From: Gemmatimonadota bacterium
GTDB lineage: Bacteria; Gemmatimonadota; Gemmatimonadetes; Longimicrobiales; Gaopeijiaceae
Length of the DNA: 64,000 bases
Direction of reading: 5' to 3'
Assembly: GCA_026706635.1 (NCBI GenBank)
Contig: JAPOYJ010000011.1
Span: 1 to 64,000 of the forward strand
The translations under genes were made by a program, and so were the position numbers. Positions 1-64,000 of the stretch are shown here, in pieces; position 1 is the first letter of the stretch, and each line of letters starts with the position of its first letter. The notes under the pieces were generated by a model that saw nothing but the letters and a program-made list of their open reading frames with translations, was not told the origin of the DNA and did no database searches.

Positions 1-98
1 CGCGACGAAGGGCCAATAGCCGCAGCGCTATTGGTCCGAGGAGCAACGCAGAGCCAGGCCCCGGGCACGGTGACTGTAAATCATGTCCACGGGCTGCG
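1..98 (+). mobile_element. MITE-like repeat, copy A (cut by window edge)
   Basis: This is the right-hand part of the dispersed element. It starts in the hairpin (arms CCAATAGC and GCTATTGG), continues through the conserved GAGCAACGCAGAGC block and ends with the right terminal repeat GTCCACGGGCTGC. Between the last two lies a remnant of the 18-bp palindrome (TGTAAATCAT at 74-83). The left terminus is outside the window. It lies just upstream of the broken abiEi-like gene. Confidence 0.75.
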
Positions 99-179
99 AG
101 TCCGCGCCGCGCCGGTCGGGGACAGGATTGGTGTTAGATTGATTATCGGGTTTCTGACACCCGGGGCAAGCGGACAGCC

Positions 180-778
180 ATGAAGAGCCTGCCTGAACGG
201 ATCATGGAGCACGCCGAGGCGGAACCGGAGGCCACGCCGATCTGCCCGAGCGCGCTGCTGCACATGGGTTCGAGGGGGGCCGTGGACCAGGCGCTGTCGC
301 GGCTGGCGCGGTCGGGGCGGCTGATGCGGATCTGCCGGGGGGGTGTACATGCGGCCGATCGAGACGCGGTTCGGGATGCGGGGGCCGAGCCTGGAGCTGG
401 CCATCCCCGCGCTAGCGCGGCTCTGGGGCGAGACGATCGTGTCGAATGGCGCAGACGCGGCGAATTGGCTGGGGCTGACGACCCAGAATGCCGTGCGAAC
501 GGTCTACCTTACGTCAGGTGCGAACCGGCTCCTCCACTTCGGGGCGCATCAGGTCCGGCTGCTCCGTGCTCCGCGCTGGCAGCTCGTGGGCGGGCACCGG
601 ATGGCGGGCGTGGTCATCCGCGCCTTGGCATGGCTTGGCCCCCGGGAGGTTGAAGCGGGTCTTGGACGCGGTGCTCCCGACGCTCGGGCGGGAAGACTTG
701 GACGAGCTCGCAGCTGCGCGGGCGGTCATGCCCGGGTGGATGGCGGAACCGATTAGCGCGAGGCTGGCGCGTGTCTGA
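180..778 (+). pseudogene. AbiEi-like (DUF6088) antitoxin, frameshifted
   Basis: Three consecutive reading frames together give one DUF6088/AbiEi-type protein of about 195 residues: an N-terminal winged-helix segment with MGSRGAVDQALSRLARSG and GRLMRICRGG, a middle part with WLGLTTQNAVRTVYLTSG, and a C-terminal part with LDAVLPTLGREDLDELAAAR. The first switch is at a run of seven G at 337-343; the second is at the CCCCCGGG tract at 639-646. Intact relatives are antitoxins/transcriptional repressors of type IV abortive-infection modules, normally followed by an AbiEii nucleotidyltransferase toxin, which is absent here. Both breaks lie in homopolymers, so sequencing error is possible, but two in one gene next to other broken genes favours real decay. 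Confidence 0.7.
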
Positions 779-2104
779 TCTTCCCTCCTCAGCCGTGACC
801 CCAAGGCCCCTCGCCGACCTGATCGCCCCAGGAGAGGACCAGGCCACCGAGTTCAAGCGCGGCAAGGTGTCCGGTCTTGGGCGAGAGATCTGCGCATTCG
901 CCAACAGCGAGGTCGGCGGCAGGTTCTTCATGCGCGACGGCGCGTCCACGCAGCAGATGTCGCGGGACGAAGTCCACGAGCTCTTTCACGCGGTCGGCGC
1001 GATCCGCTTCGACGAGGCACCGTGCGGGCGCTTCTCGCTCGACGAAGACATCGACGAGGACAACTGGGAGCTCTTCCGCCGGAGGGCCGCGATCCCGGAG
1101 GCAATGGAACCGGAGACCGCGCTGCGGAACCTCAACCTGCTGGCTGCGGATGGCCGGATGACCAACGCCGGCGCGTGGTTGCTCGCGAAGGACATCACGA
1201 AGTTCAGCCTGAGCGCGGAGGTCGTGTGCGGGCTGTTCCGGGGCGCCGACAAGACGCACATCATCGACCGACGTGGCTTCGACGGCGACGTGTGCACCAT
1301 GATCGACGACGCGATGGCGTGGATCGAGTCCAAGATCAACGTGAACTACATCATCACCGGGGCCGTGCGCCGCCAGGAGCGCCCGGAGCTGCCGCTGGAC
1401 GCGATTCGCGAGGCCGTGGTCAACGCAGTCGCCCACCGGGACTACCGCTCCACCGCCTCGGTCCACATCTACCTGTTCCACGATCGGCTGGAGGTGGTGA
1501 GTCCGGGCGGCCTCCCGCCCGGCATGACCGAGGCGGAGCTCGGCGTGCGCAGCAAGCCGCGCAACGGGCTCCTCTTCCGCCTTTTGCACCGGATGGACGC
1601 CGTGGAGCACATCGGCACGGGCATCCGCCGCATCCGCGACCTGTGTCGGGAGTGGGACGTGGCCGCGCCGATCTTCGACATCTCGGACCACTGGGTGACG
1701 GTGACGTTCCTCCGCCCGGCGGTGAGCCGTCAGGGCGCGAAGGGGGCGGGGAAGGACCGGACGGGGCACCAGGCCAGCACCAGGTCGGCACTAGGTCGGC
1801 ACCAAGTTGCGATTCTGAGGAAGTCGTTGTCGGCGAGTGCTTTGACCGAGCTGATGGCGGTCATTGGCAGGAGGGACAGGACCAAGTTCAGGAATCAGGT
1901 GCTGCGCCCCATGATGAATGCCGGGTGGACGAGATGACGATCCCCGACAAGCCGACGAGCAGTCGGCAGCGGTACCGGATCACCGCGGCCGGGAGGGCGG
2001 TGCTGGGGGAAGTGGGGGAGATGCGGGGCGTTCCTGCGTTATCCGACGGGGGACCGTGGAGAAGGGGTGAGCGCGGTGCGGGAGGCGAGGGGAACGGAGT
2101 CTGA
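771..2104 (+). pseudogene. AlbA_2 ATP-binding/winged-helix protein, internally deleted and frameshifted
   Basis: The N-terminus has the AlbA_2 entry motif (ATEFKRG, then ICAFANSEVGG) but jumps at once to FFMRDGASTQQMSRDEV, which normally follows about 60 residues later, so most of the AlbA_2 core is missing in frame. The GHKL-like ATP-binding part is present (EAVVNAVAHRDY, VSPGGLPPGM, GTGIRRI). The first frame stops at 1937. The family's usual C-terminal winged-helix tail (MTIPDKPTSSRQRYR) continues in another frame from 1934 to 2104, so a frameshift sits near 1930. The GTG start overlaps the stop of the abiEi-like remnant. Relatives are regulators or components of defence and toxin-antitoxin loci; this copy is very likely dead. 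A fuller relative lies at the right edge of the window. Confidence 0.7.
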
Positions 2105-2117
2105 TGAGTAGCGGGGG

Positions 2118-2366
2118 TTGCCGATAACAGCTCCGACATTCACAAGGGCGAGGCCCCGGCCCTGAACTGGGTGCACGAGAATGGGGAAAAACGCCCGGGG
2201 AGCCTATCGGGACGTCACCGACCGGACCTTCATACGCGAGATCGGCCGCCTTGCCAGGCGGGGCTTCGTCGTGCTCGGCGGCGATCCTGAGTCGGGCCAT
2301 CCCACGGTCGCCCTGGACTTCGGTGTCATCGAGAAGGACTTCGAAGCGCCCGCAGTCCACCGGTGA
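2118..2366 (+). pseudogene. winged-helix C-terminal remnant (Fic/AlbA-type)
   Basis: A 61-codon open frame starting at 2181 reads GAYRDVTDRTFIREIGRLARRGFVVL, which resembles the C-terminal winged helix of Fic-like or AlbA_2 proteins (a turn followed by an R-D/E-L repeat-like recognition helix). Just upstream, in another frame, ALNWVHENG could be the preceding helix, suggesting one more frameshift near 2185-2195. No catalytic domain is present. It fits the surrounding set of decayed toxin-antitoxin and AlbA genes. The family assignment is weak. Confidence 0.35.
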
Positions 2367-3288
2367 TCCCCGACTACCCCCCACCCCCTGCGAACGCCGA
2401 CTCCGTCCGGTCGCACTCGCGCCTCGTCGCGCCAGCGCGCCACCGCATCCGCCACCTCGTCCGCGATCCCACGCGCGCGGCCCAGAGACAGACCGTAGTA
2501 CTCGGCCGTGGCCACCACCCGATCCGTCGCACCAGGAGCACGCGCCGCCCCGCGACGCTCTCGATCCGCCAATCCGGCACCCGGATCCCCGCACGCGCCG
2601 CCAACGCCAGGGCAACGCCCTCCCAGAGAACGATATCGCGGTCGTCCTCCCGGTGCGGGAACTTGGCGATGGCCAGGGCACCGTCCCTGTCCCGGACGGC
2701 CGCCTTGGGCCTGGCCCCGCCGAGCGACGATCCCGGTCCGATCAGCAGACGCAGGTCCTCATCCCCCTCCTCCGAGCACTTCACTCGGTCCGCCGCGCCC
2801 AGCAGTCGCGAGATCTCCAGGAGCGGAGGCACCCGCCGCGCCCACGCACCCTCCGAGGGGGGTTCGGCCAGGAAGGGACCGCCGGGTGCCGTCGAGAAGC
2901 GAATCGCGCCGATCCGGACCTCGTCGTCCACCCGGAGCAGAAAGTCGGAATCGAAGAGCGTGCGCGGCGTTCGGCCCTCGCGGCGGGCCAGACGAACTTC
3001 GCCGCGCCGGAGAAGGACCCGCCCCCAGCGATCGGGGGCCGAGTCGCCAATCGACCCGAAGAGCCCGCCCCGCGAGTGAAAGGCGCCGGGACCCAGAGGC
3101 AGCGCTGGCTCCAACGCAAACCGTAGCGGGTGTTCCAGCCACTCGCTGGCGTACCCGAACGAAGCGCTTTCCCGTCGTCCGCGCGCACGCATCCAGAGGC
3201 GTCCCACCGGGACCGGTTCGCCGCGGAGGTCCATCTGGACCCATACCTCGCGAGCCACGAGGCCGCCCCTACGACCGGCCGGAACCAC
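2204..3288 (-). pseudogene. hipA-like toxin kinase with catalytic core deleted
   Basis: The N-terminal half is a good HipA: couple_hipA region (GRLWMRARGRRESASFGY, FGSIGDSAPDRWGR) and the start of the kinase domain (GGARPKAAVRDRDGALAIAKFP, GRRVLLVRR). Directly after VRR the sequence jumps to the family's C-terminal helix (ATAEYYGLSLGRARGIADEV), and it does so in a different frame, near 2510-2520. The catalytic and Mg-binding segments (NxDDHLRNH-like loop, DxxP) are gone, roughly 150 residues. The nominal frame is 304 codons against about 410-440 in intact HipA. Its GTG start overlaps the 3' end of the hipB-like gene by 20 bases, as expected for a hipBA operon. The kinase should be inactive; a surviving HipB could still repress. 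Confidence 0.75.
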
Positions 3289-3616
3289 TGGGCCTGCGCG
3301 TGCCCGACGCCCTGACGCGCTGCGGCAGTCCCTCTTCGAGCAGGTCCAGACCCAGGTGGTCGCGGCGGCGGTCCGCGAGGTCGGCGATCGGGTCGTGCAG
3401 CCCCAGCACGAAGAGGACGGTGGCGTAGTTGCCCATCGAGACGCCCGGCTCGCCCTTCTCGATCCGGTGCAGCGTGGTGCGGCTGATCAGCGCGCGATCG
3501 GCCACCGTGGCGGCGCGCAGCCGTCGCCTCCGCCGTGCGTCGCGGATGTCGGCGCCGAGCTTGCGGAGGTGCCGGAGAACGGGCAGCGGGACGGTCCCGC
3601 GGAAAGGTGAGGACAT
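3269..3616 (-). CDS. HipB-like XRE-family helix-turn-helix antitoxin/repressor
   Basis: A protein of about 115 residues with a Cro/C1-type HTH: GADIRDARRRRRLRAATVADRALISRTTLHRIEKGEPGVSM is read across the helix-turn-helix, with the typical RxTLxRIEKG recognition helix, followed by NYATVLFVLGLHDPIADLAD. HipB proteins bind operator DNA and inhibit the HipA kinase. The gene precedes the degraded hipA and overlaps it by 20 bases. I chose MSSPFRG as start because the domain begins shortly after; upstream ATGs at 3631 and 3649 are in frame and no good ribosome site separates them. With hipA broken it is probably an orphan repressor. Confidence 0.7.
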   Translation of the reverse strand: MSSPFRGTVPLPVLRHLRKLGADIRDARRRRRLRAATVADRALISRTTLHRIEKGEPGVSMGNYATVLFVLGLHDPIADLADRRRDHLGLDLLEEGLPQRVRASGTRRPSGSGRS

Positions 3617-3743
3617 GTTGGTGACCAGCATTCTGAACGGTAACGGCATTTCCGACTAAAATAGCGGTTAGGTCAACCCCATCGAGGAGACTTGGACGCT
3701 TGCGGCCCCCGCCGCGCGACCTTCTCCTCCGACATGTCATGAC

Positions 3744-3778
3744 GCTCGGACTCGCGCGAGATTATCCACTGACCGCTA
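3744..3778 (-). mobile_element. MITE-like repeat, copy L (left end only, inverted)
   Basis: Reading the minus strand gives the left terminal repeat with its CTCGCGCGAG palindrome: TAGCGGTCAGTGGATAATC then TCGCGCGAG. Only about 35 bp survive. It lies in the gap between the hipB-like gene and the antiporter, which starts 34 bases later. Confidence 0.55.
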
Positions 3779-3811
3779 CAGCCCCCCGCGCCAGACCGCA
3801 GGAAACGCGAC

Positions 3812-5425
3812 TTGGACTTCGAGCTGATCACCGTAGCCCTGGGCGATGTCGCCTGGATCGCCCTGGCCTTCATCCTGGGCCTCCTCTCCAGAGGCATCGG
3901 GCTGCCGCCCATGGTGGGGTTCCTGGCGGCGGGGTTCGCCCTCAACCTGTCCGGGATCGCGAGCGGCGATGTCCTGCGCAAGGTGTCGGACGTCGGCATC
4001 ACCCTGCTGCTCTTCACGGTCGGGCTCAAGCTCAACCTTCGCACCCTCGCGCGTCCGCGGGTGTGGGCGGTGGCCAGCCTCCAGATGGTGATCGGCGTCG
4101 TCGGATTCGCCGTCGTCCTACACCTTCTGGCGCTCGCGCTGGCCCTCGGACTCGACTCCAGCCAGGTGGCATCGTACGGCCAGCTCCTCCTCCTCGGGTT
4201 CGCCCTGAGCTTCTCGAGCACCGTCCTCGTGGTGAAGGTGCTGGAGGAGAACGGAGCGATGGCCTCGCTGGCCGGTCAGATCGCGATCGGCGTCCTCGTC
4301 ATCCAGGACCTGTTGGCGGTCGCCTTTCTCGCGGCCGCTGCCGACGGATGGCCGACCCTGTGGGCGCCGCTCCTCCTCCTTCTCATTCCCCTGCGCCGGC
4401 TGCTGACGTTTGTGCTCGAGCGGGTCGGCCACGGCGAGCTCCTGGTGCTCTACTCGCTCCTCCTCGCCCTGGGCGGCGCGGAGGTGTTCGAGGTGGTCGG
4501 GCTGAAGGGCGACCTGGGCGCGCTGGTGATGGGCGTCCTCGTCTCCGGCCACGAACGGTCGGGAGAGGTCGCAAAGACCATGTTCGGGTTCAAGAACCTC
4601 TTTCTCCTCGGCTTCTTCCTCTCCATCGGCCTCTCGGGGCCGCTGACGCTCGAGGCGTTCCTAGTCGGCGCGGCCCTGACACCCCTGGTCCTCGCGAAGT
4701 CGGCGCTCTTCTTCGTTCTCTTTACTAGCTTCAGGGTGCGCGCCCGGACATCGCTCCTAGCCTCGCTGACGCTGGCCAACTACAGCGAGTTCGGCCTGAT
4801 CGTGGCCGCCGTCGGGGTCGCCGCCGGCTGGCTCGACGCCCACTGGCTCATCGTCCTCGCGATCGCACTCTCGCTCTCCTGCGCGGTCACTTCGGCGCTC
4901 ACCCGTTCCGCCCACGAGATCTACCAGCGGCTCCGCTCGCTGTGGACGCGCTTTGAACGATCCGCACGGCTCCCCGATGACGGGCAGCTCGACACCGATG
5001 GCGTGAGGATCGCCATCGTCGGGATGGGCCGCATCGGCACGGCCGCCTACGATCACATGCACCAGCTGCACGGAGGAAGGGTGATCGGCTTCGACTTCGA
5101 CCCCCAAAAGGTCCGGCGACACCAGGAGGAGGGGCGGTGGGTGCTCCTGGGCGATCCTCGGGGCGGAGACTTCTGGGACCGCTTCCAGAGCACGCGGGAG
5201 CTTGAGGTCGTCATGCTCGCCCTGCCGCATCGCGAGGCCAAGCTCGCCGTACTCGAGCGCATGAAGGATGTGGCCTTCGAGGGCCAGATTGCCGCTGCCG
5301 CCAGGTTCCCGGACGAGATCGAGTACATACGGGAGGCCGGCGCATCGATCGTCTTCAACCTCTCGGCCGTGGCGGGTTTGGGGTTTGCCGAACACGTTGC
5401 GCATGAGTTAGCAGTTCGAAGATAA
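3812..5425 (+). CDS. CPA2-family cation:proton antiporter with NAD-binding domain
   Basis: 537 residues. The first ~370 are strongly hydrophobic, with about a dozen predicted membrane segments of the Na_H_Exchanger (KefB/CPA2) type, including GIGLPPMVGFLAAGFALN and the ATTAAGG-like region FALSFSSTVLVVKVLEENG. After a linker near residue 390 comes a TrkA-N/RCK-like Rossmann domain (RIAIVGMGRIGTAAYD). The family exchanges K+ or Na+ for H+ across the inner membrane, with nucleotide-dependent gating. The TTG start is preceded by AGGAAA at good distance. The last codons (LAVRR, stop) are supplied by the left end of a short MITE copy (see findings). Substrate ion cannot be told from sequence. Confidence 0.85.
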   Translation: MDFELITVALGDVAWIALAFILGLLSRGIGLPPMVGFLAAGFALNLSGIASGDVLRKVSDVGITLLLFTVGLKLNLRTLARPRVWAVASLQMVIGVVGFAVVLHLLALALALGLDSSQVASYGQLLLLGFALSFSSTVLVVKVLEENGAMASLAGQIAIGVLVIQDLLAVAFLAAAADGWPTLWAPLLLLLIPLRRLLTFVLERVGHGELLVLYSLLLALGGAEVFEVVGLKGDLGALVMGVLVSGHERSGEVAKTMFGFKNLFLLGFFLSIGLSGPLTLEAFLVGAALTPLVLAKSALFFVLFTSFRVRARTSLLASLTLANYSEFGLIVAAVGVAAGWLDAHWLIVLAIALSLSCAVTSALTRSAHEIYQRLRSLWTRFERSARLPDDGQLDTDGVRIAIVGMGRIGTAAYDHMHQLHGGRVIGFDFDPQKVRRHQEEGRWVLLGDPRGGDFWDRFQSTRELEVVMLALPHREAKLAVLERMKDVAFEGQIAAAARFPDEIEYIREAGASIVFNLSAVAGLGFAEHVAHELAVRR

Positions 5426-5465
5426 TCTCGCGCGAGCACCGATGGCCTACGCTCGCGAGCTGCTA
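5409..5465 (+). mobile_element. MITE-like repeat, copy K (57-bp internal-deletion form)
   Basis: It begins TAGCAGTTCGAAGATAATC, continues CTCGCGCGAGCACCGA and ends GCGAGCTGCTA, so both outer ends are present but the middle is missing. The first bases overlap the last codons and TAA stop of the antiporter gene. Confidence 0.65.
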
Positions 5466-5491
5466 CCCGCCAGAAGAGGGGAAGGACCAGT

Positions 5492-6754
5492 CTATTTGAT
5501 CTGAATCACATAGATATCGAATTCGAATTCATCTCCGGCGCGGTCGGATTGGAAAGCGATCCTATCCCCGTCCGGGGACCACGCGGGAACCCCGGAGTTA
5601 CCAAGACTCTCGGTCAGACGCTCCTCGTTGTCTCCGTCCGCATCCATCAGATAGATATCGTAGTCGCCGTCGCGGTCGGCCATGAAGGCGATCTTCTCCC
5701 CGTCCGGGGACCACACGGGCCACTCGCCGCCTGAATCCGTCAGGCGCTCCTCGTTGTCCCCGTCCGCTTCCATCACATAGATCTCGTAGTCGCCTTCGCG
5801 GAAGGACATGAAGGCGATCTTCTCCCCGTCCGGGGACCACGTCCCGCCCGGGGGCCACAGGGCCAACTCGCCGCCTGAATCCGTCAGGCGCTCCTCGTTG
5901 TCCCCGTCCGCGTCCATCACATAGATCTCGTAGTCGCCGTCGCGGTCGGCCTGGAAGGCGATCTTCTCCCCGTCCGGGGACCACTCGGGGAACTCGCCAC
6001 CTGAATCCGTCAGGCGCTCCTCGTTGTCCCCGTCCGCGTCCATCACATAGATCTCGAATTCGAATTCATCGCCGTCGCGGAAGGACACGAAAGCGATCTT
6101 CTCCCCGTCCGGGGACCACACGGCCAACTCGCCACCGTCGTTCGTCAGGCGCTGGGGCGCGTTCGGGACCGTGACCTGGAACGTCTGCGTCGCGGCCAGC
6201 CCGCCGGGATCCCTGGCCGTGACCGTCACGCTCGAAGTACCCTCCGCCAGCGCCGTCACCGTCACCGTGCTGACCGACACCGACACCGTGGCTACGTCCG
6301 TGTCGGAAGAGACGGCGGAGTAGGCCAGCGTCTCCCCGTCCGGTTCGGTGAAGTACGAAGACGCATCCACGGTCTCCGTCCGGCCGACGGCGACCGTGAC
6401 GGGAGGCATCGCGCCGTTCGGCTCCGGAGCCCGGTTCGGCACCGTCACCGAGAAGTCCTGCTGGCCCTCAAGGCCGCCCGGATCGGAGGCCGTGACGGTG
6501 ACCGTCGCGTCTCCGGGCGCAACCGCCGTGACGGTGACGGTGGTGTCCGACATGTACGCCGTGGCCACGCCAGGATCGGACGACGTGACCGAGTAGCTCA
6601 GAACGTCGCCGTTCCGATCGTTGAAGCAGGCCGCGGCGGTGGTGGTCTCGCCCACGTTGACGGTCGCGTCCGGGATGGGACCGCAGGCGGCCGGGGCTTC
6701 CGCGCTCTCGCAGGAAGCGAGCGCGAGCAGGGCGAGCACGTCAGGGCGCTTCAT
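5492..6754 (-). CDS. lipoprotein with two Ig-like and five TolB-type (PD40) repeats
   Basis: 420 residues. A short signal peptide ends in a lipobox (LALASC). Residues ~25-210 hold two Ig-like/cadherin-type beta-sandwich repeats, each ending VTVTASDPGG or VTVTARDPGG and QxFxVTVPN. Residues ~215-420 hold five PD40/WD40-like blades, each with WSPDGEKIAF, then YEIYVMDADGDNEERLTDSGG. Such proteins are exported and usually bind partners or polysaccharide; no enzyme motif is visible. At the DNA level the blades are nearly identical over about 55 bases (for example near 5875 and 6003), pointing to recent duplication or gene conversion. Five blades are few for a closed propeller, so it may be incomplete or pair with another protein. 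It stands alone, divergent from the next gene. Confidence 0.8.
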   Translation of the reverse strand: MKRPDVLALLALASCESAEAPAACGPIPDATVNVGETTTAAACFNDRNGDVLSYSVTSSDPGVATAYMSDTTVTVTAVAPGDATVTVTASDPGGLEGQQDFSVTVPNRAPEPNGAMPPVTVAVGRTETVDASSYFTEPDGETLAYSAVSSDTDVATVSVSVSTVTVTALAEGTSSVTVTARDPGGLAATQTFQVTVPNAPQRLTNDGGELAVWSPDGEKIAFVSFRDGDEFEFEIYVMDADGDNEERLTDSGGEFPEWSPDGEKIAFQADRDGDYEIYVMDADGDNEERLTDSGGELALWPPGGTWSPDGEKIAFMSFREGDYEIYVMEADGDNEERLTDSGGEWPVWSPDGEKIAFMADRDGDYDIYLMDADGDNEERLTESLGNSGVPAWSPDGDRIAFQSDRAGDEFEFDIYVIQIK

Positions 6755-7182
6755 TCTGGACCTCTCCCAACGTGAGGGGTGGCCAAATTTGTGGTTCGTC
6801 TGCCCACTGTGTCAATGGCCATCGAAACGTCACATTCCTGGCGGTTGAAAATGTCGCACTTCGAGAGCCACCCAGGGAAGGGAGCGAAGCGTCCGGGAAC
6901 GGGGCGGTTGCCGTGGTTCGGCGGGTGCTCATAACCCGATCTCCGGCGCTGGCGCACCGCCTTCGACACTTTGTTCGACGTCAGCAAAGGCGGGGCGCGG
7001 GCGTGGCCGGTTCGGGGTTTGCCGAGCAGGTTGCGGACGGGCTAGACTGACCGGAGTTCGTACCGCCTCATGTCACCCCGCTTCCCAAACCACTCGCGAA
7101 AAAGACGGGCTGAAACACGACGGGACTCGACCCTTTGCATCCATCCTTCTCGCTGACGGCCTCCCGCGCCCCCCGACGCCGC
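6755..7182. other. divergent intergenic region with a weak antiporter-like remnant
   Basis: This gap separates two divergently transcribed lipoprotein genes, so it must contain both promoters; I could not assign boxes with confidence. Near its right end the plus strand reads GVAGSGFAEQVADGLD then stop, resembling the C-terminus of the antiporter at 3812-5425 (VAGLGFAEHVAHEL), and the frame before it (TLFDVSK) would fit after a frameshift. This may be a leftover of a lost antiporter-type gene. No repeat copy is seen. Confidence 0.35.
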
Positions 7183-8280
7183 ATGCGCCGTGAACAGTGG
7201 GTTCGTCACCCTGCGCTGGCCGGGGCGTTCCTGCTGGCCGCGTGCGCCGATCCGGCGCCCGTGGAACCGCCGAACATCGACCTGGCGCTGCCCTGGACCA
7301 CGGCGTCGGTGGCGGATGTCGGCGGTTCCGCCGAGCTGGTGGCCGCCGGGCTGGCGAAGACGCGCGCCAACGACCGCCCGCTGAGCCTGCTCGTCGTGAA
7401 GAACGGCCTGCTGGTCGTGGAGGAGTACTTCGGCAGCGCCGTTTCGGCCGACCTGCACGATGTGCGTTCCGTCACGAAGAGCGTGGTCTCCGCGCTCACC
7501 GGAATCGTCATCGACCGGGGAGACATCGGCCATGTCGACAGCCCGATCGGCGGATTCCTGGACTCGCTGGTCAGCGACCTGGAGCCGGAGAAGGCGGCGA
7601 TCACCATCGAGAACCTGCTGACGATGACCAGCGGCCTGGAGTGGGACGAATCCGGGGGCTTCGGGGACTACTCGGAGTGGATCCGGTCGGACGACCACAT
7701 CGGCTTCCTGCTGGACAGGCCCCTCGTCGCGGAACCCGGAGTGCGGTTCACCTACAATTCGGCCGCCGTGCACCTTCTCGGCGTGGTCCTGGAACAGGCC
7801 ACGGGCATGCCGCTGCCGGAGGCGGCGGACGAACTGCTCTTCAGCGGGATGGGGATCGCGAGGAGTCGCTGGGAACCGCTTGCCGGCGGCTTCCACAACG
7901 GAGGCGTGGGACTCGATCTGCGTCCCCGGGACCTGGCACGGCTCGGCCAGCTGTTCCTCCAGCGGGGCAGCAGCGCCGAACGCCGAGTCCTGCCGGCCGA
8001 TTGGGTCGAGAGAACATCTGCGGCGCACTTCGATTGGCGCTCCAACTCGGGCTCGCTACGCGGAATCTCCTACGGACATCTCTGGTGGGTCGTGCCCGAG
8101 GCCCGCGAGCCCTTCTACTTCGCCTGGGGCTTCGGCGGGCAGTATGTGGTCGTCGTCCCCGAGCTGTACCTGGTCATCGTCACGACCAACAACTGGCGCG
8201 GTGTGGGTGAGGATGCGGGCCGCTACGAGCGAATGACGATGGATGTGCTTGTCGAGTACATGATTCCGGCCTTCCGCTGA
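7183..8280 (+). CDS. class C beta-lactamase/penicillin-binding-like serine hydrolase, lipoprotein
   Basis: 365 residues from the ATG at 7183 (an in-frame TTG at 7135 would add 16 residues before a plausible signal peptide, so I prefer the ATG). MRREQWVRHPALAGAFLLAAC gives a signal peptide with lipobox. The serine beta-lactamase fold follows: SVTK (nucleophile and general base of SxxK) about 90 residues into the mature protein, YNS as the YxN motif in RFTYNSAAVHLLG, and a C-terminal strand motif WGFGG in place of the usual KTG/HxG. Members are esterases, amidases or peptidases as often as true beta-lactamases. Single gene; it is convergent with the NAD-GDH gene across a MITE copy. Confidence 0.8.
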   Translation: MRREQWVRHPALAGAFLLAACADPAPVEPPNIDLALPWTTASVADVGGSAELVAAGLAKTRANDRPLSLLVVKNGLLVVEEYFGSAVSADLHDVRSVTKSVVSALTGIVIDRGDIGHVDSPIGGFLDSLVSDLEPEKAAITIENLLTMTSGLEWDESGGFGDYSEWIRSDDHIGFLLDRPLVAEPGVRFTYNSAAVHLLGVVLEQATGMPLPEAADELLFSGMGIARSRWEPLAGGFHNGGVGLDLRPRDLARLGQLFLQRGSSAERRVLPADWVERTSAAHFDWRSNSGSLRGISYGHLWWVVPEAREPFYFAWGFGGQYVVVVPELYLVIVTTNNWRGVGEDAGRYERMTMDVLVEYMIPAFR

Positions 8281-8285
8281 CCGAC

Positions 8286-8470
8286 TAGCAAGACCGCTTC
8301 GAATGCTCGTCCATAATGTAAACTATACTTTACAATATGTACTCCGCACTTTGCAATTCCCCTGCCCTTCGCCTTCGCTCTTCGTCGCGCCTTGCCGGTG
8401 AGGCGGTCCACGGACCGCCCGCGCTCCGCCACTCCCGGGTGCTCGCAAAGAGACTACCCACGAACCGCCA
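8286..8470 (-). mobile_element. MITE-like repeat, copy M (inverted, doublet-bearing)
   Basis: On the minus strand this reads from a decayed left end (GTTCGTGGGTAGTCTC, then GCGAGCACC) through GGCAAGGCGCGACGAAG, an AT-rich palindrome doublet, TATGGAC and a shortened right end finishing TTGCTA. The left end supplies the last codons and TAG stop of the NAD-GDH gene. It fills the whole gap between the two convergent genes. Confidence 0.6.
8317..8355. repeat. 21-bp-period palindrome doublet 1
   Basis: Unit 1 is TGTAAACTATACTTTACA (a near-perfect 18-bp palindrome), a 3-base spacer follows, and unit 2 is TGTACTCCGCACTTTGCA, a decayed copy. Both sit within MITE copy M between two gene 3' ends, so a promoter role here is unlikely. 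The first unit has a 13-base core identical to one inside the YhaN-like gene. Confidence 0.7.
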
Positions 8471-11400
8471 GGGCGGGGCGGGGCGCTTCGAGCGCCAGAC
8501 GTCGAATCTCCTGAATCGCCACCGAGAGGCCCGCCAGGGTGATCTGTTCGTCCCCCTCGATCTCGTCCACGACCCTGCGGAAGCGCTGCAGGCGGCGTCG
8601 GCCCTGGGGGCCGCCGACATCGATCCCGTCGGCCGCGGCACCCTGCGCCAGAATCCCCTCGGTCAGCCTGCGCCGGATGGCGCCCAGGTCGCCCACCAGC
8701 GCCAGCGCCCAGCGCTGCTCCCACTTGTCGTCGCTCGTCGCCCCCTCAATGCAGTCGGCGAGCCAGCGTATCCTGAGCAGCTCGGTAACGCCGTAGTAGA
8801 CTCGGGCCGCGCTCACGGGGCTCGTCCCGGCGGATCGGGCCAGCAGCAGGATCTCGAGCAGGTGGTCCAGGAAGCGAAGCGAAGCCAGATCCCTGACGAA
8901 CCCCTCGCTTCCCGCCTCCGGAAGGAGAGCAGCCACCCGAGCCTCGTAGTCCTCCCGTTCGCGGCCGACCACGATCTCCTGGAACTGGCCTCTTAGTTCC
9001 GCCAGACCCTCCAGACTCCCCTCGATCAGGGCGGTCGTGGAGACCTCGGGGTCGGCGTTGGCGAGAATCCAGCGGGTGGTGCGGTCCATCACTCGTGCCA
9101 AGTCCATCGTCCAGCGATAGCTTGCCGCCGCCGAGACCTCGCCCTCGCGGTCGCCGATCGCGTCGAGCAGCGATTCGAGGTGCGTCACCTTGGCCGCCAC
9201 CACCCACGCCCGGGCGATCTCGACCGCGCTGCGGCCGCTCTCGTTGCCGAGGCGCACTATGAACGCCGACCCCATCAGGTCGAGCACCTGGTTGGCGAGC
9301 TGGCACGCCACGATCTCGCGCCGGAGACGGTGCCTGCGGGCGAGCTCCGGGCCCACCGCTTCGACCGCCCCAGCGGGAAAGTAGTTCAGGAAGTAGCCCT
9401 CCGCCGATGGATCGTCCGGGAGGTCGGAGGCGAGCAGCGCCTCCTTCAGGTGGAGCTTCGCGTACGCCAGCAGCACCGCCAGCTCGGGGCGCGTCAGCGA
9501 CTGGTTGGCACCCCTGCGCAGAGCCAGCTCGTCCCAGGACGGGAGCCCCTCGGCGTCGCGGTCCAGGATCCCCAGACGGGTCAGGTGGCCCATCAGAGCC
9601 CAATAGTGGTCCATCCCCCTCCGCGCCCGGTACTCGTCGAGCGATATCGCCTTGCATCCCGACGCGCTGCCGTCGACGACGAGCGCGGCCACCGTATCGT
9701 TCAGGCGCTCCAGCAGCCTGTTTCGCGCCTCGCGCGACAGCCTCCCCTCTCTGATCGCCTCGTTCAGGAGGATCTTGAGGTTGACCTCGCGGTCCGACAG
9801 GCTGACCCCCCCGGAGTTGTCGAGCGCGTCGGTGTTGATGCGCCCGCCGAGGAGCGCGTACTCGACCCGGCCGGCCTGCGTCAGGCCGAGGTTGCCGCCC
9901 TCGGCGACCACCTTGGCGCGCAGCTGACCGGCGTTGATCCTCACCGCATCGTTGGATGTGTCGCCGGCGTCCGCGTGACTCTCCGAGGCCGCCTTCACGT
10001 AGGTCCCGATGCCACCGTTCCAGAGCAGGTCGACCGGTGCCATGAGCAATGCGCGAATGAGACTCTCGCCGTCGAGCGCGGCGATCTCGAGGTCGAGCCC
10101 CAGCGCAACCCTGGCCTCCGGCGACAGGTCTACCGACTTGGCGCCCCGCGACACGATCATCCCGCCAGCCGACAGCGCCGTGCGGTCGTAGTCCTCCCAC
10201 GAGGAGCGCCCCATATGGAAGAGCCGCTCGCGCTCGCGGTAGGAGACCTCCGGATCCGGAGTGGGGTCTATCATGACATGGCGGTGGTCGAAGGCCGCGA
10301 TTAGCCGGGTCGTGTGCGAGAGGAGCATCCCGTTGCCGAAGACATCGCCGCTCATGTCGCCGATGCCCACCACGGTGAAGGGCTCGCTCTGGATGTCCCG
10401 GCCCATCTCGCGGAAGTGCCGCTTCACGCCCTCCCACGCCCCCATCGCGGTGATCCCGACCTCCTTGTGGTCGTATCCGTTCGACCCACCCGAGGCGAAG
10501 GCGTCGTCGAGCCAGAAGTCGTATTCGGCAGCCACACCGTTCGCCATGTCGGAGAAGGTCGCCGTCCCCTTGTCGGCGGCAACGACCAGGTAGGGATCGA
10601 AGCCGTCGTAGCGCACCACGCCCTCCGGCGGCGCATTCTCGCCCCCCAGGTTGTCGGTGATGTCCAGGACTCCGCGCAGGAGAGTGCAGTACTGCTCGCG
10701 CACCTCGCGGGCCATCTCCCCGGGGTTCGGGAGCGCCCGACGGCAGACGAAGCCGCCCTTGGAGCCTCCAGGCACGATGACCGCGTTCTTGACGACCTGC
10801 GTCAGCGCCAGGTCCATCACCTCGGTGCGGAAGTCGTCTGGACGATCGGAGTGGCGGATCCCCCCGCGCGCCACCGGGGCGCCGCGCAGGTGGATCCCCT
10901 CCATCCGCGACGAGCGCACCCACACCTCGCAGAGGAGGCGGCTCCTCGTCACACGCCCCAGCAGCTCGGAGGAGAACTTGAGCGAGAGGTAGGGCACCCC
11001 GCCGGAGCGCTCGGTGGGGGAGCTCCCTCCGGTCTGGTAGTAGTTGGTGCGCACCGTGCTCTCGAGGACGGCCTGGAGTGCGCGGAGCGCCCGGTCGAAG
11101 GCGAGCGAGCTCACCCCCACCAGCTCCTCCACGATTCGATCCCCGATCGACCCTGCCCGGGCGTCGCGCTCGCCCCCCGGGGGGCCGCCACCCGGGTCGA
11201 AGCGGGCCTCGAAGAGCGCGAAGAGAAGCACTCCGATCCGGGGGTGCTCGGCCAGCGCGTCACGGAGCACGTCGCGGCTCGGGACGGCGCCGATCTGGAA
11301 GGCGTAGTGGGCGTATGCGCGAAGCACCTCGACCTCGCGCCACCGCATCCCCCCGCTATGCACCAGACGGTTGAAGCCGTCGTTCTCGGCGTCGCCCGCC

Positions 11401-13349
11401 CTGACCGCCAGGATGGCCTCGGCGAGCACGTCGCCGATCGCGTCCACATCGACCCGGTCGCCCTCCGCCGTCTGGATGTCGAAGCTGTAGATCGACGAAT
11501 CCTCCTCGCCGTCCTCCTCCCGGAGCTCGAAGAGCGAGACCGCAATCACCTGCAGGCCACAGTTCTCGAGCACCGGCATGAAGTCCGAGAGGATCATGTG
11601 GCGGCGGCGGATGTAGACCTTCAGGTCGCACTTGTCGCCGGTCTCGGTGTCGTCGAAGAAGAGGACCGACTCCCGTCGCCCCTCGGCGTTCATCGCTTCG
11701 AGCTCGACGATGTCGCGCACCGCCGCGGCCGGAGAGGTGGCGGCCTGGTACTCCGGTGCGAAGGCGTCGGCGTAGTGGCGGGCCATTCGTCCCGCGTCCT
11801 CGGTCGGGAACACCTCGATCAGCCGCTCCCGCACCTCGTCCAGCCAGGAGCGCGTGAGTCGCTCGACGATGGACTCGAGGTCGCGCGCCTGAATCGCCGC
11901 CAGCCTCTCGGCCTTGCCGCCTAGGTAGAAGTGGAGGCGGGCCTGGTCGCCGCCCCCCATCGAGAGGTGGTAGTTCAGGATCTCCGCCTGGTAGCGAGTC
12001 GTCAGAACGCTCTCGAACTCGCGCCGAAACGCCCCCGAAAAGCGTGTGCGCGGCATCACCGCCATGATCGAGACGCCCCTCCCGAGCGAGTCGCGGCGCA
12101 CCGAGACGAAGACGTCCGAGGTGTTGTACCGCGTCAGGATCGTCTGGATGTCCTGGGCGATCTCGTCCGAGGAGGCGAGGAAGAGCTCCTCCTTGGGGAG
12201 CGAGCTGAAGATCGTGATGATCTCCTTGTAGTCGTGGGAACCCTCTCCTGCGCCCGCCCTCTCCAGGATCTTCTGCAACTTGAGGCGCAGGATCGGAATC
12301 TCCTGAGCCGACTCGTGGTAGGCCTGCGAGGTGAAGAGCCCCAGGAAGCGGTGCTCTCCGGCGATCGCGCCGTCGCGGTCCAGCTTCTTGACCCCGATGT
12401 AGTCCATGCGGGCGTTTCGATGGACGGTCGATTGCGCGTTCGTCTTGCTGATGATCAGGAGCGGCCCGGAGAGGGCGAGCTCGCGCGTCTCGGCGGGCAG
12501 CTCGCTCAGGGCGACCGGGGTGGCGAAGCTGGACGACGAGTCGTCCCGAAGGACCCCGAGGCCGGAACCCGGTTCAAGCGCCACGCTCCCCGTTTCGTCG
12601 CTAGGCCGGTCGACGTTGTAGGAGCGGTATCCGAGGAAGACGAAGCCACCGTCGCGCAGCCAGCGCAGGAAGGCCTGGACCTCGCGCAGCTCGTCGCGGC
12701 GGTACGGCACGTCGCGCATGCGGAAGCCGAGCTCCGAGACGACGTCTCCGATCTTGTCCAGCATCAGCCCGAAGTCGTCGGTGGCTCTGACCACGTCCCG
12801 CAGGCGGTGGGCGATCTCTTCGCGCAGCCGTTCGCGCGTGGCCTCGTCCTCGACGCGGGCCACCTCCGCATGTACGAGCGACTCCGTGCGCTCGCGCTCG
12901 CCCGAGGGCAGGAGCCTGGCTACCCGTCCGTCGCCGTCCCGCTCCACGGCGAAGAGGGGGTAGACGAAGTGCCCGATCCGGAGGTCCTGGGAGGAGAGGA
13001 ACTCCCGGATGGTGTCGATGATGAAGGGGCGCTCCGATATGTTGGTGCGCACAACAGTGACGGGCGTGGACCAGCGGTTCTCGTCGAACTCGGGGTTGAC
13101 CACCTCGACATCGACCCGATCGGGGCTGCTCCGATCCAGGAAGTCGAGCGAATCGACGCACATCCGGGCCAGGTCGGCGGTGGAGCGCTCCTTGAGGAGC
13201 TCCTTCGTGGCCTTGGCGAGGAAGCGCGGAGCGAAGGCGCTCAGCAGCTCGTAGCGGTCGTCGTCGACGGCGCGGCGCAGATGGCGAAGGACCTTGCGCA
13301 CCACTGGAGGGTCGGCTGCGGCTTGGCGGGCGTGGCCGGGCTCGGTCAT
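8454..13349 (-). CDS. NAD-specific glutamate dehydrogenase, large (GDH180-type)
   Basis: 1631 residues from MTEPGHARQ; an open frame extends upstream to 14576 but has no family similarity and runs through the opposite-strand nuclease gene, so it is rejected as N-terminus. N-terminal ACT-like regulatory regions are followed, around residues 800-1200, by the catalytic core with GGIRHSDRPDDFRTEVMDL and the lysine loop PGGSKGGFV, then the Rossmann domain (VVAEGGNLGLTQAGRVEYAL). The enzyme oxidises glutamate to 2-oxoglutarate and ammonia with NAD+ in the cytosol and is usually catabolic. Length matches the family (about 1600). The C-terminus LAVRG and TAG stop come from the left end of a MITE copy. 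A glutamine synthetase III gene lies 13 kb away. Confidence 0.92.
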   Translation of the reverse strand: MTEPGHARQAAADPPVVRKVLRHLRRAVDDDRYELLSAFAPRFLAKATKELLKERSTADLARMCVDSLDFLDRSSPDRVDVEVVNPEFDENRWSTPVTVVRTNISERPFIIDTIREFLSSQDLRIGHFVYPLFAVERDGDGRVARLLPSGERERTESLVHAEVARVEDEATRERLREEIAHRLRDVVRATDDFGLMLDKIGDVVSELGFRMRDVPYRRDELREVQAFLRWLRDGGFVFLGYRSYNVDRPSDETGSVALEPGSGLGVLRDDSSSSFATPVALSELPAETRELALSGPLLIISKTNAQSTVHRNARMDYIGVKKLDRDGAIAGEHRFLGLFTSQAYHESAQEIPILRLKLQKILERAGAGEGSHDYKEIITIFSSLPKEELFLASSDEIAQDIQTILTRYNTSDVFVSVRRDSLGRGVSIMAVMPRTRFSGAFRREFESVLTTRYQAEILNYHLSMGGGDQARLHFYLGGKAERLAAIQARDLESIVERLTRSWLDEVRERLIEVFPTEDAGRMARHYADAFAPEYQAATSPAAAVRDIVELEAMNAEGRRESVLFFDDTETGDKCDLKVYIRRRHMILSDFMPVLENCGLQVIAVSLFELREEDGEEDSSIYSFDIQTAEGDRVDVDAIGDVLAEAILAVRAGDAENDGFNRLVHSGGMRWREVEVLRAYAHYAFQIGAVPSRDVLRDALAEHPRIGVLLFALFEARFDPGGGPPGGERDARAGSIGDRIVEELVGVSSLAFDRALRALQAVLESTVRTNYYQTGGSSPTERSGGVPYLSLKFSSELLGRVTRSRLLCEVWVRSSRMEGIHLRGAPVARGGIRHSDRPDDFRTEVMDLALTQVVKNAVIVPGGSKGGFVCRRALPNPGEMAREVREQYCTLLRGVLDITDNLGGENAPPEGVVRYDGFDPYLVVAADKGTATFSDMANGVAAEYDFWLDDAFASGGSNGYDHKEVGITAMGAWEGVKRHFREMGRDIQSEPFTVVGIGDMSGDVFGNGMLLSHTTRLIAAFDHRHVMIDPTPDPEVSYRERERLFHMGRSSWEDYDRTALSAGGMIVSRGAKSVDLSPEARVALGLDLEIAALDGESLIRALLMAPVDLLWNGGIGTYVKAASESHADAGDTSNDAVRINAGQLRAKVVAEGGNLGLTQAGRVEYALLGGRINTDALDNSGGVSLSDREVNLKILLNEAIREGRLSREARNRLLERLNDTVAALVVDGSASGCKAISLDEYRARRGMDHYWALMGHLTRLGILDRDAEGLPSWDELALRRGANQSLTRPELAVLLAYAKLHLKEALLASDLPDDPSAEGYFLNYFPAGAVEAVGPELARRHRLRREIVACQLANQVLDLMGSAFIVRLGNESGRSAVEIARAWVVAAKVTHLESLLDAIGDREGEVSAAASYRWTMDLARVMDRTTRWILANADPEVSTTALIEGSLEGLAELRGQFQEIVVGREREDYEARVAALLPEAGSEGFVRDLASLRFLDHLLEILLLARSAGTSPVSAARVYYGVTELLRIRWLADCIEGATSDDKWEQRWALALVGDLGAIRRRLTEGILAQGAAADGIDVGGPQGRRRLQRFRRVVDEIEGDEQITLAGLSVAIQEIRRLALEAPRPALAVRG

Positions 13350-13532
13350 GGCGTTTCCAGGGCGTTGGGGCGGTGCAGATGGAGAAGAGCGCGGCCCATG
13401 AAGCCGGGCGCAACCGTGCGGGGCTGGTCCACTTACTACCAGCTGCCCTCTGCCTAGACTACCCGGCGGCCGCCCCCATGGCCAGACGTTACCTTCCGAG
13501 GTCCGCGCACCACTCCACTCGCGACCCTTTCG

Positions 13533-14777
13533 ATGCGTCTCATCCACATCGCCGATGTCCACCTGGACAGCGCCTTCGCGGCCCGTCGGGGCGAGGCGCG
13601 AAGACGGCTTCGGGAGGCTACCCTCGACGCCTTTCGGAGGTGCGTCGAGCTGGCCGTTGCGGAGCGGGTCGACGCGCTGCTGATCGCAGGCGACCTTTTC
13701 GACGGACAGCGGCTCTCCTTCGCGACCGAGCTTCGCCTGCTGGCCGAGATGCGGCGACTCGAAACCGAGGGCATCCAGGTGGTCTACGCGGCCGGAAACC
13801 ACGACCCAGGCTGCGCCGCGGCCGGGCGTGCGCTCGCGTGGCCCAGGAATGTGACCGTCGCCGAGGGGGACGAGCCGGTCGTCGTCGCGGTGGCGGGCCG
13901 GAGCGGCCGCACCGTGGGGCATGTGGCGGCTATCGGCCACGCCGACGCGTCGGTGACCGATGATCTCTCGAGGCGCCTTGCGCCAGTCGCGGGAACCGAC
14001 CTGCCCCAGGCGGCGCTCCTTCACACCCAAGTGCGCTCGTCGGTCGGATCTGCCGGACATCACCCCTACGCGCCCTCCGCCATGGAGAGGCTGCGGGGTG
14101 CCGGCTTCGACTACTGGGCGCTGGGGCATGTCCACCAGAGGGAGGAGCTCTCCGCGGACCCGCCCATTCACTATCCGGGGAGCCTGCAGGGGAGGGGGGG
14201 GAGGGAGACCGGTCCGAGGGGCGCTCTTCTCGTCGACCTGTCTGTGCGCGGCCAGCCGACGGTGGAGTTCAGGGAGCTGTCGCCGATCCGCTGGGAGCCC
14301 CTGGAGTCGCCGGACCTTGCCTCGGCCGGGACCGTCGAGGAGCTGGCGGCGGATCTGGAGAGGGCCTGGAGGCGAGCGCGGGCCGAGGACCGGGGCGGCG
14401 CCGATACCGAGTGGATGGCGGCGATCACTCTCGCTGGGGCCTCGCCCCTCTGGCGCGAGCTGGCCGATCCGGACGAGAGGGAGGCTCTCGCCGACGAGGT
14501 GGCGAGGCGGATCGGAGCGCTTGGCTGCGAGATCGACGCTCGCGGCGTCCACCCCCCGGCCTTCGTCGAAGACCACGCCGGGCGTCAGGATGTGCTGGGC
14601 GGGGCGCTCGAGCTCGCGGGCCGCGTGCGGGTCGGCCAGGAGCGGCTCGGGATTGCCGAAGGAGAGCTGGCTGGCTTCGACCGCAGCCGCGGCGGCACGG
14701 TCGACGAGTACGTCGGCCGTCTCCTGGAGGGGGCCGAAGAGGAGCTGCTGGTTCGCATGCTCGTCAGCGGTCGGTAG
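13533..14777 (+). CDS. YhaO-type DNA repair exonuclease (SbcD/Mre11-like metallophosphoesterase)
   Basis: 414 residues with the calcineurin-like metallophosphoesterase motifs in order: HIADVHLDSAF at the N-terminus, AGDLFDG, AGNHDPG, LLHTQV and YWALGHVHQRE, together supplying the Asp/His/Asn metal ligands for two Mn2+ ions. A C-terminal domain of about 180 residues follows. By family, the protein is the nuclease subunit of an Mre11-Rad50-like complex that processes DNA ends. It lies 6 bases upstream of the matching ATPase gene, so the two form an operon. The sequence across its stop codon, TAGCAGCCCGTGAGG, matches the MITE terminal repeat for 12 bases. Confidence 0.88.
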   Translation: MRLIHIADVHLDSAFAARRGEARRRLREATLDAFRRCVELAVAERVDALLIAGDLFDGQRLSFATELRLLAEMRRLETEGIQVVYAAGNHDPGCAAAGRALAWPRNVTVAEGDEPVVVAVAGRSGRTVGHVAAIGHADASVTDDLSRRLAPVAGTDLPQAALLHTQVRSSVGSAGHHPYAPSAMERLRGAGFDYWALGHVHQREELSADPPIHYPGSLQGRGGRETGPRGALLVDLSVRGQPTVEFRELSPIRWEPLESPDLASAGTVEELAADLERAWRRARAEDRGGADTEWMAAITLAGASPLWRELADPDEREALADEVARRIGALGCEIDARGVHPPAFVEDHAGRQDVLGGALELAGRVRVGQERLGIAEGELAGFDRSRGGTVDEYVGRLLEGAEEELLVRMLVSGR

Positions 14778-14783
14778 CAGCCC

Positions 14784-17264
14784 GTGAGGTTCGAGTCGAT
14801 CCGGATCCCTTCCTACGGCTGCCTGGAACGACTGTCCACCGGCGATGCCCCACTACCCCAGGTCGTGGCCGTGCTGGGTCCGAACGAGAGCGGTAAGTCA
14901 ACTCTAGTTGACGTATTGACAACTATACTTTACGGTTTTCGACCCGCGAGCCGAAGACTTCACCCCTATGCGCCGTGGAGCGGAGCCGACGCGGCTGCGT
15001 GGGCGGCGATTCGTATGGGTGACGGGAGAGTGGTCGAGGTCCGCCGCCGGCTTGCCTCCTCGCCCAGGGGTGTGATGAAGGCCGAGGACGATTCGGTGAA
15101 CCTCGCCAACCGGCCCCTTCCCGAGACCGGGCAGGTAGCGCGGGTCGTCTTCCGGCAGGTCTACTCGCTGACCCTTGCCGAGCTGGCGGGCCTCGAGCGC
15201 GAGAGCTGGGATCTGGTGCAGGATCGCCTGGTGAGCGCGATGGCTGCCCCTGACCTGAGGTCGGCACGGGTGGTGGCGGGCGAGCTGGAGGGTGAGGCCG
15301 CCCGTCTATGGCGGCCGGACCGGCGCGGCCGACCCCGGGCGCGGAAGGTGCAGGAGAGGATCCGCAGGCTGGGCGGGGAGCACCGCGGGGCCGTCGAGCG
15401 CGACCGCGAACTGCGCCAGAAGGCGGCTGCCAGAGGGCAGGCAGAGGATGATCTGGAGCGGCTGCGCGGCGAGCTGGCCGAGCTTCGGGAGCGGAGGGGA
15501 GAGGTGGAGCGTCTGGTCCAGATGGCGCCCGTGCGCGGCCGCCTGGTCCGTATCCGGGGGCTGGAGGAGCGGGCAGGCGCAGCGAACGAGCTGGAGGGGC
15601 TCCCCGCCGACCCCACGGCGAGACGAGCGGAGCTTAGCGAGGCTGCCGAGGCCGCGGCCGAGCGGATGGAGTCGCTCAGGGGAGTCGCCGGCGTGGTGGG
15701 ACGCGAGGAGGACAGCCGGCGCCTGCGCGAGGTGGCTGCGCGTGTGCTCGCGGCACCTCTCTCCGAGGTCGACCGGGCGGCCTTCGCGAAGGTGAAGCTC
15801 GACGAGCTGGGCGAAGCGGTGCGGCTCTTCCAGTCGCGGCGCTCCGAGCGAAAAATCGCCCAGGAGGGGCTGCGCGACGCCGAGCGCTTCCGTCTGGCGG
15901 GAGCGGCGCCGAGTGGTGGGTGGCGCCTGGCGCTCTGGCTCTCCTGCTTCGCGCTCGGTGGCGCGGCGGCCTGGGTGGCCCGCTATGCTCCCGATACGCT
16001 GATTCCCCTCCCGGGGATCGAGGCGAGCCCCGAGGCTGTGCTCTGGATAGGCTTCGGGCTGGGGCTGCTGGGATCCGTCTTCCTCTTCCTCTGGCTCGAT
16101 GCCGGACGGCAGCGCCGGGGACAGAGGAGGCGGCTCTCGGCCACGAGGCGGGATTGGCGGAGCGAGATCCAGAGGCTGCAGCACGGGGAGCACATCGCCC
16201 GGCAGCGCGTCGTGGCGAGCCTTGGCGGTCTTCCCATCCAGGAGGAGCGCGTCCGGGTACCCGACTACGAGCTCCACGCGACTCTGGAGCGCCTCGTCGA
16301 GCTCGTGGGCGAACGGGAGGGGAGGGACGATGCGGCGCGTGGCCAGCTCGAGAGGATCGAGAGCGAGCTGCGAGAGCTGGACGCCGAGCGCAACGACTCC
16401 ATCTCGGCGCTGCAGGAGCTGGAGAGTAGGCTGAAGGCGATCGGAGGCGGTGACCTCGAGCGCGGCGAGGTCGAGGCCCGGGAGCGCCTGAGCGCCCTGG
16501 CTAGGGCCCGCGAGCTAGGGCGGGAGGTGGGGCGCGAGCACCCCGACCTGGCCGAGGTGGAGGCGCGGATTCAGGGGGCTGAGAAGGCTGGCGAGGATTG
16601 GGGGTCGCTCGATGCCTCCCTGGAGGATACGGATCGGCGAATTGCCGGGCTCGTGGAGCGGGTGGAGGAGGCACGGGCGGCGATCGCCACCCTGGAGGCA
16701 GAGATCGACCATCTGCAGCGAGGCGAGACTGCCGATCGGATCCAGGGACGGATTGAGGCGGCGAGGCGGGAGCTCGACGAGGTGCGGGAGCGGCGGGACC
16801 GCGCCATCTTGCTGGCGCGAGTGCTTGCCGAGGCGGAGCGGCGCTTCCGGGAGGCCCATCAGCCGGACCTGCTCCCGAGAGCCGCCGACTACCTGCGGCA
16901 CATCACCCTTGGCCGCTACGACCGCATCGAGCTCGGCGAGGGAGCGGAGGATTCGCTCCGGCTCCTGGGACCGGTCGCTTCGGCACCCCGCCCGGTCGAC
17001 TCGCTCTCGCAGGGCACGCGGGAGCAGGTGTACATGGCGCTCCGCCTCGCGGTGATCGATCACCTCGACGCCGACGGCGAGCGACTCCCGGTCTTCATGG
17101 ACGAGACCCTCGTCAACTGGGACGCCTGGCGCCGCGACCGCGCCCTCGAGCTTCTGGAGCGGGTGGCCGAGCGCCGTCAGCTCTTCGTCTTCACCTGCCA
17201 CCCCGCGATGGCGGCCGATATCGAGGATCGGGGCGGTCGGGTCGTCGCGCTCGAGCGGCGCTGA
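14784..17264 (+). CDS. YhaN-type AAA ATPase (Rad50/SbcC-like) with internal membrane segments
   Basis: 826 residues. Walker A GPNESGKS is at residues 32-39; the C-terminus has the ABC-type signature region DSLSQGTREQVYMALRLA and Walker B LPVFMDETLVNWD. Between them are two coiled-coil arms and, near residues 375-440, two hydrophobic segments (LALWLSCFALGGAAAWV and VLWIGFGLGLLGSVFLFLW), a trait of YhaN that sets it apart from soluble SbcC. It should pair with the upstream nuclease and tether it near the membrane. GTG start, 6 bases after the nuclease stop. The codons from residue 37 to 54 are unusually AT-rich and contain a palindrome doublet (see next entry). Confidence 0.85.
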   Translation: MRFESIRIPSYGCLERLSTGDAPLPQVVAVLGPNESGKSTLVDVLTTILYGFRPASRRLHPYAPWSGADAAAWAAIRMGDGRVVEVRRRLASSPRGVMKAEDDSVNLANRPLPETGQVARVVFRQVYSLTLAELAGLERESWDLVQDRLVSAMAAPDLRSARVVAGELEGEAARLWRPDRRGRPRARKVQERIRRLGGEHRGAVERDRELRQKAAARGQAEDDLERLRGELAELRERRGEVERLVQMAPVRGRLVRIRGLEERAGAANELEGLPADPTARRAELSEAAEAAAERMESLRGVAGVVGREEDSRRLREVAARVLAAPLSEVDRAAFAKVKLDELGEAVRLFQSRRSERKIAQEGLRDAERFRLAGAAPSGGWRLALWLSCFALGGAAAWVARYAPDTLIPLPGIEASPEAVLWIGFGLGLLGSVFLFLWLDAGRQRRGQRRRLSATRRDWRSEIQRLQHGEHIARQRVVASLGGLPIQEERVRVPDYELHATLERLVELVGEREGRDDAARGQLERIESELRELDAERNDSISALQELESRLKAIGGGDLERGEVEARERLSALARARELGREVGREHPDLAEVEARIQGAEKAGEDWGSLDASLEDTDRRIAGLVERVEEARAAIATLEAEIDHLQRGETADRIQGRIEAARRELDEVRERRDRAILLARVLAEAERRFREAHQPDLLPRAADYLRHITLGRYDRIELGEGAEDSLRLLGPVASAPRPVDSLSQGTREQVYMALRLAVIDHLDADGERLPVFMDETLVNWDAWRRDRALELLERVAERRQLFVFTCHPAMAADIEDRGGRVVALERR
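14896..14934. repeat. 21-bp-period palindrome doublet 2, inside the Walker A coding region
   Basis: AGTCAACTCTAGTTGACG (14896-14913), spacer TAT, then TGACAACTATACTTTACG (14917-14934). The architecture 18+3+18 equals that of the extragenic copies; unit 2 shares AACTATACTTTAC with doublet 1. The stretch encodes KSTLVDVLTTILYG using AT-rich codons (TCA, CTA, GTA, TTG, ACA, ATA, CTT) in a gene otherwise rich in G/C-ending codons. Confidence 0.65.
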
Positions 17265-17405
17265 GCTACGCTGCCCCGCCCGGACGATGGGCTGGCGGCT
17301 GACCTCCGAGCCGCTCGTCGACCTGTACCGCCGGTTGGCGGAATCGTCGCCCCCGTCGGCGTAGTGATCCGAATGAGCGATCGGACCCGACTATAGCACC
17401 AGCCG

Positions 17406-18401
17406 ATGAAGCGCAGAATCTTCGTCGCCCTAAGCCTGGGCGGAGTCGTGGTGGCGTCCTTCGTGGTTCTGACCCGGGACGGCCCCGCGACCGAGGCGCT
17501 CGCGTCGCTGCCTCTCGCAAACCACGGGGCGGCGCTCCTGACGGCGCTCGTCGAGGTGCTGCTGAGGGGTGTGCGCCTCCTGGTGCTGAGCTCGATCATA
17601 GGCCTCAGCATCGCCTTGCCGACGGCCACCCTGACGCAGCTGGCCGCAGACGGCGGGGCCGCGGTCACCCCGCTGCGGTCGGGGGCGGATCCGGGGAAGG
17701 CGCTCGTGCTGCACCGCCGAGGCACCCGTGGCGGGCATATCGGAGCGCTGATCCTGGGCGAGGCGCTCTCCGAGGCCACGATGGTGCCCCTCGCGGCGGT
17801 CGCGGTGGCGCTGACGGTCGGCGCTTCCCCCGCCGCGCTCGCCGGACCTCTAGTGTGGTCGGCGACGGTGCTGACTCTGGTGACCGTCGCGGTCCGGGTC
17901 GCTCCCTCACGCGACGCGAAGGCGCCCCGACTCCTGCTCCGCCTGGGAATGACGCCCGCCAGGTGGGAGCGCACAGTAAGGTCGGCAGCCGACTTCCGCT
18001 CGGCGGCCGGGACGCTCAAACGGATGAGGTGGCCGCACCTGGCGCTCCTGGTGCTCTCCACGCTCGGGCACATCGCGGCCCGGCTGCTCGTGCTCCCGGC
18101 GCTGCTGGGTCCGGCGGCGGCGGCTGTCGACGCTGGCGCGCTAGTCGCGTGGCCTTTCTTCCTGATCTACGGCGGCTCGCTGATACCGGCACCCGGCGGC
18201 GCAGGGCTCGTCGAGGCCGGATTCATGGCCACCGTGGGTCCGGCGGTCGCGACGGCCACCGAGGCCGGAGTGGCCGCCGAGCCGGGGGTCTACGCCTTCT
18301 GGTGGCGGGTCTACGCCTACCACCTGACGGCGGCGCTCGGGTGGTGGACGCTGGCCGTCCACGGGCGGCGGCGACGCCGGGAGCGAAGGGAGACGGCTTG
18401 A
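17406..18401 (+). CDS. LPG-synthase-TM/UPF0104-like integral membrane protein
   Basis: 331 residues, mostly hydrophobic with about seven to eight membrane segments. The C-terminal segment YGGSLIPAPGGAGLVEAGFM followed by AFWWRVYAYHLTAALGWW matches the signature of the lysylphosphatidylglycerol synthase transmembrane family (GxxPxPGGxGxxEA). In that family the membrane part flips lipids or assists glycolipid/aminoacyl-lipid transfer; no catalytic aminoacyl-transferase domain is fused here. A long polar loop lies around residues 165-205. It follows the YhaN gene by about 140 bases on the same strand and may be cotranscribed. Substrate unknown. Confidence 0.7.
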   Translation: MKRRIFVALSLGGVVVASFVVLTRDGPATEALASLPLANHGAALLTALVEVLLRGVRLLVLSSIIGLSIALPTATLTQLAADGGAAVTPLRSGADPGKALVLHRRGTRGGHIGALILGEALSEATMVPLAAVAVALTVGASPAALAGPLVWSATVLTLVTVAVRVAPSRDAKAPRLLLRLGMTPARWERTVRSAADFRSAAGTLKRMRWPHLALLVLSTLGHIAARLLVLPALLGPAAAAVDAGALVAWPFFLIYGGSLIPAPGGAGLVEAGFMATVGPAVATATEAGVAAEPGVYAFWWRVYAYHLTAALGWWTLAVHGRRRRRERRETA

Positions 18402-18768
18402 CATGCGCAGCTCCCTGGGTCCCGAGTTAGATGCCCTTCCGCCTCTCGTGGTCGCAGAGGTGGACGGTGCCGACGCGGAGACGGCCGGGCTTGCCGTCGG
18501 GCCGCGGCTTGCGGCGCACCCCGATGGCGACGGGGGTCGGCCGCGTCTTGCGGAAGGTGAGGCGACCGGTCCGGTACGCGCGGGTCTTGCGGAGGTTGTA
18601 GCTGTCGGACGAGGCGGGTGACCTAGCTAGTTCTCGTCCGTAATCTTGTAAGTCACTGTCATCATTGAAGTAGCGAAGCTACGAGGGGGCTAGTTTCGGG
18701 GCAATTCGGGTGCCAAAGAATTATTATTGGGGCGAAAAGGCGGTTCCGCAAGCCCCTGGAGGCCGTGA
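18402..18768. other. intergenic debris between membrane protein and IS remnant
   Basis: Apart from the integrase fragment on the minus strand, this gap holds an AT-richer patch around 18640-18735 (CCGTAATCTTGTAAGTCAC, and a run of A/T near 18718-18728) that may be the outer end of the following insertion sequence. I could not identify terminal inverted repeats with certainty. Confidence 0.4.
18427..18620 (-). pseudogene. integrase-type (DDE) transposase fragment
   Basis: The minus strand reads SDSYNLRKTRAYRTGRLTF, then KTRPTPVAIGVRRKPRPDGK, then PGRLRVGTVHLCDHERRKGI and stop. This matches the start of the integrase catalytic core in IS3/IS481-like transposases (family consensus ...RPDGRPGxLRVDTVHQGDxDGxKGVYHI). 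The first catalytic Asp of the family position (LRVDTVH) is Gly here, and the rest of the core is lost. About 64 residues remain. It borders the other transposase remnant at 18769. Confidence 0.6.
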
Positions 18769-19545
18769 ATGCGCGCGAAACGTGCTCCCCAGCGCAGTTT
18801 CTTCGACGTGGGATACCCCGACCATGAGATGGGACGCGCTCTGGAGCGGATCTCGACGCTCCTGGACGCGCATCCGGAGTTCCTGGACTGGATCGCGGCC
18901 GATGTCGACCGCGGGCGTCCCTCGAGGAGAGGCCGGGCCGGGTTGCCCTGCGAGGTGATCCTTCGATGCGGGATCCTGAAGCAGCTGTGGCAGGTGGACT
19001 ACCGGGATCTGGAGTTTGCACTGCTCGACTCGGCGTCGGCGAAGCACTTTGCCCGGGTGGATCCGTTGAGGCCCCCGAGGAAGTCCGCGCTGCAGAAGTG
19101 CATCGGGGCCGTTCGGGCCGAGGTGTGGGAGCGGATCAACCGGGTGCTGATGGAGGAGGCCCGAGGCGGCAAGGTCGAGGGGGGCCGGACGGTGCGCATC
19201 GATAGCACGGTGACGGAGACGCACATCCGCAAGCCGACCGACAGCCAGCTGCTCTGCGACGGGGTGCGGGTGCTCACCCGGCTCCTGGTTCATGCGCGCG
19301 ACGAGCTGGGAGCGGAGGCCTTCCCGTACCACAACCACCGCCGGGCGGCGAAGCGATGGGCGCTGATAGCATCGCGGAGGCGCGGGAAGCGGCGCGGCGC
19401 AGCGTACCGGGAGCTGCTGGGGATCGCGCGACGGACGCTCGGGTACTTGCACGGCGCGCTGGCGGTGGCCGGGGAGCGCGAGGTCGCGGCGCTGCGGGAC
19501 TGGCGGAAGCCACGATCGAGGTGGTGGTCAGCATGGCGATGCTGA
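18769..19545 (+). pseudogene. ISNCY/IS5-like transposase, 3' truncated
   Basis: The frame begins MRAKRAPQRSFFDVGYPDHE and shows the DUF772-type N-terminal domain (LPCEVILRCGILKQLWQVDY, DLEFALLDSASAKHFARV, KSALQKCIGAVRAEVWERIN), then the start of the DDE domain with the first Asp in TVRIDSTVTETHIRKPTDS. Intact members are about 430-450 residues; here similarity stops near residue 245 (RDWRKPR) where sequence of a secreted protein begins in another frame. The second and third catalytic residues are missing, so the element is dead. Confidence 0.75.
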
Positions 19546-20237
19546 ACGAGTCGATAACCCTCGAGGGAACCGTCCGGGTCGGGTCGCGCAACGGTGGCTG
19601 GGGGCTTCAGACGCAGAGCGCGACGCTGAAATACGTCGACCCCATCCCGGGAGTGGGAGAGCCCTGGGGCCGGTACACTGCGGACATCGAGAACCATCCG
19701 CTCCCGCCAATCCTGGACGGGGGCGGCCCCTGGGACGGCACCTACGCCATCGTCGCCGAGCCGTCTATCGGCCCTTCGGCGATGCACGCGCACAAGGACC
19801 TGCGCTATGACGGCAAGCCGTACGCGATCTACCCGTACCAGGACCAGGACTCGGTCGCCATAAGGACTTGCGGGGTGTCGGGCTCCCTCAACGTACACCA
19901 GCTCAACAACGCCTGCCGCAGGAGCACCCAGCTGGCCAACTTCAAGGCGCATGTCGAGGCGCACGAGCACTACCACCAGAACAGCCTCAACGCCTGCATC
20001 CGGTCCGTGAACGCCGGCAGGTTCAGGGCGCTCGAGTCCGTCACCGGCACTTACGGCGAGGTGGAACAGGAGCTGCAAAACCGATGGGTGAACAGCATCC
20101 AGCCGGACCTCATACAGGCCAGGAAGACCGCGCAAGGCTCCGTGTACGCGGACATCTGGCACTGGCGCGCGAACCGGAGATGGATGGACGGCGGGCCAAC
20201 CGTAGGCCACACCGGCACGAATGGCTGCACCGGCTGA
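19504..20237 (+). pseudogene. truncated secreted protein with HExxH motif, joined to IS
   Basis: The open frame runs into the transposase from the right; protein-like sequence begins at about EATIEVVVSMAMLNESITLE and continues through a beta-rich region to AHVEAHEHYHQNSLNACI, which contains HEHYH, an HExxH zinc-binding motif, followed by GTYGEVEQELQNRW. The N-terminus and signal peptide have been lost to the insertion or deletion. It may have been an exported metallopeptidase-like protein, but no family is recognised. A small exported protein is encoded 25 bases downstream. Confidence 0.5.
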
Positions 20238-20262
20238 GAACGAGAGAGAGAGGAGACAACCG

Positions 20263-21018
20263 ATGAAGATCCGAACGACGATGGCCGCCCTGGCGGCGCT
20301 GGCCTGGCTGCTGCAGGCGACCCCGGCTCGATCCCAGAGTCGACCCCAGGAGCCGCCGACGATCGAAGAGGCGATCGAGGAGCTCGAGCAGGAGCAGCAC
20401 GGCGGGTACTGGCCGCACCGCCCCGCCGTCTACATCCTCCGTCAGGTCGTGTCCGGATGGGGCGATCCCTATCCGCGCCCGGCGGCCGAGCTCGACGCCT
20501 TCGCCGACAGGCTGGCCGCGATCGTGGCCGACGCCACGCTTCCAGACCATGTGCGGCGCAACGCCAGGAACGCCCTGAGGGGTGCCGCGGACCTCAAGAC
20601 TGGACCCGGCGTTCAAGGCACGCCCTACCCGCGCGGCTTCGATCTGCTGGTGCAGGTGTTCGAGGGCGGCTACGACGATGCGCTGTACTCGATCTGGCTG
20701 GCCGATTCGGTGCGCGGCCGTGCCTACCTGCAGGACGTTTTCGAGCGGCTCGATCCGCCGCCGATGTGCGGCAAGAGGCTCGACAGCAGCCGCGAGGAGT
20801 GGGCCCGCCCGGATCCGCCGGAATGCGCTGGCAAGTCCGACATCGCATACCATCTGACGACATGGTGCCGGGCGGGGCGCACTCTGTTCAGAGAGGTGGT
20901 GGCAGCGGCCAGGGAGTTTGACGACGGGTGGTTGGGGGGCGCCGGGGACGCGCACTCGGCCGTGCCCGAAGGGCTGCCGGAGCACATCGAGGACTGGTAC
21001 CGGCGCTGCTCGTCCTGA
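20263..21018 (+). CDS. exported hypothetical protein
   Basis: 251 residues. A clear signal peptide (MKIRTTMAALAALAWLLQATPARS) is cleaved after ARSQS. The mature part is helical: it begins with an acidic segment (TIEEAIEELEQEQHGG) and has a few Cys (MCGKR, PPECAGK, TTWCRAG, YRRCSS) that could form disulfides. The start is supported by AGAGAGAGGAG at ribosome-site distance; an in-frame ATG at 20221 overlaps the previous gene. I do not recognise the family. Its position 25 bases after the truncated HExxH gene suggests they were one operon. Confidence 0.6.
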   Translation: MKIRTTMAALAALAWLLQATPARSQSRPQEPPTIEEAIEELEQEQHGGYWPHRPAVYILRQVVSGWGDPYPRPAAELDAFADRLAAIVADATLPDHVRRNARNALRGAADLKTGPGVQGTPYPRGFDLLVQVFEGGYDDALYSIWLADSVRGRAYLQDVFERLDPPPMCGKRLDSSREEWARPDPPECAGKSDIAYHLTTWCRAGRTLFREVVAAAREFDDGWLGGAGDAHSAVPEGLPEHIEDWYRRCSS

Positions 21019-21430
21019 CGCTCACGGCGATCTGCCCTCGGGAGAGACGATTTCGGGCCGATTCTGGCTGAATCCAAGGCCCATAGAGCGACGGAGAGCG
21101 CGTAACGCGACCTCTTCAGCAGCCCGGACAGTTTCTTTCGGGTGGACCGGAAGGCCATTTCAGCCGTCACAGGCGCGAACTCGGGCGGCAAACGCCCAAA
21201 ACCGGTTTTCCGCACAACCCGGGCCGCTTGTGCCCCACCTCCACCACGCAAAAACGACTCTCCCCGAGAACCCTTTTGTCCACAGGCTGCTAGGAGAGAC
21301 GGCTTGACGGTTGTCGGACCGGCGACAGCCTTTTAGAGTGCGTGCGTGTCGGCCATCGGTGGAAGACGCTGGCAGTCCGTCGGCGGTCTCGCGCGATCGC
21401 CGGGAGCTGCCTGCAAGGAGACGTGACCCT
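21019..21430. other. intergenic region with decayed MITE ends
   Basis: A MITE right end (TTTGTCCACAGGCTGCTA, about 21273-21290) and, further right, a decayed left end (GGCAGTCCGTCGGCGGTCTC, then GCGCGATC, from about 21371) are present in the order right-then-left, so they come from two insertions or a rearranged one. A ribosome-site-like AAGGAG at 21415-21420 belongs to the next gene. No convincing gene is seen in the rest. Confidence 0.5.
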
Positions 21431-21988
21431 CTGAAGACAATCAACGCCCTGGGGCTTGCGGGCAGCCTGCGCGTCGGCTCCGTCAACCGGACGCTCCTGC
21501 GAGCAGCTGTCCGAGCCGGCGAGCCGCGCGTTCGTGTCAGGACCTTCGATCTGGCGTCGGTTCCCCTCTACAACGGGGACATCGAGGCCCAGGGAGACCC
21601 GTCGCCAGTGGCGGAGCTCAAGGAGGCAGTGCGCGACGCCCACCTGGTGATCCTCGCGACCCCCGAGTACAACGCGGGGCTGCCGGGTGTGATGAAGAAC
21701 GCCGTCGACTGGGTCTCGCGGCCCCCCAGACCCAACGCCTGGGAGGGCAGGCCGGTCGCGGTGATGGGCGCGACGCCGGGCGGGTTCGGCACGGCCCTCG
21801 CCCAGCTCCAGCTGCGCAGCGCCCTCGCGCACGTCGGCGCGCTGGTAATGCCGCTGCCGCGTTTCGGGGTCTCCCAGGCGCACAGGGCCTTTGCGGAGGA
21901 CGGGTCGCTCGCCGATCCGGCGACCGCCGAGCGGCTGGAGCACTTCCTCGGGAGCGCCGCGGCCTGGGCGGCGCGTCTGGCCGGATAG
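21431..21988 (+). CDS. NAD(P)H-dependent FMN reductase (ChrR/YieF-type)
   Basis: About 185 residues with the flavodoxin-like FMN_red fold: GLAGSLRVGSVNRTLLRAA (phosphate-binding GSxRxxSxNxxL), LYNGDIEAQGDP, the ATPEYNAGLPGVMKNAVDW motif that contacts FMN, and MGATPGGFGTALAQ. Members reduce quinones, chromate or flavins in the cytosol. No ATG, GTG or TTG is available at the expected place; a CTG at 21431 lies 10 bases after AAGGAG and gives the family N-terminus, so I propose a CTG start. The stop TAG is followed by CAGCCGGGTG, reminiscent of the MITE end. Monocistronic as far as seen. Confidence 0.8.
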   Translation: MKTINALGLAGSLRVGSVNRTLLRAAVRAGEPRVRVRTFDLASVPLYNGDIEAQGDPSPVAELKEAVRDAHLVILATPEYNAGLPGVMKNAVDWVSRPPRPNAWEGRPVAVMGATPGGFGTALAQLQLRSALAHVGALVMPLPRFGVSQAHRAFAEDGSLADPATAERLEHFLGSAAAWAARLAG

Positions 21989-22263
21989 CAGCCGGGTGTC
22001 GTCAGAAGACGCCGCAGCACTTCGCGGTCGCCGGTGGCCCAGGAGGCCGGAGCCACTCCCCGGCAGCCACTCGCAGGTGGGTGGCGGCGCCTCAGCTTGC
22101 AGCCACCCGCGTATTGGCGATCTTGTTACGGTTGCGTGACGATTTCTCGCTGTGAGACCGCGCATCTCGCGCGGCGTCGGGTCGGAGCCGCCGACCCTCA
22201 TCGGAACCGGGCGGGCATGGAGTCCTGCCCGGTCGTACCACAGAACCAGGGAGAAGCCTACCA

Positions 22264-25020
22264 ATGAGGACAATCAGCGCAGCCGTCGTCGCGCTGCTCG
22301 CCACAGCGCCGCTATCGGCGCAGCAGCCGGGTGCCGTCAGGGGTTCGGTCACATCGGAGGGCGTGGGCGTCGAGGGGGCCGCCGTGGTGCTAACCCACAC
22401 CGAGACAGGGGCCCAGTACGGGGGTCTCTCGCAGGCGGGCGGGCGCTACGCCATCCCCCGGGTGCCGGCGGGCTCGTACCAGGCCGAGGCCCAGATGATC
22501 GGGCTGGCGGGCGAGAGCCAGAGCGTCGTGATCGCCTCCGGCCGGACGGTGACCCTCTCCTTCGCAATGACGCCTTCGGCGCTGGTGCTCGGCGGGATCG
22601 AGGTGCTGGCCGAGAAGTCCGAGGCGCTCACCACCCCGGCGGCCTTCACGACCGTCACCAAGGCCAGGATTCGGGGCCAGCTCGGCTCGCGTGATCTGCC
22701 GCTCGTGCTGAATCTGGCCCCGTCGGTCTACTCGACGGTCACTGGCGGCGGCGCCGGCGATGCGCGGATCAATGTGCGCGGCTTCAACCAGCGCAACACC
22801 GCCGTCATGATCAACGGCGTGCCAGTCAACGACATGGAGAACGGCTGGGTCTACTGGTCCAACTGGGACGGACTGGGCGACGCCGCGACGAGCATTCAGC
22901 TGCAGCGCGGCATGAGCGCCATAAACCTGGCCACCCCGTCGATCGGGGGCACCCTGAATGTGATCACCGACCCCAGCCGCAGGGAGCCCGGCTACAACCT
23001 CAAGCAGGAGTTCGGCAGCGGCAACTTCCGCAAGACGACGATGACGGCCTCGACGGGGCCGGTGGGCGACTTCGCCCTCACCGCCTCTGCGGTGCGCAAG
23101 ACGGGCGACGGAATCATCGACGGCACCTGGACGGACGCCTGGGCGTACTACGTCGCCTCGCAGTACAAGCTGAGCGACGGCAATCGTCTGGAGCTCTACG
23201 CGGTCGGCGCGCCGCAACGGCACGGCCAGAACCTGTACCGGCTCAACATCGCCACCCTGGACAGCGAATTCGCCGCCTCCATGCCGGACTACGACCCGGC
23301 CGCGCTCGACCGCTTCACGGAGGCTGGCCGCTACTGGAGCCCCAACGTCGGCGGGGTCGATCCCAGCTACTCGGGGCGCCAGTTCACGAGCACGGGTCCC
23401 GGGGCCGGCACCTTCAGTCGCTTCGACCGCAGCTTCCTCAACGAGCGGGAGAACTACTTCCACAAACCCCAGGTGAACCTCAACTGGCACTACCGCCTGG
23501 GCGAGGGGCTCACCGCCCACTCGGTCGCCTACTACTCGGGCGGCAGAGGCGGCGGAACCGGCCGCTACGGTTCGTGGAGGTGGGACGACACCTACAGGAC
23601 ACGCTCCCCGGACTGGAACGCCACAATCGAACGCAATCGGAACAGCGACGCTGGCTCAGTCGGCATTCTGCGGAACTCGGTCAACAACCAGAACACGGTG
23701 GGGCTGGTCACCCGACTCCGGAGGGAGTTCGAGGGCGACCTCAGGGCCGAGCTCGGGATCGACTGGCGCACCGCCACGATCGAGCACTACCGCGAGGTGC
23801 GCGACCTCCTCGGCGGCACTCACTTCAACGATTGCTCGCGCGGGTGCAGCTCCGACTTCTGGAGCCAGGAGGAGGGCGAGAATCGAGGCCTCGGCGACAA
23901 GATCCACTACCACAACGAGAATGACGTCAACTGGATCGGCCTGCATGTGCAGGCGGAGAAGTCCACTCCCGAGGGCTCGCTCTACGGGATGGCGGGGTGG
24001 TCGATGAGCGCGTATCACTTCACCGATTTCTTCACCCAGAGTCTAGCTCCGCGCGACGCGGGTGCAGCGATGCAGCTGAGCAGCGGAACGCTGACGGGAT
24101 TTCAGGTCAAGGGCGGCGTGGTTCGGAACGCCACCCCCGAGTGGTCGGTATACGGCAACGCCGGCTATGTCTCCAAAATCCCGATCTTCGATGGGGTGAT
24201 CGATGACGTCAACGGACTCCTCGTGGAGAATTCCTCTAACGAGACCTTCGCCTCCTTCGAGGCTGGCGCACGATTCAGATCTTTGAACCGGAAGCTGTCG
24301 CTCGATGCCAACGTGTATCTCACGCAGTGGAACGATCGCACCGGCAGGCAGTTTGCGTCCGACTTCTTCGGCCAGGACATGGACGCGGTGGTCCGGCTGC
24401 TCGGGATGGACGCCCGGCACATGGGACTGGAGGCCGAGGCGGCGTATCAGCCGGCAGACTACGTGCGGATAGACGCGGCGCTCTCCTACGGCGACTGGAA
24501 GCACACCGACAATATCACCGGCAGCTTCACGACCGAAGAAGCAGACAGCACCATCAACTACAACTTCTATGTCGACGGCCTATACGTCGGCGACGCACCC
24601 CAGATGCAGCTGGCCTACGCGCTGTCGGTATTTCCGCCCGGCGGGCTCTACGCGCAGCTTGTAGGTAGAAGCTACGGCAAGCACTACGCCAACTGGGACC
24701 CCTTCTCGCGCACCGTCGAACGCGAGCTAGGAGTTCAGTCATGGCGCGCACCGGGCTACACCGTCTTCGACTTCCACGCTTCGTACAAGCTCTCTGACGA
24801 GATGGCCGCGCCCTTCGGGGGCAAGGTCAAGCTCTTCATGCACAGCTTCAACATCCTCAACTCGGTCTACATCCAGGACGCGATCGACAACTCCAGATTC
24901 AACGGGTACTGGGATGAAGCCGAGGCGCAAGCACGCCGTCTGAGCCACCAGGCCGACGACGCCGAGGTCTTCCTGGGCTACCCGCGCTCCTTCAACTTCG
25001 GTTTCCAGATCTATCACTAG
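22264..25020 (+). CDS. TonB-dependent outer-membrane receptor with carboxypeptidase-regulatory-like domain
   Basis: 918 residues. Signal peptide MRTISAAVVALLATAPLSAQ, then a CarboxypepD_reg-like domain (~22-105: VRGSVTSEGVGVEGAAVVLT), a plug domain (~115-240: RDLPLVLNLAPSVYSTVTGG, INVRGFNQRNTAVMINGVPV) and a long beta-barrel ending FNFGFQIYH with an aromatic-rich last strand. This architecture is that of SusC/CirA-like receptors importing oligomers, siderophores or peptides with TonB energy. No SusD-like partner gene follows. The ATG is preceded by GGGAGAAGCC. Its TAG stop is the first triplet of a MITE copy. Ligand unknown. Confidence 0.88.
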   Translation: MRTISAAVVALLATAPLSAQQPGAVRGSVTSEGVGVEGAAVVLTHTETGAQYGGLSQAGGRYAIPRVPAGSYQAEAQMIGLAGESQSVVIASGRTVTLSFAMTPSALVLGGIEVLAEKSEALTTPAAFTTVTKARIRGQLGSRDLPLVLNLAPSVYSTVTGGGAGDARINVRGFNQRNTAVMINGVPVNDMENGWVYWSNWDGLGDAATSIQLQRGMSAINLATPSIGGTLNVITDPSRREPGYNLKQEFGSGNFRKTTMTASTGPVGDFALTASAVRKTGDGIIDGTWTDAWAYYVASQYKLSDGNRLELYAVGAPQRHGQNLYRLNIATLDSEFAASMPDYDPAALDRFTEAGRYWSPNVGGVDPSYSGRQFTSTGPGAGTFSRFDRSFLNERENYFHKPQVNLNWHYRLGEGLTAHSVAYYSGGRGGGTGRYGSWRWDDTYRTRSPDWNATIERNRNSDAGSVGILRNSVNNQNTVGLVTRLRREFEGDLRAELGIDWRTATIEHYREVRDLLGGTHFNDCSRGCSSDFWSQEEGENRGLGDKIHYHNENDVNWIGLHVQAEKSTPEGSLYGMAGWSMSAYHFTDFFTQSLAPRDAGAAMQLSSGTLTGFQVKGGVVRNATPEWSVYGNAGYVSKIPIFDGVIDDVNGLLVENSSNETFASFEAGARFRSLNRKLSLDANVYLTQWNDRTGRQFASDFFGQDMDAVVRLLGMDARHMGLEAEAAYQPADYVRIDAALSYGDWKHTDNITGSFTTEEADSTINYNFYVDGLYVGDAPQMQLAYALSVFPPGGLYAQLVGRSYGKHYANWDPFSRTVERELGVQSWRAPGYTVFDFHASYKLSDEMAAPFGGKVKLFMHSFNILNSVYIQDAIDNSRFNGYWDEAEAQARRLSHQADDAEVFLGYPRSFNFGFQIYH

Positions 25021-25151
25021 CAGTCCGTGGATAATCGCGCGCGAGCAGCGAAGCGGCGAAGCGCTATTGGTCCGGGAGCAACACCGAGCGAAGCGGTCCA
25101 GCGTGGATGCAGCGCTGCTCCTGCCGTGGGAGGTTTGTCCACAGGCTGCTA
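25018..25151 (+). mobile_element. MITE-like repeat, copy B
   Basis: It starts TAGCAGTCCGTGGATAATC and ends TTTGTCCACAGGCTGCTA; both terminal repeats are intact. The left arm of the internal hairpin is deleted, leaving GCGCTATTGGTCC, followed by the conserved block with GCGAAGCGGTCCAGCG and GGATGCAGCGCTGCTC. The opening TAG is the stop codon of the TonB receptor. Confidence 0.8.
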
Positions 25152-25234
25152 GGAGGGCGGGGCGGGGCTCCGTCACACTCTGGAAGCGGGTCGCAGGTGA
25201 CATGACGACGGTTTGCTAACTAGTAGATTACACG

Positions 25235-26056
25235 ATGGCGAGCACCTTCGGCGTCTACCTCAGGCTGGGCTTCGACCACCTGCTCGACCTGCGGGGCTAC
25301 GACCACATCCTCTTCCTCGCGGTACTCTGCGCTGCGTATTCGCTCGCTCGCTGGCGCGAGCTCCTGATCCTCGTGACGGCCTTCACCGTCGGGCACTCGC
25401 TCTCGCTGGCGGCCGCCACCCTCGGACTGGTGCGCATAGGGAGCGGCCTAGTGGAGTTCCTGATCCCCATGACGATCATAGCCACCGCGGTGACCAACCT
25501 GGCCGGGCTTAGCAGTCCGTGGATAATCTCGCGCGAGCACCGAGAGGGGCGCTGCGCCAGCGGTCCGTGGACGGGCCCGGACGAGCACCGAGACCGGCGA
25601 AGCGCCCCGCTGGCAAGGCGCTCCGCAGCGCGAATAGCAGCGTTATTCGTGCAAGAAGAAACGCAGAGCGAAGCGGTCCAGCGCGGATGCAGCGCGCCTC
25701 GAATGCCGGGGGAGGTTTGTCCACGGGCTGCTAGCCGACGCGGCCGGGGGACCGGAGGGTGGAGCGCCCCCCGCGTGCGCTACGGCCTGGCGCTCCTCTT
25801 CGGGGTGGTGCACGGGCTGGGCTTCGCGACCTTCCTGCGTCTGGCGCTCGGTGCCGAGCGGAGCATCTGGCTCCCCCTGCTCTCATTCAACATCGGTCTG
25901 GAGCTGGCCCAGATAGTGGCAGCCGCGGGAGTGCTGGCGATCGGCCTCGCGGCCACGCGAATCCCCGGAGTCGGGGAGCGTCTCTGGACCGCCGTTCTGT
26001 CGGCGGCGGCCGGGAGCGTGGCTCTCCTCATGGCCGCCGGGCGGTTTCCCCCTTGA
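25235..26056 (+). CDS. HupE/UreJ-type membrane protein carrying an in-frame MITE insertion
   Basis: 273 residues, of which about 75 are MITE-derived. Residues 1-92 match the first half of HupE/UreJ_2 proteins (FDHLLDLRGYDHILFLAVL, WRELLILVTAFTVGHSLSLA, FLIPMTIIATAVTNLAGL) and residues ~172-273 the second half (VRYGLALLFGVVHGLGFATF, LLSFNIGLELAQIVAAAGVL). In between, SSPWIISREHREGRCASG and onward is the translated MITE. HupE/UreJ proteins are small Ni2+/Co2+ permeases with His/Asp-rich helices (GYDH, GHSL, VHGLGF are present). The insertion falls in the loop between helices 4 and 5 and leaves no stop codon, so the protein could still be made; whether it works is unknown. Confidence 0.8.
   Translation: MASTFGVYLRLGFDHLLDLRGYDHILFLAVLCAAYSLARWRELLILVTAFTVGHSLSLAAATLGLVRIGSGLVEFLIPMTIIATAVTNLAGLSSPWIISREHREGRCASGPWTGPDEHRDRRSAPLARRSAARIAALFVQEETQSEAVQRGCSAPRMPGEVCPRAASRRGRGTGGWSAPRVRYGLALLFGVVHGLGFATFLRLALGAERSIWLPLLSFNIGLELAQIVAAAGVLAIGLAATRIPGVGERLWTAVLSAAAGSVALLMAAGRFPP
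25510..25733 (+). mobile_element. MITE-like repeat, copy C (full length, inside hupE-like gene)
   Basis: The best full-length copy, 224 bp. Left end TAGCAGTCCGTGGATAATC, CTCGCGCGAG palindrome, GGCAAGGCGC block, hairpin GCGCGAATAGC/AGC/GTTATTCGTGC, then ACGCAGAGCGAAGCGGTCC and GCGGATGCAGCGCG, right end TTTGTCCACGGGCTGCTA. It interrupts the hupE-like frame without adding a stop. Confidence 0.85.
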
Positions 26057-26166
26057 ACATCGGGCCCTCGGATTGCACGTTCTCAGCTGACCGAAGTGCA
26101 GGCAGTGGACGCCTGTCGCCCCAACCACCAGACACCAGCAGGCCACGCGCCAGAGGATAGCAAGAC

Positions 26167-28347
26167 ATGAGCACGCAGAAGCGCTTCGACACCGTGACCG
26201 CCGCCAAGACATGGAGCCGTCGCCCGGAGACCCGCTCCGGCGACCGCGACCTCATCCCCAGGATCTTCGGAGAGGACACCTTCGGGCTCCGCGAGATGCA
26301 GTCCCGGCTGCCGGACACCGTCTACAAGCAGCTGATGAGGACCATCCACCACGCCGAGGAGCTCGATCCCGGGATCGCCGACGCCGTTGCCTCGGCGATG
26401 AAGGACTGGGCCCTCTCGCGCGGCGCGACCCACTACACGCACTGGTTCCAGCCGCTCACCGGCTCCACCGCCGAGAAGCACGACTCCTTTCTGAAGGTGG
26501 GAAGCGACGGCCGCGCCCTCACCGAGTTCGGGGGCAGCGAGCTCGTGCAGGGCGAGCCGGACGCCTCCTCCTTCCCGTCGGGCGGGCTCAGGGCCACGTT
26601 CGAGGCGCGCGGCTACACCGCCTGGGACCCGACCTCGCCGGCCTTCCTCATGGGGGGCGAGTCGGCGACCTACCTCTGCATACCGACGGCGTTTTCGAGC
26701 TGGGCCGGGGACAGCCTCGACGCCAAGATTCCGCTGCTGCGCTCGATGGATGCCCTGGACCAGGTCACGCGGCGGGCCCTACGGCTCTTCGGCGTCGACG
26801 CCGGACGCGTCACGGCGAGCCTCGGGCCGGAGCAGGAGTTCTTCCTACTGGACCGCGAGTTCTACTACCGGCGTCCGGACCTGATGACGTCGGGCCGCAC
26901 CCTCTTCGGTGCCAAGCCGCCTCGAGGGCAGGAGCTCGACGACCACTACTTCGGCTGGATGCACGAGCGCGTGCTGGCGTGCATACAGGCGGTCGAGATG
27001 GACCTCTACCGTCTCGGCGTGCCGATGAAGACGCGCCACAACGAGGTCGCCCCCGGGCAGTTCGAGATGGCGCCCGTCTACGAGAACGCCAACGTCGCCT
27101 CGGACCACCAGCAGCTCATGATGCGGATCCTGGAACGCAACGCGCGCCACTACGGATTCGTGGCGCTCCTCCACGAGAAGCCCTTCGCGGGGATCAACGG
27201 GAGCGGCAAGCACATCAACTGGTCCTTCGGAACCTCCGGCCGCAACCTGATGGATCCCGGCGACACACCCCACGACAACCTGATCTTCCTCTTCTTCTGC
27301 ACGGCGGTGATGAGCGCTGTGAATCGCCACCAGGATCTGCTCCTCGCAAGCGTCTCGACCGCAGGCAACGACCACCGTCTGGGAGCGAACGAGGCACCCC
27401 CGTCGATCATCTCGATCTTCCTGGGCAGCCAGCTCGAGGACATCTTCGAGCAGCTCGAGGCGTCCGGCAGGGCCGAGCGTCGGGGCGGCGAAGGGCTGCT
27501 GGGGCTGGGCGTCGACGTGCTGCCCAATCTCCCGCGCCACTCTGGCGATCGCAACCGCACCTCTCCCTTCGCCTTCACCGGCAACAAGTTCGAGTTCCGA
27601 GCGGTCGGCTCCTCGTCGAGCATCTCGCTCCCCGCCACGGTGCTCAACACGATCGTCGCGGAGGCGATCGACGATTGGACACAGCTGCTCGAGCCGATCG
27701 TGGCGTCGGGCACCTCGATCGAAGATGCACTCTGGAAGCTCCTCTCGAACGAGATTCCGGACTTCAAGCGAATCATCTTCAGCGGCGACAACTACTCCGA
27801 CGAGTGGGTCGAGGAGGCTGCACGCCGCGGTCTGCTGAACACCGGCTCGACGGTGGACGCACTTCCCGCGCTCGTCGCCGACAAGAACAAGGAGCTCTTC
27901 GACAGGTACGACGTGATGTCGCCCCGGGAGCTCGAAGCGCGCCACGAGGTGCTCACCGAACAGTACTTCATCAAGATCAACATCGAGGGCGAGACGGCGG
28001 CCCACATTGCCCGCACGATGATCCTGCCCGCGGCGGTGACGTACCTGGGGCAGCTGGGTTCGGCTCGCAAGAGCGTCAAGAAGGGCGGAGCGTCGACCGA
28101 GGGAGTCGACGAGAGCATCGCACTGGTCGCCGGACTGGTCGACGAGCTCACCGAGGCGCTGGCCGAGCTAGACGTGCAGAACGAGGAGCTGGGGGGCGAC
28201 GAGGTGACCGAGAAGGTCGTCCATATGCGCAACAATGTGATACCGGCGGCCAACGCCGTACGCGACGTGGCGGATCGGATGGAGAAGGTGATTCCCGACG
28301 AGCTCTGGCCGCTCCCGACGTACCGCGACATGCTCTTCGTGAAGTAG
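26167..28347 (+). CDS. glnN: glutamine synthetase type III
   Basis: 726 residues, the length typical of GSIII (about 700-730) rather than GSI/GSII. The N-terminal GSIII signature region (IFGEDTFGLREMQSRLP, THYTHWFQPLTGSTAEKHD), the catalytic segments EQEFFLLD and MKTRHNEVAPGQFEMAPVYE, and the ATP/glutamate region KPFAGINGSGKHINWSFGT are all present, followed by NRTSPFAFTGNKFEFRAVGS. The enzyme makes glutamine from glutamate, NH3 and ATP in the cytosol. Single gene; about 110 bases separate it from the hupE-like gene. The TAG stop coincides with the decayed left end of a MITE copy. Confidence 0.93.
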   Translation: MSTQKRFDTVTAAKTWSRRPETRSGDRDLIPRIFGEDTFGLREMQSRLPDTVYKQLMRTIHHAEELDPGIADAVASAMKDWALSRGATHYTHWFQPLTGSTAEKHDSFLKVGSDGRALTEFGGSELVQGEPDASSFPSGGLRATFEARGYTAWDPTSPAFLMGGESATYLCIPTAFSSWAGDSLDAKIPLLRSMDALDQVTRRALRLFGVDAGRVTASLGPEQEFFLLDREFYYRRPDLMTSGRTLFGAKPPRGQELDDHYFGWMHERVLACIQAVEMDLYRLGVPMKTRHNEVAPGQFEMAPVYENANVASDHQQLMMRILERNARHYGFVALLHEKPFAGINGSGKHINWSFGTSGRNLMDPGDTPHDNLIFLFFCTAVMSAVNRHQDLLLASVSTAGNDHRLGANEAPPSIISIFLGSQLEDIFEQLEASGRAERRGGEGLLGLGVDVLPNLPRHSGDRNRTSPFAFTGNKFEFRAVGSSSSISLPATVLNTIVAEAIDDWTQLLEPIVASGTSIEDALWKLLSNEIPDFKRIIFSGDNYSDEWVEEAARRGLLNTGSTVDALPALVADKNKELFDRYDVMSPRELEARHEVLTEQYFIKINIEGETAAHIARTMILPAAVTYLGQLGSARKSVKKGGASTEGVDESIALVAGLVDELTEALAELDVQNEELGGDEVTEKVVHMRNNVIPAANAVRDVADRMEKVIPDELWPLPTYRDMLFVK

Positions 28348-28514
28348 CGGCGGATCGCCGGGGAGCAACGCAGGGCGAAGCTGCGGGCACGGCCATTGTA
28401 AACTCTAGATTACAAAAGGTAAGGCATACGTTACTATGGACAGGCGAAGCCAAGCGGTCCAGCGGGGATGCAGCGCTGCTCGAATGCCGTGGGAGGTTTG
28501 TCCACAGGCTGCTT
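28345..28514 (+). mobile_element. MITE-like repeat, copy D (doublet-bearing)
   Basis: The left end is decayed (TAGCGGCGGATCGCCGG) and overlaps the stop of the glutamine synthetase gene. GAGCAACGCAGGGCGAAG is followed by a palindrome doublet, TATGGACAGGCGAAGCC, GCGGTCCAGCGGGGATGCAG and a right end TTTGTCCACAGGCTGCTT. It occupies the whole leader of the next gene, so that gene's promoter must lie in or before the element. Confidence 0.75.
28397..28435. repeat. 21-bp-period palindrome doublet 3
   Basis: TGTAAACTCTAGATTACA (28397-28414), spacer AAA, GGTAAGGCATACGTTACT (28418-28435). It is carried by MITE copy D and ends 81 bases before the start codon of the downstream lipoprotein gene, a position where an operator could act. 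Confidence 0.75.
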
Positions 28515-28516
28515 GG

Positions 28517-29755
28517 GTGAGGGTAGGGTCGGAGTTGAGATCGCTGTGCGCGACGGCGTTGGTCGCGCTTATCGCGGCCTGCGCCCAGGAGGACTCGGGG
28601 GGCGGTGCGCGCGAGGGGGCAGAGGAGTTTGCAGGGGTACGCCTGGCCGAGCCCGAAGCCGTCTACCCGCAGGGCTTCTCGGCGGCCTTCACGGTGCGCG
28701 AGCTGGACGACGGCACGGTGCTCGTCGCCGACCCGATCGGCCAGGCGCTGGTCAGGGTCGACTTCGCGACTGCGAGCGCCGACACGGTGGGCGGCTACGG
28801 AGAGGGTCCGTCCGAGTACCGCCAACCCGACGCGGTCTGGCCCCTTCCCGATGGCGGCACGCTCCTTGTGGACCTCGGTAACGGCCGCCTGACGGAGCTG
28901 GACGCCGAACTCGAGTTTGGCCGCACGCATCCGTACTCCCAGGGCGACCCCGAGGATACGACGCTCATGGTCGTGATCCCGCAGGGGGTGGACGACCGGG
29001 GGCGCGTCTACTTCAGTGGCGTGCCGGTCGAAGAGAACGACTCGCTGCCGGTGCTGCGTCTGGATCTGGGAACGGGCGAGCTCGACACGATCGCGCGATA
29101 CAGGCTACCCGCGACGAGGCGGGACACGATCACCGATGCGCGCGGGCGGCAGCGCCAACGCGTCTCGATGGTGCCGCTATCGCCCACCGACGCGTGGGGC
29201 GTGGGGGCCGACGGGCGGGTGGCGCTGGCGCGCGCCGCGGGGGCCCCGATGAGCAACGCTCCCACCGAATTGGGTTACTTCCTGGAGTGGATCGACGAGG
29301 ACGGCACTTCGACGCCCGGCCCCACGGTGCCCTACGAGCCCGTCCCCATCGGCGAGGCCGAGAAGGAGGAGTGGACCGACCGGCGGGACGAGTTGGGCGG
29401 CGGGCTCAGACTTGAGGCCGCGACCGGCGACAGCGCGGCGGCGGTCATCGGCAAGCGGGGCGGACCTAGGCCGGTGAACGAGGACCTGGACCGCTACGCC
29501 TGGCCCGAGGTGCTGCCCGCCTTCTACCCCGATAGGGTTGCGGTCGACCCCCTTGGGCGTGCCTGGGTGCGCCGCTACGCCGAGGCGGGAGCGGTAACGC
29601 GCTACGATGTCTTCAGTGCGACCGGCGAACGCGCGGAGACGGTCGAGCTCGGGGTCGGCAGGCGAGTCGTCGGCTTCGGGGAGGGCAGCCTGTACGCGAT
29701 CCAGATGGACGACCTGGGACGCCAGCGGCTGGAGCGGTATGCGATCCCGATGTAG
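28517..29755 (+). CDS. beta-propeller-type lipoprotein (6-bladed, NHL-like)
   Basis: 412 residues from the GTG at 28517. The open frame reaches back to 28436, but those 27 codons are translated MITE sequence; starting at the GTG gives VRVGSELRSLCATALVALIAAC, a normal signal peptide with lipobox. The mature part shows repeated blades (FTVRELDDGTVLVADPIGQA, GYGEGPSEYRQPDAVWPLPD, LLVDLGNGRLTELDAELEFG) like the 6-bladed beta-propeller proteins common in Gemmatimonadota and Bacteroidota. Role unknown; probably periplasmic, anchored to the membrane. The leader is a MITE with a palindrome doublet. Confidence 0.72.
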   Translation: MRVGSELRSLCATALVALIAACAQEDSGGGAREGAEEFAGVRLAEPEAVYPQGFSAAFTVRELDDGTVLVADPIGQALVRVDFATASADTVGGYGEGPSEYRQPDAVWPLPDGGTLLVDLGNGRLTELDAELEFGRTHPYSQGDPEDTTLMVVIPQGVDDRGRVYFSGVPVEENDSLPVLRLDLGTGELDTIARYRLPATRRDTITDARGRQRQRVSMVPLSPTDAWGVGADGRVALARAAGAPMSNAPTELGYFLEWIDEDGTSTPGPTVPYEPVPIGEAEKEEWTDRRDELGGGLRLEAATGDSAAAVIGKRGGPRPVNEDLDRYAWPEVLPAFYPDRVAVDPLGRAWVRRYAEAGAVTRYDVFSATGERAETVELGVGRRVVGFGEGSLYAIQMDDLGRQRLERYAIPM

Positions 29756-29811
29756 GCTGTGATCTACGACAACCGGCACCGCCGGCAGACTCGCCACTCT
29801 TCCCGCAGCAG

Positions 29812-30078
29812 ATGCCCCTCGATCCTGAACTTGTAGCCATTCTCGTCTGCCCCGAGAGCAGGCAGCCTGTTGCCCCCGCGTCGGGGGAGGTGATCGACCG
29901 CGTCAACGCAGCCGTGGCGAGCGGGGATGCGCGGACACGATCCGGCGATCCCTTGGGCAAGCCGATCGTCGAGGGGCTGATCCGCGAGGACGGCCGCGTC
30001 CTCTATCCGGTGCGCGACGGCATCCCGATAATGCTGATCGACGAGGCGATCGAAGTCGCAACGGACGCTTCCGGGTAG
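29812..30078 (+). CDS. Trm112-like/UPF0434 small protein
   Basis: 88 residues: LDPELVAILVCPESRQPVAP at the N-terminus and REDGRVLYPVRDGIPIMLIDEA at the C-terminus are the two conserved segments of the Trm112 family. Unlike zinc-binding eukaryotic Trm112 only one Cys is present here (VCPES). Bacterial members are small proteins of uncertain role, thought to activate methyltransferases. About 56 bases downstream of the lipoprotein gene, possibly in the same transcript. TAG stop equals the first triplet of a MITE copy. Confidence 0.8.
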   Translation: MPLDPELVAILVCPESRQPVAPASGEVIDRVNAAVASGDARTRSGDPLGKPIVEGLIREDGRVLYPVRDGIPIMLIDEAIEVATDASG

Positions 30079-30157
30079 GAGCCCGTCTGGAAAATCTCGC
30101 GCGAGCACCGAGAGCGGCTGCTCGAATGCCGTGGGGGGATTGTCCACGGGCTGGCCA
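30076..30157 (+). mobile_element. MITE-like repeat, copy E (82-bp internal-deletion form)
   Basis: It begins TAGGAGCCCGTCTGGAAAATC, keeps CTCGCGCGAGCACCGAGAGCGG, then jumps to GCTGCTCGAATGCCGTGG and the right end TTGTCCACGGGCTGGCCA. Hairpin and middle are deleted. Its opening TAG is the stop codon of the Trm112-like gene. Confidence 0.75.
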
Positions 30158-30180
30158 GCCCCGCCCCCACGCCCGCCCCG

Positions 30181-31326
30181 CTACCTCGTCGGCCGCACCC
30201 TCAGGAAGAAGCCGCCCCCGAAGCGGGTGTAGTAGGCACCGGTGAAGCTGGTCTCGACGCGCTGCCAGCCCAGGCGGAATGCTGCGTCCATGTTGCGCGC
30301 GACGCTCCTGGTGATCTCGGCGTAGAGGGCTGCGCCGTTGTCGGCCTCCTCGCCGGGCACCGGCGCGTACTCCTCCGACTGATGGCGATACCGCTTGACG
30401 GCCAGATCAGAAGCGACGCTCAGGCCGAACTCGCGCCAGACCTTCCAGAGCTGCATCTGAACACCGAGGCGGCCGGCGTGGTACTCGACGCGCCTGGAGT
30501 TGGACCAGCTACGGGTGCCGTCGAGGCTCACACCGAGGTCCATCCGCCCGGCACTCAGCTCGTATCCGCCCCCCAGGCCGACTGCGTGGTCGACGCGGAA
30601 GACCCCCTCGAGACCCTGTCTGGGGTAGGTGTGGTACCGGTAGGAGCCGAAGAAGCGCACCTCGGAGTACTCGCCCGAGTCGGGGGAACGGTAGCTACGC
30701 CTAGTGCCAGCGGCCTCTACAACGGCCGACCTGCGATCCAGGAGATCGAGGTAGGGAAGGAGCACCGGTGCGCCATAGTCGGCACTCTCTCCGGTCACCG
30801 TGAGGGAGGCCCGCGACCCGGCCAAGGTCGTCTCGTACCCCGCCTTCAGGCGGTACGACCTGTATCCGGGCGGGAGGTAGAGCGGCATCGGGGGACGATC
30901 GTCGATCCCGTGCTTCCTTGCGGTGGCCTCGGCGACTAGGGCGCCGCCCCGCCCGTCGGCGACGTCCCTATGGTAGCGGGCGGTCAGAAGGGCGTTGTAC
31001 TCGCGCGGGGAGTACCTGCGCAGCTGGAAGCCGCCCGGCGCGAATTGGCGAAAGCCCACGTCGACGATGGCATCCAGGGAGCTCTGCTCGCGACGGGCGA
31101 GGTTGAAGATCCCGTTGGCGCTCCATTCGCCGACCCACGCCACCGCCTGGTTCGTGGAATCAACCTGTGGGATGACGAAAGAGACGAAGTCCCCCCGCCA
31201 GGCCTCGCCAGCCATTCCCCCGGATATCACCAGATCCTGGACGATCCCCTGTCCGGCCAGGGGCGAGGCCGTGGCCAGGACGAAGAGTCCGGGCAGGCCG
31301 AAACGCGCAACGCCGTCGATTCTCAT
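30181..31326 (-). CDS. outer-membrane beta-barrel-like exported protein
   Basis: 381 residues with signal peptide MRIDGVARFGLPGLFVLATASPLAG. The rest is a series of amphipathic strands with alternating hydrophobic residues and Tyr/Arg girdles (SYRLKAGYETTLAGSRASLT, FFGSYRYHTYPRQGLEGVF, RFGGGFFLRVRPTR), suggesting a barrel, though no named family is recognised. It is the last of four genes read on the minus strand; its start overlaps the stop of the coiled-coil gene by 4 bases (ATGA), so they are translationally coupled. The shared operon with a sensor kinase and sigma-54 activator suggests an envelope-stress or surface function. Confidence 0.6.
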   Translation of the reverse strand: MRIDGVARFGLPGLFVLATASPLAGQGIVQDLVISGGMAGEAWRGDFVSFVIPQVDSTNQAVAWVGEWSANGIFNLARREQSSLDAIVDVGFRQFAPGGFQLRRYSPREYNALLTARYHRDVADGRGGALVAEATARKHGIDDRPPMPLYLPPGYRSYRLKAGYETTLAGSRASLTVTGESADYGAPVLLPYLDLLDRRSAVVEAAGTRRSYRSPDSGEYSEVRFFGSYRYHTYPRQGLEGVFRVDHAVGLGGGYELSAGRMDLGVSLDGTRSWSNSRRVEYHAGRLGVQMQLWKVWREFGLSVASDLAVKRYRHQSEEYAPVPGEEADNGAALYAEITRSVARNMDAAFRLGWQRVETSFTGAYYTRFGGGFFLRVRPTR

Positions 31327-32207
31327 TGTCCGCCTCCCGTCCTTCCTCTGAATTCCTCCGCCTTGCGACTGAGCTCCAGCATTCGCATCTCGACTTCCTC
31401 CCTCAGCTCCCTGTACTGCCCGATCCTGACCTCGATCGGCACAGCGGGCGCCGACGCGGGGTCGGAGAGTTCGCGACGCTCATTGCCGATCGGCACCACG
31501 CCGTCCCCGAACCTCTCGTGCGACGTCATGAAGTCCCTACGATTCTGTTCCCTGCGCTGCCTTTGCGCAAGCACCTCAATCTTCTGGTCCAGCTCTGCAG
31601 CAAGGCTAGCGTAGTACCGGACCCGGTTCTCCATCAGCCTCGCCTTGTAGAGAATCTCCCCGGGAGTGTCGCCGGGGCGAATCGTCACCTCCGGCATCGG
31701 CTCCAGCTCCAGGGGCACCTCGGGGAGCTCGCTCTCGACTCGGCGGAGGGTGCTGAAGAGCTCGTTGTACAAAGCATTCTCGTACTCCGCAGCGCCAACC
31801 GACTGTTCGGTGGCGGGCCAGAGCTTCTCCAGGTAGTCGTCTATCGCGGCGACCAGCTCCTGACCCGCCTCCCTCCAGAGTTCCTGACTCGATCGCCAAG
31901 CCTGCTCCAGGCGGCTCTTCTCCGGAGAGCGCTCCTGGAAGACCGCGAGGAGCTCTCTGACGCGGTCGCGGTCGCCAGCCCTGGAGGCCGCGGCGTGCTG
32001 TTCCAGGAGCTGCGACCACTCGTCGCGGACCCTCGCTGCCGCCAGCCGCGCCGCCTCGGATCTGGCCTTGGCCTCCTCGTACTCCGCCTGCCTGCTCTCC
32101 ACTACCGCCTGGGGGGAGACGGCCGCCACCTGGGCCCGCAACCCCGCAAGGGGGGCCAGCAGGCAGATCGCCGCGGTCCCGGCCGTGTGCAGCAGGAGTC
32201 GTCTCAT
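31323..32207 (-). CDS. exported coiled-coil protein
   Basis: 294 residues. A signal peptide (LLLHTAGTAAICLLAPLAGLRAQ) is followed by long heptad-rich helices (VVESRQAEYEEAKARSEAARLAAA, read in two parts around residues 35-60; and ENRVRYYASLAAELDQKIEVL near 195-215). No enzymatic motif is seen. It overlaps the response-regulator gene upstream and the barrel gene downstream by 4 bases each, so it is the third member of a tightly coupled operon. Possibly a periplasmic scaffold or sensor partner; function unknown. Confidence 0.65.
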   Translation of the reverse strand: MRRLLLHTAGTAAICLLAPLAGLRAQVAAVSPQAVVESRQAEYEEAKARSEAARLAAARVRDEWSQLLEQHAAASRAGDRDRVRELLAVFQERSPEKSRLEQAWRSSQELWREAGQELVAAIDDYLEKLWPATEQSVGAAEYENALYNELFSTLRRVESELPEVPLELEPMPEVTIRPGDTPGEILYKARLMENRVRYYASLAAELDQKIEVLAQRQRREQNRRDFMTSHERFGDGVVPIGNERRELSDPASAPAVPIEVRIGQYRELREEVEMRMLELSRKAEEFRGRTGGGQ

Positions 32208-33619
32208 TCCCCTATCGCGTACTTCTTGATCTTGTAGAGCAGCTTGCTCTTGGAAATGCCCAGATGCCTCGCGGCCGCGGTCCTGTTGCCGCCGGTCCTG
32301 GCCAGCACCTGACGGATCATCCCCTCTTCCATATCGTCAACCGCGCGGCTCAAGTCAATACCCTCCGAGGTGTCCCCGCCGCTCCGCCCCGGCGACTGCG
32401 AGCCCGGGACGTTGACCAGGAGGGGCAGATCGGACGCCTGGAGGACCTCCTCCTCGGCGAGCACCAGGGCTCTTTCTACCACATTCTCGAGCTGCCGCAC
32501 ATTGCCCGGCCAGTCGTACTCGACGAGCCGCTCCATCGCCTCCGGTGAGATCGCGGCCACCGGCGAGCGGGTGCGCCTCCGGAGCTTCCCCACGAAGTGC
32601 TCTGCCAGGAGAGGGATGTCCTCCCGCCGGTCCCGGAGGGGCGGAACGGTGATCGGCACCACGTGCAGCCGGTAGTAGAGATCCTCGCGGAAGCCGTCCC
32701 CCCGCAGCAGGTCGGTGGCGGGCGAATTCGTCGCCGCGACTATCCGGACATCGACCGGAATCGTCTCCTCGCCCCCGACGCGCTCCAGCTTCCGGTCCTG
32801 CAGGACGCGCAGGAGCCGCACCTGGGTGGCCGCCGAGATGGTGGCGATCTCGTCCAGGAAGAGGGTGCCGCCGTCGGCCAGCTCGAAACGCCCCCGCCGA
32901 CGCCTCTCCGCCCCCGTGAAGGCACCCCGCTCGTGGCCGAAGAGCTCCGAGTCGAGGAGGCCCTCGGGCATGGCCCCGCAGTTCACCGGGACGAAGGGCC
33001 CCTCGTGCCGGGCCGATCCGGCGTGCAGAGCCCGGGCAACCAGCTCCTTCCCGGTCCCGGACTCCCCGTAGATCATCACCGTCGAATCCGAGCGCGCCAC
33101 CCGCTCGACGAAGCGCAGCACCGTCCGAATACCCTCCGACTCGCCGACCATCTCGCCGTACGGGGTGCCGCCGTCGCCGCCCTCGGAGCGCAGGTAGGTG
33201 TTCTCGACGCGGAGCGCAAGATTCTCCTGACGCAGGCGCAGGCGCTCGTCCCGCTCGCGCAGGATGCGGTCCACCTTGATCCCGAACTCCTCCGACGAGA
33301 AGGGCTTCGAGATGAAGTCGCGCGCGCCGAGCTTCATCGCCTTGACCGCGGTCTCGACCGTGCCATGGCCGGTGATCACCAGCACGTCGGTGGCCGGCGC
33401 CGCGCTCTTCACTCCCTCGAGCACCCTGATGCCGTCCATATGCGCCATCTTCAGATCGGTGATGACCAGATCGGCACCCTCCTCCTGGAGGAGCCGGAGT
33501 CCCTCGCGCCCGTCCGTCGCCGAGAGCGTGCGGTGGCCTCGGCGGCGCATCAGGAGCTCGAGCCCGTCGCGCATGCTGTCATGATCGTCGATGATCAGTA
33601 CCTGACTCGGGGTGCTCAT
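32204..33619 (-). CDS. NtrC-family sigma-54-dependent response regulator
   Basis: 471 residues in three domains. Receiver: LIIDDHDSM with phosphoacceptor Asp55 in DLVITDLKM, and the conserved Lys in DFISKPFSS. AAA+ domain (~145-375): Walker A GESGTGKE, the sigma-54 contact loop GAFTGAERR, Walker B GGTLFLDEIA. C-terminal Fis-type helix-turn-helix: NRTAAARHLGISKSKLLYKI. When phosphorylated by its kinase it should oligomerise and open sigma-54 promoters. The kinase gene ends 11 bases upstream and the coiled-coil gene overlaps its end by 4 bases. Targets unknown; autoregulation of this operon is a possibility. Confidence 0.92.
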   Translation of the reverse strand: MSTPSQVLIIDDHDSMRDGLELLMRRRGHRTLSATDGREGLRLLQEEGADLVITDLKMAHMDGIRVLEGVKSAAPATDVLVITGHGTVETAVKAMKLGARDFISKPFSSEEFGIKVDRILRERDERLRLRQENLALRVENTYLRSEGGDGGTPYGEMVGESEGIRTVLRFVERVARSDSTVMIYGESGTGKELVARALHAGSARHEGPFVPVNCGAMPEGLLDSELFGHERGAFTGAERRRRGRFELADGGTLFLDEIATISAATQVRLLRVLQDRKLERVGGEETIPVDVRIVAATNSPATDLLRGDGFREDLYYRLHVVPITVPPLRDRREDIPLLAEHFVGKLRRRTRSPVAAISPEAMERLVEYDWPGNVRQLENVVERALVLAEEEVLQASDLPLLVNVPGSQSPGRSGGDTSEGIDLSRAVDDMEEGMIRQVLARTGGNRTAAARHLGISKSKLLYKIKKYAIGE

Positions 33620-33630
33620 CTAGCCGCTCC

Positions 33631-35106
33631 CTAGGTGGTTGCAAGGCGCTGTCCCGTATCGCCGGGCAGGTTCTCCGGGCCTCTCAAGTATACGTGAAAC
33701 TCGGCTCCCGATCCGCCGGCGGCCCCTTCGACGTCGTCCGAGACGACGCTGACGCGCCCTCGATTCACCTCCACCATCTCCTTGACGATCGCCAGTCCCA
33801 GCCCGGCGCCCTGCGCCTTGTCGCCGACAAAGGGCTCGAAGATGCGGTCGCGGAGCTCGCGCGCGATCCCCGGTCCGTCGTCGCGGACCGAGAGGCGAAC
33901 CTCGCCGTGGACCATCGCTCCCGAGAGCCACACGGTGTCGCCCGCCTGGGCGGCGTTGCGGAGCAGATTCAGGGTCAGGCGTTTGACGTGCCGCGGATCG
34001 GCCCTCGCCAGGAGCGGCTTGGCGGGGAGATCGACCTCCAGTTGGCCGCCCCTCCGTTCGAGGTCGCTCTCGACGAGCGCCGCCGCTTCCCTCACCGGCT
34101 CGCGGACATCGTGCAGCCGGAGGAGCGTCTGGCCCGGCCGCGCGAAGCCGAGGAACTCGTTGATGATCGCGTTCAGGTCGCGCACCTCCTTCCGGATCCG
34201 CCCCAGGATCGTCCTCCGCTCCTCGGCGTCGTCGCTCTCCTGGGCGGCGGCGGCGAAGAGCTCGAGCCCTCCGAGTGGATTGCGGATCTCGTGGGCGACG
34301 CGCGAGAGCATCACCCGCAGCTGCTCGTCCCGGCGGCGGATTCCGGTCCTCATCCTCTCCATGGCGCGCGCAAGACGCCCGATCTCGTCCTCGCCCTCGA
34401 GGTTGAAGGGGCGGTCCATCGCCCCCCTCTGAATCCTGAGCGCGCCGCGGCTGAGCACCTCCAGGCGCGACGCGATCCCACTGGCGAGCCGCCAGCCGAT
34501 CAGGCCAGCGGCCGCCGCCGCCCCGACCGCCAGGGCGACGAGCGTCCACCTCAGGCGGGTCAGGGGCGAGAGGTGGTCGGCGGGGATCAGGACCGCGAGG
34601 AAGGTCTCGGAGCCGAGGCGCATGAAGCCGTACTTGTACTGCCTCGTCCCGTCGGCGCTCTCGAATAGCTCGGTGGTGGCCCGCCCATCCTCGCTGCGAT
34701 ACGCCTCCGCGATCGTCTCGATGTACGGTGCCGCCTCGTTTACCTCCTGCCCGATCGCCAGCACCTCCGGCGGGTCAACGCTCACGAGGGCCGTGGCGAT
34801 CTGGTCGCCCACCTCCCAGCGGAATATGAAGGCCCGGTCCACATAGCCGTGTTCCCTGAGGCGATGGAGCAGCTGTTGGACGCCCCTCCACTCGGCGGTC
34901 TCCTCGTCGCCCGGGGAGAAGAAGGCGAAGGCGTCGTCGATCCCGAAGGCAAGGTGGCCCGCGACACCGGCCACATCCAGCAGCCTTCGGTCGAGCTCGG
35001 CCTCGAGGGCGTTCCCCGACGCAGTGTAGAAGAGCCAGGTGCCGAGGCCACTGATCCCGACGGCGAAGGTGGCGAAGAAGAGGGTGAAGCGATTCCGCAG
35101 TCTCAT
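33631..35106 (-). CDS. membrane sensor histidine kinase (partner of the NtrC-type regulator)
   Basis: 491 residues from MRLRNRFTL; the open frame extends 42 codons further upstream but those translate a MITE, and the signal-anchor begins at this Met. TM1 (FTLFFATFAVGISGLGTW), a periplasmic sensor of ~150 residues, TM2 (LVALAVGAAAAAGLIGWRLA), a HAMP linker, HisKA with the H-box VAHEIRNP, and HATPase_c with N-box LTLNLLRNAAQAG, G1 DDGPGIA and G2 GAGLGLAIVKEM. It should autophosphorylate on the His and pass phosphate to the adjacent regulator. First gene of a four-gene operon; MITE copy F with a palindrome doublet lies directly upstream. Confidence 0.9.
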   Translation of the reverse strand: MRLRNRFTLFFATFAVGISGLGTWLFYTASGNALEAELDRRLLDVAGVAGHLAFGIDDAFAFFSPGDEETAEWRGVQQLLHRLREHGYVDRAFIFRWEVGDQIATALVSVDPPEVLAIGQEVNEAAPYIETIAEAYRSEDGRATTELFESADGTRQYKYGFMRLGSETFLAVLIPADHLSPLTRLRWTLVALAVGAAAAAGLIGWRLASGIASRLEVLSRGALRIQRGAMDRPFNLEGEDEIGRLARAMERMRTGIRRRDEQLRVMLSRVAHEIRNPLGGLELFAAAAQESDDAEERRTILGRIRKEVRDLNAIINEFLGFARPGQTLLRLHDVREPVREAAALVESDLERRGGQLEVDLPAKPLLARADPRHVKRLTLNLLRNAAQAGDTVWLSGAMVHGEVRLSVRDDGPGIARELRDRIFEPFVGDKAQGAGLGLAIVKEMVEVNRGRVSVVSDDVEGAAGGSGAEFHVYLRGPENLPGDTGQRLATT

Positions 35107-35115
35107 CGTCCGACC

Positions 35116-35343
35116 CAGCAGTCCGTGGAAAATCTCGCGCGAGCATCTGCGGGCCGCATTGGCTGGTAGCAGCGGTACCGGCCCGAGAAGCAACGCAGAG
35201 CTAATCCATCGGGTACAGGCATTGTACACCATGGATTACATATTGTAAGGCATACATTACAGCACGGACAACGGACAGGCGGGAGGAGCGGTCAGCGGAG
35301 ATGCAGCGCCACTCCTGCCGTGGGCGCTCTGTCCACGGGCTGC
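35116..35343 (+). mobile_element. MITE-like repeat, copy F (doublet-bearing, full length)
   Basis: Left end CAGCAGTCCGTGGAAAATC, CTCGCGCGAG, hairpin GGCTGGTAGC/AGC/GGTACCGGCC, GAAGCAACGCAGAGC, the palindrome doublet, GGACAGGCGG, GGAGATGCAGCGCC, right end CTGTCCACGGGCTGCC. 228 bp. It fills the gap between the histidine kinase (start 10 bases to the left, read leftwards) and the end of the lipoprotein gene to the right. Confidence 0.8.
35223..35261. repeat. 21-bp-period palindrome doublet 4
   Basis: TGTACACCATGGATTACA (35223-35240), spacer TAT, TGTAAGGCATACATTACA (35244-35261). Carried by MITE copy F, 117 bases upstream of the histidine kinase start codon, so it could serve as an operator for the kinase/regulator operon. 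Confidence 0.75.
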
Positions 35344-35379
35344 CTCGGCAGGGTCAGCGACCACCGTGCGCGTGCTGCG

Positions 35380-36417
35380 CTACACTCCGCAGGGCACTCT
35401 CTCGACCCGCAAGGCGAAGGAGAAGCTACCCTCCCGCCTGGGGGTCACGACGATGTGGTACGGCCAGACGTCACGCCTGGCGGGGGCGCAGTAGTCCCCG
35501 GGCACACGCTGCACGACCTCGACGAAGATGTCCCGCTCCTCGCCCACCAGCAGGACCTTCCGCACCTCTATCGAGTCACCCAGCTCGTGACGGGGGCCAG
35601 CGGTCGCCAGAACCACCATCTCTCCGGCCCAGTCCACCTCCGGCAAGCTGGAGCCGGGCCGGTGCTCGTCCCAGATGCGGACCCACTCGGCGGGCGCACT
35701 CCGGCCGTCGGGGGAGCGGAAGAGCCTCGGCTTCTGCTCCTTGATTTCGGTCTGGGTCCCTTTGTCGACCGTCCCGAAGGGAAGGCTCCCGGTGTACGCG
35801 TAGTCGTCGAAGTCCTTGCCGAACGCGAGGTCCCGGGCGCGCGTCGCGAGGTAGACGACCCCCGCGGCACCATCGTCCGGCTCGGTTACCTCCCGCTCGT
35901 CCAGCTCCTTGAGCGAGGTAGCCCTGCCAGCGCAGCGCTGCCATTCCGCGATGCTGTCCCTTGGGTTGTCGCGGACATGGAAGGTCACCCGGGAGCGCCC
36001 GATGCCGCACTCGCGCCCCTCGCGGCCGAGCTCCCAGAGCCGGGTTCCCTCGCGTTCGTTGAAGTCGTGGAGGAGCGTCTGGTGGCCGGCTGCGAAGGCG
36101 ATCGGCAGGCCCGAGCTCCGCACCGTGGTCTCGTCGCCGTCGACATCGTCGTAGCCGATCACCTCGAAGAGCGTCCAGGCGCCGTCGGAGTTCCACGTCA
36201 GGACCTGCTGCTTCAGGCCGATGCCGCCCCCCAGCGGGACCTCCACCGTTACTCTAATCAGACCGTCGGTCCCAAACTTGAGGATTCCTGCCTCTGTACT
36301 GCCGCACGCGGCCAGCAGGGTACAAATTGCGGTCAGACTTACACTTATCGGCAGGCAAGACCGATCCTGCCGGGGCCTTCCGCACCCCCCGGAGAACGCC
36401 TTAGATTGCACGGTCAT
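35380..36417 (-). CDS. lipoprotein of unknown function
   Basis: 345 residues from MTVQSKAFS. A lipobox-like SLTAICTLLAAC occurs near residue 38, so the signal peptide is unusually long from this start; a later non-ATG start is possible. The mature protein contains FGTDGLIRVTVEVPLGGG, reminiscent of emfourin-type inhibitor strands, a central part with CGIGRSRVTFHVRDNPRDS, and a C-terminal beta-rich segment (EMVVLATAGPRHELGDSIEV, DIFVEVVQRVPGDYCAPARR). No family can be named. Its ATG and that of pyrE on the other strand share the same CATG, so the two genes are divergent with no spacer from these starts. Confidence 0.55.
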   Translation of the reverse strand: MTVQSKAFSGGCGRPRQDRSCLPISVSLTAICTLLAACGSTEAGILKFGTDGLIRVTVEVPLGGGIGLKQQVLTWNSDGAWTLFEVIGYDDVDGDETTVRSSGLPIAFAAGHQTLLHDFNEREGTRLWELGREGRECGIGRSRVTFHVRDNPRDSIAEWQRCAGRATSLKELDEREVTEPDDGAAGVVYLATRARDLAFGKDFDDYAYTGSLPFGTVDKGTQTEIKEQKPRLFRSPDGRSAPAEWVRIWDEHRPGSSLPEVDWAGEMVVLATAGPRHELGDSIEVRKVLLVGEERDIFVEVVQRVPGDYCAPARRDVWPYHIVVTPRREGSFSFALRVERVPCGV

Positions 36418-36988
36418 GTCTGCTCGCCTCCACCTCGGCCGCCTCCTTCGCGCCAAGAGCGTCAGGACTGGCCGCTTCACTCTGGCCAGCGGCCGAGAGT
36501 CAGACTACTACATCGACGCGCGGCTGACAACGATGAGCGGCGAGGGCCAGCTCCTGGTCGGCGAGGTGTGCCACCAGGCGATCGTCGCCACAGAGTGGAG
36601 TCCCGACCATGTGGGCGGCATGACGCTGGGTGCCGATCCGGTGGCCTACGCGATCGCGCGCGAGGCCACTAGGCGAGGGTGCGCCATCGACGCCTTCACC
36701 GTGCGCAAGGCCGCCAAGGCGCACGGGACGCGGAGGAGGATCGAAGGGTGCCTACAGGTGGGGGGACGGGCCGTGGTCGTGGACGACTCGGTCACGACCG
36801 GCGGAAGCCTCCTCGCCGCCGCCCGGGCTGTGGTGGACTTCGGGGCCGAGGTGGTCGGCGTGTTAGCGCTCGTGGACCGGGAGGAGGGCGCTCGCGAACT
36901 CCTCGCCGAGGCGGGCTACGACTTCCGTCCGGTTTTTGCCGCCAGGGAGCTCCTCGCCGATCCGGACGGGTCAGTCCACCAGCCGTAG
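36416..36988 (+). CDS. pyrE: orotate phosphoribosyltransferase
   Basis: 190 residues. The PRPP-binding loop VVVDDSVTTGGSLLAAARAV (DDxxTTGGS) and the catalytic-loop region AFTVRKAAKAHGTRRRIEG are intact, and the N-terminus (KSVRTGRFTLASGRESDYYID) carries the OPRT pattern. It converts orotate and PRPP to OMP in pyrimidine synthesis. Length is slightly short of the usual 200-215. The 3' end overlaps that of dnaN (opposite strand) by 18 bases. Its placement beside dnaN is not a common arrangement. Confidence 0.9.
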   Translation: MSARLHLGRLLRAKSVRTGRFTLASGRESDYYIDARLTTMSGEGQLLVGEVCHQAIVATEWSPDHVGGMTLGADPVAYAIAREATRRGCAIDAFTVRKAAKAHGTRRRIEGCLQVGGRAVVVDDSVTTGGSLLAAARAVVDFGAEVVGVLALVDREEGARELLAEAGYDFRPVFAARELLADPDGSVHQP

Positions 36989-38110
36989 CGGCATCACTAG
37001 GCAGAGGTAGTCGAGCTCCGGGTCGGCCGGTTCGAAGGTGGCTGCCCGCTCGGGGCTCTTGAAGGCCACCCTGACCTCGCCGTCCGGCATGTGGCGGAGC
37101 ACCTCCAGAATGTAGGCCGCGTTGAAGGCGATCCGCAGCTCGTCGCCCGCGTACTCGACATCCTGCTCGTCGTGAGCCTCCCCCAGATCAGGGGTCATCA
37201 CATCCAGTTGCACCCTGTCGTCCCCGAAGGTCAGCTTGATCCGGTGCGTCTGGTCGCTTGCGAGGACCGCCATGCGACGGACCGCCGCCCCCAGGGCATC
37301 CCGGTCGACGCGGGCAATCTTGTCGTTGTCGCGGGGTACGACCTGCTTGTAGTTGGGGTACTTGCCGTCGATCAGCCGGGTGTAGACCTCCTGGTTCTCG
37401 GTCCTGAACCCGAGGTGGTTACCACCCCGGCCCAGCGTGATCTCCCCGGCCCCGTCGAAGAGCCGCTCCACGTGCGACAGCGCCGCAGGCGGCACGATGA
37501 ACTCCTCCTCGGTCCCACTGGCCGCCTCGTCGGTTCCATCTTCCCGAGCAGCCCGTCCGTGCGCGGCGGCGGCCGACATCCTGGCAAGACGGTGGCCGTT
37601 GGTGGCGACCATCGTCATCTTGTCGTCGGTGAGGACCCAGTAGACGCCATTCAGGATCGGGCGGCTCTCCTCGGCCGAGACGGCGAAGGCGGTGCTCCGG
37701 ATCAGACGCCGGAGCGACTCCTCCGACACGCTCCACCCCTCTTCGAAGTCCACCGCGGGCACATTCGGGAACTCCTCCTCCGGGAGCCCATTCAGCTTGA
37801 AGCGGCTATTGCCGCACTCGATCTCCAGCTGGTGGCCCCGCACACCGAGCGACACCGGCTCGTCGGGGAGCTCGCGGGTCAGCTCGAGGAGCTTGCGACC
37901 GGGAGCAGTCAGAGCACCCGGCTGGGAGACCTCGGCGGGGATCGAGACCCGGATCGATACGTCGAGATCGGTTGCCGTCATCCAGACCGAGCCTTCGCGG
38001 GACGCGATCAGCACATTCGAGAGAACCGGCAAGGTCGATTTGCCCGGGATGCTCCCGGATACGGCGGCCAGCCCGCGTTGCAGGTTCTGGCGGGTGATGG
38101 TGAGTCGCAT
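36971..38110 (-). CDS. dnaN: DNA polymerase III beta sliding clamp
   Basis: 379 residues with the three-domain clamp pattern: MRLTITRQNLQRGLAAVSGS, STLPVLSNVLI, RPILNGVYWVLTDDKMTMVATNGHRLA (in two conserved blocks) and the C-terminal cleft sequence YLCLVMPLRLVD (family MPMRL). The ring-shaped dimer tethers polymerase to DNA. It lies 500 bases downstream of dnaA on the same strand with a probable origin between them. Its 3' end overlaps pyrE. Confidence 0.95.
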   Translation of the reverse strand: MRLTITRQNLQRGLAAVSGSIPGKSTLPVLSNVLIASREGSVWMTATDLDVSIRVSIPAEVSQPGALTAPGRKLLELTRELPDEPVSLGVRGHQLEIECGNSRFKLNGLPEEEFPNVPAVDFEEGWSVSEESLRRLIRSTAFAVSAEESRPILNGVYWVLTDDKMTMVATNGHRLARMSAAAAHGRAAREDGTDEAASGTEEEFIVPPAALSHVERLFDGAGEITLGRGGNHLGFRTENQEVYTRLIDGKYPNYKQVVPRDNDKIARVDRDALGAAVRRMAVLASDQTHRIKLTFGDDRVQLDVMTPDLGEAHDEQDVEYAGDELRIAFNAAYILEVLRHMPDGEVRVAFKSPERAATFEPADPELDYLCLVMPLRLVD

Positions 38111-38610
38111 GAATCGCCTACCCTAGCTGGGATGGAGCGGAGGATGGATGGTCTGATCGTCGGTCACGCTGCAGCGGGGAGCGAAGAGAGCGGGAAGAGC
38201 GGTGGTCAATTTCCATACTAGTGGTGGTAAGGTAATAGAGACTAGTCGTAGTAGAGGGTGTGGAAAGAGTGGATAGGTGGCCCAGGACCCGGTCCCAGAG
38301 GCTGAAGCGATGGGGTGTGTGGACCGTTGGGGGAAGTGTGGAAGAGTGGGGGAAGGCAGCTTGATTTCCGGCCGGAAGGTGGGCGACGGAGCGTCAGATG
38401 TGGAAAATCACATGGATCGGGAGGGTTTTCCACATGGTTTTCCACAGGTGCTTGTGGTTCCCGGGCATAGGCGGGAGTCCACGGGTACGGAAACCGTAAA
38501 GCATGATTTACATATTGTAACATATACTTTACACTGTGGACAGGCGAGCGAAGCGGGCCACCGGGGATGCAGTGCCGCTTGCTGCCGCTGGGGGAGTTGT
38601 CTACAGGCCG
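38111..38610. other. oriC: probable replication origin (oriC) between dnaA and dnaN
   Basis: DnaA-box-like 9-mers cluster here: TTTTCCACA at 38426-38434 and 38438-38446, its complement TGTGGAAAA at 38399-38407, and weaker TGTGGAAAG (38259-38267) and TGTGGAAGA (38337-38345). Next to the 38259 box the bases TAG-TCG-TAG-TAG-AGG (38243-38257) resemble the DnaA-trio element that guides strand opening. The flank 38190-38255 and the palindrome doublet at 38495-38533 are the AT-rich parts. Location between dnaA and dnaN is typical of bacterial origins. A MITE copy has landed in the dnaA-proximal part. Confidence 0.65.
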
Positions 38611-38613
38611 CTA
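38480..38613 (+). mobile_element. MITE-like repeat, copy G (doublet-bearing, left part lost)
   Basis: From ACGGGTACGGAAACC it runs through the palindrome doublet, GTGGACAGGCGAGCGAAGCG, CCGGGGATGCAGTGCC and ends TTGTCTACAGGCCGCTA. The last three bases are, on the minus strand, the TAG stop codon of dnaA. The hairpin and left end are missing. Confidence 0.65.
38495..38533. repeat. 21-bp-period palindrome doublet 5, in the putative oriC
   Basis: CGTAAAGCATGATTTACA (38495-38512), spacer TAT, TGTAACATATACTTTACA (38516-38533). Found in MITE copy G, about 50 bases from the nearest DnaA-box-like sequence and 385 bases upstream of the dnaN start codon. Confidence 0.75.
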
Positions 38614-39990
38614 GCCGCTGCACCGGGTCAGCTCCCTGCGCAGGTCGTCAACCTTGGCGCAGAAGGCCTCGTCGGAGCAGAGCTTCTCCTCTACCCGCCG
38701 GATCGAGTGGATGACGGTGGAGTGATCCCTCCCGCCGAATGCCCTTCCAATCTGCTTGAGGGGCGTGTCGAGGAGCTCGCGGGCCAGAAACATCGCCACC
38801 TGGCGGGGCTCGGCGATGGCGCGCGTACGCCGGGGCGACGAGAGCGCCTCTCCGGGGACCTTCCAGCGCTCGCCCACGCGGTCCCGGATGGCATCGACGC
38901 TGAGCGGATCTGTATCGCGGTCGGCGGAGAGGGCGGCCAGGGCGAAGCGGGCCGTCTCCAGGGTGAGCTCCTGTTCGGTGAGCGATGTGAAGGCCAGCAC
39001 CTTGATCAGAGCACCCTCGAGCTCCCGCACCGACGAGGTGCACCGGTCGGCGATCAGCTCAACGATCTCGCCCGAGATCGCGATGCGCTCCTCATCCGCC
39101 TTCCTGCGCAGGATCGCGACCCGGGTCTCATAGTCCGGGGGGCTCACATCCGCAACGAGTCCCCACTCGAAGCGAGAGACGAGCCTGGCCTCCATCTCCA
39201 CGAGATCCTTCGGGCGGCAGTCGCTAGTGAGGACGATCTGGGCACCGGTGTTGTATAGGACGTTGAAGGTGTGGAAGAACTCCTCCTGGCTCCGCTCCTT
39301 CCCGCCCAGGAATTGGATGTCGTCGACGAGGAGGAGATCGAAGGAGCGGTAGCGGGTGCGGAAGGCCTCGGTGGTGTTGCCGTAGATGGCGGCGACCATC
39401 TCGTTGACGAACTCCACGGAGGGTGTGTAGCAGACCCTGGCGCCGGTGCGGCGGGCGAGGAGCGCGTGGCCTATCGCCTGCAGGAGGTGCGTCTTGCCTA
39501 GCCCGGTGTCGCCGTACAGGAAGAGCGGGTTGTAGCGGCGGGCGGGCCCCTCGGCGACGGCGAAGCTGGCGGCGCTGGCGAGGCGGTTGCTGGCACCGAC
39601 TATGAAGCGGGCAAAGGTGTAGCGCGAGTTCAGCGGGGGTGGCGGCGCCTCGGGGGGCGAGGGTCCCTCTCGGGCGTCCGCCACCGCCCCCTGGGCGACG
39701 CGCGAGAGGTTGACCTCCGGGAGCTCCCGCTCGGGGGCGGAGCCGTCGAAGGAGATGGAGACCCTGGCTGGGCCGCCCGCGACATTTCGCACGATCTGGT
39801 CGAGAAGCGGCCCGTAGTTGTCCTCCAGATAGTGGGCCCGGAACTCGGAGTCGGCCACAACTCTCAGCACCCCATCCGACCACGAAGTGGCTCTGGCGTC
39901 AACGAACCAGGCGCGAACGCTCCGCTCGGGAAGGGTGGCCCTGACCTGCTCGACTACGCGGTTCCAGAGGTCGGTGGGGTGCGGTCTCAT
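38611..39990 (-). CDS. dnaA: chromosomal replication initiator DnaA
   Basis: 459 residues from MRPHPTDLW, the family's usual N-terminus; a longer open frame upstream passes through a MITE and is rejected. Domain I ends near residue 90; domain III has Walker A LYGDTGLGKTHLLQAIGHAL and Walker B LLLVDDIQFLGGK; domain IV ends with the DNA-binding signature GGRDHSTVIHSIRRVEEKL. It binds DnaA boxes and melts oriC. The probable origin lies directly after it. A palindrome doublet lies 125 bases upstream of the start codon. The stop codon TAG coincides with a MITE end. Confidence 0.96.
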   Translation of the reverse strand: MRPHPTDLWNRVVEQVRATLPERSVRAWFVDARATSWSDGVLRVVADSEFRAHYLEDNYGPLLDQIVRNVAGGPARVSISFDGSAPERELPEVNLSRVAQGAVADAREGPSPPEAPPPPLNSRYTFARFIVGASNRLASAASFAVAEGPARRYNPLFLYGDTGLGKTHLLQAIGHALLARRTGARVCYTPSVEFVNEMVAAIYGNTTEAFRTRYRSFDLLLVDDIQFLGGKERSQEEFFHTFNVLYNTGAQIVLTSDCRPKDLVEMEARLVSRFEWGLVADVSPPDYETRVAILRRKADEERIAISGEIVELIADRCTSSVRELEGALIKVLAFTSLTEQELTLETARFALAALSADRDTDPLSVDAIRDRVGERWKVPGEALSSPRRTRAIAEPRQVAMFLARELLDTPLKQIGRAFGGRDHSTVIHSIRRVEEKLCSDEAFCAKVDDLRRELTRCSG

Positions 39991-40114
39991 TCCCGGGCGG
40001 CTGGTGGAATCGGGGGCGCGTAGCTTACCGGCCCCGGTGGGTGAAGTCAATTTGTCGTGCCCCCCGTTGGCACGATGCCGGGTCGCCCCCTGACCCCGGT
40101 GGCGAATCTTATGG

Positions 40115-40153
40115 TGTAAACTACACATTACATTATGTAAACCACCGATTACA
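40115..40153. repeat. 21-bp-period palindrome doublet 6, upstream of dnaA
   Basis: TGTAAACTACACATTACA (40115-40132), spacer TTA, TGTAAACCACCGATTACA (40136-40153). Unlike doublets 1 and 3-5 it has no recognisable MITE sequence directly around it; the nearest element is 100 bases away and inverted. Its place 125 bases before the dnaA start makes an operator for dnaA plausible. Confidence 0.75.
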
Positions 40154-40256
40154 CCGATGGGCTTTGCGCCGATGGCGGCCACCCCGGACCCCGCCGAGAG
40201 TTGGACAAGGCGCGCCCCGCGTCCCAGAATGGGACGATACCGTGCGCCTCCAGCCC

Positions 40257-40432
40257 TAGCAGCCCGTGGAAAAAACCCTGACGGCATTCGAGGCGCGCTG
40301 CATCCGCGCTGGACCGCTGCGCTCTGCGTTGCTTCTTGCACGAATAGCGCTGCTATTCGCGCTGCGAAGCGCCTTGCCAGCCCGGCGCAGCGCCCCTCTC
40401 GGTGCTCGCCTGAGTTTATCCACGGACTGCTA
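40257..40432 (-). mobile_element. MITE-like repeat, copy H (full length, inverted)
   Basis: On the minus strand: left end TAGCAGTCCGTGGATAAAC, GCGAGCACCGAGAGGGGCGC, GGCAAGGCGCTTCGC, hairpin GCGCGAATAGC/AGC/GCTATTCGTGC, AGCAACGCAGAGCGCAGCGG, GCGGATGCAGCGCG and right end TTTTTCCACGGGCTGCTA. 176 bp, no doublet. It lies immediately 5' of thrB and translates without stops in the thrB frame, which produces a spuriously long frame. Confidence 0.85.
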
Positions 40433-40441
40433 GGCACGCCG

Positions 40442-41500
40442 ATGCCCCGACCTGCGCCACCTTCCGCGCCTCTCCCCGCAGGACGCTCCACCCCCGTGGG
40501 CGGCAGTGCACGGCGAGCCCACGCCCACGCCCCTGCCACGCTCTCGAACCTCGGGTGCGGCTTCGATGTCCTGGGACTCGCGCTGGAAGCCCCCGGCGAC
40601 GAGGTGGTTGCGAGCATCGCATCCGGGCGGGGTGTCGTCGCCGTCGGAGTGACCGGAGAGGAGGCGGGAGTGCCAGGCGACCCGACGCGCAACTCCGCCG
40701 CCCTGGCCGCTCAGGCCGTGATCGACCGATCGGGACTCGATGCCGGAGTCGAGATTCTCCTCCGCAAGGGGATACCCTTCGCCTCTGGACTGGGCGGGAG
40801 TGCGGCGAGCGCGGTGGCCGGGGCGCTCGCGACCGACGAGCTCCTGGGTTCTCGCCTGGACGGAGGCGCGCTCCTCGAGTGCGCGCTTCAGGGCGAGCTC
40901 TCCGGTTCGGGGTCGGAGGCCGCCGACAACGTGGCCGCCTCGCTGACCGGGGGGCTGGTGCTGGCGCTGCCCGGGCGGCCGCCGGTCGTAGTGCGGCTGC
41001 CCGCGCCTGCAGGGCTTGCTGTGGCGGTCGCGCGTCCGCACCTCGAGGTGGAGACCAGGGTGGCCAGAGAGCTCCTGGGAGCCGAGATCACCCTGGCGGC
41101 CGGGGTCAGGCAGTGGGGCAACACCGCCGGGCTGGTGGCGGGGCTCTTCCGGGAGGAGTGGGAGCTGATTGCCCGCTGCCTGCGCGACGAGGTGGCCGAG
41201 CCCGTCAGAGCCGGACTGGTGCCTGGGTTTCGGGAGGCAAAAGCAGCCGCCCTGCGGGCGGGGTCGCTGGGGGCGGGGCTCTCAGGTTCGGGGCCTGCCG
41301 TATTCGCCCTCTGCCGGGGCCGCAACGCCGCGGAGTGCGCCGCGGACGCGATGCAGAAGGCCTTCGGCGAACACTCGGGCCTCGGGTGCGATGCATTCGT
41401 GTCGGCAGCCGACGCCCCGGGGGCCCGGATCGTCCCGGAATCTACGGGAGCGCTGGCAGGGGACGACGCCCGAACGCCCCCTCGGGCGTCGCAGCTGTGA
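40442..41500 (+). CDS. thrB: homoserine kinase
   Basis: 352 residues, GHMP kinase superfamily: substrate region ATLSNLGCGFDVLGLALE, the ATP loop GIPFASGLGGSAASAVAGAL and the C-terminal motif LGAGLSGSGPAVFALC. It phosphorylates homoserine on the way to threonine. The start is the ATG just after the MITE; upstream codons are repeat sequence. The last ~35 residues (after RIVPES) look non-conserved and run towards another repeat. No threonine synthase gene is adjacent; a branched-chain aminotransferase gene follows, convergent. Confidence 0.88.
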   Translation: MPRPAPPSAPLPAGRSTPVGGSARRAHAHAPATLSNLGCGFDVLGLALEAPGDEVVASIASGRGVVAVGVTGEEAGVPGDPTRNSAALAAQAVIDRSGLDAGVEILLRKGIPFASGLGGSAASAVAGALATDELLGSRLDGGALLECALQGELSGSGSEAADNVAASLTGGLVLALPGRPPVVVRLPAPAGLAVAVARPHLEVETRVARELLGAEITLAAGVRQWGNTAGLVAGLFREEWELIARCLRDEVAEPVRAGLVPGFREAKAAALRAGSLGAGLSGSGPAVFALCRGRNAAECAADAMQKAFGEHSGLGCDAFVSAADAPGARIVPESTGALAGDDARTPPRASQL

Positions 41501-41533
41501 GTCCGTTGACTGCCGGCTGCGCGAGCGCGGTCA

Positions 41534-41563
41534 GGCCGTGGGAGGCTTGTCCACGGGCTGCTG
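41534..41563 (+). mobile_element. MITE-like repeat, solo right end
   Basis: GCCGTGGGAGGCTTGTCCAC then GGGCTGCT: a 30-bp right end abutting the left end of the next full copy, as if one element inserted into or beside another. Confidence 0.6.
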
Positions 41564-41736
41564 CAGTCCGTGGGCAGCCTCGCGCGAGCACCGAGAGCGG
41601 CGAAGCGGCGGGCTGGCAAGGCGCGACGAAGGGTTGGTAGCAGCGCTACCGGCCCGAGGAGCAACGCAGAGCGCAGCGGTCCAGCGCGGATGCAGCGCCG
41701 CTCGAATGCCGTGGGAGGCTTGTCCACGGGCTGCTA
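41562..41736 (+). mobile_element. MITE-like repeat, copy I (full length)
   Basis: Left end TGCAGTCCGTGGGCAGCCTC, CGCGCGAGCACCGAGAGCGG, GGCAAGGCGCGACGAAG, hairpin GGGTTGGTAGC/AGC/GCTACCGGCCC, GAGCAACGCAGAGCGCAGCG, GCGGATGCAGCGCCGCTC, right end CTTGTCCACGGGCTGCTA. Its final CTA is, on the minus strand, the TAG stop codon of ilvE. 175 bp. Confidence 0.85.
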
Positions 41737-42660
41737 TAGGTACGTCAGCCAACCCCACTCGTCCGGCGCTTCGCCCCTGGCCACGGCCAGAAACCGGCGC
41801 TGAATCCGCTCGGTGAGAGGGCCACGCCTGCCGTCGCCCACCTGCAGGTCGTCGACCGACCGGATGGGTGTCACCTCCGACGCCGTGCCGGTGAAGAACA
41901 TCTCGTCGGCCCCGTAGAGCATCTCGCGCGAGACGAGCTGCTCGCGCACCACGATCCCCTCCGCCTCGGCGATCCTGAGCACCGAGTGTCGAGTGATCCC
42001 CGAGAGCGAGGTGCCGTCCAGGATCGGCGTCACCACTTCGCCATCCACCACCAGGAAGAGGTTCTGGCCGCTTCCCTCGCTGACCAGGCCGCCCGGACCG
42101 AGACCGATCGCCTCGGCGTACCCTCGCGACCTGGCCTCCATCACCATCAGCGCCGAGAGGATGTAGTTGCCCGACGCCTTGGCGCCGCTCGGGATCGTGT
42201 TCGGGCGGGGCCGATTCCAACTCGAGACGCAGACGTCGACCCCCTTCTCGAGTGCTTCGTCGCCCAGATACGCGCCCCACGGCCAGACCGGGATGTACGT
42301 CTCGATCGGGCTGTGCTCAGGGTGCATGCTGGCCGAGCCGAAGCCCCGGAGCACCATCGGGCGCACGTAGCAGGAGGTGAGCTCGTTCTTCCGGATCGTC
42401 GCCAGCGACGCCTCCGTCAGCTCCTCGATCGAGTGCTCCGGCTCCATTCGGTAGGTGCGGCAGGAGGTCGCGAGCCTGCGTAGGTGATCGTGCAGGCGGA
42501 AGACGGCCGGTCCCCGAGGGGTCCCGTAGCAGCGCACCCCCTCGAAGACCGAGGCGGCGAATTGGACCGCGAGGCTCAGTATGTGGACGTTGGCGTCCTC
42601 CCACCTGATGAAGTCGCCGTCCTTCCAGATCCACGGGCTCGAAGCGAGCCTTCCCGCCAA
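41734..42660 (-). CDS. ilvE: branched-chain amino acid aminotransferase
   Basis: 308 residues, class IV PLP aminotransferase: WIWKDGDFIRWEDANVHILS, FAASVFEGVRCYGTPRGPAV, IPSGAKASGNYILSALMVME (PLP-Lys in AKASGNY) and EMFFTGTASEVTPIRSVDD. It moves amino groups between glutamate and Val/Leu/Ile keto acids. I chose the TTG at 42660: GGAGG lies 5 bases before it and the length then equals the usual ~305; the longer frame to 42780 would overlap a separate outer-membrane fragment. The stop codon belongs to the end of a MITE. Confidence 0.88.
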   Translation of the reverse strand: MAGRLASSPWIWKDGDFIRWEDANVHILSLAVQFAASVFEGVRCYGTPRGPAVFRLHDHLRRLATSCRTYRMEPEHSIEELTEASLATIRKNELTSCYVRPMVLRGFGSASMHPEHSPIETYIPVWPWGAYLGDEALEKGVDVCVSSWNRPRPNTIPSGAKASGNYILSALMVMEARSRGYAEAIGLGPGGLVSEGSGQNLFLVVDGEVVTPILDGTSLSGITRHSVLRIAEAEGIVVREQLVSREMLYGADEMFFTGTASEVTPIRSVDDLQVGDGRRGPLTERIQRRFLAVARGEAPDEWGWLTYL

Positions 42661-42760
42661 AGGTGCCTCCGATAGCTCGACCGTCGGGCGGCCCCGCGCC
42701 GCCACTCCTCCTAATTGCGCGCCCCAGGGGGATTTTGGGAAGTGGGTTCCCCCGATCCAG

Positions 42761-43010
42761 CTAGCTCCCGGGCTCGGCAAGGAAGGAGAACCCCAAGCTC
42801 CACTGCCAAAGGGTGCCTTCCTCCCCAGGATCCTTCAGGAATCCGACCTCGGGACGGATGACCCAGCGGTCCCGGTCGGAGCTCAGTCCCAGTCCCAGGT
42901 TGACTCCGACGAAGTCGTCGGGTGCATCCTCGCCCAGCCGGGTGTCACCTCCAACCTTCCGGGGCCCGCGAGCCGGGCGCTCTGCAGGTCGGAGAAGGTG
43001 CACGAGGACA
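42761..43010 (-). pseudogene. C-terminal fragment of an outer-membrane beta-barrel protein
   Basis: About 80 codons: GEDAPDDFVGVNLGLGLSSD, RWVIRPEVGFLKDPGEEGTL and WQWSLGFSF near the end, a pattern of amphipathic strands closing with aromatic residues as in OmpW/porin-like barrels. No signal peptide or N-terminal strands remain; the preceding sequence up to 43200 gives no continuous frame. Most likely a truncated gene. Confidence 0.45.
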
Positions 43011-43202
43011 ACGGGAGGATCAGCGGCAGAAGGGCTGCGATACCACCCTTCCGGGAACCGCGGTGGGCCGAGCAGGATCCGCGGCTACCCCCCTAAAGTC
43101 CAGCCCCGCCCGAATCGTGAGGCTTCGGTTCCTGACCCAGTCATCGTCATCGTCAATAGAGTTGAGGATGCCGAATCCTCATACGGCGTTCTAGCGAAAA
43201 AG

Positions 43203-44840
43203 TCACCTGGAACTGCTGTAGTCGTTGAGACTGACCGGGACCCCCTCGTCCGCCCCTGACCAAACCTCCGCCAGCACGGCGCGGGCCTCATGCGCCGCGA
43301 CCTCGTCGCCGAGCGCCATGGCGGTTCTGGCGAGCCCCAGGAGCGACTGGGTTCGCCTCGGAGTGCGGGCGAGCTGTTCCTCCCAGGCGACCCGGGCCTC
43401 CGCGTGGCGATCCAGCGTGGCCAGCTCGGTCGCGAGGAGTTCGTGTGGCGGCATTATCGTGGCGGGTGGGCCGAAATCGTACGGCAGGGCCTCCTCTCGC
43501 GCGGCCGCCTCCTTCAGCAGGGTGATTCCGGCCTCGGTGTCACCGTCGGCCAACGCGATCAGCCCGTCCAGCTCGAGGAGCAGGATGCCGCGCCGTGGAT
43601 CGTCCTGGTCATCGGGCCTTCCGTAGCGGGACCTGAGGCGCGCGGCGCCCTCCTCGTCGCCCGTCCGCAGAGCGGCCAGCGCGTCCACGAAGTCGTACGG
43701 CAGCGCCAGCTCCGGGAAGGCCTCCAGGTCGACCGTAAGCGCTCCCGCCAACCCCCAGTCCCTCCCGTCGATCACCGCGCGGGCCCGCATCTCGACGAAG
43801 TGCCCGGCCTCCCGGTGCGTCGGCTCGTCGGCCACGCGCTCCAGGCAAGCCTCCATCCCGGCAGCCGCCTCCTCCAGCCTTCCCTGCTGCAGATGACCGT
43901 AGTGGAGCCATGAGGTGTAGTGCCCGCAGACGTTCGCCCGCCGCCCCTTTCGCTCCAGCCCCGCGTTCTCCACGTCGCGGGCGCGCACGTTCGCGGTCAC
44001 CACGCCGTCCCAGAGCCCCAGTGCCACGAAGATGTGCGAAGTCATGTGCTGCGCGTGGGCGGCATCCGGCGCGATCTCGGAGTAGGCGCGCGCGGCGGGG
44101 AGTCCGAGCGGCGCGTGAATGGGGTCGTCGAAGGCGTGAATGATGTAGTGCGCGGCTCCGGGGTGCATCGGGTTGGCCTCGAAGACTGGCTGCGCGACGG
44201 CGGCGGCCTTCATGTATATCGCGAAGTCGCGGCCGTCGTGCGCGGTGCCTAGGAGCGAGAGGGCGTAGAGAGCCGCGGCGTCGAGGTCGTCGGGGTATTT
44301 CTCCGACAGGCGCCGCATGGCGTCCCGGTAGCGGAAGTCGCGATCCTGCTTCGGGCCATCGCCGTAGAGGACCTCGACGGTCTCGAACCAATCCCGTTCG
44401 CGCTCCGTCGGGACCCGTGCGAGGCGCTCGGCGGGAGTGGGGGCGTACTCCTCCAGGATGGCCAGCGCCGCGTCGCGGTCCTGCCGCATCCATATCGGGT
44501 GGTTGTGGGTTTGGGCCTCGCCCCAGTAGGCCATCGCGAAGCTCGGGTCGATCTCGCGCGCCCGCCGGAAGTGCGCGGCCGCGTCCTCGTACTCGAAGTT
44601 GTGGAGCAGCAGGAGACCGTCCTCGAAGTGCGGTTGGGCCTGCGCGGCTCCCGAGGTCGGGAAGCTAACCGATCCGAAGTCCTGGGCCGCCCCCTGGAGG
44701 GGGGTGAGCGTGAGGAGCGCCGCCAGCAGTCCTGGGATGATCCCCGCTCGAATGCCGGCGGGGGTCCGTCTGCGGGCTGCTTGGATGGCGAGTGCCGCGA
44801 CCGCGGCCGTCGAGATCCGCCCTTGGTTCTTCGTGTTCAT
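43203..44840 (-). CDS. exported TPR-repeat protein
   Basis: 545 residues from the ATG with AGAGGG before it. A signal peptide region (LLAALLTLTPLQGAAQ) precedes TPR-like helices: HFEDGLLLLHNFEYEDAAAH, FRRAREIDPSFAMAYWGEAQ, and later EARVAWEEQLARTPRRTQSL. A conserved HAQHMTSHIFVALGLWDGVV and HAFDDPIHAPLGLPAARAYS segment is typical of a family of bacterial TPR proteins of unknown role. Near residue 25 the codons AARRRTPAGIRAGIIPG are derived from a MITE right end, which has lengthened the region before the hydrophobic core. Divergent from the BREX operon. Confidence 0.75.
   Translation of the reverse strand: MNTKNQGRISTAAVAALAIQAARRRTPAGIRAGIIPGLLAALLTLTPLQGAAQDFGSVSFPTSGAAQAQPHFEDGLLLLHNFEYEDAAAHFRRAREIDPSFAMAYWGEAQTHNHPIWMRQDRDAALAILEEYAPTPAERLARVPTERERDWFETVEVLYGDGPKQDRDFRYRDAMRRLSEKYPDDLDAAALYALSLLGTAHDGRDFAIYMKAAAVAQPVFEANPMHPGAAHYIIHAFDDPIHAPLGLPAARAYSEIAPDAAHAQHMTSHIFVALGLWDGVVTANVRARDVENAGLERKGRRANVCGHYTSWLHYGHLQQGRLEEAAAGMEACLERVADEPTHREAGHFVEMRARAVIDGRDWGLAGALTVDLEAFPELALPYDFVDALAALRTGDEEGAARLRSRYGRPDDQDDPRRGILLLELDGLIALADGDTEAGITLLKEAAAREEALPYDFGPPATIMPPHELLATELATLDRHAEARVAWEEQLARTPRRTQSLLGLARTAMALGDEVAAHEARAVLAEVWSGADEGVPVSLNDYSSSR
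44742..44782 (+). mobile_element. MITE-like repeat, copy J (decayed right end inside a signal-peptide region)
   Basis: CGCTCGAATGCCGGCGGGG, then GTCCGTCTGCGGGCTGCTT: roughly three quarters identical to the element's right end (GCTCGAATGCCGTGGGAGG, TTTGTCCACAGGCTGCTT). It is translated as part of the TPR protein's N-terminus. Confidence 0.5.
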
Positions 44841-45489
44841 CCCTCTGCCTTCCCTCGCATTTAGTTGGTTCACCGCTGGTCGTATCCTGAATGTGCCGTT
44901 TGCGGGGATGTTCGCGCCAGTCCGCAGGGGTTTTCGGCTCGCTGCGGGTGGAAGGGGCCCCGCCGGGGGTGCCCATTAACGTCCCAGTCCGCGCTCGGAG
45001 TGAGCGTATGAGTGTGCGGAGAGCAGTTATGACCGCCAGCCACGTACATCGTAAAATGTTGCAGTACAATCTTTTACCGAAGATATGAACGTCAAAGTCG
45101 TGAATATGACCGGGGGCGTGGCCGCGCAGCGCCTCTGCGCGAACGCAATGACGCGCTCCTGGCGGATTCGCGCCGGCCAGTTACTCGGTTCAGGTGCAAC
45201 CGCGGGACAGCGACCGTCGGGAGCCGGGCTCGGGGTGCCGGTCTTGGCGGCGATGGTGGGAGGGCTGCTGGACAGGAAGACGCGCAGGGCGACGATCATC
45301 GGGGGGCCGCTGAACCTTGGGGGATCGCTGGAGCGTCTCGCGGATCCGGTGACGATCGCGGCGCTGGCGGATCTAATGCCGCGGCGTGATCGCTCTACCC
45401 ACGACCGATACGGTTGCGACACTGTTCGACGGCAAGTTTGCCGTCTAATCTTCTTGACTTTCCATGAACCGCTCCTCACCTTTGAATCG
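44841..45489. other. upstream region of the BREX operon
   Basis: Divergent gap between the TPR gene and brxA. It holds a 32-bp imperfect inverted repeat at 45049-45080 (see next entry) and an open frame continuous with brxA from 45085 whose 135 codons match nothing I know; codon composition becomes unremarkable only after 45490. Promoters for the TPR gene and for the island should lie here. Near 45453 TTGACT could be a -35 box, but no clear -10 follows. Confidence 0.45.
45049..45080. promoter_or_regulatory. imperfect inverted repeat upstream of BREX genes
   Basis: TCGTAAAATGTTGCAG on the left pairs with TACAATCTTTTACCGA on the right (about 12 of 15 positions with one gap). It is AT-rich in a GC-rich surrounding and lies 410 bases before brxA. 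BREX loci are often controlled by WYL-type BrxR repressors acting at inverted repeats, but no brxR gene is present in the window. It also shares the GTAA/TTAC ends of the dispersed palindromes. Confidence 0.45.
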
Positions 45490-46275
45490 ATGCCCAGAAC
45501 CTTCGCCACCCTGCCCCGCAACTCGACCATGGAGCGGGCAGGCTTCCGCTTCGGCCCGCGCGGCACCCATGGGAGCCGCACCATCATGCTCCGCGAGCTC
45601 ACCGAGCTGTTCGACACCCTCCCGCCGAGTGCCACGAAGGAGGACTACAAGACGGCGATCGTCAACGAGAACACCCTCGGGAAGCGGACCTACGCGACTC
45701 GCCTCAGCTCCCGCCAGCGCCTGAACGAGATGTACGGTCTCGACCCGAGGCTGGCTCTCTTCCGCATCCTCCGGCGGATCTGGCGCATCGACCGCGACGG
45801 TCGTCCCCTGCTTGCCATGCTTGCCGCCCTCGCCCGCGATCCCCTCCTCCGTGCCACCGCCCACTCGGTACTGGTCCTCGGGCCTGGTGAAGAGCTGATC
45901 CGTTCGCGCTTCGCTGCCGACATTCGCAAGTCGGTTGGGAAACGCATGAACGACGCAGTCCTCGACAAGGTGGCCCGCAACGCGGCGAGCTCGTGGGCCC
46001 AGGCGGGGCACCTGGAGGGCCGGGTTCGCAAGATCCGCCGCCGGATCGCCCCCACGCCCGCTGCAGCCGCCATGGCTCTCTGGCTGGGGCAGCTCGAAGG
46101 CCGTGCGGGCCTGTCGCTGCTCGATTCCGACTGGGCCGCCGCGCTCGACGCTCGCGGCCGCGCCCTCCTTCCAGCCGCGCTCGATGCCAAACGTCTCGGC
46201 TTGATTCATGCGCGGGTGGCGGGCAATGTGGTCGAGATCGACACCCGCATGCTCGACCCGGGGATGAAGTTGTGA
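45490..46275 (+). CDS. brxA: BREX protein BrxA (DUF1819)
   Basis: 261 residues from MPRTFATLP. The DUF1819 pattern is clear: FRFGPRGTHGSRTIMLRELT, LPPSATKEDYKTAIVNENTL, GKRTYATRLSSRQRLNEMYG, LDPRLALFRILRRIWRIDRD and RPLLAMLAALARDPLLRATA. BrxA is a small DNA-binding protein of BREX phage-defence systems. I start here because everything upstream in the frame lacks family similarity; no strong ribosome site is visible. First gene of the island; brxB overlaps its stop by 4 bases. Confidence 0.85.
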   Translation: MPRTFATLPRNSTMERAGFRFGPRGTHGSRTIMLRELTELFDTLPPSATKEDYKTAIVNENTLGKRTYATRLSSRQRLNEMYGLDPRLALFRILRRIWRIDRDGRPLLAMLAALARDPLLRATAHSVLVLGPGEELIRSRFAADIRKSVGKRMNDAVLDKVARNAASSWAQAGHLEGRVRKIRRRIAPTPAAAAMALWLGQLEGRAGLSLLDSDWAAALDARGRALLPAALDAKRLGLIHARVAGNVVEIDTRMLDPGMKL

Positions 46276-46826
46276 ACCAGATCAAGAGGCTGGCCGCAGT
46301 CTACCAACGGCACGTCAGTGCGCCCTGGCAGCGGACCATGGCTGGCGCGCAGCGCGTGATGATCATCGTGTACCCCAAGAAGCGGGAGCGCGCGCTAAGG
46401 GTCCGCGTCGGCGAGTTCGAGGTGGCTACCCAGGAAGCTGGGCACCGCTGGGTCGAAGTTGACGCCACGCGCTGGTTTGCTGAATGGATGGCCGCGGATC
46501 CCTACCGGGATGCCTACTTCGAAGACCCCGATCTGCTCGGCATGAAGCTGGAGGGCGAGTTCAAGGCATTCGCCGTCGAGCGGCTTACCGCAGCTCTGGA
46601 GGATGTCGACAGGAACACCGTCGTCGCCCTCCTCGGGAGCGCGTCGCTCTACGGATTCCTGCGCGTGTCCGAGCTGATCCAGTCCGTCGAACCCTTGATT
46701 CCGGGCCGTCTGGCCGTCTTCTTCCCGGGCACCAAGAACGACGACAACTACCGCTTGCTCGACGCCCGCGACGGATGGAGCTACCTGGCCCAGCCGATCA
46801 CGCTGCACGACGCTTGGGTGCCGTAG
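46272..46826 (+). CDS. brxB: BREX protein BrxB (DUF1788)
   Basis: 184 residues with a GTG start inside the brxA stop (GTGA overlap). DUF1788 features: RLAAVYQRHVSAPWQRTMAG, QRVMIIVYPKKRERALRVRV, AYFEDPDLLGMKLEGEF, TVVALLGSASLYGFLRVSEL and the C-terminal RLAVFFPGTKNDDNYRLLDA. BrxB is a conserved core protein required in type 1 BREX, with no known enzymatic activity. Translationally coupled to brxA and followed by brxC after 45 bases. Confidence 0.88.
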   Translation: MNQIKRLAAVYQRHVSAPWQRTMAGAQRVMIIVYPKKRERALRVRVGEFEVATQEAGHRWVEVDATRWFAEWMAADPYRDAYFEDPDLLGMKLEGEFKAFAVERLTAALEDVDRNTVVALLGSASLYGFLRVSELIQSVEPLIPGRLAVFFPGTKNDDNYRLLDARDGWSYLAQPITLHDAWVP

Positions 46827-46871
46827 GACCCGCGAGATGCGCACATTTTCCGCCAAACCCACACGCCACAG

Positions 46872-49800
46872 ATGAAGATCCACGAGCTCCTCGACCGCGA
46901 TCCGCTTCAGGTCAGACTGGCCAACAACGGCCAGGCCCGAATCACCGGCGGTACCGACCCCAGGGTGATGCGCGAGCTGCGCGCCGAGCTCGAGACGTTC
47001 GTCTGCACCGGTCGTTTCGCCGACGCGCTGCAACGCATACTGGAGCGGTACCTGGCGCACCTCGACTCGCCCCGCCAGGACGCCGTGTGGGTGAGCGGTT
47101 TCTTCGGAAGCGGCAAGTCGCATCTGCTCAAGATGCTGGCCCACCTCTGGGAGGATACGAGGTTCGAAGACGGCGCCACGGCCCGCGGACTCGTGGCTGG
47201 CCGGCTGCCTTCGGAAGTTGGGGATGCCCTGCGGGAGCTGGAGGTCCGTGCGCGCCGCATCGGGAGACCGCCCGTGGCCGCCGCCGGATCGCTGCTCGGA
47301 GGCACCATCGGCCATGTGCGGCTCTCCGTGCTGGCGGTCCTGATGCGGGCGCGCGGGTTCCCCGAGCAGTACCCCCAGGCCCGGTTCTGCATTTGGCTGC
47401 GCGAGAACGGACTCATGGACCAAGTCCGCAGCGCGGTCGGCGCCGCAGGTCGCAGCTGGGAGAGCGAACTTCACAACCTCTACGTGAGCCCGGTCATCGC
47501 CAGCGCGCTAATCGAAGCCGACTCGACATTCGCCGCCGACGTCAAGGCGGCGCGGCAGCTCCTCTTCCAGCAGTTTCCGCCGCCGAAAACGGACATCACG
47601 ACCGACGAGTTCGTGACGGCCGCCAAGCAGGTGCTGGCCCGCGATGGCGAGATCCCGCCGACCGTGCTCGTGCTCGACGAGGTGCAGCAGTACATCAACG
47701 AGGCCCAGGACCGCTCGGCCACCATCACCGAGCTGGCGGAAGCGCTTCAGACGAGGTTCGACAGCCGCGTGCTCCTCGTCGCCTCGGGCCAGTCCGCGCT
47801 CTCCGCGGGCACGACGGCGCTGCAGTGGCTCAGCGACCGCTTCCGCACGTCCGTGCAGCTCACCGACGCCGAGGTGGAGGCCGTCACGCGCGAGGTGCTG
47901 TTGCGGAAACGCCCGACTGCGACACCGGCCATCGAGCAAATGTTCGACGACCACGCGGGCGAGGTGTCGCGGCACCTCGGCGGGACACGCCTGGCGGTCC
48001 GGCCTGAAGACGGTGACAACAACGTGGGCGACTACCCGCTTCTGCGAACCCGCAGGCGATTCTGGGAGGCGTGCTTCCAGACAGCCGACCCGTCGGGCAC
48101 ACAGAGCCAGCTCCGCTCGCAGCTCAGGATCCTGTACGACTCGCTCCAGGAGATCGCGGAGGAGCCGCTCGGGACCGTGATTCGGGCCAGCGACCTGTTT
48201 CGCGCGCTCGCGGCCGACCTGGTCGGCGCGGACGTGCTGCTGAACGAGATCAACACCCGCATCGCAAAGCTTGACGACGGAACGCCCGAGGGCACGCTCA
48301 GGGCCGACCTGTGCGGGCTGGTGTTCCTCATCGGCAAGCTGCCCCGGCAGGACGCGATGGACCTCGGGGTTCGGGCGAACGCTGGGACGCTGGCCGACCT
48401 GCTCGTTGTCGACATCACGATTGACTCCGGTCCCTTCCGGCACACGGTGGGGGTCGAGCTGGAGAAGCTCGCCGACGAGGGCGTCCTGATGAAGGTGGCC
48501 GACGAGTACCGCATCCAGACCACCGAGGGTGCCGACTGGGAGCGGGCCTTCAGGGAGGAGCGGACCGCGCTCGGCCGCAACGAGGTCGAGGTCGCGGCGC
48601 GCAGGGAGCAGCTTCTGCGCGGCGCGGTGCAGGAGATCGTGGGGCAGGTTCGCCCGGTGCATGGGGAGGCGAAGATCCGGCGAAGGGTCGAGCTGCGGCT
48701 GCACGGCGACCCGGACCCGGCCGGCAGCAACGCCGTCGTTGTGCAGCTAGGCGACGAGTGGTCGATCTCCTGGGCGCAGGTGCGCGACGAGGCGCTGAAG
48801 CGCGGGATGGAGGACCCCGTGATTCACATGCACCTCCCGAAGCAGAGCGCCGAGGAGCTGCGGAGGCACATCGTGGCCGCGGAGGCGGCCCGCCGGGTCA
48901 TGGACCACCGCGGCACGCCCGCATCCCGAGAGGGTCAGGAGGCGCGCACCAGCATGAAGAGCAGGCTCGAGGGCGCCGAGGCTGGGCGCAACGAGATCGT
49001 GAGGACGATCGTGCGGTCGGCCAGGGTCCTGCAGAGCGGCGGTGCCGAGATCTACGGCGACGATCTTGTGTCGAAGCTGCGAACCGGGGCCAAGAGGTCG
49101 CTGCGCCGCCTGTTCCCGCACTTCCCGGAAGGCGACCACCGGGCCTGGCAGCCGGCGCTCAAGCGGGCCCGGCAGGGATCGGGGGAACCCTTCAAGGCGG
49201 TGGGCTGGACGGGGCCGGTGTCGGGGCACCCCGTCTCGAAGCGGGTGCTCGCCGAGATCGGCGTCGCGGCCCAGGGCTCGGCTGTCCGGCGAACCCTGGA
49301 ATCGGCGCCGTACGGCTGGCCCCGGGACGCGGTCGACGCGGCGCTCGTCGCGCTGCACCGGGACGGACACCTCAGGGCCGAGCGGAACGGCCGGCCGTTG
49401 GTCACGGCCCAGCTGGACCAGACCGCCATCTCCAAGGCCCGGTTCCGTCCCGAGAAGGTGCGCCTGACGACCGGGCAGCGGGTGGCGCTGCGGGGGCTGT
49501 TCGGAAAGCTGGGGGTGAGGGCGAGGAGCGGTGAGGAGGAGGACGGTGGGCGCGGGTTCCTGGTGGCGTTGACGGAGCTTGCGGCCAAGGCGGGGGGCGA
49601 GCCGCCGCTGCCCGCGGTGCCGAGTGCGGGGTTCGTGGATGAGATCGCGCGTCTCACGGGTAACGAACAGCTCGCGGCGATGCTGGAGCACCGGGAGGAG
49701 ATCGTAGGCGCCATTGGGGAATGGGGCGGCTTGGCGGAGCGGGCCGTGGGACGGCTGGGTCGTTGGAAGCTCGCGAAGGCTCTACACCGTCATGCGCGCG

Positions 49801-50339
49801 GGGAGATTGAGATCGCGGAGGCGGTTGGAGCTCAGCTCGCGGCCATCGAAGAACAGCGCAGCCTGCTCGAGGCGACCGACCACGTCGCGCCGCGCCTTGC
49901 GAGGGTGGCCGGGGCGTTGAGGACGGAGATGGCGGCACGGCACGAGGAGCTGTGTGACGCGGTCGCGCGGGCGGTGGACGGCCTGGAATCCGATGCGACG
50001 TGGGCGAAACTGGACGAGAAGGTTCGGGCGGAGATTCTTGGCGTGGTGGGATTGGTGGTGCCGGTGGCGCTGGCGGTCGAAACGGACGAGGCGCTGAAGC
50101 GGGAGCTGGACCGGCGTGGACTGGCGGCGTGGCGGTCGGAGATCGATGCAGTGCCGGCGCGGGTGGCGAAAGCGCTGGGGGAGGCGGCGGGGCGGTTGGG
50201 CGGGGAGGAGACCCCGGTGAGCTACGTGGACGTTCGGCTCGGCACGCTGGAGGACGAGGAGGCCGTGCAGCGGTGGGTGGCGGAGCACCGGGGGAAGCTC
50301 ACGGAAGCGGTGCGGAAGGGGCCGGTGATTGTGCGGTGA
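46872..50339 (+). CDS. brxC: BREX ATPase BrxC/PglY
   Basis: 1155 residues. P-loop GFFGSGKS at residues 76-83, preceded by VWVS, and Walker B VLVLDEVQQYI near residue 270; the first 30 residues (MKIHELLDRDPLQVRLANNG, QARIT) match the BrxC N-terminus. The middle is helical/AAA+-like, and the C-terminal third is rich in charged helices. BrxC is the large AAA+ ATPase of BREX, proposed to couple recognition of unmodified phage DNA to defence. The G/C-ending codon bias matches the chromosome. An unrelated ATPase gene follows after 58 bases instead of pglX. Confidence 0.9.
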   Translation: MKIHELLDRDPLQVRLANNGQARITGGTDPRVMRELRAELETFVCTGRFADALQRILERYLAHLDSPRQDAVWVSGFFGSGKSHLLKMLAHLWEDTRFEDGATARGLVAGRLPSEVGDALRELEVRARRIGRPPVAAAGSLLGGTIGHVRLSVLAVLMRARGFPEQYPQARFCIWLRENGLMDQVRSAVGAAGRSWESELHNLYVSPVIASALIEADSTFAADVKAARQLLFQQFPPPKTDITTDEFVTAAKQVLARDGEIPPTVLVLDEVQQYINEAQDRSATITELAEALQTRFDSRVLLVASGQSALSAGTTALQWLSDRFRTSVQLTDAEVEAVTREVLLRKRPTATPAIEQMFDDHAGEVSRHLGGTRLAVRPEDGDNNVGDYPLLRTRRRFWEACFQTADPSGTQSQLRSQLRILYDSLQEIAEEPLGTVIRASDLFRALAADLVGADVLLNEINTRIAKLDDGTPEGTLRADLCGLVFLIGKLPRQDAMDLGVRANAGTLADLLVVDITIDSGPFRHTVGVELEKLADEGVLMKVADEYRIQTTEGADWERAFREERTALGRNEVEVAARREQLLRGAVQEIVGQVRPVHGEAKIRRRVELRLHGDPDPAGSNAVVVQLGDEWSISWAQVRDEALKRGMEDPVIHMHLPKQSAEELRRHIVAAEAARRVMDHRGTPASREGQEARTSMKSRLEGAEAGRNEIVRTIVRSARVLQSGGAEIYGDDLVSKLRTGAKRSLRRLFPHFPEGDHRAWQPALKRARQGSGEPFKAVGWTGPVSGHPVSKRVLAEIGVAAQGSAVRRTLESAPYGWPRDAVDAALVALHRDGHLRAERNGRPLVTAQLDQTAISKARFRPEKVRLTTGQRVALRGLFGKLGVRARSGEEEDGGRGFLVALTELAAKAGGEPPLPAVPSAGFVDEIARLTGNEQLAAMLEHREEIVGAIGEWGGLAERAVGRLGRWKLAKALHRHARGEIEIAEAVGAQLAAIEEQRSLLEATDHVAPRLARVAGALRTEMAARHEELCDAVARAVDGLESDATWAKLDEKVRAEILGVVGLVVPVALAVETDEALKRELDRRGLAAWRSEIDAVPARVAKALGEAAGRLGGEETPVSYVDVRLGTLEDEEAVQRWVAEHRGKLTEAVRKGPVIVR

Positions 50340-50397
50340 GGGAGTTAGGAAAGCTACGTCCTGTGCCGTTCAAGACGCGATCCGGGGAGCACATAGA

Positions 50398-51858
50398 ATG
50401 AGTGGCCGAAGACAGCCAGGACCCGCGAACCCGCAGTCCGCCGTCCCGGACGCGAGCGCCGTGACCTTCCGTTTCGCCAACCTGGGACCGGTCAGGGACG
50501 CGTTCCTCCGCCCCGGTCGGCTGACCGTCGTTGCGGGACGCAACAACACCGGGAAGACCTACATCGCGCACATGCTCTTCGGGTTTCTGCAAGCTTGGCG
50601 GCAGTGGCCCGGCGCGCTGAACATGATTCTGGAGCACCCGCGGATCTTTCCCGACGTCCTCGCGGCCGCCGAGTCGCTGTTCGAGCGTGGCCGTGCGGCG
50701 ATTCCGCTGGGCGACGTCCCAATCCTCGAACAGAGGCGGCTGCTCGCCGGCGAGATTGGACGGGCCTTCTCGGAGCAGAACACGTCCGGGGTCATGGGAT
50801 CGCGCGCGAACCGCTTCGAGGGCGCGACCCTGTCCCTTGCGGTCGACGAGCGGGAGTCGCCGCCCATGCTTTCCAACGCGCGCGTCCGCTTCGACGGCAC
50901 CACGCTGGCCGTGGGACGGGTCGGGAACAAAGCCGTGATCTCGATCGACGAGGCGGAAAGCGACGACCCCGATCCCGCGGCCCTGCCCAGCTGGACGGCG
51001 ACCGCCTACTGCTTCTTCCTCCTCCACGACCTGCTGCCTCCCCCGATCGCCCTGTCGGCGGACCGCGTCGGCATTTCCCTGTTCGCCGAAGATCTCGACT
51101 TCATGAAGGACCGGCTCGTGGATCTCCTGGTCGAGAGGGTGAACAATGCCGGCACCCAACCCGACCGCCCCTTCCTCGTGGTCGGCGACATCCCGGGCCG
51201 GTACCCCCTTCCCGTCCTCGAGAACATCGACTCCACACGACGGATGTCCACGCTGCCCCGTCGTGGCGGTCTCGTCTCCGGCCGAGCGATTGCGGACGAC
51301 ATCAAGCGGATGACGGGGGGGTACTTCAGTCACGCCCGGGATCCGATCCGGTTCATATCGCAGAAGCGCGGCGGGAAGTTCAATGTCCCGCTCCGCCTGG
51401 CCTCGTCGTCGGCCCGGGGAATGGCCGACCTCTACTTCTTCGCCAGGTACGCCTCGGTCGGCAGGGAGTTCCTGATTATCGACACTCCGGAGAGCCACCT
51501 CGACACCGAGAACCAGGTGGCTCTCGCGCGCGTGCTGGCGGAGCTGGTCCGCGAAGGCCTGCACCTGCTGGTCACGACCCACAGCCCCTTCCTGCTCAAG
51601 GAGCTCAACAACCTTATCATGCTCCACGGGGACTCGCTCAAGAAGCTCGACCTCGCCCGCTCGCTGGGCTACAAGCCACGCGACGGGCTCGATCCGCGGC
51701 ATGTGCGGGCCTACATCGCCGAGAACGGCGGCCTCACGCTGGCCAGGGTCGACGACTTCGGCATCAGCCTGCCTTTCCTCGACGCGACCGCACAGAAAGT
51801 CTCCCGTGCGGCCGATCTGCTGGGGGATCTGGTGCGCGAAGAGGTTCGGGGCGAGTGA
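50398..51858 (+). CDS. OLD-like AAA (ABC-type) ATPase without nuclease domain
   Basis: 486 residues. Walker A GRNNTGKT (47-54), an ABC-like signature near SSSARGMADLYFFARY, Walker B FLIIDTPESHLDTENQ and switch His in LLVTTHSPFLLKELNN. This is the AAA_15/AAA_21 architecture of OLD-family overcoming-lysogenisation ATPases and related defence proteins, but no TOPRIM domain follows at the C-terminus. It lies between brxC and the next ATPase on the same strand and has the same high GC as brxC. It may work alone or with one of the neighbouring effectors; the partner is unclear. Confidence 0.75.
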   Translation: MSGRRQPGPANPQSAVPDASAVTFRFANLGPVRDAFLRPGRLTVVAGRNNTGKTYIAHMLFGFLQAWRQWPGALNMILEHPRIFPDVLAAAESLFERGRAAIPLGDVPILEQRRLLAGEIGRAFSEQNTSGVMGSRANRFEGATLSLAVDERESPPMLSNARVRFDGTTLAVGRVGNKAVISIDEAESDDPDPAALPSWTATAYCFFLLHDLLPPPIALSADRVGISLFAEDLDFMKDRLVDLLVERVNNAGTQPDRPFLVVGDIPGRYPLPVLENIDSTRRMSTLPRRGGLVSGRAIADDIKRMTGGYFSHARDPIRFISQKRGGKFNVPLRLASSSARGMADLYFFARYASVGREFLIIDTPESHLDTENQVALARVLAELVREGLHLLVTTHSPFLLKELNNLIMLHGDSLKKLDLARSLGYKPRDGLDPRHVRAYIAENGGLTLARVDDFGISLPFLDATAQKVSRAADLLGDLVREEVRGE

Positions 51859-51976
51859 GGAGCGGCTTGATGCGCATCGGCACGAGGAGTTTGCTCGAGA
51901 CACCCCGGATCGGTACTTTTTCGACGACTACCCGCTGGCGACACGGCAACCCACAATACGAGAGGAGTCGGTAGAG

Positions 51977-53137
51977 ATGCCAGACGGACGCACGGAAGAT
52001 CAAATGCACTTGCCGGATCTGTTGATCTCGGGGTTCCGGGGGATTGCCAACTTGCAGATCAGCCGACTGGGGCGAGTCACCCTTCTAACCGGTCGCAACA
52101 GTGTCGGCAAGACCACCGTCCTGGAAGCGGTACGGGTCTTCGCCTCAAGGGGAAGTCACACGGAGCTGTCAAGCGTTCTTTTGAATCGCGGAGAACACTC
52201 CCTGGTTACGAACGACGATGGCAAACGACATGCCGTCCCCAATGTACCCGCGTTGTTCTTCGGTCGCCGCATTGCCGGAGATGGCATCTCCATTGGGTCG
52301 TCTGGGCGTTTCGACATCGTCAACATACGGGAGTTTGCTCCGACCGCCGAACAGATGTCTCTGTTCGCACGATTTGTGCCAGAATCAGACGGAAACGGTC
52401 CAGAGCTCTTACTTGCAAGCATTCATGGCGAGAGTCGGCAGATACTGCCATTCTTCTTCTCGCCGCAGGGATCCGCAGCGCGAAGGCGGTACGCTGGAAG
52501 TGCATACACGGTGCGAGGGATCCCAAGAGCGGCCTTGGGCGACATTGATCCGGATTCCGGAATCGACTGTGTATCGTTGGGGCCGGGCCTCTTGACCAAT
52601 TACCAAATCGCGCGGTTTTGGGATACGATAGCATTGACCGACGACGAGGACCGGGCCGTGGAGGCCCTGCGGTTGGTGCTTGGTAGCGATGTTGAGCGAG
52701 TGGCCATAGTCGCGGAGGACGATCGGTTTCGCACCCATGGGCGCTCAGCGATAGTGAGGCTGCAAGGGGAAAAGCACCCGGTGCCTCTGAAGAGTCTGGG
52801 GGATGGTGCGGTGAGATTGCTTAGCGTTGCTCTTGGCTTGGCGAACAGCGTCAACGGATTCTTGGTGATGGACGAGGCCGAGAACGGCATTCACCATTCT
52901 GCCCAAAGTAGATTCTGGCGCATGGTGTTGGAGACCGCACACCGGAACAATGTGCAAGTCCTTGCAACAACCCACAGCTGGGATTGTGTGCGCGGATTTG
53001 CGCACGCAGCAAATAGTCTTGACAACATCGAAGGAACAGTGGTGCGCATTGAAAAGGAGGGTGAAGAGATGTGGGCGGTCGAGTATTCGGAGGACGATCT
53101 TAGGGTCGTAGCGGAACAAGGCATCGAGGTCAGGTAG
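51977..53137 (+). CDS. OLD/AriA-like AAA ATPase (ATPase half of a split OLD pair)
   Basis: 386 residues from MPDGRTEDQ, with GAGAGGAG shortly before. LISGFRGIANLQI leads into Walker A GRNSVGKT (39-46); later come the signature-like VPLKSLGDGAVRLLSVALGL, Walker B FLVMDEAENGIHH and the His switch LATTHSWDC. The gene next to it (4 bases on) encodes a TOPRIM-like DUF3226 protein, so the pair has the layout of class 4 OLD systems such as PARIS (AriA plus AriB), where ATPase and TOPRIM nuclease are separate. Codons are clearly more AT-rich than in brxC, suggesting separate acquisition. Confidence 0.75.
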   Translation: MPDGRTEDQMHLPDLLISGFRGIANLQISRLGRVTLLTGRNSVGKTTVLEAVRVFASRGSHTELSSVLLNRGEHSLVTNDDGKRHAVPNVPALFFGRRIAGDGISIGSSGRFDIVNIREFAPTAEQMSLFARFVPESDGNGPELLLASIHGESRQILPFFFSPQGSAARRRYAGSAYTVRGIPRAALGDIDPDSGIDCVSLGPGLLTNYQIARFWDTIALTDDEDRAVEALRLVLGSDVERVAIVAEDDRFRTHGRSAIVRLQGEKHPVPLKSLGDGAVRLLSVALGLANSVNGFLVMDEAENGIHHSAQSRFWRMVLETAHRNNVQVLATTHSWDCVRGFAHAANSLDNIEGTVVRIEKEGEEMWAVEYSEDDLRVVAEQGIEVR

Positions 53138-53141
53138 TGCC

Positions 53142-53786
53142 ATGGTTGGTCATGGGGGCCCGCGAACCAACCAGGAACGTCTGTTGCTGGTAGAGGGACC
53201 GGACGATAGGGCAATTGCCATAGGTTTGCGCAGTGTTGTCGAGTCATTGCCGGAGTTCCACGTTGATGACCGGGGTAGCATCGAGCAAGTGCTTGATGCG
53301 ATTCGGCAGGAAGTGCGTGTCCCGGGCCGCAAGGCGGTGGGAATCGTGGTTGATGCGAACGAGTCGTCCGGCCAGAGATGGCAAGCGATATCGGGAAGGC
53401 TGGCCGGTGTCGGCATCCGAGCGCCGGCGGAACCGGACATGGAGGGTACGATCATCGAAGGGAGTGGCCGTCTGCCGCGGATTGGGATTTGGATCATGCC
53501 GGACAATGGGTCGGATGGCGAGCTCGAGGATTTCCTGTTCACGATGGTCCCGGAGGGCGATCCGATCTGGCCGAGGGCGGTGGCGTATGTTGATGGCATT
53601 CCGGAGCAGGATCGAAAGTTCAGGAAGAAGAAGGCGCTTCGGGCACAGTTGCACGCGTGGCTTGCGACGAGGAGGGAACCTAGGCTATCCGGTCTTGCGA
53701 TTCGGGCAGGGGACCTTCGGGTCGATGGGGTGCTTTCGGAGAAGCTCGTCGACTGGCTGCGGCGTCTGTTCGGGGAGCTAGAGTAG
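53142..53786 (+). CDS. DUF3226 TOPRIM-like protein (nuclease half of a split OLD pair)
   Basis: 214 residues. The TOPRIM acidic residues are visible: Glu18 in LLLVEGPDD and Asp71 in GIVVDANESSGQRW, followed by IGIWIMPDNGSDGELEDFL, the DUF3226 hallmark. In related systems such a protein is a nuclease held by an ABC-type ATPase until a phage trigger appears. It starts 4 bases after the ATPase gene and shares its lower GC, so the two are one module. DUF4435 is the equivalent family in PARIS; here the family differs, so the target may differ too. Confidence 0.75.
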   Translation: MVGHGGPRTNQERLLLVEGPDDRAIAIGLRSVVESLPEFHVDDRGSIEQVLDAIRQEVRVPGRKAVGIVVDANESSGQRWQAISGRLAGVGIRAPAEPDMEGTIIEGSGRLPRIGIWIMPDNGSDGELEDFLFTMVPEGDPIWPRAVAYVDGIPEQDRKFRKKKALRAQLHAWLATRREPRLSGLAIRAGDLRVDGVLSEKLVDWLRRLFGELE

Positions 53787-53818
53787 CTGCGGATGTGGAT
53801 TCGAAGGGGACGATCTCG

Positions 53819-54082
53819 ATGACCAGAGTTGCCGCCACTAAGCTACGCACGACGATATCGGACCTCCTCGACCGCGCGGTCCATCATGGCGAACGGGTTG
53901 TGGTCGAGCGGTATGGGAAGCCTGTGGCTGCCCTCGTCAGTCTGGAGGACCTCGAGCTGCTCGAGGCGATCGACGACCGAATGGACATCGAGGTGGCCTG
54001 GAAAGCGCTCAGGGAACCCAATCGGCGGAGCTGGGACGAGGTGAGGGCGGAGCTGGCTCTCCAGGACGACCGTGCGGTTTGA
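53819..54082 (+). CDS. Phd/YefM-family antitoxin
   Basis: 87 residues from MTRVAATKLRTTISDLLDRA. The Phd/YefM N-terminal DNA-binding fold is followed by RVVVERYGKPVAALVSLEDL and a C-terminal acidic helix (SWDEVRAELAL) that would wrap a RelE/Doc toxin. Such antitoxins repress their own operon. The expected toxin gene overlaps the stop codon but is only a stub (next entry), so this is an orphan antitoxin. It sits between two defence modules. Confidence 0.75.
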   Translation: MTRVAATKLRTTISDLLDRAVHHGERVVVERYGKPVAALVSLEDLELLEAIDDRMDIEVAWKALREPNRRSWDEVRAELALQDDRAV

Positions 54083-54207
54083 CGAAAGTTCCGCGATACA
54101 CCCTCTACCTAGAAGCCAGCAGCCACGATGGCGAACGCGATGGTCGTTCAGCGGCGGATGCGGGGGAGGGGGCAGGGATGGCCGCTGATGCGGCGGGACA
54201 CGCGTGA
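54079..54207 (+). pseudogene. stub of a RelE-type toxin gene
   Basis: A TTG codon overlapping the antitoxin stop opens a 42-codon frame reading TKVPRYTLYLEASS, which resembles the first strand of RelE/ParE toxins (YxLxxxxSA...), then continues as unrelated glycine- and alanine-rich sequence to a stop. If this reading is right, the toxin was cut after about 14 residues by whatever brought in the following TIR module. Evidence is limited to this short match and the position. Confidence 0.35.
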
Positions 54208-54262
54208 CTTCAAAAAGGGCCAGAGCCGAAGTCGGTCAACTCATTACTATGGAGAGCAGAAC

Positions 54263-54673
54263 ATGAGAACGCACAACCTGTTCATTAGCCACTCGTGGAG
54301 CTACTCAGACACATACAAGGGGCTGGTCTCCCTTCTGAGGAAAAGGGCGTACTTCCGGTTCAAGAACTACTCGGTGCCTCGCAACGACCCGGTTCACGAC
54401 GCGGATAGCGACTACGCGCTACGACAGGCGATTCGGAATAAGATGCTGCCCTGTGGCGTCGTGCTCGTGCTGGCTGGAGTTTACTCTACGTACAGCAAGT
54501 GGATCGATATCGAGATCGACTTGGTCCAGTCTGGATTCCAGAATCCCAAGCCCATCGTCGCTGTAGAGCCCTGGGGTAGTCAGAGGACCTCTCGTCCAGT
54601 CAAGGACGCGGCGGCCAGGGTCGTCAAATGGAACACCGAGAGCATCGTCGCGGCGATCAGGGCGCTGGACTGA
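54263..54673 (+). CDS. TIR-like (MTH538/DUF1863, ThsB-like) protein
   Basis: 136 residues from MRTHNLFISHSWSYSD; GGAGAG precedes the ATG and the upstream in-frame codons are not conserved. The fold markers of MTH538/DUF1863 TIR-like domains are present: NLFISHSW, FRFKNYSVPRNDPVHDA, CGVVLVLAGVYSTYSKWIDI with Glu84 as candidate catalytic residue, and PIVAVEPWGSQRTSRPVKDA. The same family includes ThsB of Thoeris, which makes a cyclic ADP-ribose-type signal from NAD+. No ThsA is nearby. Its stop overlaps the next gene's start (TGATG), so a two-gene module with a membrane protein is likely. Confidence 0.8.
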   Translation: MRTHNLFISHSWSYSDTYKGLVSLLRKRAYFRFKNYSVPRNDPVHDADSDYALRQAIRNKMLPCGVVLVLAGVYSTYSKWIDIEIDLVQSGFQNPKPIVAVEPWGSQRTSRPVKDAAARVVKWNTESIVAAIRALD

Positions 54674-55170
54674 TGACGAAGGACGAATCGAAGGAAGTGC
54701 TTGAGATCTACAAGCTTCACGCGGATCTCGCCGACCGGGTCAGCCAACGACGACTTGGCACCAATCGAGTCTACGCCGGGGCGCTGGTTGGTATGATGCT
54801 GTTCCTGGGTGCGCTGCTCAGGGTTGGCGACAGTAATGCGTACGGGAGATTGGTTTTCTGCGTAATTGGTATCGTGGGTGCGTTGCTGGCGGTCTCATGG
54901 ATGCTCGTAATTCGATCCTACAAGCGGCTCAACGATGGCAAGTTCGACGCACTGCTCGAGCTGGAAAGGAAGCTGAGTTACCGTTTTTTCGAGCGGGAAT
55001 GGCATTTCTTGGGTCATCAGGACCAGAGCGACAAGAACGCCGAGAAGACCGACAGAAGAAAGCGAGGTGCCAAGTACTTCAGGCTCACTGTTGTAGAACA
55101 ATCCGCACCGTGGTTGTTTTTTGCACTATATCTCGCGGTGGTCGTGTGGGGATGGGCACATAAGTCATGA
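54673..55170 (+). CDS. RipA-like small membrane protein paired with TIR protein
   Basis: 165 residues. An N-terminal helix EVLEIYKLHADLADRVSQRR leads into TM1 (33-51, YAGALVGMMLFLGALLR), TM2 (59-80, LVFCVIGIVGALLAVSWMLV), a cytosolic stretch ending FFEREWHFLGH and a third hydrophobic segment (APWLFFALYLAVVVWGW). This resembles proteins annotated as RipA-family octameric membrane proteins, and is also SLATT-like in layout. Start codon overlaps the TIR stop. By analogy with other signalling defence systems, the TIR protein may generate a nucleotide that opens or activates this membrane effector; that is inference. Confidence 0.65.
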   Translation: MTKDESKEVLEIYKLHADLADRVSQRRLGTNRVYAGALVGMMLFLGALLRVGDSNAYGRLVFCVIGIVGALLAVSWMLVIRSYKRLNDGKFDALLELERKLSYRFFEREWHFLGHQDQSDKNAEKTDRRKRGAKYFRLTVVEQSAPWLFFALYLAVVVWGWAHKS

Positions 55171-55254
55171 CGTTTCTGGCCACCGATCAGCTGGCCATCA
55201 GCAGGTCGAACGAACGCGTTTCGCCTGGGTGGCGACCGTCTCAAGGATGATCCC

Positions 55255-58200
55255 ATGACCCCCCTCCCCCCCGACCTCCGCACTTTGCTCGCCCGGGCCA
55301 TCCAGCAGGCCCGTCGCGTCGGGGAGTCGGGTGCCAGTCAAGCCCTCCAATCCCTCGCCGTGGACCGCGCCAAGCCCTTCGACTCCATGTCGCTCGGCGA
55401 CAAGTCACTCCGCAACCGCCTCCGCCGACGCGGCCGCCAGGCCGGCGACCGCCGGGACCGCGAAACCGGCACCCAGAACATCGGCCACCTCGCCCACGAA
55501 GTCGCGTACGAGCACTGGCACCGGATGCTCTTCGCCCGCTTCCTGGCCGAGAACGGCCTGCTCCGCGATCCCGAACACGGGGTCGACCTGTCGCTGGACG
55601 ACTGTCGGGACCTGGCCGAGGAAGAAGGCACCGACGCCTGGGAGTTCGCGGGCCGGTGCGCCGGACACATGCTGCCGGAGATCTTCCGTAGCGACGATCC
55701 GGTGCTCGACCTGTCCCTGCCGCCGGAGACGCGGCAGGAGCTCGAAGGGCTGCTGGACGGGCTGCCCGAGGCCGTGTTCGCGGCTCCCGACTCGCTCGGC
55801 TGGACCTACCAGTTCTGGCAGGCCGAACGGAAGGGGGAGGTCAACCGCAGCGGGGGGAAGATCGGAGCGGACGAACTTCCGGCGGTGACCCAGCTGTTCA
55901 CCGAGACCTACATGGTCCGCTTCCTGCTGCACAACACCGTCGGCGCCTGGCGCGCGGGCAGGCTGCTGGCCGACCGCCCCGACCTGGCCGAGAGTGCCGA
56001 TGACGAGGACGGGCTGCGGCGGCTCGCACGCATCGACACGGCCGGGGGCTACGACTTCTCCTACCTGCGCTTCGTGCGCGGCGTCCGCGAGGAGGACGGG
56101 GACGACGAGCGCACGGGCCCCTGGCGTCCGGCCGCCGGATCCTTCCCGGAGTGGCCCGGCGACGCTGCGGCCCTCCGCGTGCTCGACCCCTGCTGCGGCA
56201 GCGGCCACTTCCTGGTCGAGGCGTTCGAGCTCCTCGTGCGTCTGCGCATGGCCGAGGAGAACCTGCAAGCCGACGAGGCGATCCGCCTCGTGCTCCGCGA
56301 CAACCTCTTCGGTTTGGAGATCGACCCCCGCTGCACCCAGATCGCTGCGTTCAACCTAGCTCTCGCGGCGTGGCGTCTGGCGGGGGAGCCCATCGACCTG
56401 CCGCCGCTCAACGTCGCATGCGCGGGACTCGCGCCGAACGCGTCGGAGGCCGAGTGGCGGGAACGCGCGGTGCGGGCCGAGAGTTCGACTGGATTGGCTG
56501 CGGATCGCGATCTCTTCGGGGCGGAACCATCGCTCGCGAGCGGTGTGCCGGAGGAGGGAATGGCCCGACTACACAAGTTGTTCGGGCGAGCCCCCGAATT
56601 GGGGTCGCTCCTGGACCCGGCGTCCCAGGAAGGTGACCTGTTTCGAGCCGATTACAGGTCTCTAGCCGAGCTGCTCACCTCAGTGATCCGACCGGAGCAG
56701 GGGTCGGCGGGTCGCGACGAGCGCGCGGTGGCGGCCGCGGGGATGGCCCGGGCTGCGGAGATCCTGCAGGGGCGCTACACGCTCGTCGTCACCAACGTGC
56801 CGTTCCTGGCGCGGGGGAAGCAGGGGAGCGGGCTGCGAACGTTCGCGGAGACGCACCACGGCGACGCCAAGGGGGATCTCGCCACGATGTTCGTGTCGCG
56901 GATCTTCGGGTGGCTCGGCAGGAGCGGAACGCAGGCGGTCGTGTCGCCGCAGAACTGGCTGTTCCTGAAGACCTACCGGAAGCTGCGCGAGAGGCTGTTG
57001 AAGGGGCGGACATGGAATATGGTGGCGCGGCTGGGTCCGGGCGCCTTCGAGACGGTCTCGGGGGAGGTGGTCAATGTCGCGCTCGATGTCATCTCTGCCG
57101 GGCGTCCGGATCGCGACTGGGAGATGGCGGGGGTGGACGTGTCGTCTCCTCGGGGGCAGCGCCCGATCAAGGCGGCCGAGAAGGGGGAGAGGTTGCGGGG
57201 GGAGGGGGGGGTGGTGGTGTCGCGGCAGGGGGAGCAGGTGAGGAACCCGGATTCGGTGGTGTTGATGCGGCCGATTGGGGATCGGGTGTTATTGGGAAAC
57301 GTGGCTCACGGTCACCAGGGCATCGCATCCGCCGACTATCCTTCCTTTGGCAGACTGTTCTGGGAGATTCCAACGGATGGCGAGACGTGGGCGTTCCAAC
57401 AGAGCACCGTCAACGATACTACGGATTTCGGGGGACGAGAGCATGTCCTGCACTGGACTGGCGTCACAGAAGGTGCCGAACGACAAGTCGCACCTGGCGG
57501 CCGTAAAGCGGTACGTATACAAGGGGGCGGGATTTGGAGCCGTAACGGCATAGCCGTCTCTCAGATCGGCCAGCTCCCCGTCACCCGCTACACCGGCGAG
57601 AAGTTCGACAACAACACCGCCGCGCTCGGCCCCCTCGACGACGACACCCTCCCCGCCGTCTGGTGCTTCTGCTCATCCCCCGAGTACGCTGCGTCAGTCC
57701 GCGAGATCGACCAGAAGCTGAACGTCACGAACGCCACGCTCGTCAAGGTTCCCTTCGATCTCGACCACTGGAAAACGGTCGCCGCCGAGCAATACCCCAA
57801 TGGCCTCCCCGAACCGTACTCCGATGACCCCACCCAGTGGATCTTCCACGGCGACCCGTGCCGCAGCGTGGTGTGGAACGAACAATCCAAGCGCACCGAC
57901 CACGGTCCTCCACGCATCGACGCCACAGTCCTCCATGTTGCGGTCGCCCGCCTCCTCGGCTACCGCTGGCCCGCGGAGCTCGACCCCGACTTGCGTCTCG
58001 CACCGGAGCAGCGTGATGTTGCCCACGACTGCCGGGCGTTCGACGACTTCGCCGATTCCGATGGCATCGTCTGCGTACCGTCCGTCCGAGGGGAGCCGCC
58101 CGCCGCCGACCGTCTCCGTTCGCTGCTAGCGTCCGCTTACGGGGACGAATGGTCCGCCGCCACCGAGCGCGCCCTGCTGACTGCCACCAGCCCCAGGCCG

Positions 58201-58905
58201 CCCAAGTCACTGGAGGACTGGGTCCGCGACCGGTTCTTTCAGGAACACTGCAAGCTCTTCCACAACCGTCCCTTCATCTGGCACGTCTGGGATGGCCGCA
58301 ACGACGGCTTCCACGCTCTCGTCAACTACCACCGGCTCGCGGGGCCAGAGGGCCAAGGCCGCCGGACCCTCGAATCCCTCAACTACGCCTACCTTCACGA
58401 GTGGATCGCTCGCCAACGCACGGAGAGCGAGGAGGGGACACCCGGAGCGGACGGTCGCCTGGCCGCCGCTCTCGACCTCCAGGAGCAACTCCAGCGTATC
58501 CTCGCTGGCGAGCCCCCATGCGACATCTTCGTCCGCTGGCGGCCTCTCCACGGCCAAGCCATCGTCTGGGAGCCGAACATCAACGACGGAGTGCGGCTGA
58601 ACATCCGTCCGTTCATGCGAGCGGAGCTCCGTAAGGGCGGTCGCGCAGGTGCGGGGATTCTTCGGTGGAAGCCCAACATCAAGTGGGGCAAGGACCGGGG
58701 CAAGGAGCCTGAGGCACCGAGACCGCGTGACGATTTCCCGTGGTTCTGGGGCTGTCCGGGTGGGGGGAGCGAGAGGGAGAGGACGGATTTCCAGGCCGAG
58801 ACCGAGGCGGAGTTCGACGGGAGTCGCTGGAATGACCTGCATTATTCAGCGTCGTGCAAGAACGCGGCCCGGCACCGGTCAAGAGATCAAGGAACAACAT
58901 CATGA
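55255..58905 (+). CDS. pglX: BREX adenine-specific DNA methyltransferase PglX
   Basis: 1216 residues, the usual length. N-terminal helical region with HEVAYEHWHRMLFARFLAEN, SAM-binding motif I LDPCCGSGHFLVEAFEL near residue 310, motif IV TNVPF near 512 (family NPPY/NPPF), then AVVSPQNWLFLKTYRKLRER and a long C-terminal target-recognition part (ALGPLDDDTLPAVWCFCSSP, NVTNATLVKVPFDLDHW). PglX methylates the non-palindromic BREX site on host DNA and is needed for defence. It is separated from brxC by five to six foreign defence genes. The SIR2 gene starts inside its stop codon (ATGA). Confidence 0.88.
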   Translation: MTPLPPDLRTLLARAIQQARRVGESGASQALQSLAVDRAKPFDSMSLGDKSLRNRLRRRGRQAGDRRDRETGTQNIGHLAHEVAYEHWHRMLFARFLAENGLLRDPEHGVDLSLDDCRDLAEEEGTDAWEFAGRCAGHMLPEIFRSDDPVLDLSLPPETRQELEGLLDGLPEAVFAAPDSLGWTYQFWQAERKGEVNRSGGKIGADELPAVTQLFTETYMVRFLLHNTVGAWRAGRLLADRPDLAESADDEDGLRRLARIDTAGGYDFSYLRFVRGVREEDGDDERTGPWRPAAGSFPEWPGDAAALRVLDPCCGSGHFLVEAFELLVRLRMAEENLQADEAIRLVLRDNLFGLEIDPRCTQIAAFNLALAAWRLAGEPIDLPPLNVACAGLAPNASEAEWRERAVRAESSTGLAADRDLFGAEPSLASGVPEEGMARLHKLFGRAPELGSLLDPASQEGDLFRADYRSLAELLTSVIRPEQGSAGRDERAVAAAGMARAAEILQGRYTLVVTNVPFLARGKQGSGLRTFAETHHGDAKGDLATMFVSRIFGWLGRSGTQAVVSPQNWLFLKTYRKLRERLLKGRTWNMVARLGPGAFETVSGEVVNVALDVISAGRPDRDWEMAGVDVSSPRGQRPIKAAEKGERLRGEGGVVVSRQGEQVRNPDSVVLMRPIGDRVLLGNVAHGHQGIASADYPSFGRLFWEIPTDGETWAFQQSTVNDTTDFGGREHVLHWTGVTEGAERQVAPGGRKAVRIQGGGIWSRNGIAVSQIGQLPVTRYTGEKFDNNTAALGPLDDDTLPAVWCFCSSPEYAASVREIDQKLNVTNATLVKVPFDLDHWKTVAAEQYPNGLPEPYSDDPTQWIFHGDPCRSVVWNEQSKRTDHGPPRIDATVLHVAVARLLGYRWPAELDPDLRLAPEQRDVAHDCRAFDDFADSDGIVCVPSVRGEPPAADRLRSLLASAYGDEWSAATERALLTATSPRPPKSLEDWVRDRFFQEHCKLFHNRPFIWHVWDGRNDGFHALVNYHRLAGPEGQGRRTLESLNYAYLHEWIARQRTESEEGTPGADGRLAAALDLQEQLQRILAGEPPCDIFVRWRPLHGQAIVWEPNINDGVRLNIRPFMRAELRKGGRAGAGILRWKPNIKWGKDRGKEPEAPRPRDDFPWFWGCPGGGSERERTDFQAETEAEFDGSRWNDLHYSASCKNAARHRSRDQGTTS

Positions 58906-61900
58906 CCTTACGAGATCAACGTCATGTCAATCGGATTTGCGAAGCCCTTTGGCGTCGTTCCGGCGCGGGTGCGTCGGTCATGGTCGGAAGCGGGTTCAGC
59001 CGGAACGCACGTGCGGTCCGCCCAGGCTCGGACCCGTTGCCCATGTTGGCCGAGATCGCGCGGGCCTTATCCGCTGAGCTATATCCCAACGCTACCACCA
59101 ATCAAGAGGTACCCCCGGAGCGAGTCTTGAGACTGGCGCAGGCATACCAAGCCGAATTCAAACCCACCGGACTGCACGCAGCACTCAGGACTTTGGTGGC
59201 GGACGATGATTTCACGCCAACCGCTGCCCATGAGCGACTCCTTCGACTGCCGTGGGCCGATGTGTTTACCACCAACTGGGATACGCTACTGGAACGTGCA
59301 AGCGAGACCGTAAGGGACCGTGTCTACACTATCGTCCGAAGCAAACACGACATTCCTAGAGGAGCCCGGCCACGCATCATCAAGCTCCACGGATCCCTTC
59401 CCGAATCCGCCCTCGTCCTAACCGAAGAGGACTATCGAACCTATCCTACCAAGTTCTCGCCCTTTGTGAATACCGTACAACAGGCAATGATGGAGACGAC
59501 ATTCGTCCTAATTGGCTTTTCGGGCAATGATCCTAACTTCCTTCATTGGTCAGGTTGGGTTCGTGACCACCTCGATGAAGCTGCGCTGAACATCTACCTC
59601 GCTGGATTTCTGAACCTGTCGCGCCCCGAGCGCCAGATGCTCCTGGATCGCAACGTAGTTGCCATCGATCTCGCTCAGCACCCACGAGCAGACGAGTGGC
59701 CCGATGGCCTTCGTCATGAGTACGCCACAAAGTGGATTCTCTCCGCGCTCGAATGCGGACAACCCTACAACATATCGAAATGGCCTACGCCTCGGCCCGC
59801 GACATTCTGTTCCGAAGAGGATCCTCTACTCGATCCGATCATCCGAAACGTGTCGGCAGAGCCACGCAGGGAACCCTCGGAGTCGCCACGGGAGATACCT
59901 TCGGACGAGCTCTTGATCGCCGTCAGGAAGACCCTTGGCATTTGGAGACACAACCGGGAACGGTATCCAGGCTGGTTGGTGGCTCCGGGGCGAGTGCGAA
60001 GTGAAGTATGGTATTCCACTGAGCGCTGGACGCCTTTCATCGTGCAGGAGCTAACGCAATTGGCCGCTCTGGAACGCCTGACCGCAATTCGCGAGGTCGT
60101 CTGGCGGTACGAGCTTACCCTTGAGACAATCCCGGATGAACTGCACGCCGCCGCCGAGGCGGTGCTGGGATCCATCGACTGCACAGGGCGGACGGTTGAA
60201 GGGAGTCACCCAGATGACGTGGACTGGAGCGCGACTCGTGGGGCGTTGCGGGAGGTGACCCTGGCTCTTTTGACTGCTGCCAGATACCGACTCGACGGTG
60301 CCGCTTTCGAAAAGCACCTTAACGCAGTGCAGCCCATTCTGGACGATGATGTGGAAGCAGCCCATCGTGTGAATCATGAACGCTGCCTGTGGCCGCTGTG
60401 GGCTTTGGACCATGCGACAGTCGGCGAACGGCTGGATGCATGGAGGACTGACGAAGGCGATTCCGCCTGGGCGATGCGCAAGAGCGCCCTCCTGAGAGAG
60501 ATTGGGCGCAAGGAGGATGCTGATCGCTTGACTATGCGCGTCCTTGACCGGATCAGAGCGATCCGAGATGGCGCTGGTGATCTTGGTGGTCGGTCACGTG
60601 AAGGATGGGCGCTATGGAGTCTGGTCGAGACGTTTGCGTATGATGGCAGCTTTCAAACCCGATGGGACAATGTACAGGCACGATGGGATGAGCTCGCGGT
60701 CTTCAAGTGCAATCCGCATCCCGACGTCCGTAACCTCAGCGATGAGTTGTCGGCCGACCGGCGTGAAGCGCGGGTCCCGGCTTTCGATCTCGGAGTGCGT
60801 GCGGCGGAGTCACACACGATTCAGATGGTACTTCCGCCCTCTGCATCGCGGGGCATCCGACTGACCGAGGTCGCGGGTGTCGCCCCTTCGACTGGCGTGC
60901 GCACTGTTGCAGGCGGGCTGGTGAAGCGGGCCGCCGAAGCGCTGATTTCCGTTGATGCCACTCTTGGAATGCGTCAGATGATCCGCGTCGCCGAGTCGGA
61001 CAGCGACAAGGCGCTAGGGCGTGTGCTCACCCGTCCGCGGGTGGCTGCGCTTACTCCTGCGACCGCGCGAGCGCTGGCTCGCGACGTTCAGATCGCGTTG
61101 AAGAACACAGTATCGGATATTCGGACCACCAGAGACGAAACCCGGTTCAACGCCGTGAGGCGGGCAAGCGCTGCGATGGAGTCGTTGTCGCGGCTGTTGC
61201 TACGGCTTGATGGTTCCTCGATTGTGGCGGTATTCGACGTTGTGCTTGATCTCTATAGGGACGTAGCGGTGATAGAGTGGCCGCTGCTGCATGTTTCGAT
61301 GCGCAAACTGTTAAGCCGCTGCTGGGAGAGCCTCGACGACGATCAGCGCACCGAGCGAATTATCGATGTTCTCGAGATGCCCATCGTCGGGCTGGACGGG
61401 TATGCGAGTGCCGGAGGCCAATGGCCTGATCCAGGTGAGATTCTGTCGCAGGATCTTTCGCCGCCAGTGCGTTCTGAAGAGAATGAGAATCGATGGAGCT
61501 CAGTGGTGGCCACTTTGATTCGAGGGTTGGAAACCGAGGGGCAGGTACGTGAACGGGCAGCAGTGAGGGTTGCCAACGTCGCGTTGTGGGGTCGTCTTGC
61601 GAAGAATGAAACACGGAGAGTCGCCGAGGCTCTTTGGGGAGTTGTGGCGGATGAGGAAGAAGGGCTTCCCGATGACACGCCGCTGCGCGACTATCACTTT
61701 CTTCTGCTTCCCGAGCCCACGGCTGGCATCGCAAGAGAGCGCCTTGGGCGGAAGTGGCTTTCGGGCGACGTTGCCAAGGTGCGGACAACATCCTTCCTCG
61801 GTGGACAGGCGATCGATGGACAAGTGGTTCACACGGATGCTACGAAGGCGGACGACATTCTGTGGCAGGTAGGCCAGTCCATAGGGTTCGTGCGGCGTCA

Positions 61901-62756
61901 CGGGAGAACGTTGGATCTAACGGATCAGGAGAAGGGTCATCTATTCGCCGTAATCGAGCGATGGTCGGAAACGAATGTCGCAATTGCGTCGGCAATACCA
62001 GGGTATTTTCTCGGCGTGCTGAAACGGTCGGTCTGGAATGCATGTCGCGGGTTGCGGTGGATTCTGACTGAGATTGAGATGCCCGATGGCCTTGCGGGGA
62101 AGCTATATGGACAAGCGACGGGTTTGATCGACTGCGGGATTCCAGCGTACGGTGTCCTTCCGGGTATAAGCAATGTATGCGAGAATCTGCGCGAGGACGT
62201 TGCGTTAGTTTTGTCAACCGGATTGGCATCCGAGAGTCGGAAGATGGGCGGGAGCGCGATGTGGTCATTACATTGCTGGATGCAAGTCGCTTCCGACCCG
62301 GCGATGGCATTTGTGGCTCCCCCGGAGCACCTGGTAAGGGAGATCGGGGTTGCCGTCGCCACCAGGCGGCGATCGGTCTTGGGACAAGCACTCTGCGCGG
62401 CGAAGTGGGTATTCGAAAGCGGTAGCAAGGACATGCGAGATGCGGTCCGCGATCTGGTGCTGAAGGGCTTGGGCTACCTAGCCGAAGGGTTGCGGTACGA
62501 TCGCGAGGATCCACTCGATGAGAAACTTGATGTTCCGCTCGCACGATGGCGTAGCATCCAAGTGGCGCGCGCGATGGCTGGGCAGGGTCTGGGCGGGCAT
62601 CCCGTGGTCAAGCGGTGGTTGCAGTTGGGAATGGATGACCCGCTACCGGAAGTACGACATGTCGCGAACAGGTGGCGGGAGGGTGAGGGGATGGTGGACG
62701 CGGGCGAGAGCGATGGACGAGGCGAGTTCGCGGATGAGGGTGCGGCCGATGCCTAG
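58902..62756 (+). CDS. large SIR2-domain defence protein
   Basis: 1284 residues. SIR2-like NADase domain at the N-terminus: VGSGFSR (28-34), TTNWD (123-127), KLHGS (161-165) and LIGFSGNDP (203-211), which together supply the Asn/Asp and His used for NAD+ cleavage. The remaining ~1000 residues are helical, with no second enzyme recognised, much as in defence-associated sirtuins that sense phage proteins and then deplete NAD+. The ATG overlaps the pglX stop by 4 bases, so it is expressed together with BREX. GC is lower than in pglX, so it is a later arrival. It could act as a back-up when BREX fails; inference only. Confidence 0.8.
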   Translation: MTLRDQRHVNRICEALWRRSGAGASVMVGSGFSRNARAVRPGSDPLPMLAEIARALSAELYPNATTNQEVPPERVLRLAQAYQAEFKPTGLHAALRTLVADDDFTPTAAHERLLRLPWADVFTTNWDTLLERASETVRDRVYTIVRSKHDIPRGARPRIIKLHGSLPESALVLTEEDYRTYPTKFSPFVNTVQQAMMETTFVLIGFSGNDPNFLHWSGWVRDHLDEAALNIYLAGFLNLSRPERQMLLDRNVVAIDLAQHPRADEWPDGLRHEYATKWILSALECGQPYNISKWPTPRPATFCSEEDPLLDPIIRNVSAEPRREPSESPREIPSDELLIAVRKTLGIWRHNRERYPGWLVAPGRVRSEVWYSTERWTPFIVQELTQLAALERLTAIREVVWRYELTLETIPDELHAAAEAVLGSIDCTGRTVEGSHPDDVDWSATRGALREVTLALLTAARYRLDGAAFEKHLNAVQPILDDDVEAAHRVNHERCLWPLWALDHATVGERLDAWRTDEGDSAWAMRKSALLREIGRKEDADRLTMRVLDRIRAIRDGAGDLGGRSREGWALWSLVETFAYDGSFQTRWDNVQARWDELAVFKCNPHPDVRNLSDELSADRREARVPAFDLGVRAAESHTIQMVLPPSASRGIRLTEVAGVAPSTGVRTVAGGLVKRAAEALISVDATLGMRQMIRVAESDSDKALGRVLTRPRVAALTPATARALARDVQIALKNTVSDIRTTRDETRFNAVRRASAAMESLSRLLLRLDGSSIVAVFDVVLDLYRDVAVIEWPLLHVSMRKLLSRCWESLDDDQRTERIIDVLEMPIVGLDGYASAGGQWPDPGEILSQDLSPPVRSEENENRWSSVVATLIRGLETEGQVRERAAVRVANVALWGRLAKNETRRVAEALWGVVADEEEGLPDDTPLRDYHFLLLPEPTAGIARERLGRKWLSGDVAKVRTTSFLGGQAIDGQVVHTDATKADDILWQVGQSIGFVRRHGRTLDLTDQEKGHLFAVIERWSETNVAIASAIPGYFLGVLKRSVWNACRGLRWILTEIEMPDGLAGKLYGQATGLIDCGIPAYGVLPGISNVCENLREDVALVLSTGLASESRKMGGSAMWSLHCWMQVASDPAMAFVAPPEHLVREIGVAVATRRRSVLGQALCAAKWVFESGSKDMRDAVRDLVLKGLGYLAEGLRYDREDPLDEKLDVPLARWRSIQVARAMAGQGLGGHPVVKRWLQLGMDDPLPEVRHVANRWREGEGMVDAGESDGRGEFADEGAADA

Positions 62757-64000
62757 AACCCACACCGATGTTGAAGGACTTCTGGATCGGCTCGACGAGC
62801 TTTCCGCCCACGACCTCGAGTCCCAAACCCTCGACTTCAAGGAATGGGATCTTCACAGCCTGAACCAGTCGACCCGAACCGTCGTGAGCTCCGCCGTCTG
62901 CATGGCCAACGGCGGCGGGGGAACGGTGGTCTTCGGCGTTGCCGACAAGCTGGTGGGCCGCGAATGCGCGATCCTCGGCGTCCCGCCGGAAGTCTCGGTG
63001 AACCGGCTCCGGGCCGCCGTCTACGACTCGACCGACCCGAAGCTGACCCCCGTCTTCCAGGAACTGCACGTCCCCGAGGGCACCGGCCGGCTGATTCTCA
63101 TGCATGTCCACCCCGGAATGCCTCCCTACACGGACACTGCCGGCCGCGGCACGATTCGCATCGGAACGGACTGCAAGCCTCTGACGGGCACTCTGCGGAG
63201 AAGGCTTCTGGAGGAGACCGAGGATCATGACTTCTCGACGGGCACGGTGGACGCGCCGATTCGGCGGCTCATTTCGCCCGTGGCGATGGAGTCGCTGCGC
63301 GATGCGGCCACCGCAGAGCGCGCCCCGCGGGAACTGCTCCGGTTGGGCGACGAGGATCTCCTGCGGGCGATCGGCGTGATCCGGGACAGCGTCGCCACGC
63401 GCGCCATGGTGATCGTCGCGGGTTCGCCGCACGCCATCCGGGAGCACGTTCCGAACTACGTGTGGACTCACGCCCGGATGTCCTCCGAGACGGACTACTC
63501 CGACCGAGTCGACGGCACGGACGCCGTTACCGTGGCCCTCGGCAGGATCCTCGACCGAATCATGGCCGACAATCCCATCGAGACCGTGCGGAGAGAGCCG
63601 TACCACTTCGAATACCGGACCTATCCCGAGGTCGCTCTCCGGGAAGCGCTGCTCAACGCCCTCTGCCACGGTGACTTCCGGGTCGCCGGGCCACGGCTGG
63701 TCAAGCAGTACCCGGACCGCATCGAGATCTCTAATCCCGGGGGCCTTGTGGGGGATCTGACCCCGGAGAACATCCTCCATCATCCCCCGGCCGCGCGCAA
63801 CCGGTGCCTCGTGGACGCGCTCGGCAGGCTGCGCCTCATCAACCGGATGAACCTCGGAATGGAGAGGATCTACTCATCGCTTCTCATGGAGGGTAAGCCG
63901 CCACCCGAAATCGAGGACATGGGAGACGCGGTGAGGCTGACGTTCCGCGCCTCGAAGCTGTCCGCGGCGTTCCGGGGATTCGTTGGCGAACAGGCGAGGA
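62749..64000 (+). CDS. AlbA_2 ATP-binding/winged-helix protein (runs off the window)
   Basis: At least 417 residues, open at the right edge. The start MPRTHTDVEGLLDRLDELSA lies 8 bases inside the SIR2 gene. AlbA_2 features: LESQTLDFKEW, VVSSAVCMANGGGGTVVFGV, VPEGTGRLILMHV, GTIRIGTDCKPLTGT; then the GHKL-like part EVALREALLNALCHGDF, IEISNPGGLVGDLTPEN, and NLGMERIYSSLL in place of the usual GTGIxR. Proteins of this kind occur repeatedly in BREX and other defence loci, probably as nucleic-acid-binding regulators or ATPases. The overlap with the SIR2 gene suggests one transcript. GC is high again here, as in pglX. Confidence 0.8.
   Translation, partial: MPRTHTDVEGLLDRLDELSAHDLESQTLDFKEWDLHSLNQSTRTVVSSAVCMANGGGGTVVFGVADKLVGRECAILGVPPEVSVNRLRAAVYDSTDPKLTPVFQELHVPEGTGRLILMHVHPGMPPYTDTAGRGTIRIGTDCKPLTGTLRRRLLEETEDHDFSTGTVDAPIRRLISPVAMESLRDAATAERAPRELLRLGDEDLLRAIGVIRDSVATRAMVIVAGSPHAIREHVPNYVWTHARMSSETDYSDRVDGTDAVTVALGRILDRIMADNPIETVRREPYHFEYRTYPEVALREALLNALCHGDFRVAGPRLVKQYPDRIEISNPGGLVGDLTPENILHHPPAARNRCLVDALGRLRLINRMNLGMERIYSSLLMEGKPPPEIEDMGDAVRLTFRASKLSAAFRGFVGEQAR

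Follow-up and report, generated by a model that had tools for sequence, protein, structure and literature searches.

The ARG boxes of ArgR consist of two 18-bp palindromes placed 3 bp apart, with TGAAT / TGCAT as the half-site. C.Kpn2I, a protein of the HTH_3 family, has been shown experimentally to form a roadblock to transcription elongation by binding within the gene that encodes it (PMC6237814). Many intragenic sigma-54 sites are conserved, and these sites are promoters (PMC4591121). The functional weight of intragenic regulator sites in bacteria is debated, and in the case of PhoB in E. coli most of them were judged to be noise, being for the most part inert and unconserved (PMC10294691).

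The present analysis concerns a pair of palindromes (hereafter referred to as the doublet) inside a yhaN gene. The window, which is the whole 64,000-nucleotide stretch of DNA analysed, corresponds to contig C81 in a Gemmatimonadota genome of 2.81 Mb (G000), and its GC is mostly 65-70%. Four intragenic doublets in unrelated genes are kept throughout the genus although codon usage is strongly biased towards GC, and a relative that lacks the candidate regulator carries none of the four, which constitutes a natural deletion experiment and makes the question of function directly testable. The results propose a binding site for a regulator of the HTH_3-PBP_like type and suggest that a predicted operator can shape protein-coding sequence even beside a Walker A motif.

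The doublet in yhaN and its orthologues

The 18+3+18 layout described in the sequence-only reading proved to be exact: positions 14896-14934 read AGTCAACTCTAGTTGACG TAT TGACAACTATACTTTACG and follow the pattern GTMA-N8-TKAC, N5, GTMA-N8-TKAC, with the palindrome centres 21 bp, or two helical turns, apart (Table 1). The doublet spans codons 38-51 of yhaN, at the Walker A motif GPNESGKST, and codons 39-49 are TCA ACT CTA GTT GAC GTA TTG ACA ACT ATA CTT. A 13-base core, AACTATACTTTAC, has just two exact occurrences in the entire genome, one at 8321-8333 and the other at 14921-14933. The likeness to the copy at 8317 noticed earlier holds for this common core but not for the layout, the 8317 copy being a single good palindrome next to a degenerate one and no full doublet.

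Table 1. Coordinates of the yhaN doublet, of its host and neighbouring genes and of related palindromes in the window
Feature	Position	Strand	Remarks
Unit 1, candidate intragenic operator	14896..14913		GTCAACTCTAGTTGAC (14897-14912) plus one flanking base per side; palindrome, 0 mismatches to GTMA-N8-TKAC
Spacer	14914..14916		3 bp; 5 bp between the 16-bp cores; centre-to-centre 21 bp
Unit 2, candidate intragenic operator	14917..14934		GACAACTATACTTTAC (14918-14933) plus one flanking base per side; one mismatch to GTMA-N8-TKAC
yhaN, YhaN-type AAA_27 / SMC-like ATPase, holds the site	14784..17264	+	PF13514, E 1e-12; orthologues
yhaO, metallophosphoesterase (SbcD-like partner), immediately upstream of yhaN	13533..14777	+	PF00149, E 3e-14
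Related single palindrome unit	8317..8334		GTAAACTATACTTTAC; between convergent genes; degenerate second unit 8339-8354
Intergenic doublet	28397..28435		0 mismatches (pattern start 28398)
Intergenic doublet	35223..35261		1 mismatch (pattern start 35224)
Intergenic doublet	38495..38533		0 mismatches (pattern start 38496); ~79 bp past the 3' end of dnaA (38611-39990)
Intergenic doublet	40115..40153		0 mismatches (pattern start 40116); divergent intergenic region

The named relatives carrying yhaN are metagenome-assembled genomes of Gemmatimonadota / Longimicrobiales, many of them presumably sponge-associated, as judged from the isolate names; genomes G001-G022 belong to the same genus as G000. 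The doublet is retained in 11 other yhaN orthologues with 44-55% protein identity, ten of the short type (G001, G003, G004, G007, G012, G014, G016, G018, G019 and G021) and one of the long type (G017), and in all of these, as in G000, it is found at exactly nucleotide 114 of the gene with 0-1 mismatches. The ten short-type orthologues read like AAG TCA ACT TTN TTT GAC TTN TTG TCA ACT TTA CTT TAC, and the motif is written GTMA-N8-TKAC because of the GTCA variant of the arm in the orthologue doublets. The GACA variant seen in unit 2 of the G000 gene is present in G021 and G007 as well.

In the eleven short-type genes, where amino acids agree, codon identity was 0.90-0.92 in the site window, as compared with a gene mean of 0.60 and a best value elsewhere of 0.81. 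Third-position AT was 0.68 at the site and 0.64-0.69 in the site window as against 0.145 for the gene. Both measures peak at the site, which bears out the earlier remark that codons here are AT-rich in a gene that otherwise favours GC. When the G000 gene was subjected to 300 synonymous-codon shuffles, the best doublet anywhere had at least 3 mismatches (observed, 1); with 300 shuffles for each of twelve yhaN genes, 0 mismatches were never obtained and 1 mismatch in 6 of 3600.

The other long-type genes, from a sister clade, encode nearly the same peptide, GPNESGKSTFFSFLT, with the codons TCC ACC TTC TTC TCC TTC CTG, have 7-9 mismatches to the doublet and show no palindrome, so that these codons are not dictated by the protein sequence. 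In the genus, the internal site is missing from most yhaN genes of the long type, though their genomes hold many doublets. In the orthologue comparison proposed with the first reading, an AT-rich site was kept by the short-type genes and G017, and ordinary GC-rich codons were used by the remaining long-type genes. The proposal that codons are chosen so as to preserve a selected DNA site is supported, since eleven other orthologues keep the doublet and synonymous conservation is highest there; these comparisons of sequences establish the yhaN site as a real one, selected at the DNA level. In three genomes with a long-type, site-less yhaN, a doublet was observed 30-40 bp after the end of the gene.

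Distribution of the doublet in the genome and the genus

The unit GTAAACTATACTTTAC has nine matches in the window at up to 3 mismatches (0.00 expected from 100 shuffles), and four further full doublets are listed in Table 1. The pattern GTAA-N8-TTAC, 5 bp, GTAA-N8-TTAC has 269 copies at up to 3 mismatches in the G000 genome and a reversed-pattern control yielded 4. In nine stretches of G000 (217 kb, 85% coding), 36 of the 38 doublets were scored intergenic, a count that rests on home-made gene calls in which starts can be missed and that includes the truly intragenic yhaN copy, the start of yhaN having been called too far downstream. Genomes carry about 20-250 sites, spread along the chromosome, their number differing more than tenfold between species. 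Since convergent regions of G000 contain doublets as commonly as its other intergenic DNA does, and those of G021 contain them frequently, the sites fit classical promoter repression poorly, and a promoter-only model was rejected as a full account.

An exact-doublet scan of 395 genomes of the phylum found the doublet to be numerous in 22 of the 23 genomes of this genus, G009 being the sole one without it, and present in 1-3 copies in 17 others. Three further intragenic cases were traced from the doublets scored intragenic in G001 and G017. In smc (codons 349-361), the doublet is present in 22 of 22 regulator-bearing genomes with 0-2 mismatches, in another reading frame than in yhaN, and the equivalent stretch of G009 has 9 mismatches and a GC of 0.77. 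By our own gene models, the HpcH/HpaI aldolase carries it at codons 40-52 (19/19, 0-2 mismatches; 6 in G009) and the AMP-binding acyl-CoA ligase at codons 143-155 (18/18, 1-4 mismatches; 8 in G009), the peptide itself differing in these two between G009 and the remaining genomes. Third-position AT is 0.66 at the smc site (gene, 0.14) and 0.64 at the aldolase site (gene, 0.13). Sites equivalent to that of yhaN sit inside the smc, aldolase and ligase genes, and the finding goes beyond the earlier claim in that the yhaN site belongs to a set found throughout the genus, for which a likely binder can be named.

In 96 doublets (192 units) from two complete genomes, the half-site is TGTMAWSY and the inner positions vary freely, with no pairing covariation, positions 3, 5, 6, 7 and 8 being near expectation. 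A hairpin, RNA or cruciform element was rejected, inner positions being without compensatory pairing, and this lack of covariation argues that the doublet is a predicted site for two protein dimers (four half-sites).

Other repeated features were also observed. A repeat starting TAGCAGYCCGTGGA has 46 copies in the 217 kb of G000 (25018 and 14775 in the window among them) and frequently falls on the stop codon of the gene itself, with 15 of the 46 copies lying exactly at a called stop; doublets of G000 often lie ~76-80 bp past stops that carry this repeat. In G021, three identical doublets at 249-bp intervals (C1 207280-207814) apparently form a site-bearing tandem repeat, and in G017 (C22) a further intragenic doublet was seen within valS, towards its 3' end.

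The candidate binder

Comparison of the genes beside doublets in six genomes (G000, G001, G004, G016, G017 and G021) led to one regulator, which combines an HTH_3 domain with a PBP_like domain (PF12727). It is present in 22 of the 22 doublet-bearing genomes of the genus and absent from G009, and in all 22 a doublet with 0-2 mismatches is located upstream of the regulator's own gene, 39-111 bp before the start or the match start. In two genomes of the sister genus (G140 and G197), the sole exact doublet is ~95 bp upstream of the regulator orthologue, while in a third (G033), where the regulator is 58% identical, just one clear unit is found upstream. In the distant genomes G279 (exact) and G035 (1 mismatch), the sole doublet found adjoins an operon with a related HTH_3 gene. 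The own-promoter doublet in every regulator-bearing genome of the genus, the joint absence in G009 and the sole exact site in G140 and G197 strongly support the HTH_3-PBP_like regulator as the predicted binder of the doublet.

The HTH_3 domain scores 33-46 bits (Pfam cut-off 23) and the PBP_like domain 146-168 bits in G001, G017 and G140 (cut-off 27). In the predicted structure (mean pLDDT 88.6), the HTH precedes a type-2 PBP fold. Upstream of the regulator, G001, G016 and G017 have a gene for a GPP34 (Golgi phosphoprotein 3-like) protein. In G000 the PBP_like match covers 78 of 193 profile positions with a score of 27.7 bits, which indicates a truncated sensor domain, and the regulator there may no longer be ligand-responsive; this genome has the most doublets of all despite the truncation. 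The G000 regulator (contig C53 3499-4254) has 261 aa and retains just the initial part of the PBP domain, but both the HTH and the doublet upstream of the gene are intact. The papers searched yielded no characterised regulator combining PF12727 with an HTH and no operator described for HTH_3-PBP_like regulators.

Possible functions and comparison with known systems

We consider it probable that the intragenic doublets are operators of an uncharacterised ligand-responsive HTH_3-PBP_like regulator and serve as transcription roadblocks, the roadblock step being inferred. The yhaN doublet would be bound by two dimers, on the same helix face, of a Cro/CI-type (HTH_3) regulator with a C-terminal type-2 periplasmic-binding-protein-like sensor, and the bound tetramer would block RNA polymerase within the gene, by analogy with C.Kpn2I. 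Against this explanation stand the long-type yhaN genes, most of which have no site, the single clear unit in G033, the truncated sensor of G000 and the many sites in convergent regions. The inertness of most intragenic PhoB sites in E. coli also speaks against it, though those sites are not conserved.

A site of chromosome architecture, at which a protein organises or marks the chromosome in the manner of SlmA, Noc or MatP, with local transcription beside the point, is unlikely but is the foremost of the alternatives. The doublets in smc and in the SMC-like ATPase gene would belong to this role, which is kept in consideration because two of the four conserved intragenic sites are in genes for SMC-type ATPases and because the sites, many of them convergent or intragenic, are dispersed over the chromosome. 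However, sites also occur a short way before genes and in the promoter region of the regulator itself, the presence of a ligand sensor points to regulation, the more than tenfold variation in site number between species is unfavourable, and no ori/ter clustering is evident among the listed sites; in the complete genome G021 (ori unmapped), the exact sites listed extend from 244 kb to 4.2 Mb and form no obvious clusters. A more speculative form of the idea, to which a somewhat lower probability is assigned, is a ligand-responsive HTH-PBP chromosome organiser, peculiar to one genus, with tetramer sites scattered through the genome and fixed in smc and the SMC-like ATPase gene, which would tie a metabolite signal to the supply or loading of SMC machines and subordinate the codon usage of core genes to it.

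That a different protein binds the site, the HTH_3-PBP gene being merely one of its targets, appears improbable. Of the targets tested, the regulator alone is lost along with the sites in G009, and its gene alone has an exact site in G140 and G197; in G279 and G035 the single doublet is next to a related HTH_3 gene. An effect of codon bias or mRNA (a translation ramp, a pause at Walker A or mRNA structure) might be suspected from the position of the yhaN and aldolase doublets, both ~115 nt into the open reading frame, but it is very improbable, given that the same 37-bp pattern occurs at smc codon 349 in another frame and in intergenic DNA, that in sister clades GC-rich codons specify the same peptide and that base pairs do not covary.

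Equally slight is the prospect that a decayed dispersed intergenic repeat (REP/MITE-like) landed in yhaN. Many intergenic doublets of G000 do lie in a composite repeat whose flanks are conserved, but sequence common beyond the core is seen just for these copies; the yhaN copy has no repeat flank and occupies the same codon in 12 genomes, and the flanks are unconserved in G001, G017 and G021, which indicates discrete sites in these three species. A transposable, REP or MITE repeat was thus rejected for the yhaN copy and for these species. Chance or protein-sequence constraint alone, for which only the conserved Walker A region speaks, is excluded to near certainty by the synonymous shuffles and the sister-clade codons.

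The proposed intragenic operator of the HTH_3-PBP_like regulator may now be set beside the systems already described. The doublet shares with ArgR boxes the arrangement of paired 18-bp palindromes with a 3-bp spacer, but an ArgR box was rejected in spite of the fitting geometry, the half-site being TGTMAWSY and the linked gene HTH_3, not ArgR. By sequence the HTH of the regulator is nearest to PbsX, CylR2, 434, P22 c2 and C proteins. CylR2 / PbsX, 434 and P22 c2, the closest solved HTH structures, are without a PBP_like domain, and we know of no protein of their type with hundreds of genomic sites; a literature search for the CylR2 operator yielded none usable. In the predicted structure, the C-terminal fold resembles LysR effector domains, ModA and phosphate-binding proteins, from which the DNA-binding domain and the operator differ. 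A restriction-modification controller (C) protein was rejected, the regulator being of 370 aa with a PBP domain and its neighbour being GPP34, not restriction-modification genes. The likeness to C.Kpn2I lies in the HTH_3 family, the two dimers on tandem operators and the site within a coding sequence; C.Kpn2I, however, is small and acts on the restriction-modification gene that is its own, whereas here a larger, PBP-bearing regulator is predicted to have sites, conserved throughout the genus, in at least four unrelated genes, the roadblock being inferred. With the sigma-54 and PhoB cases the present one shares DNA-binding sites inside genes and the use of conservation as a test of function, and it differs from them in that a long, predicted two-dimer operator is kept in spite of strongly GC-biased codon usage.
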